Below, piece by piece: positions 1 to 40,008 of a stretch of 40,008 nucleotides of DNA (the stretch's first letter is position 1; each line of letters opens with the position of its first letter). A model generated the notes under the pieces. It saw only the letters and a program-made list of their open reading frames with translations. It did not search any database and had not been told where the DNA came from. The stretch comes from Loigolactobacillus jiayinensis. GTDB taxonomy: Bacteria; Bacillota; Bacilli; Lactobacillales; Lactobacillaceae. A program made the translations under genes and the position numbers. The DNA is taken from contig NZ_RHOF01000037.1 of assembly GCF_003946445.1 (NCBI RefSeq), positions 1 to 40,008 of the forward strand, written 5' to 3'.

Positions 1-347
1 TCAACTATCGGACAACAATTCATTCTGATCAAGGCTTTCAGTATCAGAATCCACGTTGGGTCCGCATTTTAAAGCAACAGCGTATTTTCCAAAGTATGTC
101 ACGCAAAGCAACTTGTCTGGATAACGCAGCGATGGAAAGTTTCTTTCACATCATGAAAGCAGAAGTCTATGACCAAAAACAGTTCGACACCTTGGCAGAA
201 TTAACCTTAGCCGTATCGAACTGGATCCAATATTATAATGTCACACGAATCAAAACAAAACTGGGTGGTAAGAGCCCGGTTAAATACCGTGTTCTTACCA
301 CCCAGAAAGTCGCTTAAAGTTTCGTCCAATATTTGGGGTTCACTTCA
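1..347 (+). mobile_element. Right end of an IS3-family (IS150 group) insertion sequence
   Basis: The transposase C-terminus is followed by an AT-rich end, TCCAATATTTGGGGTTCAC, closing with TTCA at 344-347. This resembles the TG...CA ends of the IS150 group. Inference: the element ends at about 347, where the arm of the following terminator begins. The left end and any target duplication are outside the window. Confidence 0.8.
3..317 (+). CDS. IS3-family transposase (orfB), C-terminal part only
   Basis: This is the C-terminal part of the DDE integrase subunit of an IS3-family (IS150-like) element; the 5' end lies outside the window. The frame is open from base 3 and reads NYRTTIHSDQGFQYQ, which carries the second catalytic Asp in the HSDQG motif. 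It continues through SRKATCLDNAAMESFF, which supplies the catalytic Glu of the DDE triad, and WIQYYNVTRI, the usual C-terminal motif. It stops 30 bases before the right inverted repeat ends, as in intact IS150-group elements. Nothing suggests that this end is degenerate, so the element may be intact upstream. An internal ATG at 96 exists but starts inside the catalytic core and is not the real start. Confidence 0.93.
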   Translation, partial: NYRTTIHSDQGFQYQNPRWVRILKQQRIFQSMSRKATCLDNAAMESFFHIMKAEVYDQKQFDTLAELTLAVSNWIQYYNVTRIKTKLGGKSPVKYRVLTTQKVA

Positions 348-379
348 GCTTAACCGATGAACGCGGTTAAGCTTTTTTT
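347..379 (+). terminator. Intrinsic terminator at the IS boundary
   Basis: A 10-bp stem (AGCTTAACCG at 347-356 with CGGTTAAGCT at 364-373) and a 7-nt loop are followed by a run of seven T. It abuts the IS end and insulates the fatty acid operon from IS transcription. It probably belonged to the gene that stood there before the IS inserted. Confidence 0.85.
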
Positions 380-443
380 GCGCAAATAAATCTGGTGTAC
401 TGGGAATTAACCAAAACTTAGTCAAAAAAATTAGAAAAAATAT

Positions 444-472
444 TTGACATTTTTAAACGGCTAGAATAAACT
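444..472 (+). promoter_or_regulatory. Promoter of the fatty acid synthesis operon
   Basis: A perfect -35 TTGACA (444-449), a 17-nt spacer and a -10 TAAACT (467-472) precede fabZ1. The start of transcription would be near 479. The FabT operator overlaps the -10 and start region, so repressor binding would block RNA polymerase. Confidence 0.75.
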
Positions 473-486
473 TTGAACATCAAACT
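470..486 (+). promoter_or_regulatory. FabT operator upstream of fabZ1
   Basis: ACTTTGAACATCAAACT fits the FabT palindrome ANTTTGANTATCAAANT with one mismatch in the centre. It lies across the -10 and transcription start region. A second, half-degenerate copy (AGTTTGAATATTTTGAT) follows at 492-508; only its left half is conserved. Confidence 0.8.
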
Positions 487-522
487 AATTGAGTTTGAAT
501 ATTTTGATGCGAGGTGATACAT

Positions 523-963
523 GTGCATGAACTACAAGCAGCAGAGATCCAGCGCTTGATTCCTAATCGTTTTCCAATCTGCTATATTGATCAGGTCACT
601 GAACTAGTGCCGGATCAGCGTATTACCGCGGTTAAGAACGTGACCATTAACGAGGATTTCTTGCAAGGTTATTTTCCAGGTCAGCCCGAAATGCCAGGTA
701 CTTTGATCATTGAAACTTTGGCTCAAGCAGCATCAATTTTGATTTTAAAATCACCACAGTTTGCCCATAAAACAGCTTATATTGGCAGTATTCGTCAAGC
801 TACTTTTCACAAGCGCGTCCTACCGGGAGCTGCTTTACGCCTAGAGGTGGAGCTAGTTAAGGTGAAGGCTAATATGGGCGTGGTCGCTACGCGTGCATTA
901 GTGGCAGACGAGTTAGTTTGTACCGCTGAATTGCATTTTGTGGTGCAAGCAACGGCTGGTTGA
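523..963 (+). CDS. fabZ1: FabZ-family 3-hydroxyacyl-ACP dehydratase/isomerase-like protein with altered active site (FabZ1)
   Basis: First gene of the fatty acid operon, about 146 aa of hot-dog fold, clearly similar to FabZ2 encoded at 7512 (NRFP versus HRYP, KNVTINE, ETLAQAA versus EALAQAG). The GTG at 523 is chosen because GAGGTG at 511-516 lies 6 nt upstream; a GTG at 514 would sit inside that ribosome binding site. FabZ enzymes use a His/Glu dyad 14 residues apart. Here the His of GHFPG is Tyr50 (GYFPG), while Glu64 is kept. In other Lactobacillales the first FabZ of such operons (FabN type) is implicated in making unsaturated acyl chains. Whether this Tyr variant dehydrates, isomerises or only assists FabZ2 cannot be told from sequence. 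Confidence 0.88.
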   Translation: MHELQAAEIQRLIPNRFPICYIDQVTELVPDQRITAVKNVTINEDFLQGYFPGQPEMPGTLIIETLAQAASILILKSPQFAHKTAYIGSIRQATFHKRVLPGAALRLEVELVKVKANMGVVATRALVADELVCTAELHFVVQATAG

Positions 964-986
964 CATTTGAGCGCAGTACCGCTAAT

Positions 987-1003
987 ATTTTGATTATCAA
1001 AGT
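987..1003 (+). promoter_or_regulatory. FabT operator upstream of fabT
   Basis: ATTTTGATTATCAAAGT matches all fixed positions of the FabT box ANTTTGANTATCAAANT. It lies between fabZ1 and fabT, 23 nt before the fabT start. This is consistent with autoregulation of fabT and the downstream genes. No clear separate promoter is evident, so it may act at an internal promoter or as a roadblock. Confidence 0.85.
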
Positions 1004-1025
1004 AATTAGTGAGGAAGAAAATAAA

Positions 1026-1466
1026 ATGACACCACAAGGGCAACGAATCAACGACAAACTTGTCGCGGTTTATAACGATATTGTGCATCTCGAAGAAATC
1101 GAGATCAAAAAAAGTCAGTTTAAGGATTTATCGATCAAGGAAATTCATACGATCAATGCAATTGGGATGTATCATCGGAAAACGTCATCAGAAGTGGCGC
1201 AAGCTTTAAAGGTGACGCCAGGAACATTAAGCGTATCGATCAATAATTTGGTGCGTAAAGATTATGTTGAACGCCTACGCAGTGACGATGATCACCGAAT
1301 TATTCACTTAGGGTTAACGCGTCGTGGGCGGCTGATGTACCGGCTCCACCAATCATTTCATCGGCAAATGGTGCAAAGCTTCCTTACTGGCCTCGATCCA
1401 CAAGAGGTAACGCTGGTGGAAAAAGCCTTAGATAATTTGCAACATTTTTTGGATGAACATGCTTAA
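1026..1466 (+). CDS. fabT: FabT, MarR-family repressor of fatty acid synthesis
   Basis: Winged-helix MarR-family regulator of 146 aa. The N-terminus resembles streptococcal FabT (segments IEIKKSQF and LSIKEIHTINAIGMY). The recognition helix region is SSEVAQALKVTPGTLSVSIN and the wing is DDHRIIHLGLT. FabT is known to bind the palindrome seen at 470-486 and 987-1003 with long-chain acyl-ACP as corepressor, so exogenous fatty acids turn off synthesis. The ATG at 1026 is preceded by GTGAGGAAG. Its place as second gene of the operon is typical of Lactobacillales. A small hairpin without a T-run (AGCTAGGCGCTAGCT) directly follows the stop codon. Confidence 0.95.
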   Translation: MTPQGQRINDKLVAVYNDIVHLEEIEIKKSQFKDLSIKEIHTINAIGMYHRKTSSEVAQALKVTPGTLSVSINNLVRKDYVERLRSDDDHRIIHLGLTRRGRLMYRLHQSFHRQMVQSFLTGLDPQEVTLVEKALDNLQHFLDEHA

Positions 1467-1544
1467 GCTAGGCGCTAGCTAATATTCAAGCAATATAAAA
1501 GGCAGTAAATAAATCAGTCTGAATTAAGTAAAGGTGGTGGTGAT

Positions 1545-2513
1545 GTGGGTGTGCAAATAACGCAAACCGCACATGCTGTACCGCAAAAAATTATGACCAA
1601 TCAGGAGCTCAGCCAACTGATGGATACGTCGGACGAATGGATCCGGAGCCGAACGGGGATCCAACAACGCCATATTGCTACAGATGAAACGACGGCTAGT
1701 CTGTGTATACAAGTAGCACAGCAATTATTGCAGCAAGCTAAGCTGCCGGCAACCGCACTGGACTTCATTGTTGTTTGTACCATGTCGCCTGATTGTTTTA
1801 CCCCAGCAACGGCAGCAGTGGTTCAAGGCGCAATTGGTGCGACCAATGCGTTTGCGTATGATATCAATGCCGCTTGCTCTGGCTTTGTTTATGGCTTGAG
1901 CGTCGTACAACATTATTTTCAAACGGATCAGCCAGTGCGTGGCTTATTGATCGGCGGCGAGCTGCTTTCCCGATTATTGAATTGGCAAGATCGTACGACG
2001 GCCGTTTTGTTCGGTGATGCGGCAGCTGGCGTTTTATTAGAAAATAGCAACACAGCACACTTATTGGCCAGCGACTTAGCAACCTATGGTGAACGCGGGG
2101 GGCAGTTAACTGCCGGCTATCGGGGTGGCGCTCGCCAAATGGTTAATTGCATTAACCAAATTAAGCCGTATTTTCAGATGGATGGACGAGCAATTTATAC
2201 CTTTGCGACCCGCGGCGTTCCTGCTTCAATTCAACGGGCCTTACAACTGGCTAACTTAACGAGTAGGCAAGTAGATCATTTTATTTTGCACCAAGCGAAC
2301 ACGCGAATCATTGCTCAAGTGGCCAAGCGTTTGCAACAGCCGCTGAGTAAATTTCCGCAGAACATGGCGGCCTATGGTAATACTTCAGCCGCCAGCATTC
2401 CCTTATTACTTGATGAATGTGTCAAAAGTGGTCGCATTAAACGCGGCGATATCCTGGTACTAAGCGGCTTTGGCGGCGGCTTAACCGTAGGCACACAAAT
2501 TATAATTTATTAA
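1545..2513 (+). CDS. fabH: 3-oxoacyl-ACP synthase III (FabH)
   Basis: Initiating condensing enzyme that joins acetyl-CoA (or another short acyl-CoA) to malonyl-ACP. It has 322 aa, the usual length. The catalytic triad is complete: Cys111 in NAACSGF, His249 in LHQANTR and Asn279 in YGNTSAAS. The N-terminal SDEWIRSRTGI motif and the C-terminal LSGFGGGLTVG motif are also present. The start is GTG at 1545 with AAGGTGGTGG 5 nt upstream; the overlapping ATG at 1543 is out of frame. It lies 78 nt after fabT and 16 nt before acpP. Confidence 0.97.
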   Translation: MGVQITQTAHAVPQKIMTNQELSQLMDTSDEWIRSRTGIQQRHIATDETTASLCIQVAQQLLQQAKLPATALDFIVVCTMSPDCFTPATAAVVQGAIGATNAFAYDINAACSGFVYGLSVVQHYFQTDQPVRGLLIGGELLSRLLNWQDRTTAVLFGDAAAGVLLENSNTAHLLASDLATYGERGGQLTAGYRGGARQMVNCINQIKPYFQMDGRAIYTFATRGVPASIQRALQLANLTSRQVDHFILHQANTRIIAQVAKRLQQPLSKFPQNMAAYGNTSAASIPLLLDECVKSGRIKRGDILVLSGFGGGLTVGTQIIIY

Positions 2514-2529
2514 AATGGAGGCAACACAC

Positions 2530-2766
2530 ATGAATAAATCAGAAATTTTTAACAAAGTACAGGCAATCATTATGGAACAACTGGACAAAGGCGCTGACGA
2601 GGTGACTTTGACGACTAACTTTAAAAGTAATTTAAATGCGGATAGTCTAGATGTTTTTGAGATCATCAACGAAATCGAAGATGAATTTGACGTCAAGATT
2701 GAAACTGATGAAGAAATTGCTACAGTTAGTGACTTAGTTGATTTCGTAGCCCAGCAGTTGGCATAA
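2530..2766 (+). CDS. acpP: Acyl carrier protein
   Basis: Acidic 78-aa carrier protein. The phosphopantetheine attachment site is Ser39 in the DSLDVFEIINEIEDEF segment. The ATG at 2530 follows TGGAGG with 8 nt spacing; an in-frame ATG at 2515 sits within that ribosome binding site and is rejected. It is embedded between fabH and fabK, so it is the dedicated ACP of this pathway. Confidence 0.97.
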   Translation: MNKSEIFNKVQAIIMEQLDKGADEVTLTTNFKSNLNADSLDVFEIINEIEDEFDVKIETDEEIATVSDLVDFVAQQLA

Positions 2767-2786
2767 ATAGAAAGAAGGTGGGGCTA

Positions 2787-3743
2787 ATGAGTCCTTTTAT
2801 GCAATCGTTGGGGCTGAAGTACCCCATTTTTCAAGGCGGTATGGCGTGGGTCGCTAATGGTGAACTGGCAGCGGCTGTCGCTAATGCTGGGGGCCTTGGC
2901 ATTATTGGTAGCGGACATGCCCCAGCCGCAATCGTCGCTAAGGAAATCGCCGCTGCAAAGGCATTGACTGATAAACCATTTGGCGTCAACGTGATGTTAT
3001 TGTCGCCACACGTGGAAGAAGTTGTTCAAGTCGTATTACAGGCGCAAGTTGCGGTGGTGACCACTGGCGCTGGCAATCCCGCCAAATATATTCCAGCGTT
3101 CAAAGCAGCTGGTATCAAAGTGATCCCGGTGGTGCCTTCAGTTGGACTGGCGCGAATCATGGAACGCGTTGGTGTCGATGCCGTGATTGCTGAAGGAATG
3201 GAGTCAGGCGGTCACGTTGGCAGTATGACAACGATGGCCTTGATTCCGCAAGTTGTTGATGCCGTTAATATTCCTGTGATCGCGGCTGGTGGGATTGGTG
3301 ACGGTCGCGGTGTTGCAGCGGCCTTAATGCTAGGCGCTGCTGGTGTACAAATGGGGACACGCTTCTTAGCTGCTAAAGAATGTCACATCCATGAAAAATA
3401 CAAAGCGGCGGTCTTGAAGGCTAAAGATATTGATACATTGGTGACTGGCGCTTATATTGGCCACCCAGCACGGGTATTGAAAAATAAAATGAGTCGGCAA
3501 TTTGTGATTGCAGAAAAAAGTGCTGCCGTCCATGACGACAATGACTTTGCGGCAGTCGAAGAGATTGCTAATGGTAGTTTGCGCCGTGCTGTTGAAACTG
3601 GTGATGATGTCACGGGTTCGTATATGGCGGGTCAAATTGCTGGCTTGATCAAAACTGAAACGGATTGTGCCACTATTTTACAGGAAACAATTGCTCAGGC
3701 GCAAGCATGCTTACAACATGGCGTCACGGGTAACTATTTATAG
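2787..3743 (+). CDS. fabK: Enoyl-ACP reductase II (FabK), FMN-dependent
   Basis: TIM-barrel flavoprotein that reduces trans-2-enoyl-ACP with NAD(P)H, the last step of each elongation cycle. Typical features are YPIFQGGMAWVA near the N-terminus, the catalytic His143 in MESGGHVGS, and the FMN phosphate-binding GGIGDGRG and MGTRFL segments. At 318 aa it has the length of streptococcal FabK. The ATG at 2787 is preceded by AGAAGGTGGGG; an in-frame GTG at 2778 overlaps that site. No fabI is seen in the cluster, so this is probably the enoyl reductase of the operon. Confidence 0.96.
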   Translation: MSPFMQSLGLKYPIFQGGMAWVANGELAAAVANAGGLGIIGSGHAPAAIVAKEIAAAKALTDKPFGVNVMLLSPHVEEVVQVVLQAQVAVVTTGAGNPAKYIPAFKAAGIKVIPVVPSVGLARIMERVGVDAVIAEGMESGGHVGSMTTMALIPQVVDAVNIPVIAAGGIGDGRGVAAALMLGAAGVQMGTRFLAAKECHIHEKYKAAVLKAKDIDTLVTGAYIGHPARVLKNKMSRQFVIAEKSAAVHDDNDFAAVEEIANGSLRRAVETGDDVTGSYMAGQIAGLIKTETDCATILQETIAQAQACLQHGVTGNYL

Positions 3744-3760
3744 AATAGGAGGGCTGCGCA

Positions 3761-4705
3761 ATGCAAGTCGCATATTTATTTAGTGGCCAAGGTGCCGAAC
3801 GCGCCGGAATGGGTGCTGAATTTTATCAACATAATTTACAATTTAAGCAGGCATTTGACCAAGCCAGTCAGATCTTAGAGCTTGATTTACCGCAACTTTG
3901 TTTTACGGCTGATTCGCGCTTGCAAACAACTGAATACGCGCAACCGGCGTTAGTGGCCTTAAACTGGGCTTTATATCAAGCAAGTCAGGCACAACTACCA
4001 CCAGCTAACGCGTTGCTAGGCTTAAGTTTAGGCGAATATGGTGCGTTGCTGGCAGGTGGCCAATTAACGCTGAACGATGGACTGATGCTAGTTAAAGCCC
4101 GCGGACACCTGATGGCGCAAGCGTGTCAGCAACAAGCTGGTGAAATGGTCGTGGTGCTAAAAGCGAGTGCCGCACAAATTGAAGCAGCGTGTGTGGCAGG
4201 TCAGCAGCAAGGCGCTGTGATGGTGGCTAACTATAATTCACCGCAACAAGTAGTGCTTGGTGGCACAACTGCTGGTATTGCCGCCGCTGTTGCTTATTTA
4301 CGGGCACAGGGAGTGAAACGAATTCTACCGTTGCCGGTTAGCGGTGCATTCCACACACCATTAATGCAATCAGCCGCTACGGCGTTCACGCCTTACTTAG
4401 CTCAGTGTTGTTTCAGTGCCGGAGAACTTCCCGTCTGGAGCAACACAACTTGTACACCTTTTACGGCGGCGACTTTAGCCACTACCTTAGCACAACAAAT
4501 GGTGCAACCAACCCATTTTGCGGCTTGCATTAAGGCGCTAGTGCAGCAGGGTGTTGATACGTTTGTTGAATTTGGTCCAGCACCAGTCTTGGCACGGTTA
4601 GTTAAACAAACGGCACCGCATGCACAGGTTTATCAAGTGGCTGATCCAGAAAGTTTGACTAATACAGTCATTGAACTGGAGGTGGCACATGGAATTACAA
4701 GGTAA
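3761..4705 (+). CDS. fabD: Malonyl-CoA:ACP transacylase (FabD)
   Basis: Moves the malonyl group from CoA to ACP to feed FabH and FabF. It has 314 aa with FSGQGAERAGMG at the N-terminus, the nucleophile Ser89 in GLSLGEYGAL and the catalytic His198 in SGAFHTPLM. The ATG follows TAGGAGG. The 3' end overlaps fabG by 17 bases, so the two are likely translationally coupled. Confidence 0.96.
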   Translation: MQVAYLFSGQGAERAGMGAEFYQHNLQFKQAFDQASQILELDLPQLCFTADSRLQTTEYAQPALVALNWALYQASQAQLPPANALLGLSLGEYGALLAGGQLTLNDGLMLVKARGHLMAQACQQQAGEMVVVLKASAAQIEAACVAGQQQGAVMVANYNSPQQVVLGGTTAGIAAAVAYLRAQGVKRILPLPVSGAFHTPLMQSAATAFTPYLAQCCFSAGELPVWSNTTCTPFTAATLATTLAQQMVQPTHFAACIKALVQQGVDTFVEFGPAPVLARLVKQTAPHAQVYQVADPESLTNTVIELEVAHGITR

Positions 4706-5417
4706 AACGGTACTGATCACTGGCAGTTCACGCGGAATCGGCGCCGCCATGGCATTAGCATTTGCCGAAAAAGGGGCCAATATTGTCCTGAATAGTCGGC
4801 GTCCAATCGCGATGCAACAAATAGTGCGCATTAAAGCATATGGCGTTGATTGCATTGGGGTCGTTGGTGATGTTACCAAGGACGCTGCGGCAATGATTGA
4901 TTCGGTGTTGGCTCATTTTGGTCAATTAGATGTGCTGGTTAATAATGCCGGTGTCACTGCTGATAAATTAATGATACGTATGTCAACGGCTGATTTTGAG
5001 CAAACATTGCAGACTAATTTGGTGGGAACATTCAATTTGATCAAGCAGAGTTTGCGGCCAATGTTCAAGCAACGTGCTGGCTGCATTATCAATCTGGCCA
5101 GTGTGGTGGCGTTGACTGGGAATATCGGTCAGGCTAATTACGCAGCGAGTAAGGCAGGTATTATCGGGTTAACTAAATCAGTAGCACGTGAAGCAGCACT
5201 GCGACAAGTACGCTGCAATGTGCTGGCGCCGGGGATGATCGATACTGCAATGACGCAAGTGCTCAGTGAAAAAGTCAAAACACAGGTGATTACGGAAATT
5301 CCGCTGCGGCGTTTTGGTCAACCAAAAGAAGTCGCCCAAGCAGCTATTTTTTTAGCCGAAAATGAGTATTTAACCGGTCAGACACTGGCAATCGATGGTG
5401 GCATGACCATGTGTTAA
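4689..5417 (+). CDS. fabG: 3-oxoacyl-ACP reductase (FabG)
   Basis: NADPH-dependent short-chain dehydrogenase that reduces 3-oxoacyl-ACP, 242 aa. The cofactor loop is TGSSRGIG (11-18), followed by NNAG (86-89). The catalytic tetrad is Asn110, Ser138, Tyr151 and Lys155 (YAASKAG). The ATG at 4689 is chosen because CTGGAGGTG precedes it and the protein then begins with the usual MELQGKTVLITG. A more upstream in-frame ATG at 4671 lies within fabD and lacks a ribosome binding site. The gene is followed by the tandem repeat array rather than directly by fabF. Confidence 0.96.
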   Translation: MELQGKTVLITGSSRGIGAAMALAFAEKGANIVLNSRRPIAMQQIVRIKAYGVDCIGVVGDVTKDAAAMIDSVLAHFGQLDVLVNNAGVTADKLMIRMSTADFEQTLQTNLVGTFNLIKQSLRPMFKQRAGCIINLASVVALTGNIGQANYAASKAGIIGLTKSVAREAALRQVRCNVLAPGMIDTAMTQVLSEKVKTQVITEIPLRRFGQPKEVAQAAIFLAENEYLTGQTLAIDGGMTMC

Positions 5418-5422
5418 GCCGA

Positions 5423-5842
5423 ATTTTGAGTAGGAGCCTGTCCGTCTTGCCGCACTTTGGCATAGGAGGAAGGACATCCGTAGGGAAAATAGAGATTTCT
5501 GGTAACAGAAATTAATCCCTAAGATTTTGAGTAGGAGCCTGTCCGTCTTGCCGCACTTCGGCATAGGAGGAAGGACATCCGTAGGGAAAATAGAGATTTC
5601 TGGTAACAGAAATTGATCCTTTAAGATTTTGAGTAGGAGCCTGTCCGTCTTGCCGCACTTCGGCATAGGAGGAAGGACATCCGTAGGGAAAATGAAGATT
5701 TCTGGTAACAGAAATTAATCCTTAGAATTTTGAGTAGGAGCCTGTCCGTCTTGCCGCACTTCGGCATAGGAGGAAGGACATCCGTAGGGAAAATAGAGAT
5801 TTCTGGTAACAGAAATTAATCCCTAAGATTTTGAGTAGGAGG
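5423..5842 (+). repeat. Four tandem ~101-bp repeats between fabG and fabF, plus a partial fifth that forms the fabF ribosome binding site
   Basis: The word ATTTTGAGTAGGAG recurs at 5423, 5524, 5626, 5727 and 5828, giving units of 101, 102, 101 and 101 bp. Units are almost identical, with scattered single-base changes. Each has a TGCCG-CACTT-CGGCA hairpin inside a longer TGTCC...GGACA pairing, an internal TAGGAGG, and a second hairpin ATTTCTG-GTAA-CAGAAAT. The fifth, partial copy ends in GTAGGAGG, 8 bases before the fabF ATG. The ~101-bp period is not a multiple of three, so it is not coding. Inference: the region originally held just one such ribosome binding site and was expanded by insertion and tandem amplification. 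Confidence 0.95.
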
Positions 5843-5849
5843 GTTTTAT

Positions 5850-7076
5850 ATGACGCAACGAGTAGTGGTAACTGGCATGGGTGCGGTGACGCCGTTAGGA
5901 AACGATGTCACGACCACGATGACCCAGATCAATGCTGGTCACGTCGGTTTTGCACCAATCACTAAATTTGACGCTACCGATACTGGCATCAATTTGGCCG
6001 GCGAATTGAAGAATTTTGCAGTAACAACGCGATTGGATAAGCGCTTGAGTAAACGTTTGGATCTGTTTTCTCAATATGCGTTGTATAGCGCATTAGAAGC
6101 TGCCGAACAAGCTGGATTAACGGCGGAGGTCGTGGCACCAGAACGTTTAGGCGTCATCGTTGGCTCGGGTATTGGTGGATTGACCACGATTGAAGCGCAA
6201 GTTACAAAAATGAACGCTAAGGGGCCGCAACGTGTTTCGCCGTTGTTTGTGCCAGAGTCAATCGTTAACATGGCGGCGGGTAATGTGGCGTTACAGTTTA
6301 ACGCCCGTAATATTTGTACCGCGGTGGTAACAGCTTGTTCATCGGGAACTAACGCAATTGGTGATGCGTTCCGTGAAATTCAAAGTGGCCGTGCCGATAT
6401 GATGATTGCTGGTGGCGCTGAAGCACCGATCAACCAAATCGGTATTGCTGGTTTTGCGGCGTTGTCTGCTTTATCGACGGCTACTGATCCACAACGTGCA
6501 TCAATTCCTTTTGATGTTGACCGTGACGGTTTTGTGATGGGGGAAGGTGCTGGAATGCTGATCCTGGAAAGTTTTGACCACGCGCAACAACGTGGGGCGA
6601 CGATTTATGGCGAAGTTACTGGTTACGGCAGTACCTGTGATGCTTACCACATGACTGCCCCTGATCCAACCGGTGCGCAAGCCGCCCGCGCCATGCAATT
6701 AGCTATTGATGAAACAGGCTTAACCACTGGTGATTTTGGCTACGTGAATGCGCATGGAACTAGTACACAAGCCAACGATAATGCTGAAGCCGCTGCAATC
6801 AACCAAATATTTAAAACGCCTGTTTTAGTGAGTAGCACTAAAAGCATGACTGGCCATTTATTAGGTGCTGGCGGTGCGATTGAAGCCGTGATCACTTTAG
6901 CAGCATTGCGGCAGCAGCAATTACCACTTAATGTTGGTGTCGCAACGCAAGATCCAGCTTGTCCGGTGCAGCTAGTGACTGCAGCTAATCAAAATCAGCC
7001 AGTAGCCAATGCGCTGAGTAATTCATTTGGCTTTGGTGGGCACAATGCGGTGTTGGCGTTGAGAAAGTGGGCGTGA
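5850..7076 (+). CDS. fabF: 3-oxoacyl-ACP synthase II (FabF)
   Basis: Elongating condensing enzyme that joins acyl-ACP and malonyl-ACP, 408 aa. The Cys-His-His triad is Cys163 in TACSSGTNAIG, His302 in NAHGTSTQAND and His336 in SMTGHLLGAGG. The C-terminal SFGFGGHN motif is intact. The ATG follows GTAGGAGG, which is supplied by the last partial unit of the tandem repeats. The mRNA upstream therefore carries about 430 nt of structured noncoding sequence after fabG. accB follows 4 nt after the stop. Confidence 0.97.
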   Translation: MTQRVVVTGMGAVTPLGNDVTTTMTQINAGHVGFAPITKFDATDTGINLAGELKNFAVTTRLDKRLSKRLDLFSQYALYSALEAAEQAGLTAEVVAPERLGVIVGSGIGGLTTIEAQVTKMNAKGPQRVSPLFVPESIVNMAAGNVALQFNARNICTAVVTACSSGTNAIGDAFREIQSGRADMMIAGGAEAPINQIGIAGFAALSALSTATDPQRASIPFDVDRDGFVMGEGAGMLILESFDHAQQRGATIYGEVTGYGSTCDAYHMTAPDPTGAQAARAMQLAIDETGLTTGDFGYVNAHGTSTQANDNAEAAAINQIFKTPVLVSSTKSMTGHLLGAGGAIEAVITLAALRQQQLPLNVGVATQDPACPVQLVTAANQNQPVANALSNSFGFGGHNAVLALRKWA

Positions 7077-7080
7077 GTAA

Positions 7081-7488
7081 GTGAATAAGGATGACATTCA
7101 GCAGTTAATGCAACAGTTTGATCAAAGCCAACTGAATGAATTCGCGTTGAAAAATGCTGATTTTGAATTACACTTCAGCAAGCAAACGCCTGCTGTTAAT
7201 GCAGCGCCAGTAATCACAACGCCTAAAGCAGCACCGGTATTACCAACGATTCAAGCGCCATTAGTGGGCGTGGTCTACCTTGCCGCAGCCCCAGACCAAC
7301 CAGTCTACAAAAAAGTGGGCGATCATGTGGCCGTTGGCGAAGTTGTTTGTGTGATTGAAGCCATGAAAATGATGAACGAAGTTAAAAGTGAGCTTAGTGG
7401 CACGGTGGCAGCAATTTTAGTCGATAATGAAGCGATGGTCGACTACCATCAAGCACTGTTTGAAATTACACCAGATACAGCCGACTAA
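7081..7488 (+). CDS. accB: Biotin carboxyl carrier protein of acetyl-CoA carboxylase (AccB)
   Basis: Carries the carboxybiotin between AccC and AccAD. It has 135 aa: an N-terminal domain, an Ala/Pro/Thr linker (about residues 36-58) and a C-terminal biotinyl domain with Lys96 in VIEAMKMMNEV as the biotin site. The start is GTG at 7081, only 4 nt after the fabF stop. The ribosome binding site is weak (GAGTAAG), so translation probably depends on coupling to fabF. Confidence 0.95.
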   Translation: MNKDDIQQLMQQFDQSQLNEFALKNADFELHFSKQTPAVNAAPVITTPKAAPVLPTIQAPLVGVVYLAAAPDQPVYKKVGDHVAVGEVVCVIEAMKMMNEVKSELSGTVAAILVDNEAMVDYHQALFEITPDTAD

Positions 7489-7511
7489 TTTGAACGAAGA
7501 GGAGTTTAGCA

Positions 7512-7934
7512 ATGTTAAATGTAACTGAGATCCAAGCGATTATCCCCCATCGTTACCCCATGTTATTAGTTGATAAAGTTTTGACTTTAGTGCCCGGTGA
7601 AAGTGTGGTCGCTCAAAAAAATGTCACCATCAACGAACCATTTTTTCAAGGTCATTTTCCAGGTAATCCAGTGATGCCAGGTGTGTTACAGATTGAAGCC
7701 TTAGCCCAAGCTGGTGCCATCACAATTTTAAGCTTACCGCAATTTAAGGGTAAAACGGCTTACTTTGGTGGCATCACTAAGGCTAAATTTCGGCAAATGG
7801 TGCGGCCCGGCGACATTTTGCGCTTGGAACTAACGCTAACTAAGTTACGCGATCACGCAGGTAGTGGTAAAGGCACAATCACAGTTGACGGCAATGTTGT
7901 CTGTACGGCTGAGCTGATTTTTGCGATCGAGTAG
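7512..7934 (+). CDS. fabZ: 3-hydroxyacyl-ACP dehydratase (FabZ), canonical copy
   Basis: Second FabZ paralogue of the operon, 140 aa, with the complete dyad: His48 in [11 protein letters not shown] and Glu62 in QIEALAQAG. It removes water from 3-hydroxyacyl-ACP before FabK acts. The ATG follows AGAGGAG. It sits between accB and accC, the usual lactobacillar order. Unlike FabZ1 it keeps the catalytic His, so it is the safer assignment for the main dehydratase. Confidence 0.96.
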
Positions 7935-7982
7935 CGTTTCAATAAATAGTAGCGGTAGAAAAATTAAAAGTAGGTGAAATAA

Positions 7983-9377
7983 ATGTTTCAAAAAGTCTTA
8001 GTTGCTAATCGCGGCGAAATTGCAGTCCGAATCATTCAAACTTTACGTGAGTTGGCGATTGCTAGTGTGGCAATCTATTCAGAGGCTGATGCAGAAAGTC
8101 TACATGTACAGCTGGCTGATGAGGCGGTGTGCGTTGGTGGCGCGGCGGTACAATCTTCTTATCTAAATCGGCAGAATATTTTGAACGCGGCTATCTTAAC
8201 CGGTGCTGACGCCATTCATCCTGGCTTTGGTTTTTTAGCGGAAAATGCGAGCTTTGCGGAATTATGCGCGGCCTGTCAAATCACCTTTATTGGACCGCGT
8301 GCTGCCACCATTGAATTAATGGGCAATAAAGCGAATGCACGTGAGTTTATGCGCCAAGCTGCGGTGCCGGTGATTCCTGGTAGCGACGGCTTTATTGAAA
8401 CATTGGCTCAAGCCCAAGCCGTTGCCACAACGATTGGCTATCCATTGTTACTAAAAGCAGCGGCCGGTGGTGGTGGTAAAGGAATTCGCCGCGTTGACCG
8501 TGCAACTGACTTAGCACCACAGTTTGTAGCGGCGCAAGAAGAGGCAGAATTGACCTTTGGTGATCGGCAAATGTACATTGAAAAAGTATTGACCAATGCT
8601 AAACATATTGAAGTGCAAGTTTTTCGTGATCACACTGGCCAAACGGTCGCATTTCCAGAGCGTGATTGCTCGGCGCAACGGCACCATCAAAAAGTGCTAG
8701 AAGAGAGTCCTTGTATTTTACTAGCGGCGGCCAAGCGCCAGCAATTACAGCAATTAGCCCGCCAAGCGACGATAGCGATGGATTATTTGAATACTGGCAC
8801 CTTAGAATTTCTCATGGATCAGCAGCAACATTTTTATTTTATGGAAATGAATACGCGGATTCAGGTTGAGCATCCGGTAACGGAAATGGTGACGGGTATC
8901 GACTTGATCCGCGAGCAGATTTTAGTGGCTGCAGGTGTGGCGCTATCATTTAGGCAGGCTGATATTCAGATTCGCGGCCATGCCATTGAATGCCGATTAA
9001 ATGCTGAGGACCCGTTACACGATTTTATGCCGTCGGCGGGAACAATTGACTATTTGTACTGGCCATTAGGTGGGCTGGGAACGCGCATTGATAGCGGCGT
9101 TTATGCTGGTAGTGTGTTGCCACCTTTTTATGACTCAATGATTGCCAAATTGATCACATTTAGTCCAACGCGCGAACAAGCAATTAAAAAAATGGCGCGC
9201 TTATTGCAAGAACTTGTTATTCGTGGCGTAACGACCACCCAACAATTTGAGCAAGCGTTACTAACCGATCCGGAGTATTTGGCCGGCACGTTAACGACCA
9301 ACGCACTTAGTCAGCGCTTTTTACCGCAATGGTTAGCCCAACAAAAATTAGGAGATGAGCGCCATGCGGCTATTTAA
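7983..9377 (+). CDS. accC: Biotin carboxylase subunit of acetyl-CoA carboxylase (AccC)
   Basis: ATP-grasp enzyme that carboxylates biotin on AccB using bicarbonate, 464 aa. It has the N-terminal VLVANRGEIAVRII, the glycine-rich ATP loop KAAAGGGGKGIRRV and the active-site motif EMNTRIQVEHPVTE. The C-terminal domain (GHAIECRLNAEDP onward) is complete. The ATG at 7983 is preceded by AGTAGGTGA. The last 14 bases overlap accD, suggesting coupled translation of the carboxylase subunits. Confidence 0.97.
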   Translation: MFQKVLVANRGEIAVRIIQTLRELAIASVAIYSEADAESLHVQLADEAVCVGGAAVQSSYLNRQNILNAAILTGADAIHPGFGFLAENASFAELCAACQITFIGPRAATIELMGNKANAREFMRQAAVPVIPGSDGFIETLAQAQAVATTIGYPLLLKAAAGGGGKGIRRVDRATDLAPQFVAAQEEAELTFGDRQMYIEKVLTNAKHIEVQVFRDHTGQTVAFPERDCSAQRHHQKVLEESPCILLAAAKRQQLQQLARQATIAMDYLNTGTLEFLMDQQQHFYFMEMNTRIQVEHPVTEMVTGIDLIREQILVAAGVALSFRQADIQIRGHAIECRLNAEDPLHDFMPSAGTIDYLYWPLGGLGTRIDSGVYAGSVLPPFYDSMIAKLITFSPTREQAIKKMARLLQELVIRGVTTTQQFEQALLTDPEYLAGTLTTNALSQRFLPQWLAQQKLGDERHAAI

Positions 9378-10227
9378 ACGACGCCAGTACATTAAGTTGC
9401 CTGCACAAGGTGAATTACAGCGTCGCCGTGATCAGGTACCAGCTGATTTATGGCAGCAATGTCCTATTTGCCAAAAAACGTGTTACACCAAGGAACTGAC
9501 GACATTTAACGTTTGTCCGCATTGTCAGTATGGCTTTCGGCTAACAGCACGGGCCCGGTTACAGCAATTAACGGCAACTTTTCAGGAATGGGATGCAACT
9601 TTAGCGTCAACCGATCCGTTAAAATTTCCAGGTTATGCGACTAAATTAGCGCAAGCACAAAAGAGCACACAATTAAACGATAGCGTCTTAACTGGTTATG
9701 CCCGATTAGGTCAGCAAGCGTGCGCCTTAGGTATTATGGATGCGCATTTTATGATGGGTAGTATGGGCACAGTCACTGGCGAGAAAATTACGCGCTTATT
9801 CGAGCGCGCTACTCAAGCGCGCTTGGCGGTTGTTTTGTTCACCGCATCTGGTGGTGCGCGGATGCAAGAAGGTATTCATTCTTTGATGCAAATGACCAAG
9901 GTCAGTCAGGCGGTCGCAGCGCATAGTGCCGCGGGGTTATTGTATATTACCGTTTTAACGGATCCAACAACTGGTGGGGTAACAGCTAGTTTTGCGATGC
10001 AAGGTGATATTATTTTAGCCGAACCACATGCGCTGGTCGGCTTTGCGGGGCGGCGCGTGATCGAGCAAACAATTAATGCTCAATTACCAGCTGATTTTCA
10101 GCGCGCTGAACAAGTACAACAAGCCGGTTTTATTGATCGTATTGTGCCTCGTGCGCAAATGAAAACTACGTTGCAACGTTTGCTACAATTACATGAAGTA
10201 GGAGGTGGCGCGCATCAAGCTAGGTAA
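9364..10227 (+). CDS. accD: Carboxyltransferase beta subunit of acetyl-CoA carboxylase (AccD)
   Basis: Transfers the carboxyl group from biotin to acetyl-CoA together with AccA, 287 aa. An N-terminal four-Cys zinc finger is visible (Cys33, Cys36, Cys51, Cys54), followed by the crotonase-fold carboxyltransferase domain with TASGGARMQEG and DPTTGGVTASFA. The ATG at 9364 is preferred because AGGAG ends about 9 nt upstream; an in-frame ATG at 9355 abuts this site. It overlaps accC at its start and accA at its end. Confidence 0.95.
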   Translation: MRLFKRRQYIKLPAQGELQRRRDQVPADLWQQCPICQKTCYTKELTTFNVCPHCQYGFRLTARARLQQLTATFQEWDATLASTDPLKFPGYATKLAQAQKSTQLNDSVLTGYARLGQQACALGIMDAHFMMGSMGTVTGEKITRLFERATQARLAVVLFTASGGARMQEGIHSLMQMTKVSQAVAAHSAAGLLYITVLTDPTTGGVTASFAMQGDIILAEPHALVGFAGRRVIEQTINAQLPADFQRAEQVQQAGFIDRIVPRAQMKTTLQRLLQLHEVGGGAHQAR

Positions 10228-10990
10228 AAAAAGTGCTGAGCAAGTCGTTTTAGCCGCCCGTTCTGTGAATAAAGTAACGCCATTTGCCCTCGCCCAATTA
10301 ATTTTCACTGACTTTATCGAATTACATGGTGATCGTGCGCTAGGCGATGATCCAGCAATTTGTGGCGGTCTGGCCAAACTAGGTGAGCAGCCAGTAACCG
10401 TGATCACCACAGTTAAAGGGCAACAATTAGATGAAAAAATTGCAACCCATTTTGGTAGCCCTGAGCCTGCTGGTTATCGTAAAGCACTACGACTGATGCA
10501 ACAAGCGGCTAAATTTAAGCGCCCAATCATTAATTTAGTCGATACGCCTGGTGCTTACCCTGGTAAGGCAGCTGAAGAGCATGGTCAAGGCACAGCAATC
10601 GCCACGACGATCATGACGGCAAGCCAATTACCAGTGCCAATGATTACGCTTATTACTGGTGAAGGTGGCAGTGGTGGCGCTTTGGCTTTGGCCAGCGCGG
10701 ATCAAGTTTGGATGCTAGAAAATAGTATTTACGCCATTCTATCACCAGAAGGCTTTGCAACTATTTTATGGAAAGATAGTGCTCGGGCAAGTGAGGCGGC
10801 TGAATTAATGCAATTAACACCAGATAAGCTATTGGCGCAAGGCATTATCGAAGCTATTATTCCAGAAACAGCACCGCAACGCTTAGTAAAAACGGTCCGA
10901 AAAAAATTGCAACGCGAAATTAGTGTGCTACAACAATTAACGCCGGATGCTTTGTTACAACAACGCCAGCAACGCTTTCGCCACTTCTGA
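10205..10990 (+). CDS. accA: Carboxyltransferase alpha subunit of acetyl-CoA carboxylase (AccA)
   Basis: Partner of AccD, up to 261 aa. Features are DFIELHGDRALGDD, HFGSPEPAGYRKALRLM and ITGEGGSGGALAL. The start is uncertain. The frame is closed upstream by TAG at 10199-10201, and the only early standard start is GTG at 10205, which overlaps the last base of the AGGAGG at 10200-10205. An ATC at 10214 sits at ideal spacing (8 nt) and could be a non-canonical start. The beginning overlaps accD, so coupled re-initiation may allow the GTG. It is the last gene of the operon; no clear T-run terminator was found before the promoter at 11020. Confidence 0.93.
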   Translation: MARIKLGKKSAEQVVLAARSVNKVTPFALAQLIFTDFIELHGDRALGDDPAICGGLAKLGEQPVTVITTVKGQQLDEKIATHFGSPEPAGYRKALRLMQQAAKFKRPIINLVDTPGAYPGKAAEEHGQGTAIATTIMTASQLPVPMITLITGEGGSGGALALASADQVWMLENSIYAILSPEGFATILWKDSARASEAAELMQLTPDKLLAQGIIEAIIPETAPQRLVKTVRKKLQREISVLQQLTPDALLQQRQQRFRHF

Positions 10991-11019
10991 AAACTTCATA
11001 CCAAGCAAACCGCTTTCTT

Positions 11020-11028
11020 TGGTATAAT
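11020..11028 (+). promoter_or_regulatory. Extended -10 promoter for the 69-aa gene
   Basis: TGGTATAAT is a perfect extended -10 (TGN plus TATAAT). The 3' arm TTGGTAT of a short hairpin (ATACCAA...TTGGTAT) overlaps it. No good -35 is seen. The 69-aa gene starts 30 nt downstream. Confidence 0.65.
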
Positions 11029-11057
11029 AGAGCTGTTAACAGAATGGAGGCAAAAAA

Positions 11058-11267
11058 ATGGCAGTTTATCAATCGTCCGTCGTGGTGACACCGCAAGACT
11101 ATACACAGTTAAAGCTTACGGCTGCAGACTACGCGAAGCAATTAATGGCACAACAGTTTACTGAATTATTGAAACGTTCAGTGACTGATGCTGAAGTCAA
11201 AATTTACGATCAGCAAGTACTACCAGGTAAAACTGAAGCAGTTGAATACTTTGGTCAATTAATATAA
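11058..11267 (+). CDS. Hypothetical 69-aa protein
   Basis: Soluble small protein with no signal peptide, membrane segment or Cys. It is predicted mixed helix/strand and begins MAVYQSSVVVTPQDY; Gln is frequent. I do not recognise a family. A strong ribosome binding site (AATGGAGG, 7 nt before the ATG) and its own extended -10 promoter support expression. It lies just after accA in the same direction, but with a separate promoter, so a role in lipid synthesis is not implied. Confidence 0.75.
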   Translation: MAVYQSSVVVTPQDYTQLKLTAADYAKQLMAQQFTELLKRSVTDAEVKIYDQQVLPGKTEAVEYFGQLI

Positions 11268-11290
11268 GTACAAGTAGTTGATTTTGCGTA

Positions 11291-11319
11291 TTGATTCTCG
11301 TCCAACAGCAACCTATAAT
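11291..11319 (+). promoter_or_regulatory. Promoter for the 56-aa basic protein gene
   Basis: -35 TTGATT (11291-11296), a 17-nt spacer and a perfect -10 TATAAT (11314-11319). The 56-aa gene begins about 55 nt after the expected transcription start. Confidence 0.75.
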
Positions 11320-11379
11320 AGAAAACGTCCAGCAAAAGGGTGCGCGATTAGTGGTTAGATCGTAGTTGGAGGCGAGAAC

Positions 11380-11550
11380 ATGCGGAAAATCAACTTCAAA
11401 AATCGTGCTAAAAACCGCAAAATATCTGCGACAGGATCACATGATTTTAAAGATTTAATCCGGCAAGAACAACAATCAAGCCACGATTTTCGTCGCTTAC
11501 AAGATAAATTTGCTAAATTGATCGTTAATTATAAAAAGAAACCAAAATAA
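11380..11550 (+). CDS. Hypothetical small basic protein (56 aa)
   Basis: A short gene with its own consensus promoter at 11291-11319, a ribosome binding site (TTGGAGG, about 8 nt before ATG) and a terminator directly after its stop. It encodes a strongly basic protein, with N-terminal MRKINFKNRAKNRK, a central HDFKDLIRQEQQSSHDFRR and C-terminal YKKKPK. It has no Cys and no membrane segment. The charge pattern could suit nucleic acid or ribosome binding, but this is inference only; no family is recognised. Confidence 0.75.
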   Translation: MRKINFKNRAKNRKISATGSHDFKDLIRQEQQSSHDFRRLQDKFAKLIVNYKKKPK

Positions 11551-11584
11551 AAAAGTGAAAGCCGCTCTGGCTTTCACTTTTTTT
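11551..11584. terminator. Bidirectional terminator between the 56-aa gene and the ohrR-like gene
   Basis: AAAAGTGAAAGCC (11551-11563), loop GCTCT, GGCTTTCACTTTT (11569-11581): a 13-bp perfect stem with T-runs on both strands. It serves two convergent genes. Confidence 0.92.
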
Positions 11585-12043
11585 CTAGATTTTTAGCGTA
11601 TCGGTATTTTGTGTAAACTGATTTAAATGGTCTGTGATCAAATCGACTTCTTTTTTCAAGGAATTGTATTGGTCAGGTGTGAAATCAAGGTGTGTTAAGC
11701 AACTATTGACCCGCGTATAGATTTCATCGCGCTTCGTTAATGCCTTTTGTGTTAAATAGATCAACACACGTCGTTCATCGACTTTATCGCGGCGGCGTTC
11801 AACCCAGTCATCTTTTTCCAATCGTTTCAACAATGGGGTCAGTGTCCCACTATCTAAGTTAAGGTAGCGGCCAAGATCATTGACGGTCAAGGTATTGTGT
11901 TCCCATAAAGCCAATAAGGCAATGTACTGCGGATAAGTCAGATGGAAGGGTGCCAATGCAGTTGCATAATATTTGTTGTATTGTTTCTGCGCTGTGTAAA
12001 GTGAAAAGCAGAGTTGCTCTTCTAATCGAATCGGCTTTGTCAT
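11585..12043 (-). CDS. MarR-family regulator, OhrR type
   Basis: A 152-aa winged-helix protein. The N-terminal EEQLCFSLYTAQK places Cys12 at the peroxide-sensing position of OhrR, and LTYPQYIALLALWE plus DSGTLTPLLKRLEKDDW match the OhrR DNA-binding domain. A second Cys115 (RVNSCLTH) is placed as in two-Cys OhrR proteins, so intersubunit disulfide formation is possible. OhrR usually represses ohr, a thiol peroxidase for organic hydroperoxides, but no ohr is adjacent here. The ATG is preceded by AGGGGGA on the minus strand. The upstream region carries an inverted repeat GTGTAAA-N16-TTTACAC (12107-12136) that might be an operator. Confidence 0.85.
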   Translation of the reverse strand: MTKPIRLEEQLCFSLYTAQKQYNKYYATALAPFHLTYPQYIALLALWEHNTLTVNDLGRYLNLDSGTLTPLLKRLEKDDWVERRRDKVDERRVLIYLTQKALTKRDEIYTRVNSCLTHLDFTPDQYNSLKKEVDLITDHLNQFTQNTDTLKI

Positions 12044-12210
12044 AAATATGTCCCCCTAAATTACCGGTCACAAAGCGAGTTTGTAACTTAAACTGCTATA
12101 AAATACGTGTAAATCATTCTCTATTACATTTTACACAATTTTATTGCATTAGTCAGTACCTTTGCTTAATTAATTTGGGTTTACAGAGACTGAACTCAGG
12201 TTTTAATTAT

Positions 12211-12242
12211 AAAAATACCCATGATCAGCTGATCATGGGTAT
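12211..12242 (-). terminator. Intrinsic terminator of the RacA/MerR-like gene
   Basis: A perfect palindrome, ATACCCATGATCAG followed by CTGATCATGGGTAT (12215-12242), directly follows the gene on the minus strand. It is followed by TTTTT on that strand. Confidence 0.85.
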
Positions 12243-12247
12243 GGAAA

Positions 12248-12931
12248 CTAATCGTGGCTAAACAGGCGGGCCCAAAAACTCTTCTTGGGTGCAGTAATTG
12301 CAGAAGAACTAGCCATCGACAAACTAGATGCCGAAGATGACTTATTTGCTTGACTGGCCGTGCTTGTAGCGGAGGCAGCGCTTGGTGCGATCGCAGCGCT
12401 ACTAGTAGCAGCGACTGCCTGATTACTGGCTGCAGTATTATGAACTTCAATTGCCTTTAGTAAATGCTCGTAATTGTTGTTAGTTTGATCCAGTTGCTCT
12501 TTTAATTGATGGATCTGAGTTACAACTTGCGCATTTTGGTCAGTTAATTGCTTCAGTGTGTATAGAATTGGTGCTAGACTATCTTCGCCAGCAACTTGAG
12601 GGGCCGCACTAGTTGCTGAAGTTGCTGGTAAGCTAGCCGCGCTAGTTTCAGCAGCGTCATCCGAGTTAATGATCTGTTGTTCGAAAACTTCGCTGATTGC
12701 GTCTTTTAACGTTTTACTGTGTTCTTTTTTGATTTGATTGACTTGCGCCAAATCCTTAATATTTTGTGTAGAATAAAGGCGGCCATTATTTTGATCACGG
12801 TGGAAGTAATCAGTGTGACCGGTTGTCTTCTCAACTAATCCAGAATAAGCACGCAAAGTCTGCGGGCTAATATCTAATTCATCAGCTGCTTGTCTAGGCG
12901 TTTGATATTCTTGCCCCGAAACGTTTTTCAT
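12248..12931 (-). CDS. MerR/RacA-like helix-turn-helix protein with coiled coil and cationic C-terminal tail
   Basis: A 227-aa protein in four parts. Residues about 8-78 form a MerR-like DNA-binding domain (QTPRQAADELDISPQTLRAY, then RDQNNGRLYST). Residues about 92-113 are Ala/Ser/Thr-rich. Residues about 118-163 form a Gln/Leu coiled coil (LKQLTDQNAQVVTQIHQLKEQ). Residues about 165-212 are an Ala/Ser/Thr linker, ending in the cationic aromatic tail KKSFWARLFSHD. The layout recalls RacA-like or plasmid-type structural DNA-binding proteins more than a metal-sensing MerR. A role in DNA tethering at the membrane is inference. It is monocistronic, with AAAGGATG before the ATG. Confidence 0.7.
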   Translation of the reverse strand: MKNVSGQEYQTPRQAADELDISPQTLRAYSGLVEKTTGHTDYFHRDQNNGRLYSTQNIKDLAQVNQIKKEHSKTLKDAISEVFEQQIINSDDAAETSAASLPATSATSAAPQVAGEDSLAPILYTLKQLTDQNAQVVTQIHQLKEQLDQTNNNYEHLLKAIEVHNTAASNQAVAATSSAAIAPSAASATSTASQANKSSSASSLSMASSSAITAPKKSFWARLFSHD

Positions 12932-13257
12932 GAAAAATCATCCTTTTTAGTTAATTACTAAGTTTTAGCGTAAAAATAGCACCGAATTTAATTAAAGTTA
13001 ATTCAGTGTGAATATGTTTGAAAAAGTACTGGGCTGAATCTGAGTGGTTTACTAAGTAATGATCAGGTTCAGCTCACTTAAATCATAGTTTACGGTGACT
13101 GTCAGGCTTCTTGTATAACGCTTTTACCACAAAGTTGAACAGCAATATGATAGTAATCATGCGCTAAGTTAAGCGCGCTTGAAACGGCGCTTGATTCATT
13201 ATACCGCACTAATCGGCTACTGTCAGGCAGTTTTGTACAATTTTATAATCAGCGCGC
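12932..13257. other. Gene-free stretch of 326 bases
   Basis: The right-to-left promoter for the RacA-like gene probably lies here (TTAACT-N17-TATTTT on the minus strand). The word ACTGTCAGGC occurs twice (near 13095 and 13219), followed by TTGTA in both cases. Several GCGC-rich inverted words are seen around 13155-13190. No ORF with a ribosome binding site was found. Confidence 0.5.
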
Positions 13258-13494
13258 TTAATTTTTTTGCTGTTGCCGATGAAAACTGATCAGCGTCATG
13301 ATCACAACAAAACTAAAGCCAAAGAAAACTGCAACGGCCTTACCAACAGTAACTAAGCCATCGATCTCAAGTGCGCAATAATAGGCGAAATAAGCAATCA
13401 CGTTGACAACTAAGCTAGCTAAGCTATTTAATTTAACCGTAGTTAGAATACCGATGATAATAAAGCCAATCGTGCATAATAGTGCTAAGATCAT
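13258..13494 (-). CDS. Small integral membrane protein (78 aa), unknown function
   Basis: Hydrophobic protein with about three predicted membrane helices: residues about 2-22, 25-45 and 50-70. It ends in a basic tail, HRQQQKN. It starts with MILALLCTIGFIIIGIL. The ATG is preceded by AGAGGTG at 7 nt. It is divergent from the XRE gene at 13626. No family is recognised. Confidence 0.7.
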   Translation of the reverse strand: MILALLCTIGFIIIGILTTVKLNSLASLVVNVIAYFAYYCALEIDGLVTVGKAVAVFFGFSFVVIMTLISFHRQQQKN

Positions 13495-13625
13495 AGAGAA
13501 GCACCTCTTCTTGATGTTTATTCATAGCGTAACAGGATTATCGAAAAAATTCCATAGGAACTACTCTTTCTGTTACAATGAGGTAAGCGCTTAAGCTGAA
13601 ATTCAATAATTGTGAGGTTTTTTCG

Positions 13626-14156
13626 ATGGCAGAAGTTTCAGGCATTGAAGGTTTGAGCAGACGGCAAGAGAATATTTTAGAACTTGCGGCGCAACTAGTG
13701 ACGTTACGTGAACGACGTGGTATTTCACGTGACGATTTGGTAGAAAAAACGAATATGACTCCGGCAATGATTGCGCGGGTCGAAAATTTGGAATATTTAC
13801 TGACGTTAAAGACGTTATCAAAAATGGCGGCTGGATTGGATTTGAAATTAGGTTGGATCGACAGTGCAACTGGGCAACAGTCACTGGCTAAGGTTGAATT
13901 ACCACCAACTTGGAAAGATGAAAATTTGGCGATCGACCGTGTTGAATTAACACACGCCGAGGATAATTTAAAGCGACTCCAATTAAGTGCATCGGATTAT
14001 CTGTGGGTCAAGCCGGCACCGATTCAGGCAGATGTAGCGGATTTGATCTTGGAACAAGCTGAGCGCCCACAGATCATTGCCAGCGCTATTCCATTATTGC
14101 AGGCTGAGTTACTACAACGGCGGTTGACCCGGATGTATCAACTGCAAGCACGTTAA
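13626..14156 (+). CDS. XRE/HipB-like helix-turn-helix protein
   Basis: A 176-aa protein with an N-terminal Cro/CI-type HTH at residues about 23-75. The HTH region includes VTLRERRGISRDDLVEKTN, PAMIARVENLEYLLTLKTLSKMAAGL and a following DLKLGW strand. That layout resembles single-domain regulators and antitoxins. The C-terminal half (residues about 95-176, with SDYLWVKPAPIQ) is of unknown function. No toxin gene is adjacent: the next gene downstream encodes an IscA-fold protein. An extended -10 (TGTTACAAT, 13572-13580) and GAGG upstream support the start at 13626. Confidence 0.75.
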   Translation: MAEVSGIEGLSRRQENILELAAQLVTLRERRGISRDDLVEKTNMTPAMIARVENLEYLLTLKTLSKMAAGLDLKLGWIDSATGQQSLAKVELPPTWKDENLAIDRVELTHAEDNLKRLQLSASDYLWVKPAPIQADVADLILEQAERPQIIASAIPLLQAELLQRRLTRMYQLQAR

Positions 14157-14165
14157 GCAAAATAG

Positions 14166-14194
14166 TTGTCAACACTAACTAGGTTGCGTACAAT
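14166..14194 (+). promoter_or_regulatory. Promoter of the IscA/HesB-fold gene
   Basis: -35 TTGTCA (14166-14171), a 17-nt spacer and -10 TACAAT (14189-14194). It leaves an approximately 80-nt leader before the ATG at 14282. Confidence 0.7.
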
Positions 14195-14281
14195 ATAATT
14201 GTCGACTTAAATAAGTAGCTGATTGATGCTGCTGGTTAAACCGTGGCTAACCGGCTACAGTGAAAGAATGGAGGAAACTAA

Positions 14282-14647
14282 ATGTTCTTAACAGTTACAG
14301 ATGCAGCAAAGCAAAAGCTAGCTAAGTATTTGACGGCGGACAAGCAAATTATTCTCGATCTTGATGATGGTGTGGGTAAATTTTCTAAAGTTGGTTCATG
14401 CGCGTTGAATCTAAGTTATCGGCTATTAGTTATTGATGCTGATGAAGATATTAGTGAAGACTATTCTGGTGAGCTTGATAGCACAGTTGGTAAATTGCAT
14501 ATCAAGCCTTATTCGACTCAATATTTAGATACCGATATGCGTTTAGACGTTAATCCACGTTTGAATACATTAGGTTTGTTTAGTGAAAGCGAACAGATGG
14601 ATTCCAATGTGAACATCGTTGATATTACTAAAGAAATGAACATCTAA
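14282..14647 (+). CDS. HesB/IscA-fold (iron-sulfur cluster biosynthesis family) protein
   Basis: A 121-aa protein typical of a group in lactobacilli annotated as iron-sulfur cluster biosynthesis family. It begins MFLTVTDAAKQKLAKYL, the usual N-terminal strand and helix of the HesB fold, and includes LDLDDGVGKFSKVGSCALN. It has just one Cys (in GSCALN) and lacks the three-Cys set of IscA/SufA. Cluster scaffold function is therefore doubtful. The ATG follows TGGAGG. It is expressed from its own promoter and is followed by the structured element at 14661. Confidence 0.75.
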   Translation: MFLTVTDAAKQKLAKYLTADKQIILDLDDGVGKFSKVGSCALNLSYRLLVIDADEDISEDYSGELDSTVGKLHIKPYSTQYLDTDMRLDVNPRLNTLGLFSESEQMDSNVNIVDITKEMNI

Positions 14648-14660
14648 TTTAACGCTAGTC

Positions 14661-14765
14661 AAAAAACGACTACCCGACTGTACTCGGCCCTATCAAGTTG
14701 CCGGATGAACGATACTAGTTCATCGGTTGACACAAGGGGACTACCACAGTTAGGGGTCGTTTTTT
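14661..14765. other. 105-nt nested hairpin element after the IscA-fold gene
   Basis: Outer arms AAAAAACGAC (14661-14670) and GTCGTTTTTT (14756-14765) pair over 10 bp. Inside are CCC/GGG plus ACTGT (14677-14681) with ACAGT (14746-14750), then a CCC/GGG and TCAA/TTGA step, and an apical GATGAAC/GTTCATC hairpin (about 14704-14724). The 3' arm is U-rich, so it can act as an elaborate terminator. Its depth is far greater than a plain terminator needs. It could instead be a small structured RNA or a tiny MITE-like repeat. Confidence 0.7.
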
Positions 14766-14901
14766 AATTTTAAGATTATATTGCAACGAATCAGTTACAC
14801 AAGAATTTGTGAGCTAATGATATTTGAATTCATACTGCAACAAAATCTATGCTATGATTGATTTTATGAAAGCGGCTTAATTTTTGGAGGTAGACGGTTA
14901 A

Positions 14902-15720
14902 ATGTATAAATTAATTGTATGTGACTTAGATGAAACTTTATTGGATCGTGACGCACGGATCTCACCAACTAACGAGCGAGCAATCAAGGAATTTGTCGCG
15001 CAAGGTGGGCATTTTGTCCCTAACACAGGGCGCAGCTTCTTATCGATTCAGGATGACTTAAAGCAACTAGGCCTGCTGCAACAAGCCGACCAGTACGTGA
15101 TCGCCTATAATGGTGGTGCAATCGTTGAAAATGCTGGGAATCAAGTGCTGGCAACGAACCCGTTAGATTTTGCAACGATCAAGCAGATTTATGATATCGC
15201 GCGTTCTGAGCAAGTTAGCGGCCATATCTATGCACTGGAAAATTTGTATGTTTGGCAGCCGAGTGCAGCCGAGCGCAATTATTTAGCTCAGCGGGGCGTT
15301 GAGTATACGCTGTTAACAGACGATAATTTAGATTTTTTGCGCGACCAACCGTTGATGAAAATCATTTTACAAGACGATGATCCAGCGCGGCGCCAGGCAC
15401 TAGGCGCAAGTATTCCGCAACAAGTTAAGACACCGCTAGCAACAACTTTTTCATCAGGCCGGTACGTTGAATTTAACCACGTAGCAGCGGATAAAGGTAA
15501 AGCCACACTACAGTTGGCGGAAAAATTAGGTATTAAGCCAGATGAGATCATTGCACTCGGTGACAACAGTAACGATCTGGCGATGATCAATGCCGCTGGG
15601 TTAGGTGTTAGTGTACAAAATGGTACCGCTGAAGTTAAGGCCGCCGCAAATTATGTGACCGCTGCTGATCATGCGCATAGTGCAGTGGCCGAGGCGATTG
15701 AAAAGTTTGCGCTACGCTAG
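14902..15720 (+). CDS. Cof-type HAD-superfamily phosphatase
   Basis: A 272-aa Cof/YidA-type (class IIB cap) HAD hydrolase, likely a sugar-phosphate or nucleotide phosphatase; the substrate is unknown. Motif I is CDLDETLLD, with Glu in place of the commoner Gly before Thr. Motif II is NTGRSF, Lys is in ADKGKA, and motif III is GDNSNDLAMI. The ATG follows TTGGAGG. It is only distantly related to the two HAD paralogues at 27057 and 28005. It stands alone, 50 nt before the aldo/keto reductase gene. Confidence 0.9.
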   Translation: MYKLIVCDLDETLLDRDARISPTNERAIKEFVAQGGHFVPNTGRSFLSIQDDLKQLGLLQQADQYVIAYNGGAIVENAGNQVLATNPLDFATIKQIYDIARSEQVSGHIYALENLYVWQPSAAERNYLAQRGVEYTLLTDDNLDFLRDQPLMKIILQDDDPARRQALGASIPQQVKTPLATTFSSGRYVEFNHVAADKGKATLQLAEKLGIKPDEIIALGDNSNDLAMINAAGLGVSVQNGTAEVKAAANYVTAADHAHSAVAEAIEKFALR

Positions 15721-15771
15721 ATAATTAGTTAAGCTGGAAATGAACTGATAATAGAAGGGAGCTACACTAAA

Positions 15772-16623
15772 ATGGGACAAAAAATTCCACAAGTGACGTT
15801 GAACAACGGCGTTAAAATGCCACAATTTGGCTTAGGTGTTTTCAAAGTTGATAACGCTGCCGATATTAAGAATTCGATTAAATGGGCGTTAGCTGATGGC
15901 TACCGCTTGATCGATACGGCCATGATTTACGGTAATGAACAATGGGTTGGTGAAGCAATTAAGGAAAGTGCTATTCCGCGTGCTGAGCTATTTGTGACCT
16001 CCAAACTATGGAACGCTGATCGCGGTTATGAAGAAACTAAAGCTGCCTTCGCTGCCAGTTTAAAGCGTTTAGGGTTAGACTATTTGGACCTGTACTTGAT
16101 TCATTGGCCAGCAGACGGTTATTTGGAATCATGGCGGGCAATGGTTGATTTGTATCATGAAGGTAAAATTCGTGCAATCGGCGTTTCTAACTTTGAACCA
16201 CACCATTTAGATGACTTAATGGCGCACTCTGACGTGGTACCAGTGGTTAATCAAATTGAAACGCATCCGATTTTTCAGCAAAAAGAATTGCACCGTTATT
16301 TAACGACCCACAAGATCGCGCATGAAGCTTGGGGACCATTAGGCCAAGGCAAAAGTGATATCTTAGTCAACCCAGTGCTGACTAAAATTGCTGCAAAATA
16401 TGGCAAAACAGCGGCGCAAGTTGTTTTGCGTTGGCATATTGACCGCGGCGTCATTATTATTCCTAAGTCGATTCATGAACAACGGCTTGCTGAAAATGCT
16501 AATATTTTCGATTTCTCGCTCACCGAGGAAGAAATGCAAGCCATCGCTAAATTAGATCAAAATAAGCGCTTAAGCCGTAATCCTGACGATACAGAATGGC
16601 TGAAGAAGACGCAAGAAAAGTAA
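15772..16623 (+). CDS. Aldo/keto reductase (2,5-diketo-D-gluconate reductase-like)
   Basis: NADPH-dependent oxidoreductase of 283 aa with a TIM barrel. The catalytic tetrad is complete: Asp48 and Tyr53 (LIDTAMIYGNE), Lys78 (VTSKLW) and His111 (LIHWP). IGVSNF and the cofactor loop IIPKSIHEQRL are present. The physiological substrate cannot be deduced. The ATG follows AGAAGGGAG. It ends before a strong shared terminator at 16683. Confidence 0.93.
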   Translation: MGQKIPQVTLNNGVKMPQFGLGVFKVDNAADIKNSIKWALADGYRLIDTAMIYGNEQWVGEAIKESAIPRAELFVTSKLWNADRGYEETKAAFAASLKRLGLDYLDLYLIHWPADGYLESWRAMVDLYHEGKIRAIGVSNFEPHHLDDLMAHSDVVPVVNQIETHPIFQQKELHRYLTTHKIAHEAWGPLGQGKSDILVNPVLTKIAAKYGKTAAQVVLRWHIDRGVIIIPKSIHEQRLAENANIFDFSLTEEEMQAIAKLDQNKRLSRNPDDTEWLKKTQEK

Positions 16624-16682
16624 AAAATTGGCGTGTGCCATAAGCCTCTGTTTTATGGCGCACGGTTTAATGTTCGCCAATA

Positions 16683-16734
16683 AAAAAATGAAGCCGCGAT
16701 ATAAGTTTACTTACATCGTAGCTTCATTTTTTAA
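16683..16734. terminator. Bidirectional terminator between the aldo/keto reductase and DUF1634 genes
   Basis: AAAAAATGAAGC (left arm) pairs with GCTTCATTTTTT (right arm), with an added CGAT/ATCG inner stem. T-runs on both strands serve the converging genes. Confidence 0.88.
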
Positions 16735-17111
16735 ATATCCAGATAACCAAGTACCATTGCGAACACTAAAATGACGAGTACAATGCTAGTGATCACAACA
16801 TAAAGGCGATCGTGTTCTTTTGCAAAGGCATAAATCGAAACGACAACTCGCAACACAGGCGTCAAAATTAAACAGAAGAGGCCGAGCATCATAATCGCAA
16901 ACGGTTTGAATTGGACAATACCACTAAGAATGGCACCAAAGTGTGTCGGAAAGGTTTGTCCCGGGTAGCCACTTTGACCAGTGAATAGTAGTAATAAAAG
17001 GCCGACACCGATGATAATTGCTGAGATCAAGACGCCGATTTGTAAAATCAAGCCGATGATTTTTTCAACTTGCGCCATTTCTGTATTAGTTTTTTGCTCA
17101 TCAGATTGCAT
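16731..17111 (-). CDS. DUF1634-family membrane protein
   Basis: A 126-aa protein with three predicted helices: residues about 15-45, 68-92 and 104-124. It matches the DUF1634 layout. It is usually encoded directly after a TauE/SafE permease, as here, and is thought to work with it. Its ATG overlaps the permease stop (TAATG, around 17109-17113), so translation is coupled. Confidence 0.88.
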   Translation of the reverse strand: MQSDEQKTNTEMAQVEKIIGLILQIGVLISAIIIGVGLLLLLFTGQSGYPGQTFPTHFGAILSGIVQFKPFAIMMLGLFCLILTPVLRVVVSIYAFAKEHDRLYVVITSIVLVILVFAMVLGYLDI

Positions 17112-17956
17112 TAGAAGCTCACCCCGAATCCTTTAAGAATCATTTGGCCACCGATGTAGAGCAATAATGGCACAAAAATAATCCGAATCCAGCGGGCCGG
17201 CAAAATTTGCATGACCCGTGTGCCCAGTGTCGCACCAATTAGGACACCTACAGCTAACGGTGCTGCAATTTGCGGTAAAATTGCGCCGTTAAAAAAGTAA
17301 ACCGTGGCACTGGCGGCAGCGGTGACACCCATCATTAAATTGCTGGTTGCGCTGGACGGTTTTAGTGGCATTTTCATAACGGTATCCATAGCCATTACTT
17401 TAAAAGGACCACTACCGATGCCTAGCATGCCGCTAGCTAAACCAGCACCGAACATGACGCCAAGCCCACCAGGAATGTGTTCAACTTGGTAATCGACTTG
17501 CTGCTGGGTATTCTTATCGTAATAGCTGCTGTTTAGTCGTAACTTCTCAGCGACTGGATCAGGTTGGGGCCGATGTAAGACCTCGCTACCAGCACGTAAC
17601 TTGCGGTACATGTTCCATGACGAAAATAGCAGCAAACCGCCGAATAGCACGTAAAGAAAGTTTGGCTGTACGATACCAACTAGCACTGCGCCCACGATTG
17701 CGCCAACAGTAGTGGCGATTTCTAAAAACATGGCGACACGCAGATTTAGTAAGTCATCTTTAATATAAGCGATAGTAGCCCCAGAACTAGTTGCAATTAC
17801 TGAGATCACACTAGCACCAATCGCGTATTTAATATCTAAGCCAAATGCAAGCGTCAGAATTGGCGTAATGATGATACCGCCACCAATACCCAAAATTGCG
17901 CCTAAAACACCGGCAAGGATACCAATACCGAAAATAATCAATACAGTTTGTAGCAT
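17111..17956 (-). CDS. TauE/SafE-family sulfite/organosulfonate exporter-like permease
   Basis: A 281-aa membrane protein with eight or so hydrophobic segments. The first TauE repeat is GILAGVLGAILGIGGGIIITP; the second is GLASGMLGIGSGPFKVMAM. The family transports small anions such as sulfite or sulfoacetate, but the substrate here is unknown. The start at 17956 is preferred because AGAGGTG is 7 nt upstream on the minus strand. An in-frame ATG at 17995 would add 13 residues without a clear ribosome binding site. It is the first gene of a two-gene operon with the DUF1634 protein. Confidence 0.92.
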   Translation of the reverse strand: MLQTVLIIFGIGILAGVLGAILGIGGGIIITPILTLAFGLDIKYAIGASVISVIATSSGATIAYIKDDLLNLRVAMFLEIATTVGAIVGAVLVGIVQPNFLYVLFGGLLLFSSWNMYRKLRAGSEVLHRPQPDPVAEKLRLNSSYYDKNTQQQVDYQVEHIPGGLGVMFGAGLASGMLGIGSGPFKVMAMDTVMKMPLKPSSATSNLMMGVTAAASATVYFFNGAILPQIAAPLAVGVLIGATLGTRVMQILPARWIRIIFVPLLLYIGGQMILKGFGVSF

Positions 17957-18063
17957 AATTGCACCTCTTTTAGTCATTGATTCGTGAATCGACACTGCCT
18001 AGTTTACCATATTCAGTTGCTGATGCGTTGCTTTAATCAGTAATCAGAGTAATAGAATTTTTT

Positions 18064-18125
18064 TGCATTAAATGCTAAAATGAGTCTAAAATTTGATAAC
18101 GCTATCGTTACTTTTTTGGTACACT
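18064..18125 (+). promoter_or_regulatory. Candidate promoters of the sortase-ferrochelatase unit
   Basis: TTGCAT (18064-18069)-N17-TAAAAT (18087-18092) is one possible promoter. An extended -10, TGGTACACT (18117-18125), lies closer to the gene. A very similar TGGTACACTTAA is found before the gene at 19871. Confidence 0.5.
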
Positions 18126-18155
18126 TAAGAGAATAGATGAAAGGCGTGAATATAA

Positions 18156-18836
18156 ATGTCGAAGCGGGTGCGCAAATGGTTGATCAATATTGTGATTGGA
18201 ATCTTATTAGTTGTGGGGTTGGTGTTAGTCTTCAATGAACCAATCAAGAATTGGGTTATTGGAAATATGGCGCAAAATCACATTGAACAATTAACTAAGC
18301 AAAAGGTTGCAGCAAATTCAAAGAAAAAAACAACTTTTGATTTTGATAAAGTAAAATCTTTAGGCGTTAACGAAGTTGCCCACGCAGCGGTCAATCAAAA
18401 TGGTGTGTTAACGATTGGCAAGTTGGCGATTTCTAGTATTGATATGCGTTTACCAATTGTCAAAGGATTATCCAATGATGCGCTGGCTACTGGTGGCGCG
18501 ACGATGAAGGTCGACCAGAAAATGGGTCATGGTAATTATGCGTTGGCCGGGCATTATATGTTGAATAACGGAACCAATTTATTTTCCCCATTAGATAATA
18601 TTCAAATGGGTGCGGCAGTTTACATTACTAACTTGTCAAAAGTTTATCAATATAAGGTGACTTTGAAAAAAGTGGTCAATCCTTATGCAACTGAGTTGAT
18701 CGATGATGTACCGGGTAAAAAGCTGATTACACTGATCACTTGTGCTGACGGTGGTGTCAATCGACTAGCAATTCAAGGCAAGCTGGTAAATACAACAACG
18801 GCCACCAAGACTAATTTAGCGCTATTTAGTAAATAA
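18156..18836 (+). CDS. srtA: Class A sortase
   Basis: Membrane-anchored transpeptidase that attaches LPxTG-type surface proteins to the cell wall, 226 aa. It has an N-terminal anchor (residues about 8-27, IVIGILLVVGLVLVF) and an extracellular beta-barrel. The active site is His133 (ALAGHYM), Cys196 (LITLITCADGG) and Arg203 (NRLAIQG). The length is typical for SrtA. Its stop overlaps an in-frame ATG of the ferrochelatase frame (TAATG). Confidence 0.94.
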   Translation: MSKRVRKWLINIVIGILLVVGLVLVFNEPIKNWVIGNMAQNHIEQLTKQKVAANSKKKTTFDFDKVKSLGVNEVAHAAVNQNGVLTIGKLAISSIDMRLPIVKGLSNDALATGGATMKVDQKMGHGNYALAGHYMLNNGTNLFSPLDNIQMGAAVYITNLSKVYQYKVTLKKVVNPYATELIDDVPGKKLITLITCADGGVNRLAIQGKLVNTTTATKTNLALFSK

Positions 18837-18853
18837 TGGGAGTAGGCGAAAAT

Positions 18854-19786
18854 GTGAAAAAAGGGGTTTTATTGGTCAATTTAGGCACACCAACAACACC
18901 AACTGCACCAGCGGTACGTTCCTATCTCAGTCGTTTTTTGATGGATCGGCGGGTGATCGATGTGCCGCGACCAGTTTGGTGGCCAATTTTGCATGGCATG
19001 ATCCTACCGATACGACCATCACGTTCAGCCGCTTTATACCGAAAAATTTGGACGAAGCAAGGCTCACCATTGCTACTGTATACGCAGCAACAAACCCGGC
19101 AATTGCAGCGTTTATTGCCACAGCAGGTAGTGCGGTACGCTATGTGTTATAGCGCACCAACGGTTGATACGGCGTTACAAGAAATGCAGCAGCTGGGAGT
19201 CACTGATTTGACAGTGATTCCGCAGTATCCGCAATATTCGACGACAACAGTTGGTTCCGTATTTGACCAGGTCGCCGCGTATTTCATGCAACATTCTGCA
19301 TTGCCACAACTGCATTTTATCAGCTCATTCTACCAAGAACCGCGCTATATTAAAGCTTTAGCTAATCAAATTAAGCGCGCGCTAATTAAACAACCAGATG
19401 CGCACCTAGTTTTTTCCTATCACGGTATTCCACAAAAATACGCGGATAACGGCGATCCTTATCCACAACAATGTACGGCGACCACGCAACAAGTGATGAC
19501 GTTGGTGGGGGATGTACCGTATACGCAATCTTATCAGTCGAAATTTGGTCCTGGTCAGTGGCTGAACCCGGCAACCGCGCAAATAATGCACCAGCTGCCA
19601 CAGCAAGGTAGCAAAAAAGTGATTATTATCACGCCTGGCTTTGTGGCCGATTGCTTAGAAACGCTGCAGGAGATCAACCATGAGAATTGTGACTATTTTA
19701 TCACTAGCGGAGGGACTGACTTTACCTATTTACACCCATTTAACGGTAGTCAGACTTATACTCAATTACTAGCAACATTGGCGTAG
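18854..19786 (+). CDS. hemH: Ferrochelatase (HemH/CpfC)
   Basis: Inserts iron into (copro)porphyrin, about 310 aa. It begins KKGVLLVNLGTP, typical of the family. The metal-site His is in SYHGIP, and the conserved Glu is in PGFVADCLETLQEI. No other heme biosynthesis gene is in the window; many lactobacilli keep this enzyme alone. The GTG at 18854 is preferred because GGGAGTAGG lies 7 nt upstream and gives the usual M-K-K-G start. An ATG at 18836 overlapping the sortase stop is the alternative and would add six residues. Confidence 0.93.
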   Translation: MKKGVLLVNLGTPTTPTAPAVRSYLSRFLMDRRVIDVPRPVWWPILHGMILPIRPSRSAALYRKIWTKQGSPLLLYTQQQTRQLQRLLPQQVVRYAMCYSAPTVDTALQEMQQLGVTDLTVIPQYPQYSTTTVGSVFDQVAAYFMQHSALPQLHFISSFYQEPRYIKALANQIKRALIKQPDAHLVFSYHGIPQKYADNGDPYPQQCTATTQQVMTLVGDVPYTQSYQSKFGPGQWLNPATAQIMHQLPQQGSKKVIIITPGFVADCLETLQEINHENCDYFITSGGTDFTYLHPFNGSQTYTQLLATLA

Positions 19787-19870
19787 TAGCAAGCGTAACC
19801 ATTTTCAATGGGTTGTGGTACACTTAAAAGTAGTAACGGCGATTAAATTGGTGAAGGATGGTGCATTGAC

Positions 19871-20065
19871 ATGAGTGAATCAAAAGAGTTGAGTGCGTTG
19901 GCAGAACAAATTATTCAGTATCAAAAGCGGCACGACCAAACTGATAATGAGTTGGCGTTTAGTAGCCACGTTTCGGTAGAACATATTCACGCTATTAAAG
20001 CGATGGAGATGACACCACCGGCCGATGACGTTAAACGCATACAGGAATATATTCAAGGAAAATAG
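19871..20065 (+). CDS. Small conserved lactobacillar protein (64 aa), HTH-like
   Basis: A helical, soluble 64-aa protein (begins MSESKELSALAEQIIQYQKR) with an HTH-like core, NELAFSSHVSVEHIHAIK. It resembles the small LBP_cg2779-type family of lactobacilli. The function is unknown. It has an extended -10 upstream (TGGTACACT near 19816) and a terminator downstream at 20150. GAAGGATGG precedes the ATG. Confidence 0.7.
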   Translation: MSESKELSALAEQIIQYQKRHDQTDNELAFSSHVSVEHIHAIKAMEMTPPADDVKRIQEYIQGK

Positions 20066-20149
20066 GCAGTCTTTAGCTAACTAATGATTTTACTACCCAA
20101 TTTGTTTCTGTAAAATTAGGTAAATAAATAGTTCGTGTATAAAATAAAT

Positions 20150-20187
20150 ACAGGCGCAACGCTGATAATTTTCAGTGTTACGCCTGT
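20150..20187. terminator. Bidirectional terminator between the 64-aa and 49-aa genes
   Basis: A 16-bp, nearly perfect stem. ACAGGCG is paired with CGCCTGT, extended through an AACGCTGA/TCAGTGTT inner stem around 20159-20177. It is followed by GTTTTTATTT on the plus strand and ATTTATTTTA on the minus strand. It closes both the 64-aa gene and the SAM-controlled 49-aa gene. Confidence 0.9.
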
Positions 20188-20191
20188 GTTT

Positions 20192-20341
20192 TTATTTATC
20201 GCCGATTTTTTTAGTCTGGTCATGAGCGACGAGTGCTGCCTTAAGTGCCTGTTGAATCAGGTGAGCGACGACATCGTTAGTAATTTTTTTGTCCGTCCGG
20301 CCAACAATTTGCCGCCGAAAATTCTCTTCATTTAAACGCAT
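20192..20341 (-). CDS. SAM-riboswitch-controlled 49-aa protein, function unknown
   Basis: A small gene directly downstream of a SAM-I riboswitch and its terminator, on the same strand. The ATG has a strong ribosome binding site (GGAGGA, 6 nt upstream). The stop is just before the terminator at 20150-20187, so this is the only gene of the transcript. It is a charged, probably mostly helical protein: N-terminal MRLNEENFRRQIVGRTDKK, a central VVAHLIQQALKAAL amphipathic helix and a basic C-terminus TKKIGDK. It has no Cys, and the only Met is the first residue, which suits production under methionine starvation. I recognise no family. Confidence 0.8.
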   Translation of the reverse strand: MRLNEENFRRQIVGRTDKKITNDVVAHLIQQALKAALVAHDQTKKIGDK

Positions 20342-20370
20342 AATGATTCCTCCAATCAAATAATGGTTGA

Positions 20371-20532
20371 AAATAAAAACGCCCCTTTAGCCTTGGCTGA
20401 AAGAAGCGCTAGAATGCGTACGTTGTGCTCCTTATCTACTCAGCTAATTGCTGCTGGAATTAGCACCTTGCTTTTTGTCGTAGGTTGCTGTGCTGTCAAC
20501 GGGCCAGATCCCTCAAGCACTCTGGATAAAGA
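20371..20532 (-). ncRNA. SAM-I (S-box) riboswitch with transcription terminator
   Basis: Read on the minus strand, the sequence has all S-box landmarks in order. P1 CTTTATCC is at 20531-20524; then GAGTGC, TTGAGGGA, CTGGCCC, a kink-turn region ending in GCAACC, then GGTGCTAATTCC with the CAGC/GCTG P4, and the P1 return strand AGATAAGG (about 20438-20431). A terminator hairpin follows at 20409-20380 (CGCTTCTTT... with ...AAAGGGGCG), with TTTTTATTT. P3 looks short. Binding of S-adenosylmethionine should terminate transcription before the 49-aa gene. An ORF on the opposite strand here is a shadow of this RNA. Confidence 0.96.
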
Positions 20533-20551
20533 CGTTCTTAATTTCACTGTT

Positions 20552-20580
20552 AGTGTAACAAGTTACGCTAATTTATGCAA
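20552..20580 (-). promoter_or_regulatory. Promoter of the SAM-I riboswitch transcript
   Basis: On the minus strand, TTGCAT (20580-20575), a 17-nt spacer and TACACT (20557-20552) lie about 20 nt before the aptamer. Confidence 0.75.
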
Positions 20581-20679
20581 GCGCTATCCTTGAATGATTA
20601 GTAATTGTTTAAAAGTAGCCCTATTAATTTGGATTCATAATGATAAAGTTATAATAAAATCACATGGCTATAGACACGG

Positions 20680-20688
20680 TGCTATAAT
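20680..20688 (+). promoter_or_regulatory. Extended -10 promoter of the 64-aa membrane protein gene
   Basis: TGCTATAAT is a perfect extended -10, 68 nt upstream of the ATG at 20757. No clear -35 was found. Confidence 0.6.
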
Positions 20689-20756
20689 CATTGGTGAGGG
20701 CATTGATCGTTAGTTAATTGGGTATGCAGGTATAGGATGTTAAGGAGGGGTAAGCT

Positions 20757-20951
20757 ATGATTGAAGGTTTAATCGGAATCGTCTTTTTGTTGCTTGCGTT
20801 GTGGCAGTTTTATGCTTTTTATAATGCTTTTAGAACTGTTCAGAAAAAAGGCAATGAAGCGACTTCTGCTTTTGCCAGCTTGGGTATCTGGTATGGTTTT
20901 CTTTTTGGGGTATTCTTTTTGATTAGTGGTATTTATTTTCTGATTGGCTAA
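20757..20951 (+). CDS. Small membrane protein (64 aa), unknown function
   Basis: Two hydrophobic helices (residues about 3-26 and 43-63) flank a short polar loop with a basic KKGNEATS stretch. Begins MIEGLIGIVFLLLALWQFYAF. AAGGAGGGG lies before the ATG. It converges with the CadD-like gene on a shared terminator. The family is not recognised. Confidence 0.75.
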   Translation: MIEGLIGIVFLLLALWQFYAFYNAFRTVQKKGNEATSAFASLGIWYGFLFGVFFLISGIYFLIG

Positions 20952-20955
20952 TATG

Positions 20956-21004
20956 AAAAAAGTGAGGCAGTGACATGATTTTACTTATGTCAGCGCCTCA
21001 CTTT
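20956..21004. terminator. Bidirectional terminator between the small membrane protein and cadD-like genes
   Basis: The outer stem AAAGTGAGGC/GCCTCACTTT and the inner stem TGACAT/ATGTCA form a long hairpin (about 20958-21003). A-runs and T-runs flank it on both strands. Confidence 0.9.
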
Positions 21005-21008
21005 CAGT

Positions 21009-21611
21009 TTACAGAAAATGCTGAATTGTGCCATTCTCCCAAATAACCATACAGCCGATACCGATGTAGATCAGTGCCATGATCCAATTACCATAACGAT
21101 CAAGAAATACTTTGACGAAACTAATATGAGCAAATTTTTCGCCTAGTGTGACTAAGACGTAAATACAAATAATAAAGATCAACAACGTTACCGCTAGTGA
21201 AAGCAAGGTCAACGAAACAAAATAGGGGACGAACAAGCCGATATTGTCAGCGCCACAGGAGGCAACGGTGGTTAAAGCTACCGTTGCGATCAGACTTTTG
21301 TCACGACGCTGATCAAGCTTTTCGTTGACCTCAGCCGCTTCATCTTCATCACTAAATAAGTATTTAAATGCAAAGGCAATTGGAATTAAGCCTAGGAAAC
21401 CTAGCATCCATTTTTCGGGAACGTAATGTAAGACGAAGGCAAAAAATAAGCTGATACCGATCAAAAATAATGAGCCGATGTATTGGCCAATATAAATACT
21501 GCGCCGCGCATTGCGACCAGAATATTTTGAAAATAATAGCATTAAAATTACTAATAAGTCTAATGCGGTTGAAGCGTAAAGAATGATAGCGGTTAAAATA
21601 GTTTTCAGCAT
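21009..21611 (-). CDS. CadD-family cation (cadmium) resistance transporter
   Basis: A 200-aa membrane protein with five or six predicted helices. It matches the CadD layout: ILYASTALDLLVILMLLF at the N-terminus, a charged loop SDEDEAAEVNEKLDQRRDK and the signature TVASCGADNIGLFVPYF with one conserved Cys. CadD members give cadmium resistance in staphylococci, but many in lactobacilli have no known substrate. The ATG follows GGAGGAT on the minus strand. No ArsR-type regulator is adjacent. Confidence 0.88.
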   Translation of the reverse strand: MLKTILTAIILYASTALDLLVILMLLFSKYSGRNARRSIYIGQYIGSLFLIGISLFFAFVLHYVPEKWMLGFLGLIPIAFAFKYLFSDEDEAAEVNEKLDQRRDKSLIATVALTTVASCGADNIGLFVPYFVSLTLLSLAVTLLIFIICIYVLVTLGEKFAHISFVKVFLDRYGNWIMALIYIGIGCMVIWENGTIQHFL

Positions 21612-21685
21612 AAAATATCCTCCAGTTGCTTATAGTATAACGGGTTCAACTGTTTTCGACTAGCGTACAAGGAAAATTTTTGCTG

Positions 21686-21714
21686 TTGACAAGTAAATTT
21701 TCTGGTGGTATTAT
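21686..21714 (+). promoter_or_regulatory. Promoter of the metE T-box transcript
   Basis: A perfect -35 TTGACA (21686-21691), a 17-nt spacer and -10 TATTAT (21709-21714). Confidence 0.88.
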
Positions 21715-21720
21715 TTGGCC

Positions 21721-22010
21721 ACTGATTAAAAATAAATGAGAACGTTAAGACGAGAAGAGTAATTGCTGAGAAAGCCCACAGAGAGTTCCTGCTAAGTGTA
21801 AGGGAATGGCGCATTGGCGATGAAGATGATCTTCGAGCGTTTGCCAACGAGCTATGGTTAGTTGGCAACGGTTGTGCCCGATATAGCACCACAGTCTGTT
21901 GCTTTGCAACGCACTGGTAGAGTCCAACGCTGTGAAGCGCTGGAAAAATAAGGTGGTACCGCGATCGCAGAAGCGTCGTCCTTTGTTATACAGAGGATGA
22001 CGCTTTTTTT
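21721..22010 (+). ncRNA. T-box leader with Met specifier, upstream of metE
   Basis: The antiterminator T-box sequence AAGGTGGTACCGCG is at 21950-21963. A terminator hairpin (AAGCGTCGTCCT.../...AGGATGACGCTT) with a T-run follows at 21971-22010. Stem I starts near GAAGAGTAA (about 21751-21759) and includes an AGAGAG bulge. It returns as GATGAAGATGATCTTC, placing an ATG codon just before the closing strand, so the specifier reads Met. Uncharged tRNA-Met should open transcription of metE and yitJ. The stem I assignment is by eye. Confidence 0.93.
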
Positions 22011-22040
22011 GTACGCTAATTAACAGGAGGATGAGAAATT

Positions 22041-24329
22041 ATGGTAAAAAGTAGTAATCAAGGATACCCACGCTTAGGTGAAAAACGGGAATGGAAATTT
22101 TTGCTCGAACATTTATGGAGCCACAAAATTGATGAAGCTGAATTCACTGCACAAACTAAAGCATTACGCTTAGCTAATCTTAAGAAGCAACAAGCAGCTG
22201 GTGTTGATCTGATTCCAGTGGCAGACTATTCAAATTACGATCATGTATTAGATATTGCTGCTGCATTTGGTGCTGTACCACAACGGTTTGGCAAGTTCAC
22301 CGAGAAATTAAGCTTAACTGATTATTATAGTGTGGCGCGCGGCACTAAGGATGCAGTCGCTGCTGAAATGACGAAGTGGTTCAACACGAATTACCATTAC
22401 ATCGTGCCTGAACTTGATCATGTACAGTTTAAATTACTCGATAATCGTTGGCTAACTTATTACAACGAAGCAAAAGCTGAATTAGGTATTGACGGTAAGC
22501 CAGTTATTTTAGGCCCAGTCAGCTTCTTGAAACTAAGTAAAGTGAATGACGACTATGTTCGTGGCGAACTTTTAGCCCAATTATTAGATGAATTATTGCC
22601 ATTATATGTACAAGTTTTCCATGAATTAGGTGCTGCTGGCGCTAAATGGGTTCAGTTGGACGAACCAACTTTAGTGACAACTGATAAGGCTGAACTCGAC
22701 TTGTACCGCCACGCGTTGGACGTCTTGCATGAAGCTGCACCAGAAGTAAATGTACTGGTGCAAACTTACTTTGCTTCATTAGATTATTATACTGACATTG
22801 TTAATTTGCCTGCTGAAGGCTTCGGACTTGATTTTGTCCATGATCATGGTGAAAACTTGCAGTCATTGCAAAAATACGGCTTCCCAGAAACTAAGGTTTT
22901 AGCAGCAGGTGTTGTTGATGGTCGCAATATTTGGCGTAGTGACTTAACGGCTAAACAGGAACTGATCAGCCAATTACGCGAGCAAGTGGCTAGTGCCCAA
23001 TTATGGTTACAACCGTCTAATTCATTATTACATGTACCAATTACTACGGCTAACGAAAGCAAATTGGACCCTGTGATCAAAAATGGTTTGGCGTTTGCTG
23101 ATCAGAAACTAGCCGAAATCGTGACCTTGACTAAGGCTGCAAATGGTGAAGTCGTTACTGCTGAATTAACAGCTAGCAAGACTGCGTTAGATCAACTGAA
23201 CCATTCGGAACATCGGAATAATCCAGCGGTTACCCAGGCTGTCAAAGAAATTCTGGCTGCACCAACTGAACGGCATTCTGCTTATCCAGAACGGGTTAAG
23301 GCGCAGCAGGTCCTGAACTTACCATTATTGCCAACCACAACAATTGGTAGTTTTCCACAATCTGCTGAAGTACGTTCACACCGTAAAGCTTGGCGTAAAG
23401 GGGATTTATCCACGGCTGACTATCAAGCCTTTTTGGATCAAGAAGCCAAACGCTGGTTGAAAATTCAAGAAGATCTTGACATTGATGTGTTAGTTCATGG
23501 TGAATTTGAACGGACTGACATGGTAGAATACTTCGGTCAAAAACTAAAAGGGTTCACGACAACACAAAATGGTTGGGTACAAAGTTATGGTTCTCGTGGG
23601 GTTAAACCGCCAGTTGTCTTTGGTGATGTGCAATGGACTGAACCAATTACTGTCCGCGATACTGTTTTTGCCCAGCAACAAACCAGCAAGTTGGTTAAAG
23701 GGATGCTGACATCTGCGGTAACCATCATTAACTGGAGCTTTGTCCGCGATGATTTGGCTAAAAATCTAGTCGCTGATCAAATCGGTTTGGCTTTACGTCA
23801 TGAAGTTAAAGCATTGGAAGATGCTGGCATTAAGATCATTCAAGTTGATGAACCCGCTTTGCGTGAAGGCTTGCCACTGAAGCCACGTTATCGTGCTGAT
23901 TATTTAGCTAATGCCGTTAAAGCATTCAAAATTACGACAACTGGTGTCAAAGATGAAACCCAGATTCACACGCATATGTGCTACTCTGATTTCGAAGATA
24001 TTTTGCCAGCTATCAGTGCATTAGATGCTGATGTGATTTCCATTGAGTCATCACGCTCACATGGGGAAAGTATTAAAGCTTTCGAACAAACTAAATATGA
24101 CAAGCAAATTGGTTTAGGCGTTTACGATATCCATAGCCCACGGGTACCTTCGGTTGAAGAAATCGAACAAAATATTGATCGTGCATTGCAGGTTATCGAT
24201 ATTCATCAATTCTGGATCAACCCTGATTGTGGCTTAAAGACTCGCAAAGAACCAGAAACAATTGCTGCTTTGCGGAACATGGTACAAGCACGAAATAACG
24301 TACGGGCTAAATTAGGTGTAACGGAATAA
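22041..24329 (+). CDS. metE: Cobalamin-independent methionine synthase (MetE)
   Basis: Transfers the methyl group of 5-methyl-THF(Glu)n to homocysteine, making methionine. It has 762 aa, full length, with two TIM-like barrels. The N-terminal [13 protein letters not shown] motif is present. The C-terminal zinc ligands are in THMCYSDF (His, Cys), [11 protein letters not shown] (Glu) and NPDCGLKTR (Cys). The ATG follows AGGAGGATGAG. It is placed behind the Met T-box, with yitJ 35 nt downstream as probable operon partner. Confidence 0.98.
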
Positions 24330-24364
24330 CGTCATTAAGTTAATTGAGTAAAGGGGGTTGGAAA

Positions 24365-26218
24365 ATGAGTTTCAAAGAGGCGTTGCAACAACAAGTATTG
24401 ATCGCTGATGGGGCGATGGGAACGTTACTGTATAGCCAGTACGGCGTCAATTCAGCGTTTGAAGGCTTGAATTTAACGCACGGTGGCGATATTCTGAAGA
24501 TTCACCAAGCCTATATTGCAGCCGGCGCGGATGTGATTCAAACCAATACGTACGCTGCTAATCGAATTAAACTGAATCGTTATGGCTTAGCTGACAAAAC
24601 GGCAGCCATCAACGAGGCGGCAGTTAGTCTAGCCCGTACAGCACAAATTGCTGCCGAACAGCGCGTTTATATATTAGGTACGATTGGTGGGATTGCCGGT
24701 GTGACTGATACCGAAATTGAACCGCTGACTGCAGAAGAAATCGATGCAGGCGTGACCGAGCAAGCTGGTTACTTGTTGAACACTGGCGCAATTGATGGCA
24801 TCTTACTAGAAACCTATTATGATATCAATGAATTAAAGCGAGCGCTAAAAATTGTCCGTAGTCTAACGGATTTGCCGATTGTTGCTAACGTCACCATGTA
24901 CGAACCAGGGGTGTTGCAAGACGGCACATCATTGAATACCGCCTTGCAGGAGCTAGCTGATTTAGGCGCTGACGTCGTAGGTGCTAATTGTCGGCTTGGT
25001 CCATACAATATGAGTCGCGCTTTTGACAGTGTGGCCTTACCAAAAGGTGCCGCTTTGGCAATTTACCCGAATGCGGGGTTACCTGATGTACAGGACGGTA
25101 AAACTGTCTATGATAGTCCAGCAGAATATTTTGAAAACTATAGCGATACGTTTCGGCGCCAAGGAGCGCATTTGATTGGTGGTTGCTGTGGCACGACACC
25201 AGCACACATTAAGGGCTTGGTTGCGGGGCTGCAGTCGCGGCAACCGGTGACAACTAAAAAAGTGGCACCGCAGGCAGCTGTCGCCACACCAACTGCTGCT
25301 GATCCGCGGCAACATGATTTTTTACAGCGCGTTCAGCAAGAAAAAGTAGCCTTAGTAGAACTTGATCCGCCGAAGACTTTTGCCACCGCTAAATTCTTCC
25401 GTGGTGCGCAAGCGCTAAGTCAAGCTGGTGCTGGTGCCATTACATTATCCGATGGCCCATTAGCTAACCCGACAATTAGCAATGTAGCCTTAGCAGCACA
25501 GTTAAAGTACCAATATGGTATTACACCCTTAGTTCATTTAACGACGCGTGACCATAACTTGATCGGCTTACAATCAGAAATTATGGGACTACACACGTTA
25601 GGTATTTCCAATATTTTGGTCATTACTGGTGATCCCGCAAAAGTCGGTGATTTACCCGGCGCAACGTCAGTTTATGATTTGCACTCAGTTGAATTAATGC
25701 AAATGATCAAAAAATTCAACGATGGTATTTCGCCAACTGGACGTAACTTGAAGGAAAAAACTAACTTTGCCGTTGGGGGCGCCTTTAATCCGAATGTGCG
25801 CAACGTGGACCGTGCCTGTAAAATGATCACGCGCAAAACAGCGTATGGGGCTGATTTTATTATTACCCAGCCAATTTTCGATGTGGAAAAAATCCACGCT
25901 TTGCGTTTAGCGCTGGATGAACAAGGCATCACTACACCAGTATTTGTTGGTGTAATGCCACTTATGTCTTTCCGTAACGCCAACTTCTTGCATCATGAAG
26001 TACCTGGTATTCGGTTAGCTGATGATACCCTAGCACGGATGCAACAAGCGGAAAGTGACGGTAATGAACGCGAAGTCGGTTTGCAGATTGCGGAAGAAAC
26101 CATTGATGCAATTTGCACTGATTTTAATGGCGTTCATATTAATACGCCGCTACAGCATCATGAAATTTCGTTGGCATTATTGAAGTACGTGCAAGCGAAG
26201 AACGCTGTCAGTGTTTAG
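24365..26218 (+). CDS. yitJ: Bifunctional homocysteine S-methyltransferase/methylenetetrahydrofolate reductase (YitJ type)
   Basis: A 617-aa fusion. The N-terminal half (about 1-290) is a homocysteine methyltransferase with DGAMGTLLYS and zinc Cys residues in GANCRLGP and IGGCCGTTPAHI. The C-terminal half (about 315-605) is a MetF-type reductase with VELDPPK, LTTRDHN and VITGDPAK. It would supply 5-methyl-THF for MetE and may itself methylate homocysteine from other donors. The start is ATG at 24365, after AAAGGGGGTTGG; an in-frame start at 24344 is poorer. It is transcribed with metE under Met T-box control. Its stop is followed by noncoding copy A. Confidence 0.94.
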   Translation: MSFKEALQQQVLIADGAMGTLLYSQYGVNSAFEGLNLTHGGDILKIHQAYIAAGADVIQTNTYAANRIKLNRYGLADKTAAINEAAVSLARTAQIAAEQRVYILGTIGGIAGVTDTEIEPLTAEEIDAGVTEQAGYLLNTGAIDGILLETYYDINELKRALKIVRSLTDLPIVANVTMYEPGVLQDGTSLNTALQELADLGADVVGANCRLGPYNMSRAFDSVALPKGAALAIYPNAGLPDVQDGKTVYDSPAEYFENYSDTFRRQGAHLIGGCCGTTPAHIKGLVAGLQSRQPVTTKKVAPQAAVATPTAADPRQHDFLQRVQQEKVALVELDPPKTFATAKFFRGAQALSQAGAGAITLSDGPLANPTISNVALAAQLKYQYGITPLVHLTTRDHNLIGLQSEIMGLHTLGISNILVITGDPAKVGDLPGATSVYDLHSVELMQMIKKFNDGISPTGRNLKEKTNFAVGGAFNPNVRNVDRACKMITRKTAYGADFIITQPIFDVEKIHALRLALDEQGITTPVFVGVMPLMSFRNANFLHHEVPGIRLADDTLARMQQAESDGNEREVGLQIAEETIDAICTDFNGVHINTPLQHHEISLALLKYVQAKNAVSV

Positions 26219-26224
26219 AATAAA

Positions 26225-26600
26225 AATGACTACACTGAACAACTAGTTCTTTCTGAAGTTGGGTCGTCCCTATTAGCTAGCTCGTAAGGCAGAATTAGTT
26301 TGGTTCCATTCCGGCGCTGGCGTATGGAACGCGTGGCACGTTGGCAAGCTAATTTTCTTTCCAATTAAACCCAATCGGAAAAGAAAATGGATCTTGCCAG
26401 CCGCGCATGGTACTAGGCGACCACGGTCACCAAGTACCATCGACACAGCTGCGACTTGGACTTGCCGCGCTTCGGCAATAGTCCAATCGACAACGGGAAG
26501 AGCGTTCCATTTGGCGAATAAGTGTTAAATTCAATACTTGCCGGACAGTGTTGGGAAGAACGAGCGACAGTGATAACGCCAGCGCCTCCATTCCACCTTG
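26225..26600 (+). repeat. Noncoding structured element, copy A, downstream of yitJ
   Basis: Copy A is a diverged inverted counterpart of copy B (26803-27042). Matching blocks: GACTACA (26228), TTCTTTCTGAAGTT (26247-26260), a block near 26306-26335, a roughly 80% identical 66-nt block (26451-26516) with CAATCGACAACGGGAAG perfect at 26484-26500, and a weaker block up to about 26600. Copy A has an extra ~115 nt (26336-26450) with two hairpins (GGCAAG/CTTGCC at 26343/26393 and ATGGTACT/AGTACCAT at 26407/26433). It also contains CTTGCCGCGCTTCGGCA, close to the repeat core between fabG and fabF. Confidence 0.8.
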
Positions 26601-26710
26601 GCAGCGTTAGATCATTATTTTGAGTTAGGTTAAATATTTAGATAGCTCAATTAGGACTACCTGACAGCTGTTTGTGATTCGTAGTTTTAGAGTAGCTTAT
26701 ATGCACATAA

Positions 26711-26752
26711 AAACACCAGTAAAACAGTCAGAAAACTGTTTTACTGGTGTTT
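26711..26752. terminator. Bidirectional terminator between copies A and B
   Basis: An 18-bp perfect stem (AAACACCAGTAAAACAGT at 26711-26728 with the complement at 26735-26752) and a 6-nt loop CAGAAA. T-runs lie on both strands. Transcripts from yitJ through copy A, and from the HAD gene through copy B, converge here. Confidence 0.93.
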
Positions 26753-26802
26753 TGTATTCTGACTATCATTAACTCTGCCACTTAAACAATCGTTCGACCT
26801 TT

Positions 26803-27042
26803 GCTTGCTGAAATGGAGTCGCCAACGCGCCATTTTCGCTCATTTTTAACAACTAAAGTTGAAAAGTATCAGGAACTTAGCACATAACCGCCAAATAGAA
26901 CGTGCTTCCCGTTGTCGATTGAACTATGGCAAAGACCGCCAAGTTCAAGTCGCACTCGTTCCGTCCACTGGCGACGAAATGGCAGCTAGCTCTGCTTACA
27001 GTCAAACTTCAGAAAGAACCGAATAACTTGATGTAGTCTTTT
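26803..27042 (-). repeat. Noncoding structured element, copy B, downstream of the HAD phosphatase gene
   Basis: Inverted relative to copy A. On the minus strand it starts right after the HAD gene stop (27057) with AAAAAGACTACAT, then TTCTTTCTGAAGTT (27018-27005). The block at 26953-26889 contains CAATCGACAACGGGAAG (26921-26905), identical to copy A. It lacks the 115-nt insert of copy A. Each copy is thus in sense orientation at the 3' side of its upstream gene. No ORF with a ribosome binding site was found. Confidence 0.8.
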
Positions 27043-27056
27043 TTATTTTAGAGCGC

Positions 27057-27863
27057 TTATTTTAATAATTGTTCGATCGTATCCAGTACGCCAAAATGAT
27101 TATTGTCTAAGCGGGTGGTGAATGGTGCGTGCTGGCGGATCGCGGGTGCAGCATTTAGCATAGCGTAACCATATTTAGCGCGATCCAACATTTCTAGATC
27201 ATTGTAGTTATCGCCAAAAGCAGCCACTTCAGCTGGCGTTAAGTGCCAATAATCTTCTAATTGTTGCAGGCCAACGCCTTTGTTAATGCCAGCAGGGATA
27301 ACGTCGATACTGCCAAAGCCGCTGGCGGTTGCGTGAAAAGCGTTAGGAAATTTAGCGTTGAGGTAATCGGCTTTTTGCTTGATATCTTGATGTTTCCAAG
27401 CAACGTTGACCTTATAAATGTGATCAGTAACTTGGGCAATGTCGTCAACTAATTGTAAGTTGCTGATGAAGTAGCGCAATTGCTTATCGTTGATATCGGG
27501 GTCGGTGCGATTCATGTAGCTCGCTTGTTGACCAGATAAACGAACGGAATCAGGTTGTAATTCGGGATCATCATTTAGTGCACGCAAAAGTTGCTGCATG
27601 GTGGCTTGAGACAAACGTGTTTCAGCAACCACGTTTTGCTGATCCATGATCAAGGCACCATTTTCGGCCATAAATGTATTAATTTTTGATTTAGCAGCAA
27701 AAATATCAACAAGGTGGCCGTAATGGTTGCCACTTGCAATAGTAAAATGAATTTCACGGCGCTGCATTTCCTGCAATAATTCATTAAAACGGTCGATGGC
27801 ATATTCGTGTTGATCATTGAGAAAAGTGCCGTCAATGTCGGTTGCAATTAATTTTATCGTCAA
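27057..27863 (-). CDS. Cof-type HAD phosphatase, tandem paralogue 1
   Basis: A 268-aa Cof-type HAD hydrolase with motif I ATDIDGTFLND, the Cof-type IASGNHYGHL segment, Lys in INKGVG and motif III GDNYNDLEML. It is very similar along its whole length to the next gene (28005), so the pair arose by tandem duplication. The TTG at 27863 is preferred because GGAGG lies 9 nt upstream; a GTG at 27869 would be only 3 nt from it. The paralogue has the same TTG context. The substrate is unknown. A minus-strand -10-like GGTACAAT upstream suggests its own promoter. Confidence 0.9.
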   Translation of the reverse strand: MTIKLIATDIDGTFLNDQHEYAIDRFNELLQEMQRREIHFTIASGNHYGHLVDIFAAKSKINTFMAENGALIMDQQNVVAETRLSQATMQQLLRALNDDPELQPDSVRLSGQQASYMNRTDPDINDKQLRYFISNLQLVDDIAQVTDHIYKVNVAWKHQDIKQKADYLNAKFPNAFHATASGFGSIDVIPAGINKGVGLQQLEDYWHLTPAEVAAFGDNYNDLEMLDRAKYGYAMLNAAPAIRQHAPFTTRLDNNHFGVLDTIEQLLK

Positions 27864-27966
27864 AGTCACTGACCTCCAAAGTTAAGTTACCTTCATTGTA
27901 CCGTAGAAAGCGGATTCTGTCTTATCGCGCACGTTTAAACCAGAGTGTGCCGCACTATATAAAGAA

Positions 27967-27993
27967 GCTGCGCCATAATTTTACTGGCGCAGC
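27967..27993 (-). terminator. Hairpin between the two HAD phosphatase genes
   Basis: GCTGCGCC (27967-27974) pairs with GGCGCAGC (27986-27993) over 8 bp. On the minus strand it is followed by TTCTTTA, so it is a weak terminator of the upstream paralogue. Confidence 0.55.
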
Positions 27994-28004
27994 CGCAACT
28001 TACT

Positions 28005-28811
28005 TTATTTTAAAATTTGATCGATGGTATCGAGTACACCGTAATGGTTGTTATCCAAGCGGGTAACGAATGCGGCGTGTTGCTGAATTGCTGGTACAGC
28101 GTTACACATGGCATAGCTGTATTTGGCGCGTTTCAGCATTTCTAGATCATTATAATTATCACCAAAGGCCGCAATGTTAGCGGCAGTTAAATTTAAATGT
28201 TTTTCTAGCTGTTGTAACCCAATCCCCTTGTTAACGCCACCTGCGATAATGTCAATGCTAGCGAAGCCACTGGCCGTTGCGTGGATCACGCCGGGAAACT
28301 TAGCGTTTAAATAATCCGCAATCGGTTTTAAGGGCTTGTTGTCCCAAATTGCGTTGAGTTTGTAAATATGGTCATCAACAGTGCCAATATCGGGGACTAA
28401 CTTCAGATTATTATAAAAATACTTAATCTGTGGGGTTAACGTAGCAGCTTCCGCTTGATTCATGTAGCTGGCTTTTTGACCAGAAAGATGAATCGAGTCT
28501 GGCTGTAGCTTTGGATCGTCCTTTAATTGGCGCAGTAATTGCTGAATAATTTCTGGTGTTAGTCGTGATTCGGCAATGACTTGGCCACGATCCATAGTTA
28601 ACGCGCCATTTTCAGCAATGAAGGTCGTAATCGGTGATTTTTCACCAAAAATCATTTGCAAATGGCTGTAATGATTACCGCTAGCGATGGCAAAGTGAAT
28701 TTTACGCCGTTTTAGTTCTTGTAATTGTTCATTAAAGCGATCAATTTCGTATTGATGCTGATCGTCTAAAAAGGTGCCATCCACATCGGTGGCGATGAGT
28801 TTAATTGTCAA
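28005..28811 (-). CDS. Cof-type HAD phosphatase, tandem paralogue 2
   Basis: A 268-aa paralogue of the neighbouring gene, with motifs ATDVDGTFLDD, IASGNHYSHL, VNKGIG and GDNYNDLEML. The TTG at 28811 (reading TTG ACA ATT AAA) is preceded by GGGAGG at 7 nt. A longer TTG start at 28826 overlaps that site. Substrate unknown. An inverted repeat (CTAATAGC 28831-28838/GCTATTAG 28867-28874 enclosing CCGCC/GGCGG) and a TACAAT-like -10 lie just upstream. Confidence 0.9.
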   Translation of the reverse strand: MTIKLIATDVDGTFLDDQHQYEIDRFNEQLQELKRRKIHFAIASGNHYSHLQMIFGEKSPITTFIAENGALTMDRGQVIAESRLTPEIIQQLLRQLKDDPKLQPDSIHLSGQKASYMNQAEAATLTPQIKYFYNNLKLVPDIGTVDDHIYKLNAIWDNKPLKPIADYLNAKFPGVIHATASGFASIDIIAGGVNKGIGLQQLEKHLNLTAANIAAFGDNYNDLEMLKRAKYSYAMCNAVPAIQQHAAFVTRLDNNHYGVLDTIDQILK

Positions 28812-28830
28812 AATACTGCCTCCCAAAGGT

Positions 28831-28874
28831 CTAATAGCTCTATTGTACCGCCTGATCTAGGCGGTGGCTATTAG
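28831..28874. other. Inverted repeat between the aminotransferase and HAD genes
   Basis: Nested arms CTAATAGC/GCTATTAG and CCGCC/GGCGG. It could be a T-run-less terminator of the aminotransferase gene, or an operator over the TACAAT -10 of the HAD gene. Confidence 0.5.
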
Positions 28875-28883
28875 AACTTTAGC

Positions 28884-30080
28884 TTAAAGCTTAGCGTATT
28901 TTGGTTGGCGTAAAACGGCCGTTAAAATTTTGCCTAAACGCTTGACGCCGGATTCAATGGTGTCGTTATCTAGGTTGGTGAAGTTTAGGCGGATACCATT
29001 TGCTTGGTGGCTGACTGGAAATAGGCTGCCACTAGGCACATAAGCGACTTTTGCTTCCGGCAAAATCACTTGCTTCAATAATTGGTTAGCATCGATTTCA
29101 GCCGGCAAGGTTAAGTAAATGAAGAAGCCGCCTGTTGGTTTCGTGAAGCTGACCGTAGCTGGTAAATAACGATCGAGTGCATTTAACATCGTGTTCATTT
29201 TAACCACGTATGCGCGGTTCATTTTTGCAATATGGGTATTAATGTCGTGTTCAGTTAAATATTGGTCGATAGCGTTCATAACCAGGGTTGACGATTGAAC
29301 GTCGTTGCCTAGCTTGAGCTCAGTTAGTGGTTGCAAAAATTGCGGTGCTGCAACCAGCCAGCCTAGGCGTAATCCGGGTGAGAGAATTTTAGAAAAGCTG
29401 CCTAAGCTGATCACGTGGTCAGTAGTATCTAAACTAGCCAGAGATGGCAGTGAGTCGCCACTGAAACGTAAATCACGGTAGGGGCTATCTTCTAAAATAA
29501 TCACATCGTAGCGCTCAGCTAGCTGCAATAAGGCGTGGCGTTTGGCTAGGGATAGTGTACTACCAGTTGGATTTTGAAAATCAGGAATCGTATAAATGAA
29601 TTTCACACTGTGGGTCATCAAAGTTTTCTGCAAAACGCTCAGATCCATGCCATCATCTTGTAAAGACACCTCATAATAAGTCGGCTGGTAAGCATCAAAC
29701 GCTGAAAGGGCGCCGAGATAAGTTGGTGCTTCCACCACTACGCCGTCACCAGGATTGACTAATAATTTAGCCGTGAGGTCGAGCCCTTGTTGTGCGCCTT
29801 GAGTCAACAAAATTTGATCAGCGTTAAATGTTCGTTTTGTATCAGAGATGTGTGCAGCAATTTTAGCACGTAGACTTTTCAGTCCAGCAGCACTGCTGTA
29901 TTGCAATGAGGCACTATCAGTTAGGCTGGCGTTAAAAGCCGTTTGTAATTCATTTTGTGGAAATAAATGATTGTTGGGATAACCGGCGGCGAAAGAAATC
30001 AGCGCTGGGTCGTTGGCGTACGCAAAAATATCACTAAGTCCGTTGTCACAGGGTTGAATTCGATCTGCAAATTTTACCAT
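28884..30080 (-). CDS. PLP-dependent aminotransferase (class I/II, 2-aminoadipate aminotransferase-like)
   Basis: A 398-aa fold-type I enzyme. ISFAAGYPNNHLFP is the N-terminal substrate loop. The PLP Lys is in SLGSFSKILSPGLRLGWL, the Asp/Tyr pocket in YTIPDFQNPTG, and the C-terminal Arg probably in GIRLNFT. It resembles the aminotransferase domain of MocR and 2-aminoadipate or aromatic/branched-chain aminotransferases, but the substrate is not predictable. The ATG follows GGAGGGATT. It is divergent from the LysR gene at 30265, which may control it. Confidence 0.92.
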   Translation of the reverse strand: MVKFADRIQPCDNGLSDIFAYANDPALISFAAGYPNNHLFPQNELQTAFNASLTDSASLQYSSAAGLKSLRAKIAAHISDTKRTFNADQILLTQGAQQGLDLTAKLLVNPGDGVVVEAPTYLGALSAFDAYQPTYYEVSLQDDGMDLSVLQKTLMTHSVKFIYTIPDFQNPTGSTLSLAKRHALLQLAERYDVIILEDSPYRDLRFSGDSLPSLASLDTTDHVISLGSFSKILSPGLRLGWLVAAPQFLQPLTELKLGNDVQSSTLVMNAIDQYLTEHDINTHIAKMNRAYVVKMNTMLNALDRYLPATVSFTKPTGGFFIYLTLPAEIDANQLLKQVILPEAKVAYVPSGSLFPVSHQANGIRLNFTNLDNDTIESGVKRLGKILTAVLRQPKYAKL

Positions 30081-30140
30081 GGTAATCCCTCCGTTTAATC
30101 ACGTTTTTAAAATTAGTTAAATGACAAATACTAAAGTCAC

Positions 30141-30166
30141 TTATCAGTTGTTGATTATTATGATAA
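30141..30166. promoter_or_regulatory. Candidate LysR operator in the divergent intergenic region
   Basis: TTATCA (30141-30146), 14 nt, TGATAA (30161-30166) form a dyad with the spacing common for LysR boxes. It lies between the aminotransferase and lysR starts. No binding data; inferred from position and symmetry. Confidence 0.5.
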
Positions 30167-30264
30167 AATAAACCACATAATAAGTAAAACTCAACCTATT
30201 CATATTTAAGTGAAAAAAATTCACCGCAAATTATTTGACCGTTATAAACAGGGAGGATACGCCA

Positions 30265-31158
30265 ATGTCGACTTTTTCTTACGAAATTTTTCATGCTGTA
30301 GTCGAACGAAAAACTTTTTATCAAGCCGCAGTAGCATTAAATGTGACGCCTAGTGCAGTTAGTCATTCAATCAATCAATTGGAAAATGAGCTAGGCTTCC
30401 CACTATTTATTCGTAATCGAACGGGCGTTGAGCTAACTAGCGATGGTCAACGGATTTTACCAATTGTACAAGAGATTCTTAATACAGAGGAACGCTTGCG
30501 GCAAGAAGCTGCTAATATCAATGGGTTAAATGCTGGTTCGATCCGAATTGGTGCATTTAGTAGTGTCTGTATTAGTTGGTTACCGCCAATCATTCAAAAA
30601 TTTAAGCAACAATACCCGGATATTGCGATTAGTATTATTCAAAGTGACTTTAATGATATCGTCAATCAAGCTAAAATTGGCACCATTGATATTGGTTTTT
30701 CCGCCTTGCCGATAGCCGATAAGTTAGTCGTGACACCGTTGATCACTGATCCGATTTTTTGTATTACACCGCAGAATTTTGTACCAGCGCATAAAAGCTA
30801 TATCACCGCTGCTGACGTTGCTGACCAGGATTTTATTTTGCAACAAACCGATTATGATCGTGATACTAAACGCGCATTGGATCGCTATGATGTACGTCCC
30901 AATTCGTTGCGGTACAGTATTGATGATCAGTCGATTCTAGCAATGGTAGAAAGTGGTCTAGGGATGGGGATTTTACCGGAGCTAGCTTTGCAGAAATTAT
31001 CCGGTGATGTGAATATTTATCCATTTGATCAAGACTTTCATCGTACCGTGGCGTTGGTAGCCAATAAGGTACAGGCGGAAGCACCGTCGACCAAGAAAAT
31101 GTTAGGCGCAATCAAGGGATATATTGCTCAGCGTTACCCTGAAAACCTATTAGCATAA
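30265..31158 (+). CDS. LysR-family transcriptional regulator
   Basis: A 297-aa regulator with an N-terminal winged HTH (FYQAAVALNVTPSAVSHSI, ENELGFPLFIRNRTGVELT) and a periplasmic-binding-type effector domain from about residue 88. Divergent placement suggests control of the aminotransferase gene. The ATG at 30265 follows GGGAGGAT; a longer frame start at 30235 has no such site. The effector is unknown. Confidence 0.92.
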   Translation: MSTFSYEIFHAVVERKTFYQAAVALNVTPSAVSHSINQLENELGFPLFIRNRTGVELTSDGQRILPIVQEILNTEERLRQEAANINGLNAGSIRIGAFSSVCISWLPPIIQKFKQQYPDIAISIIQSDFNDIVNQAKIGTIDIGFSALPIADKLVVTPLITDPIFCITPQNFVPAHKSYITAADVADQDFILQQTDYDRDTKRALDRYDVRPNSLRYSIDDQSILAMVESGLGMGILPELALQKLSGDVNIYPFDQDFHRTVALVANKVQAEAPSTKKMLGAIKGYIAQRYPENLLA

Positions 31159-31201
31159 AAAAAGAAGCAACGGCCAAAGTGTTGTGGTCATTGCTTCTTT
31201 T
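31158..31201. terminator. Bidirectional terminator between lysR and the P-type ATPase
   Basis: AAAAGAAGCAA and GGCCA pair with TGGTC and TTGCTTCTTTT, with T-runs on both strands. The genes converge here. Confidence 0.88.
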
Positions 31202-31205
31202 AAAA

Positions 31206-33845
31206 TTAGTCTAAATCGTATTCTGCCGCCGCTTGGGGCGTACTTTGTTCCCGGCGTAAACGGAAGTATTTGGTGATCTCTAAGCAGATCAGTGAACCGA
31301 AAATTGCCGGTATGGTGATCCACCAAGCCGTTGCTGTTAAGTTGACGAGACCAAATCCCTGCTGTAAAAACGGAATTAGCGTGATCAGTAAAACAAGTGT
31401 GATAGAAATGGCAACACTAATATTTAGTGGCCGATTATGCTTGAGTGTACGCCATTGCAACATTTGATGTGACTTGATGGCGTAAACGTCGATCACCGAA
31501 CCAATGGCGAGAACAAGGAAGGCCATGGTCATACCCTGTAGGCGTGAGCCGTCGGCAATGACGAAACGACCAAGATAATAGACACCACCGACTAAGATCG
31601 TAAAAACAAAGGCACGTAAGGCTAAGCGCCAGCCTAAGCCATCGGCAAAAAGTGAGCGGTTTTTACTAACAGGTGGGTGCTTCATATTATCAGGATCACC
31701 TGGTTCGTGGCCAATATAAAAGCCAGGGAGACCATCGGCCAGTACGTTGATCAGTAAGAGCTGCTCAGCGATGAGAATCGCACCCCAACCGAAACTGACA
31801 CTAAATAGCATAAGCAGAATTTGAGCAAAATTGACACCGACTAAGAACTCGATCGCCTTTAAAATATTATGGTAAACAGTACGGCCTTCCTCAACCGCAT
31901 CGAGAATCGTGGCAAAATTATCGTCAGTTAAGATCATATCAGCGGCATTTTTGGAGACATCAGTACCGGTTATACCCATGGCGATCCCCACATCGGCCGC
32001 TTTGAGTGCCGGCGCATCATTAACGCCGTCGCCAGTCATGGCAATTGTAGCGCCATTAGCTTGCCACGCGCTGATGATACGCAGTTTATCTTCGGGTGAC
32101 ACGCGCGCGAAGACGCTATAATCGGCAATATTAGTTTTTAAATCGTGGTCGCTCAGTTGACGTAGCTCGACACCGCTAATTGCTTGATCACCAGAACGTA
32201 GAATACCGATATCACTGGCAATTGCTTTAGCAGTGGCTAAATGATCGCCAGTGATCATGACAGGCTTGATTCCGGCAGCATGGGCTTTCGCGATGGCGGC
32301 AGGTACTTCTGGTCGGGGTGGGTCGATCAAACCAATCAGGCCAACTAAGGCTAGGTCCTGCTCGATTTGTTCCCAATCTAGCTCAGGCTTAGTTGTAAAT
32401 TCACGGTAGGCAATGCCAAGGATACGCAATGCTGAAGCCGCAAATTCATCATGAATGGCGCTGGTTTTTTCTGGACGTTGAGCTAATTGTATTCGATCCA
32501 GTGCGCCTTTGACAATGACAACGTAATGGCCATCCGGCGTTTCGTGTAAAGTCGCCATAGTTTTTTTAGTCGAGTCAAATGGATTTTCCGCTAAGCGCGG
32601 GTAATCCTGTTCCAAGTCGCTGCGTTGTAGGTCGTATTTTTCTAACAAGTGAATGATGGCTAATTCAGTGGCATCACCGTGGGCTTCGCCATCTTCGTTG
32701 ATTTCAGCATTGGTGGCTAACCCCATATAAGTAAAGGCTTGCTGTTGCGCTGATGATAGCTCAGACAACGCATCGATTTTTTGAATTGGCTGTTCAGGTT
32801 GCCAAAAATGCGTGATGGTCATTTTATTTTGCGTCAGGGTACCAGTTTTATCGCTGGCGATCACATTAACGTTACCAATGGTTTCTACTGCCGTCATCCG
32901 GCGAATGATCGCGCGCCGCTTGGCCATTTTACTGACACCATGGGTTAGGGCCAGCGTGACGATCACTGGTAGTGTTTCGGGTACGGCGGCAACCGCTAGT
33001 GAGACACCAATCAACAGACTATCGGCTAGATTGCCTTGATATAAGAAAAAGTCGAGAATGAAAATTAGCACGCCGGCAATCAGGGCTACAGTAGTTAAGC
33101 GTAAGGCTAATTGGTCAAGCCGCTGTTGTAACAGTGTTTTTTGCTTCTGTGTTTGGTTCAATAAGCCGGCAATTTTACCTAGCTCAGTGGTCATCCCTGT
33201 AGCGGTGACCACGAAACTACCATTGCCTTGAGTGACAGCAGTCCCAGAGAAAACGAGATTCAGACTATCACCGATACTATCAGGCTCTGCGTCAAGTGTG
33301 TCCGTTTGCTTGCTGATGGCCTCACTTTCACCGGTTAAAATGGCCTCATCAACTGTTAAATTGTGCGCACTTAGCAAACGACCGTCAGCGGGAATACTAT
33401 TGCCGGCGGTTAGTAAAACAATATCGCCAGGGACTAATTCCGGCGCTGGTAAAGTCGTTTTTGTACCATCACGGATTACAGTGACCGTGGGTACGTGTAA
33501 ATCTTGCAGGGCGGCCAGCGCTTTTTCAGCGTGATGTTCTTGGAATAAAGTAATCGTGACATTCAATACGATAATGGCGCCAATTACAAAAGCCTTGAGC
33601 CATGAACTATCGCCGGTGATGGCCAAATAGGCGGCGATCCCTGTCGCAATGAGCAAAATGATGGAAGTGATATCAGTGAGCTGACGAATAATTTTACGCC
33701 ATAATGGGGGTGGCGGAACAGCAGCGAGTTCATTGGTGCCAGCGTCCGCGCGTTGTTGACTAACTTGAGACTTACTTAAGCCTTGTTCGGGATCAACTTG
33801 ATAGTCGCGGCAAATATCACTGCCGCTACGAGTGGCATGCGTCAT
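31206..33845 (-). CDS. Cation-transporting P-type ATPase (P2A, Ca2+ type)
   Basis: An 879-aa P-type ATPase. It has an N-terminal cation ATPase domain (1-60), an actuator domain with TGES (171-174), phosphorylation at Asp332 in SDKTGTLTQNK, a nucleotide domain with KGAL and a hinge GDGVNDAPALKAADVGIAMG. Ten membrane helices fit. The M4 motif is AVPETLP (PEGLP in SERCA), with the Ca-binding Glu kept; M6 has NVLADGLP with Asn and Asp kept. Ca2+ efflux is the best guess, but Mg2+ or Na+ cannot be excluded. The ATG follows AAAGGAGG. Confidence 0.9.
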   Translation of the reverse strand: MTHATRSGSDICRDYQVDPEQGLSKSQVSQQRADAGTNELAAVPPPPLWRKIIRQLTDITSIILLIATGIAAYLAITGDSSWLKAFVIGAIIVLNVTITLFQEHHAEKALAALQDLHVPTVTVIRDGTKTTLPAPELVPGDIVLLTAGNSIPADGRLLSAHNLTVDEAILTGESEAISKQTDTLDAEPDSIGDSLNLVFSGTAVTQGNGSFVVTATGMTTELGKIAGLLNQTQKQKTLLQQRLDQLALRLTTVALIAGVLIFILDFFLYQGNLADSLLIGVSLAVAAVPETLPVIVTLALTHGVSKMAKRRAIIRRMTAVETIGNVNVIASDKTGTLTQNKMTITHFWQPEQPIQKIDALSELSSAQQQAFTYMGLATNAEINEDGEAHGDATELAIIHLLEKYDLQRSDLEQDYPRLAENPFDSTKKTMATLHETPDGHYVVIVKGALDRIQLAQRPEKTSAIHDEFAASALRILGIAYREFTTKPELDWEQIEQDLALVGLIGLIDPPRPEVPAAIAKAHAAGIKPVMITGDHLATAKAIASDIGILRSGDQAISGVELRQLSDHDLKTNIADYSVFARVSPEDKLRIISAWQANGATIAMTGDGVNDAPALKAADVGIAMGITGTDVSKNAADMILTDDNFATILDAVEEGRTVYHNILKAIEFLVGVNFAQILLMLFSVSFGWGAILIAEQLLLINVLADGLPGFYIGHEPGDPDNMKHPPVSKNRSLFADGLGWRLALRAFVFTILVGGVYYLGRFVIADGSRLQGMTMAFLVLAIGSVIDVYAIKSHQMLQWRTLKHNRPLNISVAISITLVLLITLIPFLQQGFGLVNLTATAWWITIPAIFGSLICLEITKYFRLRREQSTPQAAAEYDLD

Positions 33846-33947
33846 AGCGAGTCGCCTCCTTTAGTGATTTAAGGTAAACTATAATATCATTGTAACAAGG
33901 GGCTAAATTAGCCGTCAAAAGATGTACTAGCAAAAATAGTAGGCATA

Positions 33948-33990
33948 AAAAAAGAGCCGCACCCAGTAATCGGTTTGCAGCTTCTTTTCC
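33948..33990 (-). terminator. Terminator of the SDR gene
   Basis: On the minus strand, AAGAAGCTGC pairs imperfectly with GCGGCTCTTT over a ~16-nt loop, followed by a T-run (TTTTTTT). It lies directly after the SDR stop. Confidence 0.75.
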
Positions 33991-33998
33991 AAGCAGAT

Positions 33999-34772
33999 TT
34001 AGCTCATGTGTAACCCACCGTCGACGGTGATCGTTTGGCCGGTGATATAGTCTGCGCCCTCACTGGCTAGAAAAGTAACCAACTTGGCGGCATCTTCTGG
34101 TTCCTCGATTCTACCTAAGGCGATCCGATCATTAAATTGTTCTAACATCTTTTGCCGGTCGGCTTGGTCTAGCTTATCAACTTGGGCGTTGATCAGATCC
34201 CACAGTGGACTATTCACAATACCAGGTGAATAAGCATTGACGGTGATATGATACGGTGCTAGTTCTTTTGCGGCCGCTTGCGTTAAGCCACGGACGGCAA
34301 ACTTACTGGCAGAATATGCGCTAAGTAGTGGCATGCCTTCCACTGCACCTAAGCCAGCTGCATTGATGATTTTACCGCCGCCAGCTTGTTTCTTCATAAA
34401 TTCAGCAGCAGCTTGAATGCCAAATAAAACACCCTTAACGTTAACGGCCATTAAATCATCGACTTCTTTGTCGGTGATCTGTTCAATCGGACCAACCTTG
34501 ACGATACCAGCGTCGTTGACCATGACATCGATTCGACCATGCTCAGTTACTACTTGGGTTACTAAGTCGCGTAAATCATGCTGATTGATCACGTTGGCTT
34601 GATAAGCCGCAGCTTGGTGATGTTGCTGGTGAATTTCACTTACAGTACGCTGTGCGGCGGCCATAATAATATCTGAAGCCGCAACAAAAAAGCCAGCGGC
34701 GGCTAATTCTTTGGCAATTGCGCGACCAATTCCTTGGCCAGCACCGGTGATCACGGCAATTTTTCTAGTCAT
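33999..34772 (-). CDS. Short-chain dehydrogenase resembling diacetyl/acetoin reductase (BudC/ButA), catalytic Ser replaced
   Basis: A 257-aa SDR whose length, GAGQGIG cofactor loop (residues 10-17), YSASKFAVRGLTQ segment and C-terminal GQTITVDGG match diacetyl/acetoin (2,3-butanediol) reductases. Tyr153 and Lys157 are intact. However, the Ser that is normally 13 residues before the Tyr is Gly140 (KIINAAGLG), and NNAG reads NDAG (86-89). These bases are unambiguous in the sequence. It may be inactive, altered in activity, or use another residue. ATG 34772 is chosen because AGGG lies 6 nt before it; ATG 34778 abuts that site. Confidence 0.82.
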   Translation of the reverse strand: MTRKIAVITGAGQGIGRAIAKELAAAGFFVAASDIIMAAAQRTVSEIHQQHHQAAAYQANVINQHDLRDLVTQVVTEHGRIDVMVNDAGIVKVGPIEQITDKEVDDLMAVNVKGVLFGIQAAAEFMKKQAGGGKIINAAGLGAVEGMPLLSAYSASKFAVRGLTQAAAKELAPYHITVNAYSPGIVNSPLWDLINAQVDKLDQADRQKMLEQFNDRIALGRIEEPEDAAKLVTFLASEGADYITGQTITVDGGLHMS

Positions 34773-34918
34773 ACGCATCCCTACTTTCTATTTTGACTGC
34801 TCGACTTCAGTATAGCATTGTGATTGTTTAACTTTAATTAATTCGCTACACTCTAGCTTGTCAAAGCTGGAGCGACAGCTTATACTAAAAAGGATATGAA
34901 AACTGCTAATGGCAGTGG

Positions 34919-34947
34919 TTGTGAGTAACAACTGCTGATTGCATAAT
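34919..34947 (+). promoter_or_regulatory. Promoter of the signal peptidase gene
   Basis: TTGTGA (34919-34924), 17 nt, CATAAT (34942-34947). An inverted repeat (CAGTGGTTG/CAACTGCTG) overlaps the -35 and might serve as an operator. Confidence 0.55.
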
Positions 34948-34980
34948 TATAGATAAGTAATGAATAGGAGTCCCTAATTA

Positions 34981-35538
34981 ATGAAAAATGAAACTGTGAA
35001 ATCGTGGCTATGGGTCGTTATTGATGTGGTGATCGTAGTCGGCGTGGCAATGCTGTTACGGACGTTCTTGATTACACCCCATAATGTAGATGGTCCTTCA
35101 ATGGAACCTAATTTTATGAACAATGATCGTGTATTGGTTTGGCGGCATCCATCACTAAAGCGCGGCGATGTGGTTATTTTACATGCGCCAGATGGTTCAC
35201 TATATATTAAGCGAATCGTTGGCTTGCCTGGTGATACGGTAACGTCGAAGGATGATGTCATGTACGTTAACGGTAAAAAAATTAGCGAAACGTATTTGAA
35301 TAGCTACGAGACTCAGTGGGCTGATGATAATAATGGCTTGTTTACACAGAACTTCTCGTTAAGTACATTGAAAGCAACCAATTATGCTAATAAGGTGCCA
35401 AAGGGTGAATACTTTGTCATGGGTGATAATCGACCAATTTCAAAGGATAGCCGGCTGATTGGCTTTGTCCCGCGTAATAAGATCGAAGGTAAAGTCGTTT
35501 GGCGTTATTGGCCACTGAATAAGATGTCAGTTTATTGA
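34981..35538 (+). CDS. lepB: Signal peptidase I
   Basis: A type I signal peptidase of 185 aa that cleaves Sec signal peptides on the outer face of the membrane. One N-terminal membrane helix (residues about 9-30) is present. The Ser40 nucleophile is in DGPSMEPNF, and the Lys77 general base is in YIKRIVGLPGD. The C-terminal box GDNRPISKDSR is intact. The ATG follows ATAGGAGTCC. It stands alone between its own promoter and terminator. Confidence 0.96.
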   Translation: MKNETVKSWLWVVIDVVIVVGVAMLLRTFLITPHNVDGPSMEPNFMNNDRVLVWRHPSLKRGDVVILHAPDGSLYIKRIVGLPGDTVTSKDDVMYVNGKKISETYLNSYETQWADDNNGLFTQNFSLSTLKATNYANKVPKGEYFVMGDNRPISKDSRLIGFVPRNKIEGKVVWRYWPLNKMSVY

Positions 35539-35543
35539 TTTTA

Positions 35544-35574
35544 AAGCGTTGGCAATTGGCCAGCGCTTTTTTTG
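35544..35574 (+). terminator. Terminator of lepB
   Basis: AGCGTTGGC pairs with CCAGCGCT over a short AATT-centred loop and is followed by TTTTTTT. Confidence 0.88.
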
Positions 35575-35580
35575 TTACAG

Positions 35581-35609
35581 TTGTTTTCCTTGGAGTAGCG
35601 TGCTAAATT
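35581..35609 (+). promoter_or_regulatory. Promoter of the histidinol phosphatase gene
   Basis: TTGTTT (35581-35586), 17 nt, TAAATT (35604-35609). It is moderately close to consensus, 30 nt before the ATG. Confidence 0.5.
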
Positions 35610-35639
35610 GAAGCTAATTCATTGAAAGCGGTGAGCAGC

Positions 35640-36473
35640 ATGAAAAAAGATGGTCACAGTCATACCGAGTTTTGCCCTCATGGTAGCGGGGATGACGTTG
35701 AATTAATGATTCAAAAGGCGCTTAAGCTGGGTTTTACTGAATACAGCATTACTGAGCACGCGCCATTGCCACCCGAATTTAAGCAGGATTATGCTGGGGA
35801 ACTGACTGGCCTAACTGAAGCGTCAATGGCGTTAAATGATTTGCCAGCTTATTTCAAGAAGTGCCAGCAATTACAAACAAAATATCGCGCACAAATTAAA
35901 ATCAACGTTGGGTTTGAATTAGATTTTCTACCAACACAATTAGATTGGACCCGTGATTTTTGGGCTGAATATGGTCCGCAAACACAAGATAACGTGTTAT
36001 CGATTCATTTTTTGCAAGGAACGGCGGCTAAATATTGGTGCGTTGATGATACTACCGCTGATTTCAAAGCTGGGTTATTAGATAATCAAGCTGGGGACGC
36101 GCAAGCTTTATATGGGCAATATTTACGTGCGCTACTGGTGGCCGTGCAAACTGATCTAGGCCCGAATACACCAAAACGCTTAGGACACATGACTTTGATT
36201 AAAAAATTCCAAGATTATTTTAATCTACCAATTAAATTTAATGCCACTAATTTAACGGTAGTTCAGCGGTTATTTACGCAATTAAAGCAGCGTCATTTTG
36301 CGTTAGACTTGAATACCGCTGGCTTATACAAGCCGTATTGTAATGAGACTTATCCTTACCCTGACTTGGTTACAGCCGCTCACGCCGTGGGAATTCCATT
36401 GGTCTATGGCTCAGATGCGCACAGTATTGCCGAGGTTGGTCACGCGTATCATCAAATTGAGAAATTTGTTTAA
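35640..36473 (+). CDS. hisK: PHP-type histidinol phosphatase (HisK/HisJ)
   Basis: A 277-aa PHP-domain phosphatase that makes histidinol from histidinol phosphate. Metal-binding motifs are DGHSHTEFCPHG near the N-terminus, ITEHAPLP, DFLP and YGSDAH near the C-terminus. It fits HisK rather than a polymerase PHP domain by length and by its location just upstream of the his operon. The ATG at 35640 follows a weak site (GCGGTGAG); an upstream TTG at 35622 is the alternative. It is separately transcribed from the His T-box unit. Confidence 0.9.
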   Translation: MKKDGHSHTEFCPHGSGDDVELMIQKALKLGFTEYSITEHAPLPPEFKQDYAGELTGLTEASMALNDLPAYFKKCQQLQTKYRAQIKINVGFELDFLPTQLDWTRDFWAEYGPQTQDNVLSIHFLQGTAAKYWCVDDTTADFKAGLLDNQAGDAQALYGQYLRALLVAVQTDLGPNTPKRLGHMTLIKKFQDYFNLPIKFNATNLTVVQRLFTQLKQRHFALDLNTAGLYKPYCNETYPYPDLVTAAHAVGIPLVYGSDAHSIAEVGHAYHQIEKFV

Positions 36474-36479
36474 GTGGGC

Positions 36480-36507
36480 TTGACTTTTTTTGAACACCTG
36501 CTATTAT
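36480..36507 (+). promoter_or_regulatory. Promoter of the his T-box transcript
   Basis: TTGACT (36480-36485), 16 nt, TATTAT (36502-36507). It is close to consensus and immediately after the hisK stop. Confidence 0.8.
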
Positions 36508-36514
36508 GAGAACA

Positions 36515-36836
36515 ACATTAAAAATAAAATGAAGTTTTGATTAGAAAAAGTAGCAGGGTGATGTTTAGAGAGAGTACCTAGTTGGCTGTGAGGGTATAGC
36601 ACACTTTGTGAACACACATCTATGAACTTTGGTGCTGAATCACAGTAAGTACCAACGCAGGGTCTGCGTTAAAAACTGTTACAAGTTAATTCAAGAGTAA
36701 GTATTATTTAGCGTTACTCTGAAACTAAGACTTAATTTGCAACTTGAGGTCTGGGTCTGTAAAGCCCAGATAAACTTGAGGTGGCACCACGATTATTCGT
36801 CCTCGTAAGCATTCTATGCTTGCGGGGACTTTTTTA
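36515..36836 (+). ncRNA. T-box leader with His specifier, upstream of hisZ
   Basis: The T-box sequence AGGTGGCACCACG is at about 36779-36791. A terminator hairpin (GTCCTCGTAAGCA... with TGCTTGCGGGGAC) and a T-run lie at 36800-36836. In stem I the strand GATGT (about 36560) pairs with ACATC (about 36626). Directly before the latter is GAACAC, giving CAC (His) as specifier, with an AGAGAG bulge nearby. Uncharged tRNA-His would promote readthrough into hisZGD. The specifier was assigned by eye. Confidence 0.92.
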
Positions 36837-36902
36837 TTTCCGCAAAAGTATGGCGGCATGATTAAAAAAATTCGAGTAACAGCAAAGAAAGGGGCACTGA
36901 CA

Positions 36903-38045
36903 ATGTTCAATCGTAATTTACCAATTGGCACGCGGGATGAATTTGGCAGCGTAGCACAGGCCAAAGAAAAGATCACCAATCAGATTCAAGATTATTTCCG
37001 CAACCGCGGCTTTCAAAAATTGACCACGCCATTATTGGAGTACAAGGCGGTGTTCAGTTCTATGGAGCAGCAAACCTATCAACCGTATCAAATGTTAGAT
37101 GAGCACGGTGAAACATTGGTATTACGGCCAGATCTGACCTTGCCAGTTGCCCGTGTGATGAGTACCACCGGCATTAAAACACCAGTTAAATGGTATTACA
37201 GTGGTGAAGTTTTCCGAGTGAAAAAGCAGCTGTCCGGTAGTTATAATCAACGAACGCAAGCTGGCATTGAAATTATCGGTTATCGGTCGTTAAAAGCTGA
37301 ATGGGAGTGCCTAACTGCCGCAATTGAACTTTGTCAGCAATTAGCGGTGAATGATTTGCACGTTGAACTGGGACACGCGCGCTTCGTTAATGCAGTGCTG
37401 CACGCGTTGCCACTGAATACTTTGCAACAAGCAACGTTGCAACAGGCTTTATTCAGTAAAAACGTCACTGCTTATCAAGCCGTGATTGCCCCGCTAGCTG
37501 ATGATCCATTTTACCCATTCTTAGAAATCTGGCCTTGGTTGTTCGGTGATTTTGATCAAGTTTTGCAGCAACTGAAATTATTGCCTGATTTACCGGAATT
37601 GCAATCAATTTTGCAGGAATTATCAGCTACACAAGCTTTTCTACAGCAACAATTTTCACAACAATCGATTGAATTAGACTTATCGATTGAGTCGCCTCAA
37701 GCCTACTACACCGGGATGATTTTTCACGGTTACAACGATTCAACGGCGGAATTCTTATTTAGCGGTGGTCGCTATGATCAACTACTATCCAGCTTTCAAA
37801 ATACGTTGCAGCCAGCGGTTGGTTTGGCCTTTGAAGTCGATCAATTAGCACAGTACACGGCAATCACTGATACGACGCCAACAACGCTGATTTACTTCGA
37901 TGCTGCTAGCTGGGGTGCGGCGCAGCAAACGTTGCAGGCGCAACCAAATAGTAGCTTATGCTTAGCCGAAACTAAGCACGAGGCAGAACAAATTGCGCGC
38001 CGCACTAATAGTAAATTGATCGATGTCACGGAGGTGAATCCATGA
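36903..38045 (+). CDS. hisZ: ATP phosphoribosyltransferase regulatory subunit (HisZ)
   Basis: A 380-aa HisRS-like protein without aminoacylation function. It binds and is required for the short HisG. The class II synthetase-like motifs GTRDEFG, PLLEYKAVF, LRPDLTLPVAR and FSGGRYDQL are visible. It lacks the anticodon-binding domain of a true HisRS. The ATG at 36903 is preceded by AAAGAAAGGGGC; an upstream frame start at 36816 lies in the terminator region. Its end overlaps hisG by 4 bases (ATGA). Confidence 0.94.
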   Translation: MFNRNLPIGTRDEFGSVAQAKEKITNQIQDYFRNRGFQKLTTPLLEYKAVFSSMEQQTYQPYQMLDEHGETLVLRPDLTLPVARVMSTTGIKTPVKWYYSGEVFRVKKQLSGSYNQRTQAGIEIIGYRSLKAEWECLTAAIELCQQLAVNDLHVELGHARFVNAVLHALPLNTLQQATLQQALFSKNVTAYQAVIAPLADDPFYPFLEIWPWLFGDFDQVLQQLKLLPDLPELQSILQELSATQAFLQQQFSQQSIELDLSIESPQAYYTGMIFHGYNDSTAEFLFSGGRYDQLLSSFQNTLQPAVGLAFEVDQLAQYTAITDTTPTTLIYFDAASWGAAQQTLQAQPNSSLCLAETKHEAEQIARRTNSKLIDVTEVNP

Positions 38046-38674
38046 GCGCTTTGAAAATTGCCTTGACTAAGGGCCGTACCGAAAAACAAGTCATTCCGTT
38101 ACTGGAAGCCAGCGGAATTGACTGCACCGCAATTCGTAACAAACAGCGCCGGTTAATTTTTAATGATTCACCAGATTATCATTTTATTCTGGCAAAAGGG
38201 CCGGATGTTCTGACCTACCTAGATCGTGGCGCCATGGATATTGGGATCGTCGGCAGTGATATTTTGGAAGAACAGCATAATGAACAATACGAAATGTTGA
38301 ACCTGCAAACCGGCAAATGTCACTTCGTCTTAGCATCGACGCCAGAATTCGATCCGCACCAAGTGAAACGTAAAATTATCGCCACCAAATATCCTAACAT
38401 TACACAACGGTATTTCCGCAGCATTGGTGAAGATGTGGAAATTATCAAAATTGAAGGTTCCGTCGAGTTGGCACCACTAGTTGGCTTAGCCGATGCCATC
38501 GTTGATATCGTCGAAACGGGGACGACATTAAAGGAAAACAATTTACAAGTTTTCGCCACCTTACAATCAGTTTCCACGCGGCTGGTGGTCAATCGTTTAT
38601 CCTTAAAACAGCATCAAAGCGCGATTCAGCAATTAATTAATCACTTACAGCAAGCAATCAAAACGGAGGTCTAG
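38042..38674 (+). CDS. hisG: ATP phosphoribosyltransferase, short form (HisG)
   Basis: First committed enzyme of histidine synthesis, joining ATP and PRPP. The 210-aa protein is the short form, without the C-terminal regulatory ACT-like domain, so it depends on HisZ encoded just upstream. ALTKGRTEKQ is the N-terminal motif. The PRPP-binding loop is within EDVEIIKIEGSVELAPLVGL and VDIVETGTTLKEN. ATG overlaps the hisZ stop. Confidence 0.96.
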   Translation: MSALKIALTKGRTEKQVIPLLEASGIDCTAIRNKQRRLIFNDSPDYHFILAKGPDVLTYLDRGAMDIGIVGSDILEEQHNEQYEMLNLQTGKCHFVLASTPEFDPHQVKRKIIATKYPNITQRYFRSIGEDVEIIKIEGSVELAPLVGLADAIVDIVETGTTLKENNLQVFATLQSVSTRLVVNRLSLKQHQSAIQQLINHLQQAIKTEV

Positions 38675-38677
38675 CAC

Positions 38678-39982
38678 ATGGAAATTTTACAACAATCATT
38701 GGCAGAACTGAAAAAACAAGTAAATCGGCGGACGCAACAAGCGACCCATCCCGAAGTTGAAGCCAGCGTGGCGGCTATTTTAGCTGACGTGCAAGCAAAT
38801 GGTGATGCGGCTTTACGCCAATATAGTGAAAAGTTTGATGGTGTGACCTTAACTGATTTGCAAGTTCCTCAAGCTGAGATCGACGCTGCTTATAACAATT
38901 GTGCACCCGAACTGTTAGCTGCCTTAAAATTAGCACAACGCAATATCACTTCCTTCCATAAAAAGGAGATCAGTTACGGCTTCATCGATAATGAACGGGC
39001 TGGCGTGATTCGTGGCCAAAAAGTGACACCATTAGCAGCGGTCGGCTTATACGTGCCTGGTGGTACAGCAGCCTATCCGTCAACTATTTTAATGAGTGCT
39101 ATTCCAGCTAAGCTAGCTGGTGTTAAAAAAATTGTTATGGTGACACCACCACAAAAAGAGGGTATCAATCCAGCCGTTTTAACCGCCGCTAAATTAGTCG
39201 GCATTGACGCTATTTATCAAATCGGTGGTGCGCAAGCAATTGCCGCTTTGGCTTATGGGACAGAAACGATTCCCCAAGTTGATAAAATTATGGGTCCCGG
39301 TAATATTTTCGTTGCGACTGCGAAGAAACAAGTATTTGGAACCGTCAGTATTGACATGATTGCAGGCCCTTCAGAAATCGGTATTATTGCTGATGAAAAC
39401 GCCGCACCAGCCCAAGTTGCTGCTGATTTACTATCGCAAGCTGAACATGATAAGTTAGCACGACCAATGTTAGTTACTACTAGCCTAACTTTAGCGCAGG
39501 CAGTTAACGTTGAATTGGAAAAGCAATTAGCTACATTGCCGCGGCAAGAAATTGCCCGTGCATCGGTTGATAACCAAGGCTTTATCGCAATTGTCGCTGA
39601 CCTAGATGATGCGTTCACTTTAATGAATGCCATTGCGCCAGAACATTTGGAGGTGCAGGTTGCTGAGCCAATGACTTACTTAGCTCAGATTGAAAATGCT
39701 GGTTCCGTTTTCTTGGGGAGCACTGCCTCTGAGCCGCTAGGTGATTACGTCGCTGGGCCAAACCATATTTTGCCAACCAGTGGCACGGCGCGGTTCTTCT
39801 CGCCATTAGGGGTCTATGATTTCGTTAAACGGACACAATTCATTCAATATACTAATGCAGCTTTGCAGCCGGAAGCCAGCGCCATTACGACTTTGGCACG
39901 GACAGAAGGTTTAGAAGGCCACGCTCGTGCAATTGAAGCTCGTTTTCCTAATCAGCCTTGTGGTTATAAGTCAAGAGGGTAA
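38678..39982 (+). CDS. hisD: Histidinol dehydrogenase (HisD)
   Basis: Zinc enzyme that oxidises histidinol to histidine in two NAD-dependent steps, 434 aa. YVPGGTAAYPSTILM, the NAD-binding IMGPGNIFVATAK, DMIAGPSEIG, SQAEHDKLARP (zinc ligands) and NAIAPEHLEV with the catalytic Glu/His are all seen. The ATG follows GGAGGTCTAG, 4 nt after hisG. No gene starts before the window ends, 26 bases later; the operon probably continues with hisB and further genes. Confidence 0.97.
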   Translation: MEILQQSLAELKKQVNRRTQQATHPEVEASVAAILADVQANGDAALRQYSEKFDGVTLTDLQVPQAEIDAAYNNCAPELLAALKLAQRNITSFHKKEISYGFIDNERAGVIRGQKVTPLAAVGLYVPGGTAAYPSTILMSAIPAKLAGVKKIVMVTPPQKEGINPAVLTAAKLVGIDAIYQIGGAQAIAALAYGTETIPQVDKIMGPGNIFVATAKKQVFGTVSIDMIAGPSEIGIIADENAAPAQVAADLLSQAEHDKLARPMLVTTSLTLAQAVNVELEKQLATLPRQEIARASVDNQGFIAIVADLDDAFTLMNAIAPEHLEVQVAEPMTYLAQIENAGSVFLGSTASEPLGDYVAGPNHILPTSGTARFFSPLGVYDFVKRTQFIQYTNAALQPEASAITTLARTEGLEGHARAIEARFPNQPCGYKSRG

Positions 39983-40008
39983 AAACTAATAATTTAAGTC
40001 AAAATCTT

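Follow-up and report, generated by a model that had tools for sequence, protein, structure and literature searches.

A full-length SAM-I riboswitch on the minus strand of the window (the whole stretch of 40,008 nt from Loigolactobacillus jiayinensis analyzed here) is followed by a gene of 49 codons whose product has no known family. We consider it probable, at roughly 60%, that the riboswitch switches this gene as a monocistronic unit and that the product is a small protein which assists or modulates methionine synthesis and is produced under low SAM. Comparison among genomes supported the aptamer, its expression platform, the coding status of the gene, its linkage to metE and its restriction to the genus.

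The SAM-I riboswitch and its expression platform

The first-pass annotation of this region had described a minus-strand SAM-I aptamer with a promoter, a terminator and a well-spaced ribosome binding site, followed by a 49-aa ORF and a strong terminator. All of these elements were recovered, and those of the leader were as follows.

20552..20580, minus strand: promoter, with -35 TTGCAT (20580-20575), a 17-nt spacer and an extended -10 TGTTACACT that includes TACACT (20557-20552)
20576..20589, minus strand: cre-like 14-mer, a possible CcpA site, overlapping the -35
20429..20532, minus strand: SAM-I riboswitch aptamer (RF00162)
20401..20433, minus strand: antiterminator of seven pairs, AAGGAGC (20433-20427) with GCTTCTT (20407-20401)
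20370..20410, minus strand: internal intrinsic terminator of the expression platform, a stem (20410-20378) and then a U-run
20349..20353, minus strand: Shine-Dalgarno sequence GGAGG, 7 nt before the ATG at 20341 by direct reading

The covariance search that the annotation had proposed as a check (cmscan) matched the whole of RF00162, model positions 1-108 of 108, at 20532..20429 with 75.7 bits against a cut-off of 44.4 (E 3.6e-16). This was the one SAM-I match found in the 3.04-Mb assembly, for which 150 of 241 first-look candidates were scored. A SAM-I element was present in seven of the eight Loigolactobacillus genomes, with scores of 58-75.7 bits. The promoter is weak but conserved, its layout being the same in all seven leaders (the window's included), though it fell below the threshold of a generic sigma-70 scan of the window and was not listed there. 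A simple terminator scan of the window likewise missed the terminators.

The internal terminator hairpin had a predicted energy of -16.6 kcal/mol (z -4.0). One arm of the antiterminator shares the 3' strand of P1 and the other is in the 5' arm of the terminator, such that the antiterminator competes with both. The two alternative structures could be folded in all seven leaders; calculated from the P1 3' strand onward, the energies were -16.0 to -20.3 kcal/mol for the terminator and -5.2 to -7.6 kcal/mol for the antiterminator. The antiterminator was almost invariant and had no covariation in the alignment count. In one genome (G002) its arms read GGAAC and GTTCC, against GGAGC and GCTTC in the others, so that the pairing is kept; the count did not score this change because the columns were gap-aligned or nearly invariant. 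A Shine-Dalgarno-like sequence was found in every leader (GGAGG in five and GGATGG in two).

The alignment of the seven leaders was too conserved to give strong evidence from covariation. The five aptamer helices were 94-100% paired across the seven sequences, with most pairs invariant and one pair changed on both sides, and covariation therefore adds little beyond the Rfam model. Over the aptamer and terminator, 96.3% of cells were paired compared to 36-57% in slid versions of the alignment, whereas the covariation score of the leader was weak (0.049, versus 0.053 for the control slid by +1). Together, the aptamer match and the conserved platform confirmed that the leader has the make-up of a canonical SAM-I transcription-termination riboswitch, with SAM binding predicted from its class.

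The cre-like 14-mer was compared with the cre consensus. Twelve or 13 of the 14 positions were matched in all seven leaders. In six of these the site overlaps the -35, and in G002 its position is slightly upstream of that element. Across the window, cre-like matches were not above chance (20 observed versus 28.5 expected). Its position at the promoter hints that carbon supply could matter too.

The small gene and its transcription unit

20192..20341, minus strand: gene of 49 codons plus TAA, with homologues in seven of the eight genus genomes and under purifying selection
20150..20187, no strand assigned: 3' hairpin, a likely terminator (-26 kcal/mol, z -9.6)

The list of ORFs opened this frame at an upstream TTG, giving 55 aa; the ATG at 20341 is the start common to all seven species. 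The protein occurs at 43-100% identity in the same seven genomes as the SAM-I element, and in the eighth (G006) neither the element nor the 49-aa ORF was found. Joint conservation of the ORF and riboswitch, with a coding signal, had been another check named in the annotation, and both were seen. Sixteen residues are invariant in the seven protein sequences, including the N-terminal MRL and EENFR. Pairwise comparison of the four close species (six pairs) gave pN of 0.03-0.11 and pS of 0.69-0.84; dN/dS, where computable, was roughly 0.01-0.06, a value that is only approximate because synonymous change was near saturation. The 55 variable nucleotide sites in these species were distributed over codon positions 1, 2 and 3 as 12, 5 and 38 (p = 6.5e-8). 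Judged from these substitution patterns, the 49-codon ORF is a real gene under strong coding selection.

The 3' hairpin sits between the small gene and a convergent gene of the LBP_cg2779 family (19871-20065). The gene following the small ORF was on the opposite strand in all seven loci. Gene order gave no sign of the read-through to another gene that the annotation had named as counting against its reading, and as it had remarked, no known methionine or SAM gene lies downstream. The only other minus-strand ORFs of at least 30 codons at 20116-20560 in the window were two of 35 codons each. As part of the whole best explanation we regard the small gene as probably monocistronic, going by this gene order.

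In two carriers, G001 and G005, no clear U-run terminator was seen by eye until ~180 nt past the ORF, a point still before the convergent gene. The stretch 3' of the small gene in these genomes (L062, ~7407-7595, and likewise L065) contains intergenic hairpins and then a long U-run. It had no Rfam match over the cut-off and is possibly a small RNA.

Properties and relatives of the 49-aa protein

The window's protein is basic, with a pI of about 10, and members of the family have pI values of 9.5-10.5 and lengths of 48-52 residues. There is no transmembrane stretch, the best 19-residue Kyte-Doolittle mean being 0.97. Two AlphaFold runs (mean pLDDT 68 and 70) predicted two helices at low confidence, and Foldseek searches of the PDB with both models returned nothing. 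A sequence search of the PDB gave two chance-level matches only (E 1.3 and 1.9). No match over cut-off was obtained from Pfam, PHROGs or, for three of the seven members, NCBIfam. The best Pfam match was to CTD4 (E 0.0052), which was matched by three of the seven members at E ≤ 1 and by the window's protein with 12.9 bits against a cut-off of 27.6.

Profile searches were made of genome samples from the family, order and phylum, which overlap. Among 397 family genomes there were 37 matches at E ≤ 0.1, namely the seven carriers plus 30 more genomes, none of them with an E below 0.008. The 31 weak places in those 30 genomes were mostly in long frames (25 in frames of at least 144 codons), with six in frames of 38-65 codons. 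In 395 order genomes only the protein's own genome was matched at E ≤ 0.01. Six of 398 phylum genomes were matched at that level: its own, four whose matching frames were 187-857 codons long (best E 0.0017) and a sixth with a 48-codon frame. The last (L090) lies opposite a 571-aa ORF and was rejected as a relative. None of the five phylum loci other than its own had a SAM-I match over the cut-off.

Plasmids, phages (E ≤ 1) and viral contigs yielded no relatives. Exact 8-residue patterns of the window's protein, sought in the genomes of 84,980 species, were found in L. binensis only, whose homologue is 84% identical; divergent relatives would escape such a search. As far as the profile searches reach, the protein appears restricted to the genus, there being no credible relatives outside Loigolactobacillus. 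No paper on the small gene was apparent by title or start of abstract among the literature matches listed, in a search that covered little of the subscription literature, and the available parts of PMC2494555 and PMC7266159 contain nothing on it.

The metE neighborhood

21738..21986, plus strand: T-box leader of metE (RF00230, 100.3 bits), with AUG at the specifier position
22041..24329, plus strand: metE, cobalamin-independent methionine synthase (Meth_synt_1 and Meth_synt_2 domains), the divergent neighbor

In all seven carriers metE is upstream of the small gene and divergent from it; the distance from its start to the small gene is 0.7-3.6 kb, and the intervening genes differ. It was found in seven of the eight genus genomes, the same seven as the small gene. 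The annotation had stated that the nearby metE is run by a T-box, and a T-box core with the same GAAGATGA context and an AUG specifier lies just upstream of metE in every carrier. The Rfam T-box cut-off was passed in the window, G001, G002, G003 and G005 and failed in G004 and G007. A homocysteine S-methyltransferase/methylenetetrahydrofolate reductase fusion follows metE in G000, G003, G004 and G007; the other three carriers had just weak MetF-like matches elsewhere in the genome.

G006, the genome without the switch, also had no metE found and no MetF or MmuM-MetF matches. It keeps the genes on the LBP_cg2779 side, but the site of the SAM-I gene is occupied by an AdoCbl riboswitch (L077:4357-4498, minus strand) beside an ABC importer whose domains are FecCD, Peripla_BP_2 and ABC_tran. 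The importer plausibly serves B12. Replacement of metE in G006 by a B12-dependent methionine synthase was considered and rejected, there being no Met_synt_B12 match in any of the eight genomes. An unrooted tree of the eight species from four neighboring proteins placed G006 between two groups of carriers, and the absence of SAM-I element, ORF and metE therefore counts as one event, either loss by deletion or ancestral absence.

Two further features of the window were seen. A 64-aa membrane-like ORF (20757-20951, plus strand) lies between the riboswitch and a Cad-family transporter gene; it had no family matches over cut-off, and ORFs resembling it were recognized by eye in the G004 and G006 regions. 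A second T-box leader (36528-36807, plus strand, 109.3 bits) lies before a 409-aa ORF at 36816.

SAM-sensing RNAs across the Lactobacillaceae

A SAM-III element directly precedes metK in all eight Loigolactobacillus genomes. This is similar to Lactobacillus paracasei, in which metK has an SMK box (SAM-III) and metE-metF a Met T-box (PMC6004538); to that arrangement Loigolactobacillus adds a SAM-I switch given to a small protein. The Loigolactobacillus leader shares with SAM-I (S-box) riboswitches of RF00162 the aptamer, the overlap of P1 and antiterminator and the intrinsic terminator. The difference is in the target. The SAM-I targets described in the part of PMC9943018 available are genes for methionine synthesis, transport and recycling, whereas here the usual methionine or SAM gene is absent and the sole target is a 49-aa protein without a known family.

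At least 66 of 301 sampled Lactobacillaceae genomes had a SAM-I-like match, the seven Loigolactobacillus carriers included, in a scan whose filters lose some weak matches. The list outside the genus comprised 66 SAM-I-like places, all of which were examined. Fifty-one of these precede metK (22 of 23 in loci L016-L038 and 29 of 43 in the remaining loci). These metK-linked elements belong to the same RNA class and bacterial family as the Loigolactobacillus switch, but score 30.9-60.1 bits compared to 58-75.7 and have metK, not the small gene, as their target. The remaining 15 places, all but one of them below the Rfam cut-off (29.9-41.2 bits), included several before small proteins without a known family.

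Seven such sub-threshold elements (L107, L110, L112, L113, L121, L123 and L125; 35.8-41.2 bits), from five Lactobacillaceae genera, directly precede a family of proteins of ~96-114 aa, here called A4. Their aptamers lie within 1435-1620 of each 3-kb locus and, by eye, seem to have no P4. The two A4 members scanned had no Pfam or NCBIfam matches over cut-off. A kinship between these ~100-aa proteins and the 49-aa protein was rejected, as hhalign found no relation. The A4 loci resemble those of Loigolactobacillus in having a SAM-type aptamer before a small protein of no known family, and differ in that their aptamers are below the cut-off; possibly they form a variant of SAM-I that has a separate family of targets.

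Among other loci, L124 looks like a decayed copy, and L114, L117 and L133 have SAM-I-like elements before other proteins, of 128-134 aa, two of which were scanned and had no matches over cut-off. On contig C92 of genome G190, which is 68% complete, tandem SAM-I-like aptamers ~220 nt apart (L028:1501-1591 and L111:1181-1579) precede two proteins of 142 and 186 aa.

A model for the small gene and the alternatives

In the SAM-I class, according to the available text of PMC9943018, high SAM closes P1 and the terminator forms, and low SAM lets the antiterminator form. Both SAM binding and the direction of control are carried over from the class to the Loigolactobacillus leader. When SAM is plentiful the aptamer would close P1, the terminator would form and the small gene would be off; when SAM is scarce the P1 3' strand would pair with the 5' arm of the terminator, and read-through would allow the protein to be made. 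We propose that this 49-aa cytosolic protein would assist or modulate methionine synthesis by contacting another protein, perhaps MetE or a different member of the Met pathway, a biochemical role that is wholly our conjecture. A role by protein contact is favored on the distribution of the genes: wherever the small gene was found metE was its neighbor, the genome in which no metE or metF was found yielded no copy of it, and metK with SAM-III occurs in all eight. Against an accessory role, the function rests on association, and the joint absence in G006 is a single event. In addition, the protein was not found outside the genus in the profile searches, although another family member, Lactobacillus paracasei, has a metE-metF unit controlled by a Met T-box (PMC6004538), and MetE therefore needs no such protein in general. 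The first-pass annotation had suggested a new regulator or accessory protein of methionine metabolism; the methionine link is drawn from the sensor class, the adjacency to metE in all seven carriers and the joint absence, whereas the regulator or accessory part stays conjectural, with no family, fold or partner found.

The basic pI, the 48-52 residues and the two predicted helices would also suit a regulator that binds nucleic acid and tunes methionine genes as SAM falls, such as a minimal ribbon-helix-helix dimer. The invariant N-terminus MRLxEENFR and the pattern VxxLIxxAL in the second helix of the window's protein are in line with this, the likeness to ribbon-helix-helix proteins being one that we assume. 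We find such a regulator rather unlikely: Pfam, NCBIfam and PHROGs gave no match over cut-off, the PDB no significant relative by sequence or fold, and the few residues ahead of the first predicted helix are short for a DNA-contacting strand, which we presume to be longer. That the ORF is a leader peptide or no gene at all, with transcription serving a further gene, has a precedent in short ORFs beside attenuators, which can be leader peptides (PMC2965389, from the part available). This reading has been largely refuted and is very improbable here, as the ORF is placed after the riboswitch, a strong hairpin comes next in the window, the following gene is encoded on the opposite strand in all seven loci and the codons are under coding selection.

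The frequency of metK as the target elsewhere in the family, together with SAM-III on metK in every Loigolactobacillus genome, would fit a riboswitch left over from metK after a SAM-III takeover, now driving a gene with no methionine role. Set against this, all seven carriers have an intact aptamer and platform, always in company with metE and the ORF; the SAM response therefore seems to have been kept, and we think a leftover unlikely. Action by the RNA itself, with the peptide secondary, has also to be weighed. Some SAM and B12 riboswitches are reported to act in trans or antisense. A SAM riboswitch in Clostridium acetobutylicum acts antisense opposite ubiG-mccB-mccA (as described in the available text of PMC9943018), and the genes downstream of the small ORF are convergent with it. 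Such action appears quite unlikely, given the strong selection on the protein sequence, the strong hairpin that in the window stands between the ORF and its convergent neighbor, and the divergent position of metE without overlap.

Returning to the accessory or modulator, we suggest tentatively, and with rather less confidence than for the model as a whole, that below a SAM threshold the 49-aa effector may bind and retune a methionine-synthesis enzyme or transporter. It would then form a third layer beside the Met T-box of metE and the SAM-III element of metK, and comparable circuits built on unrelated proteins of ~100 residues may have arisen independently in other Lactobacillaceae.

When a small protein without a known function stands behind a metabolite riboswitch, the switch points strongly to the pathway in which the protein works. 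In Loigolactobacillus, metE, metK and the small protein are each behind a different RNA sensor, and the gene arrangement indicates that the little protein is probably part of methionine management in this genus. The riboswitch class is known; its target here, a small protein confined to the genus, is of a new kind. If the proposed role is true, a small-protein effector would join what SAM riboswitches control.
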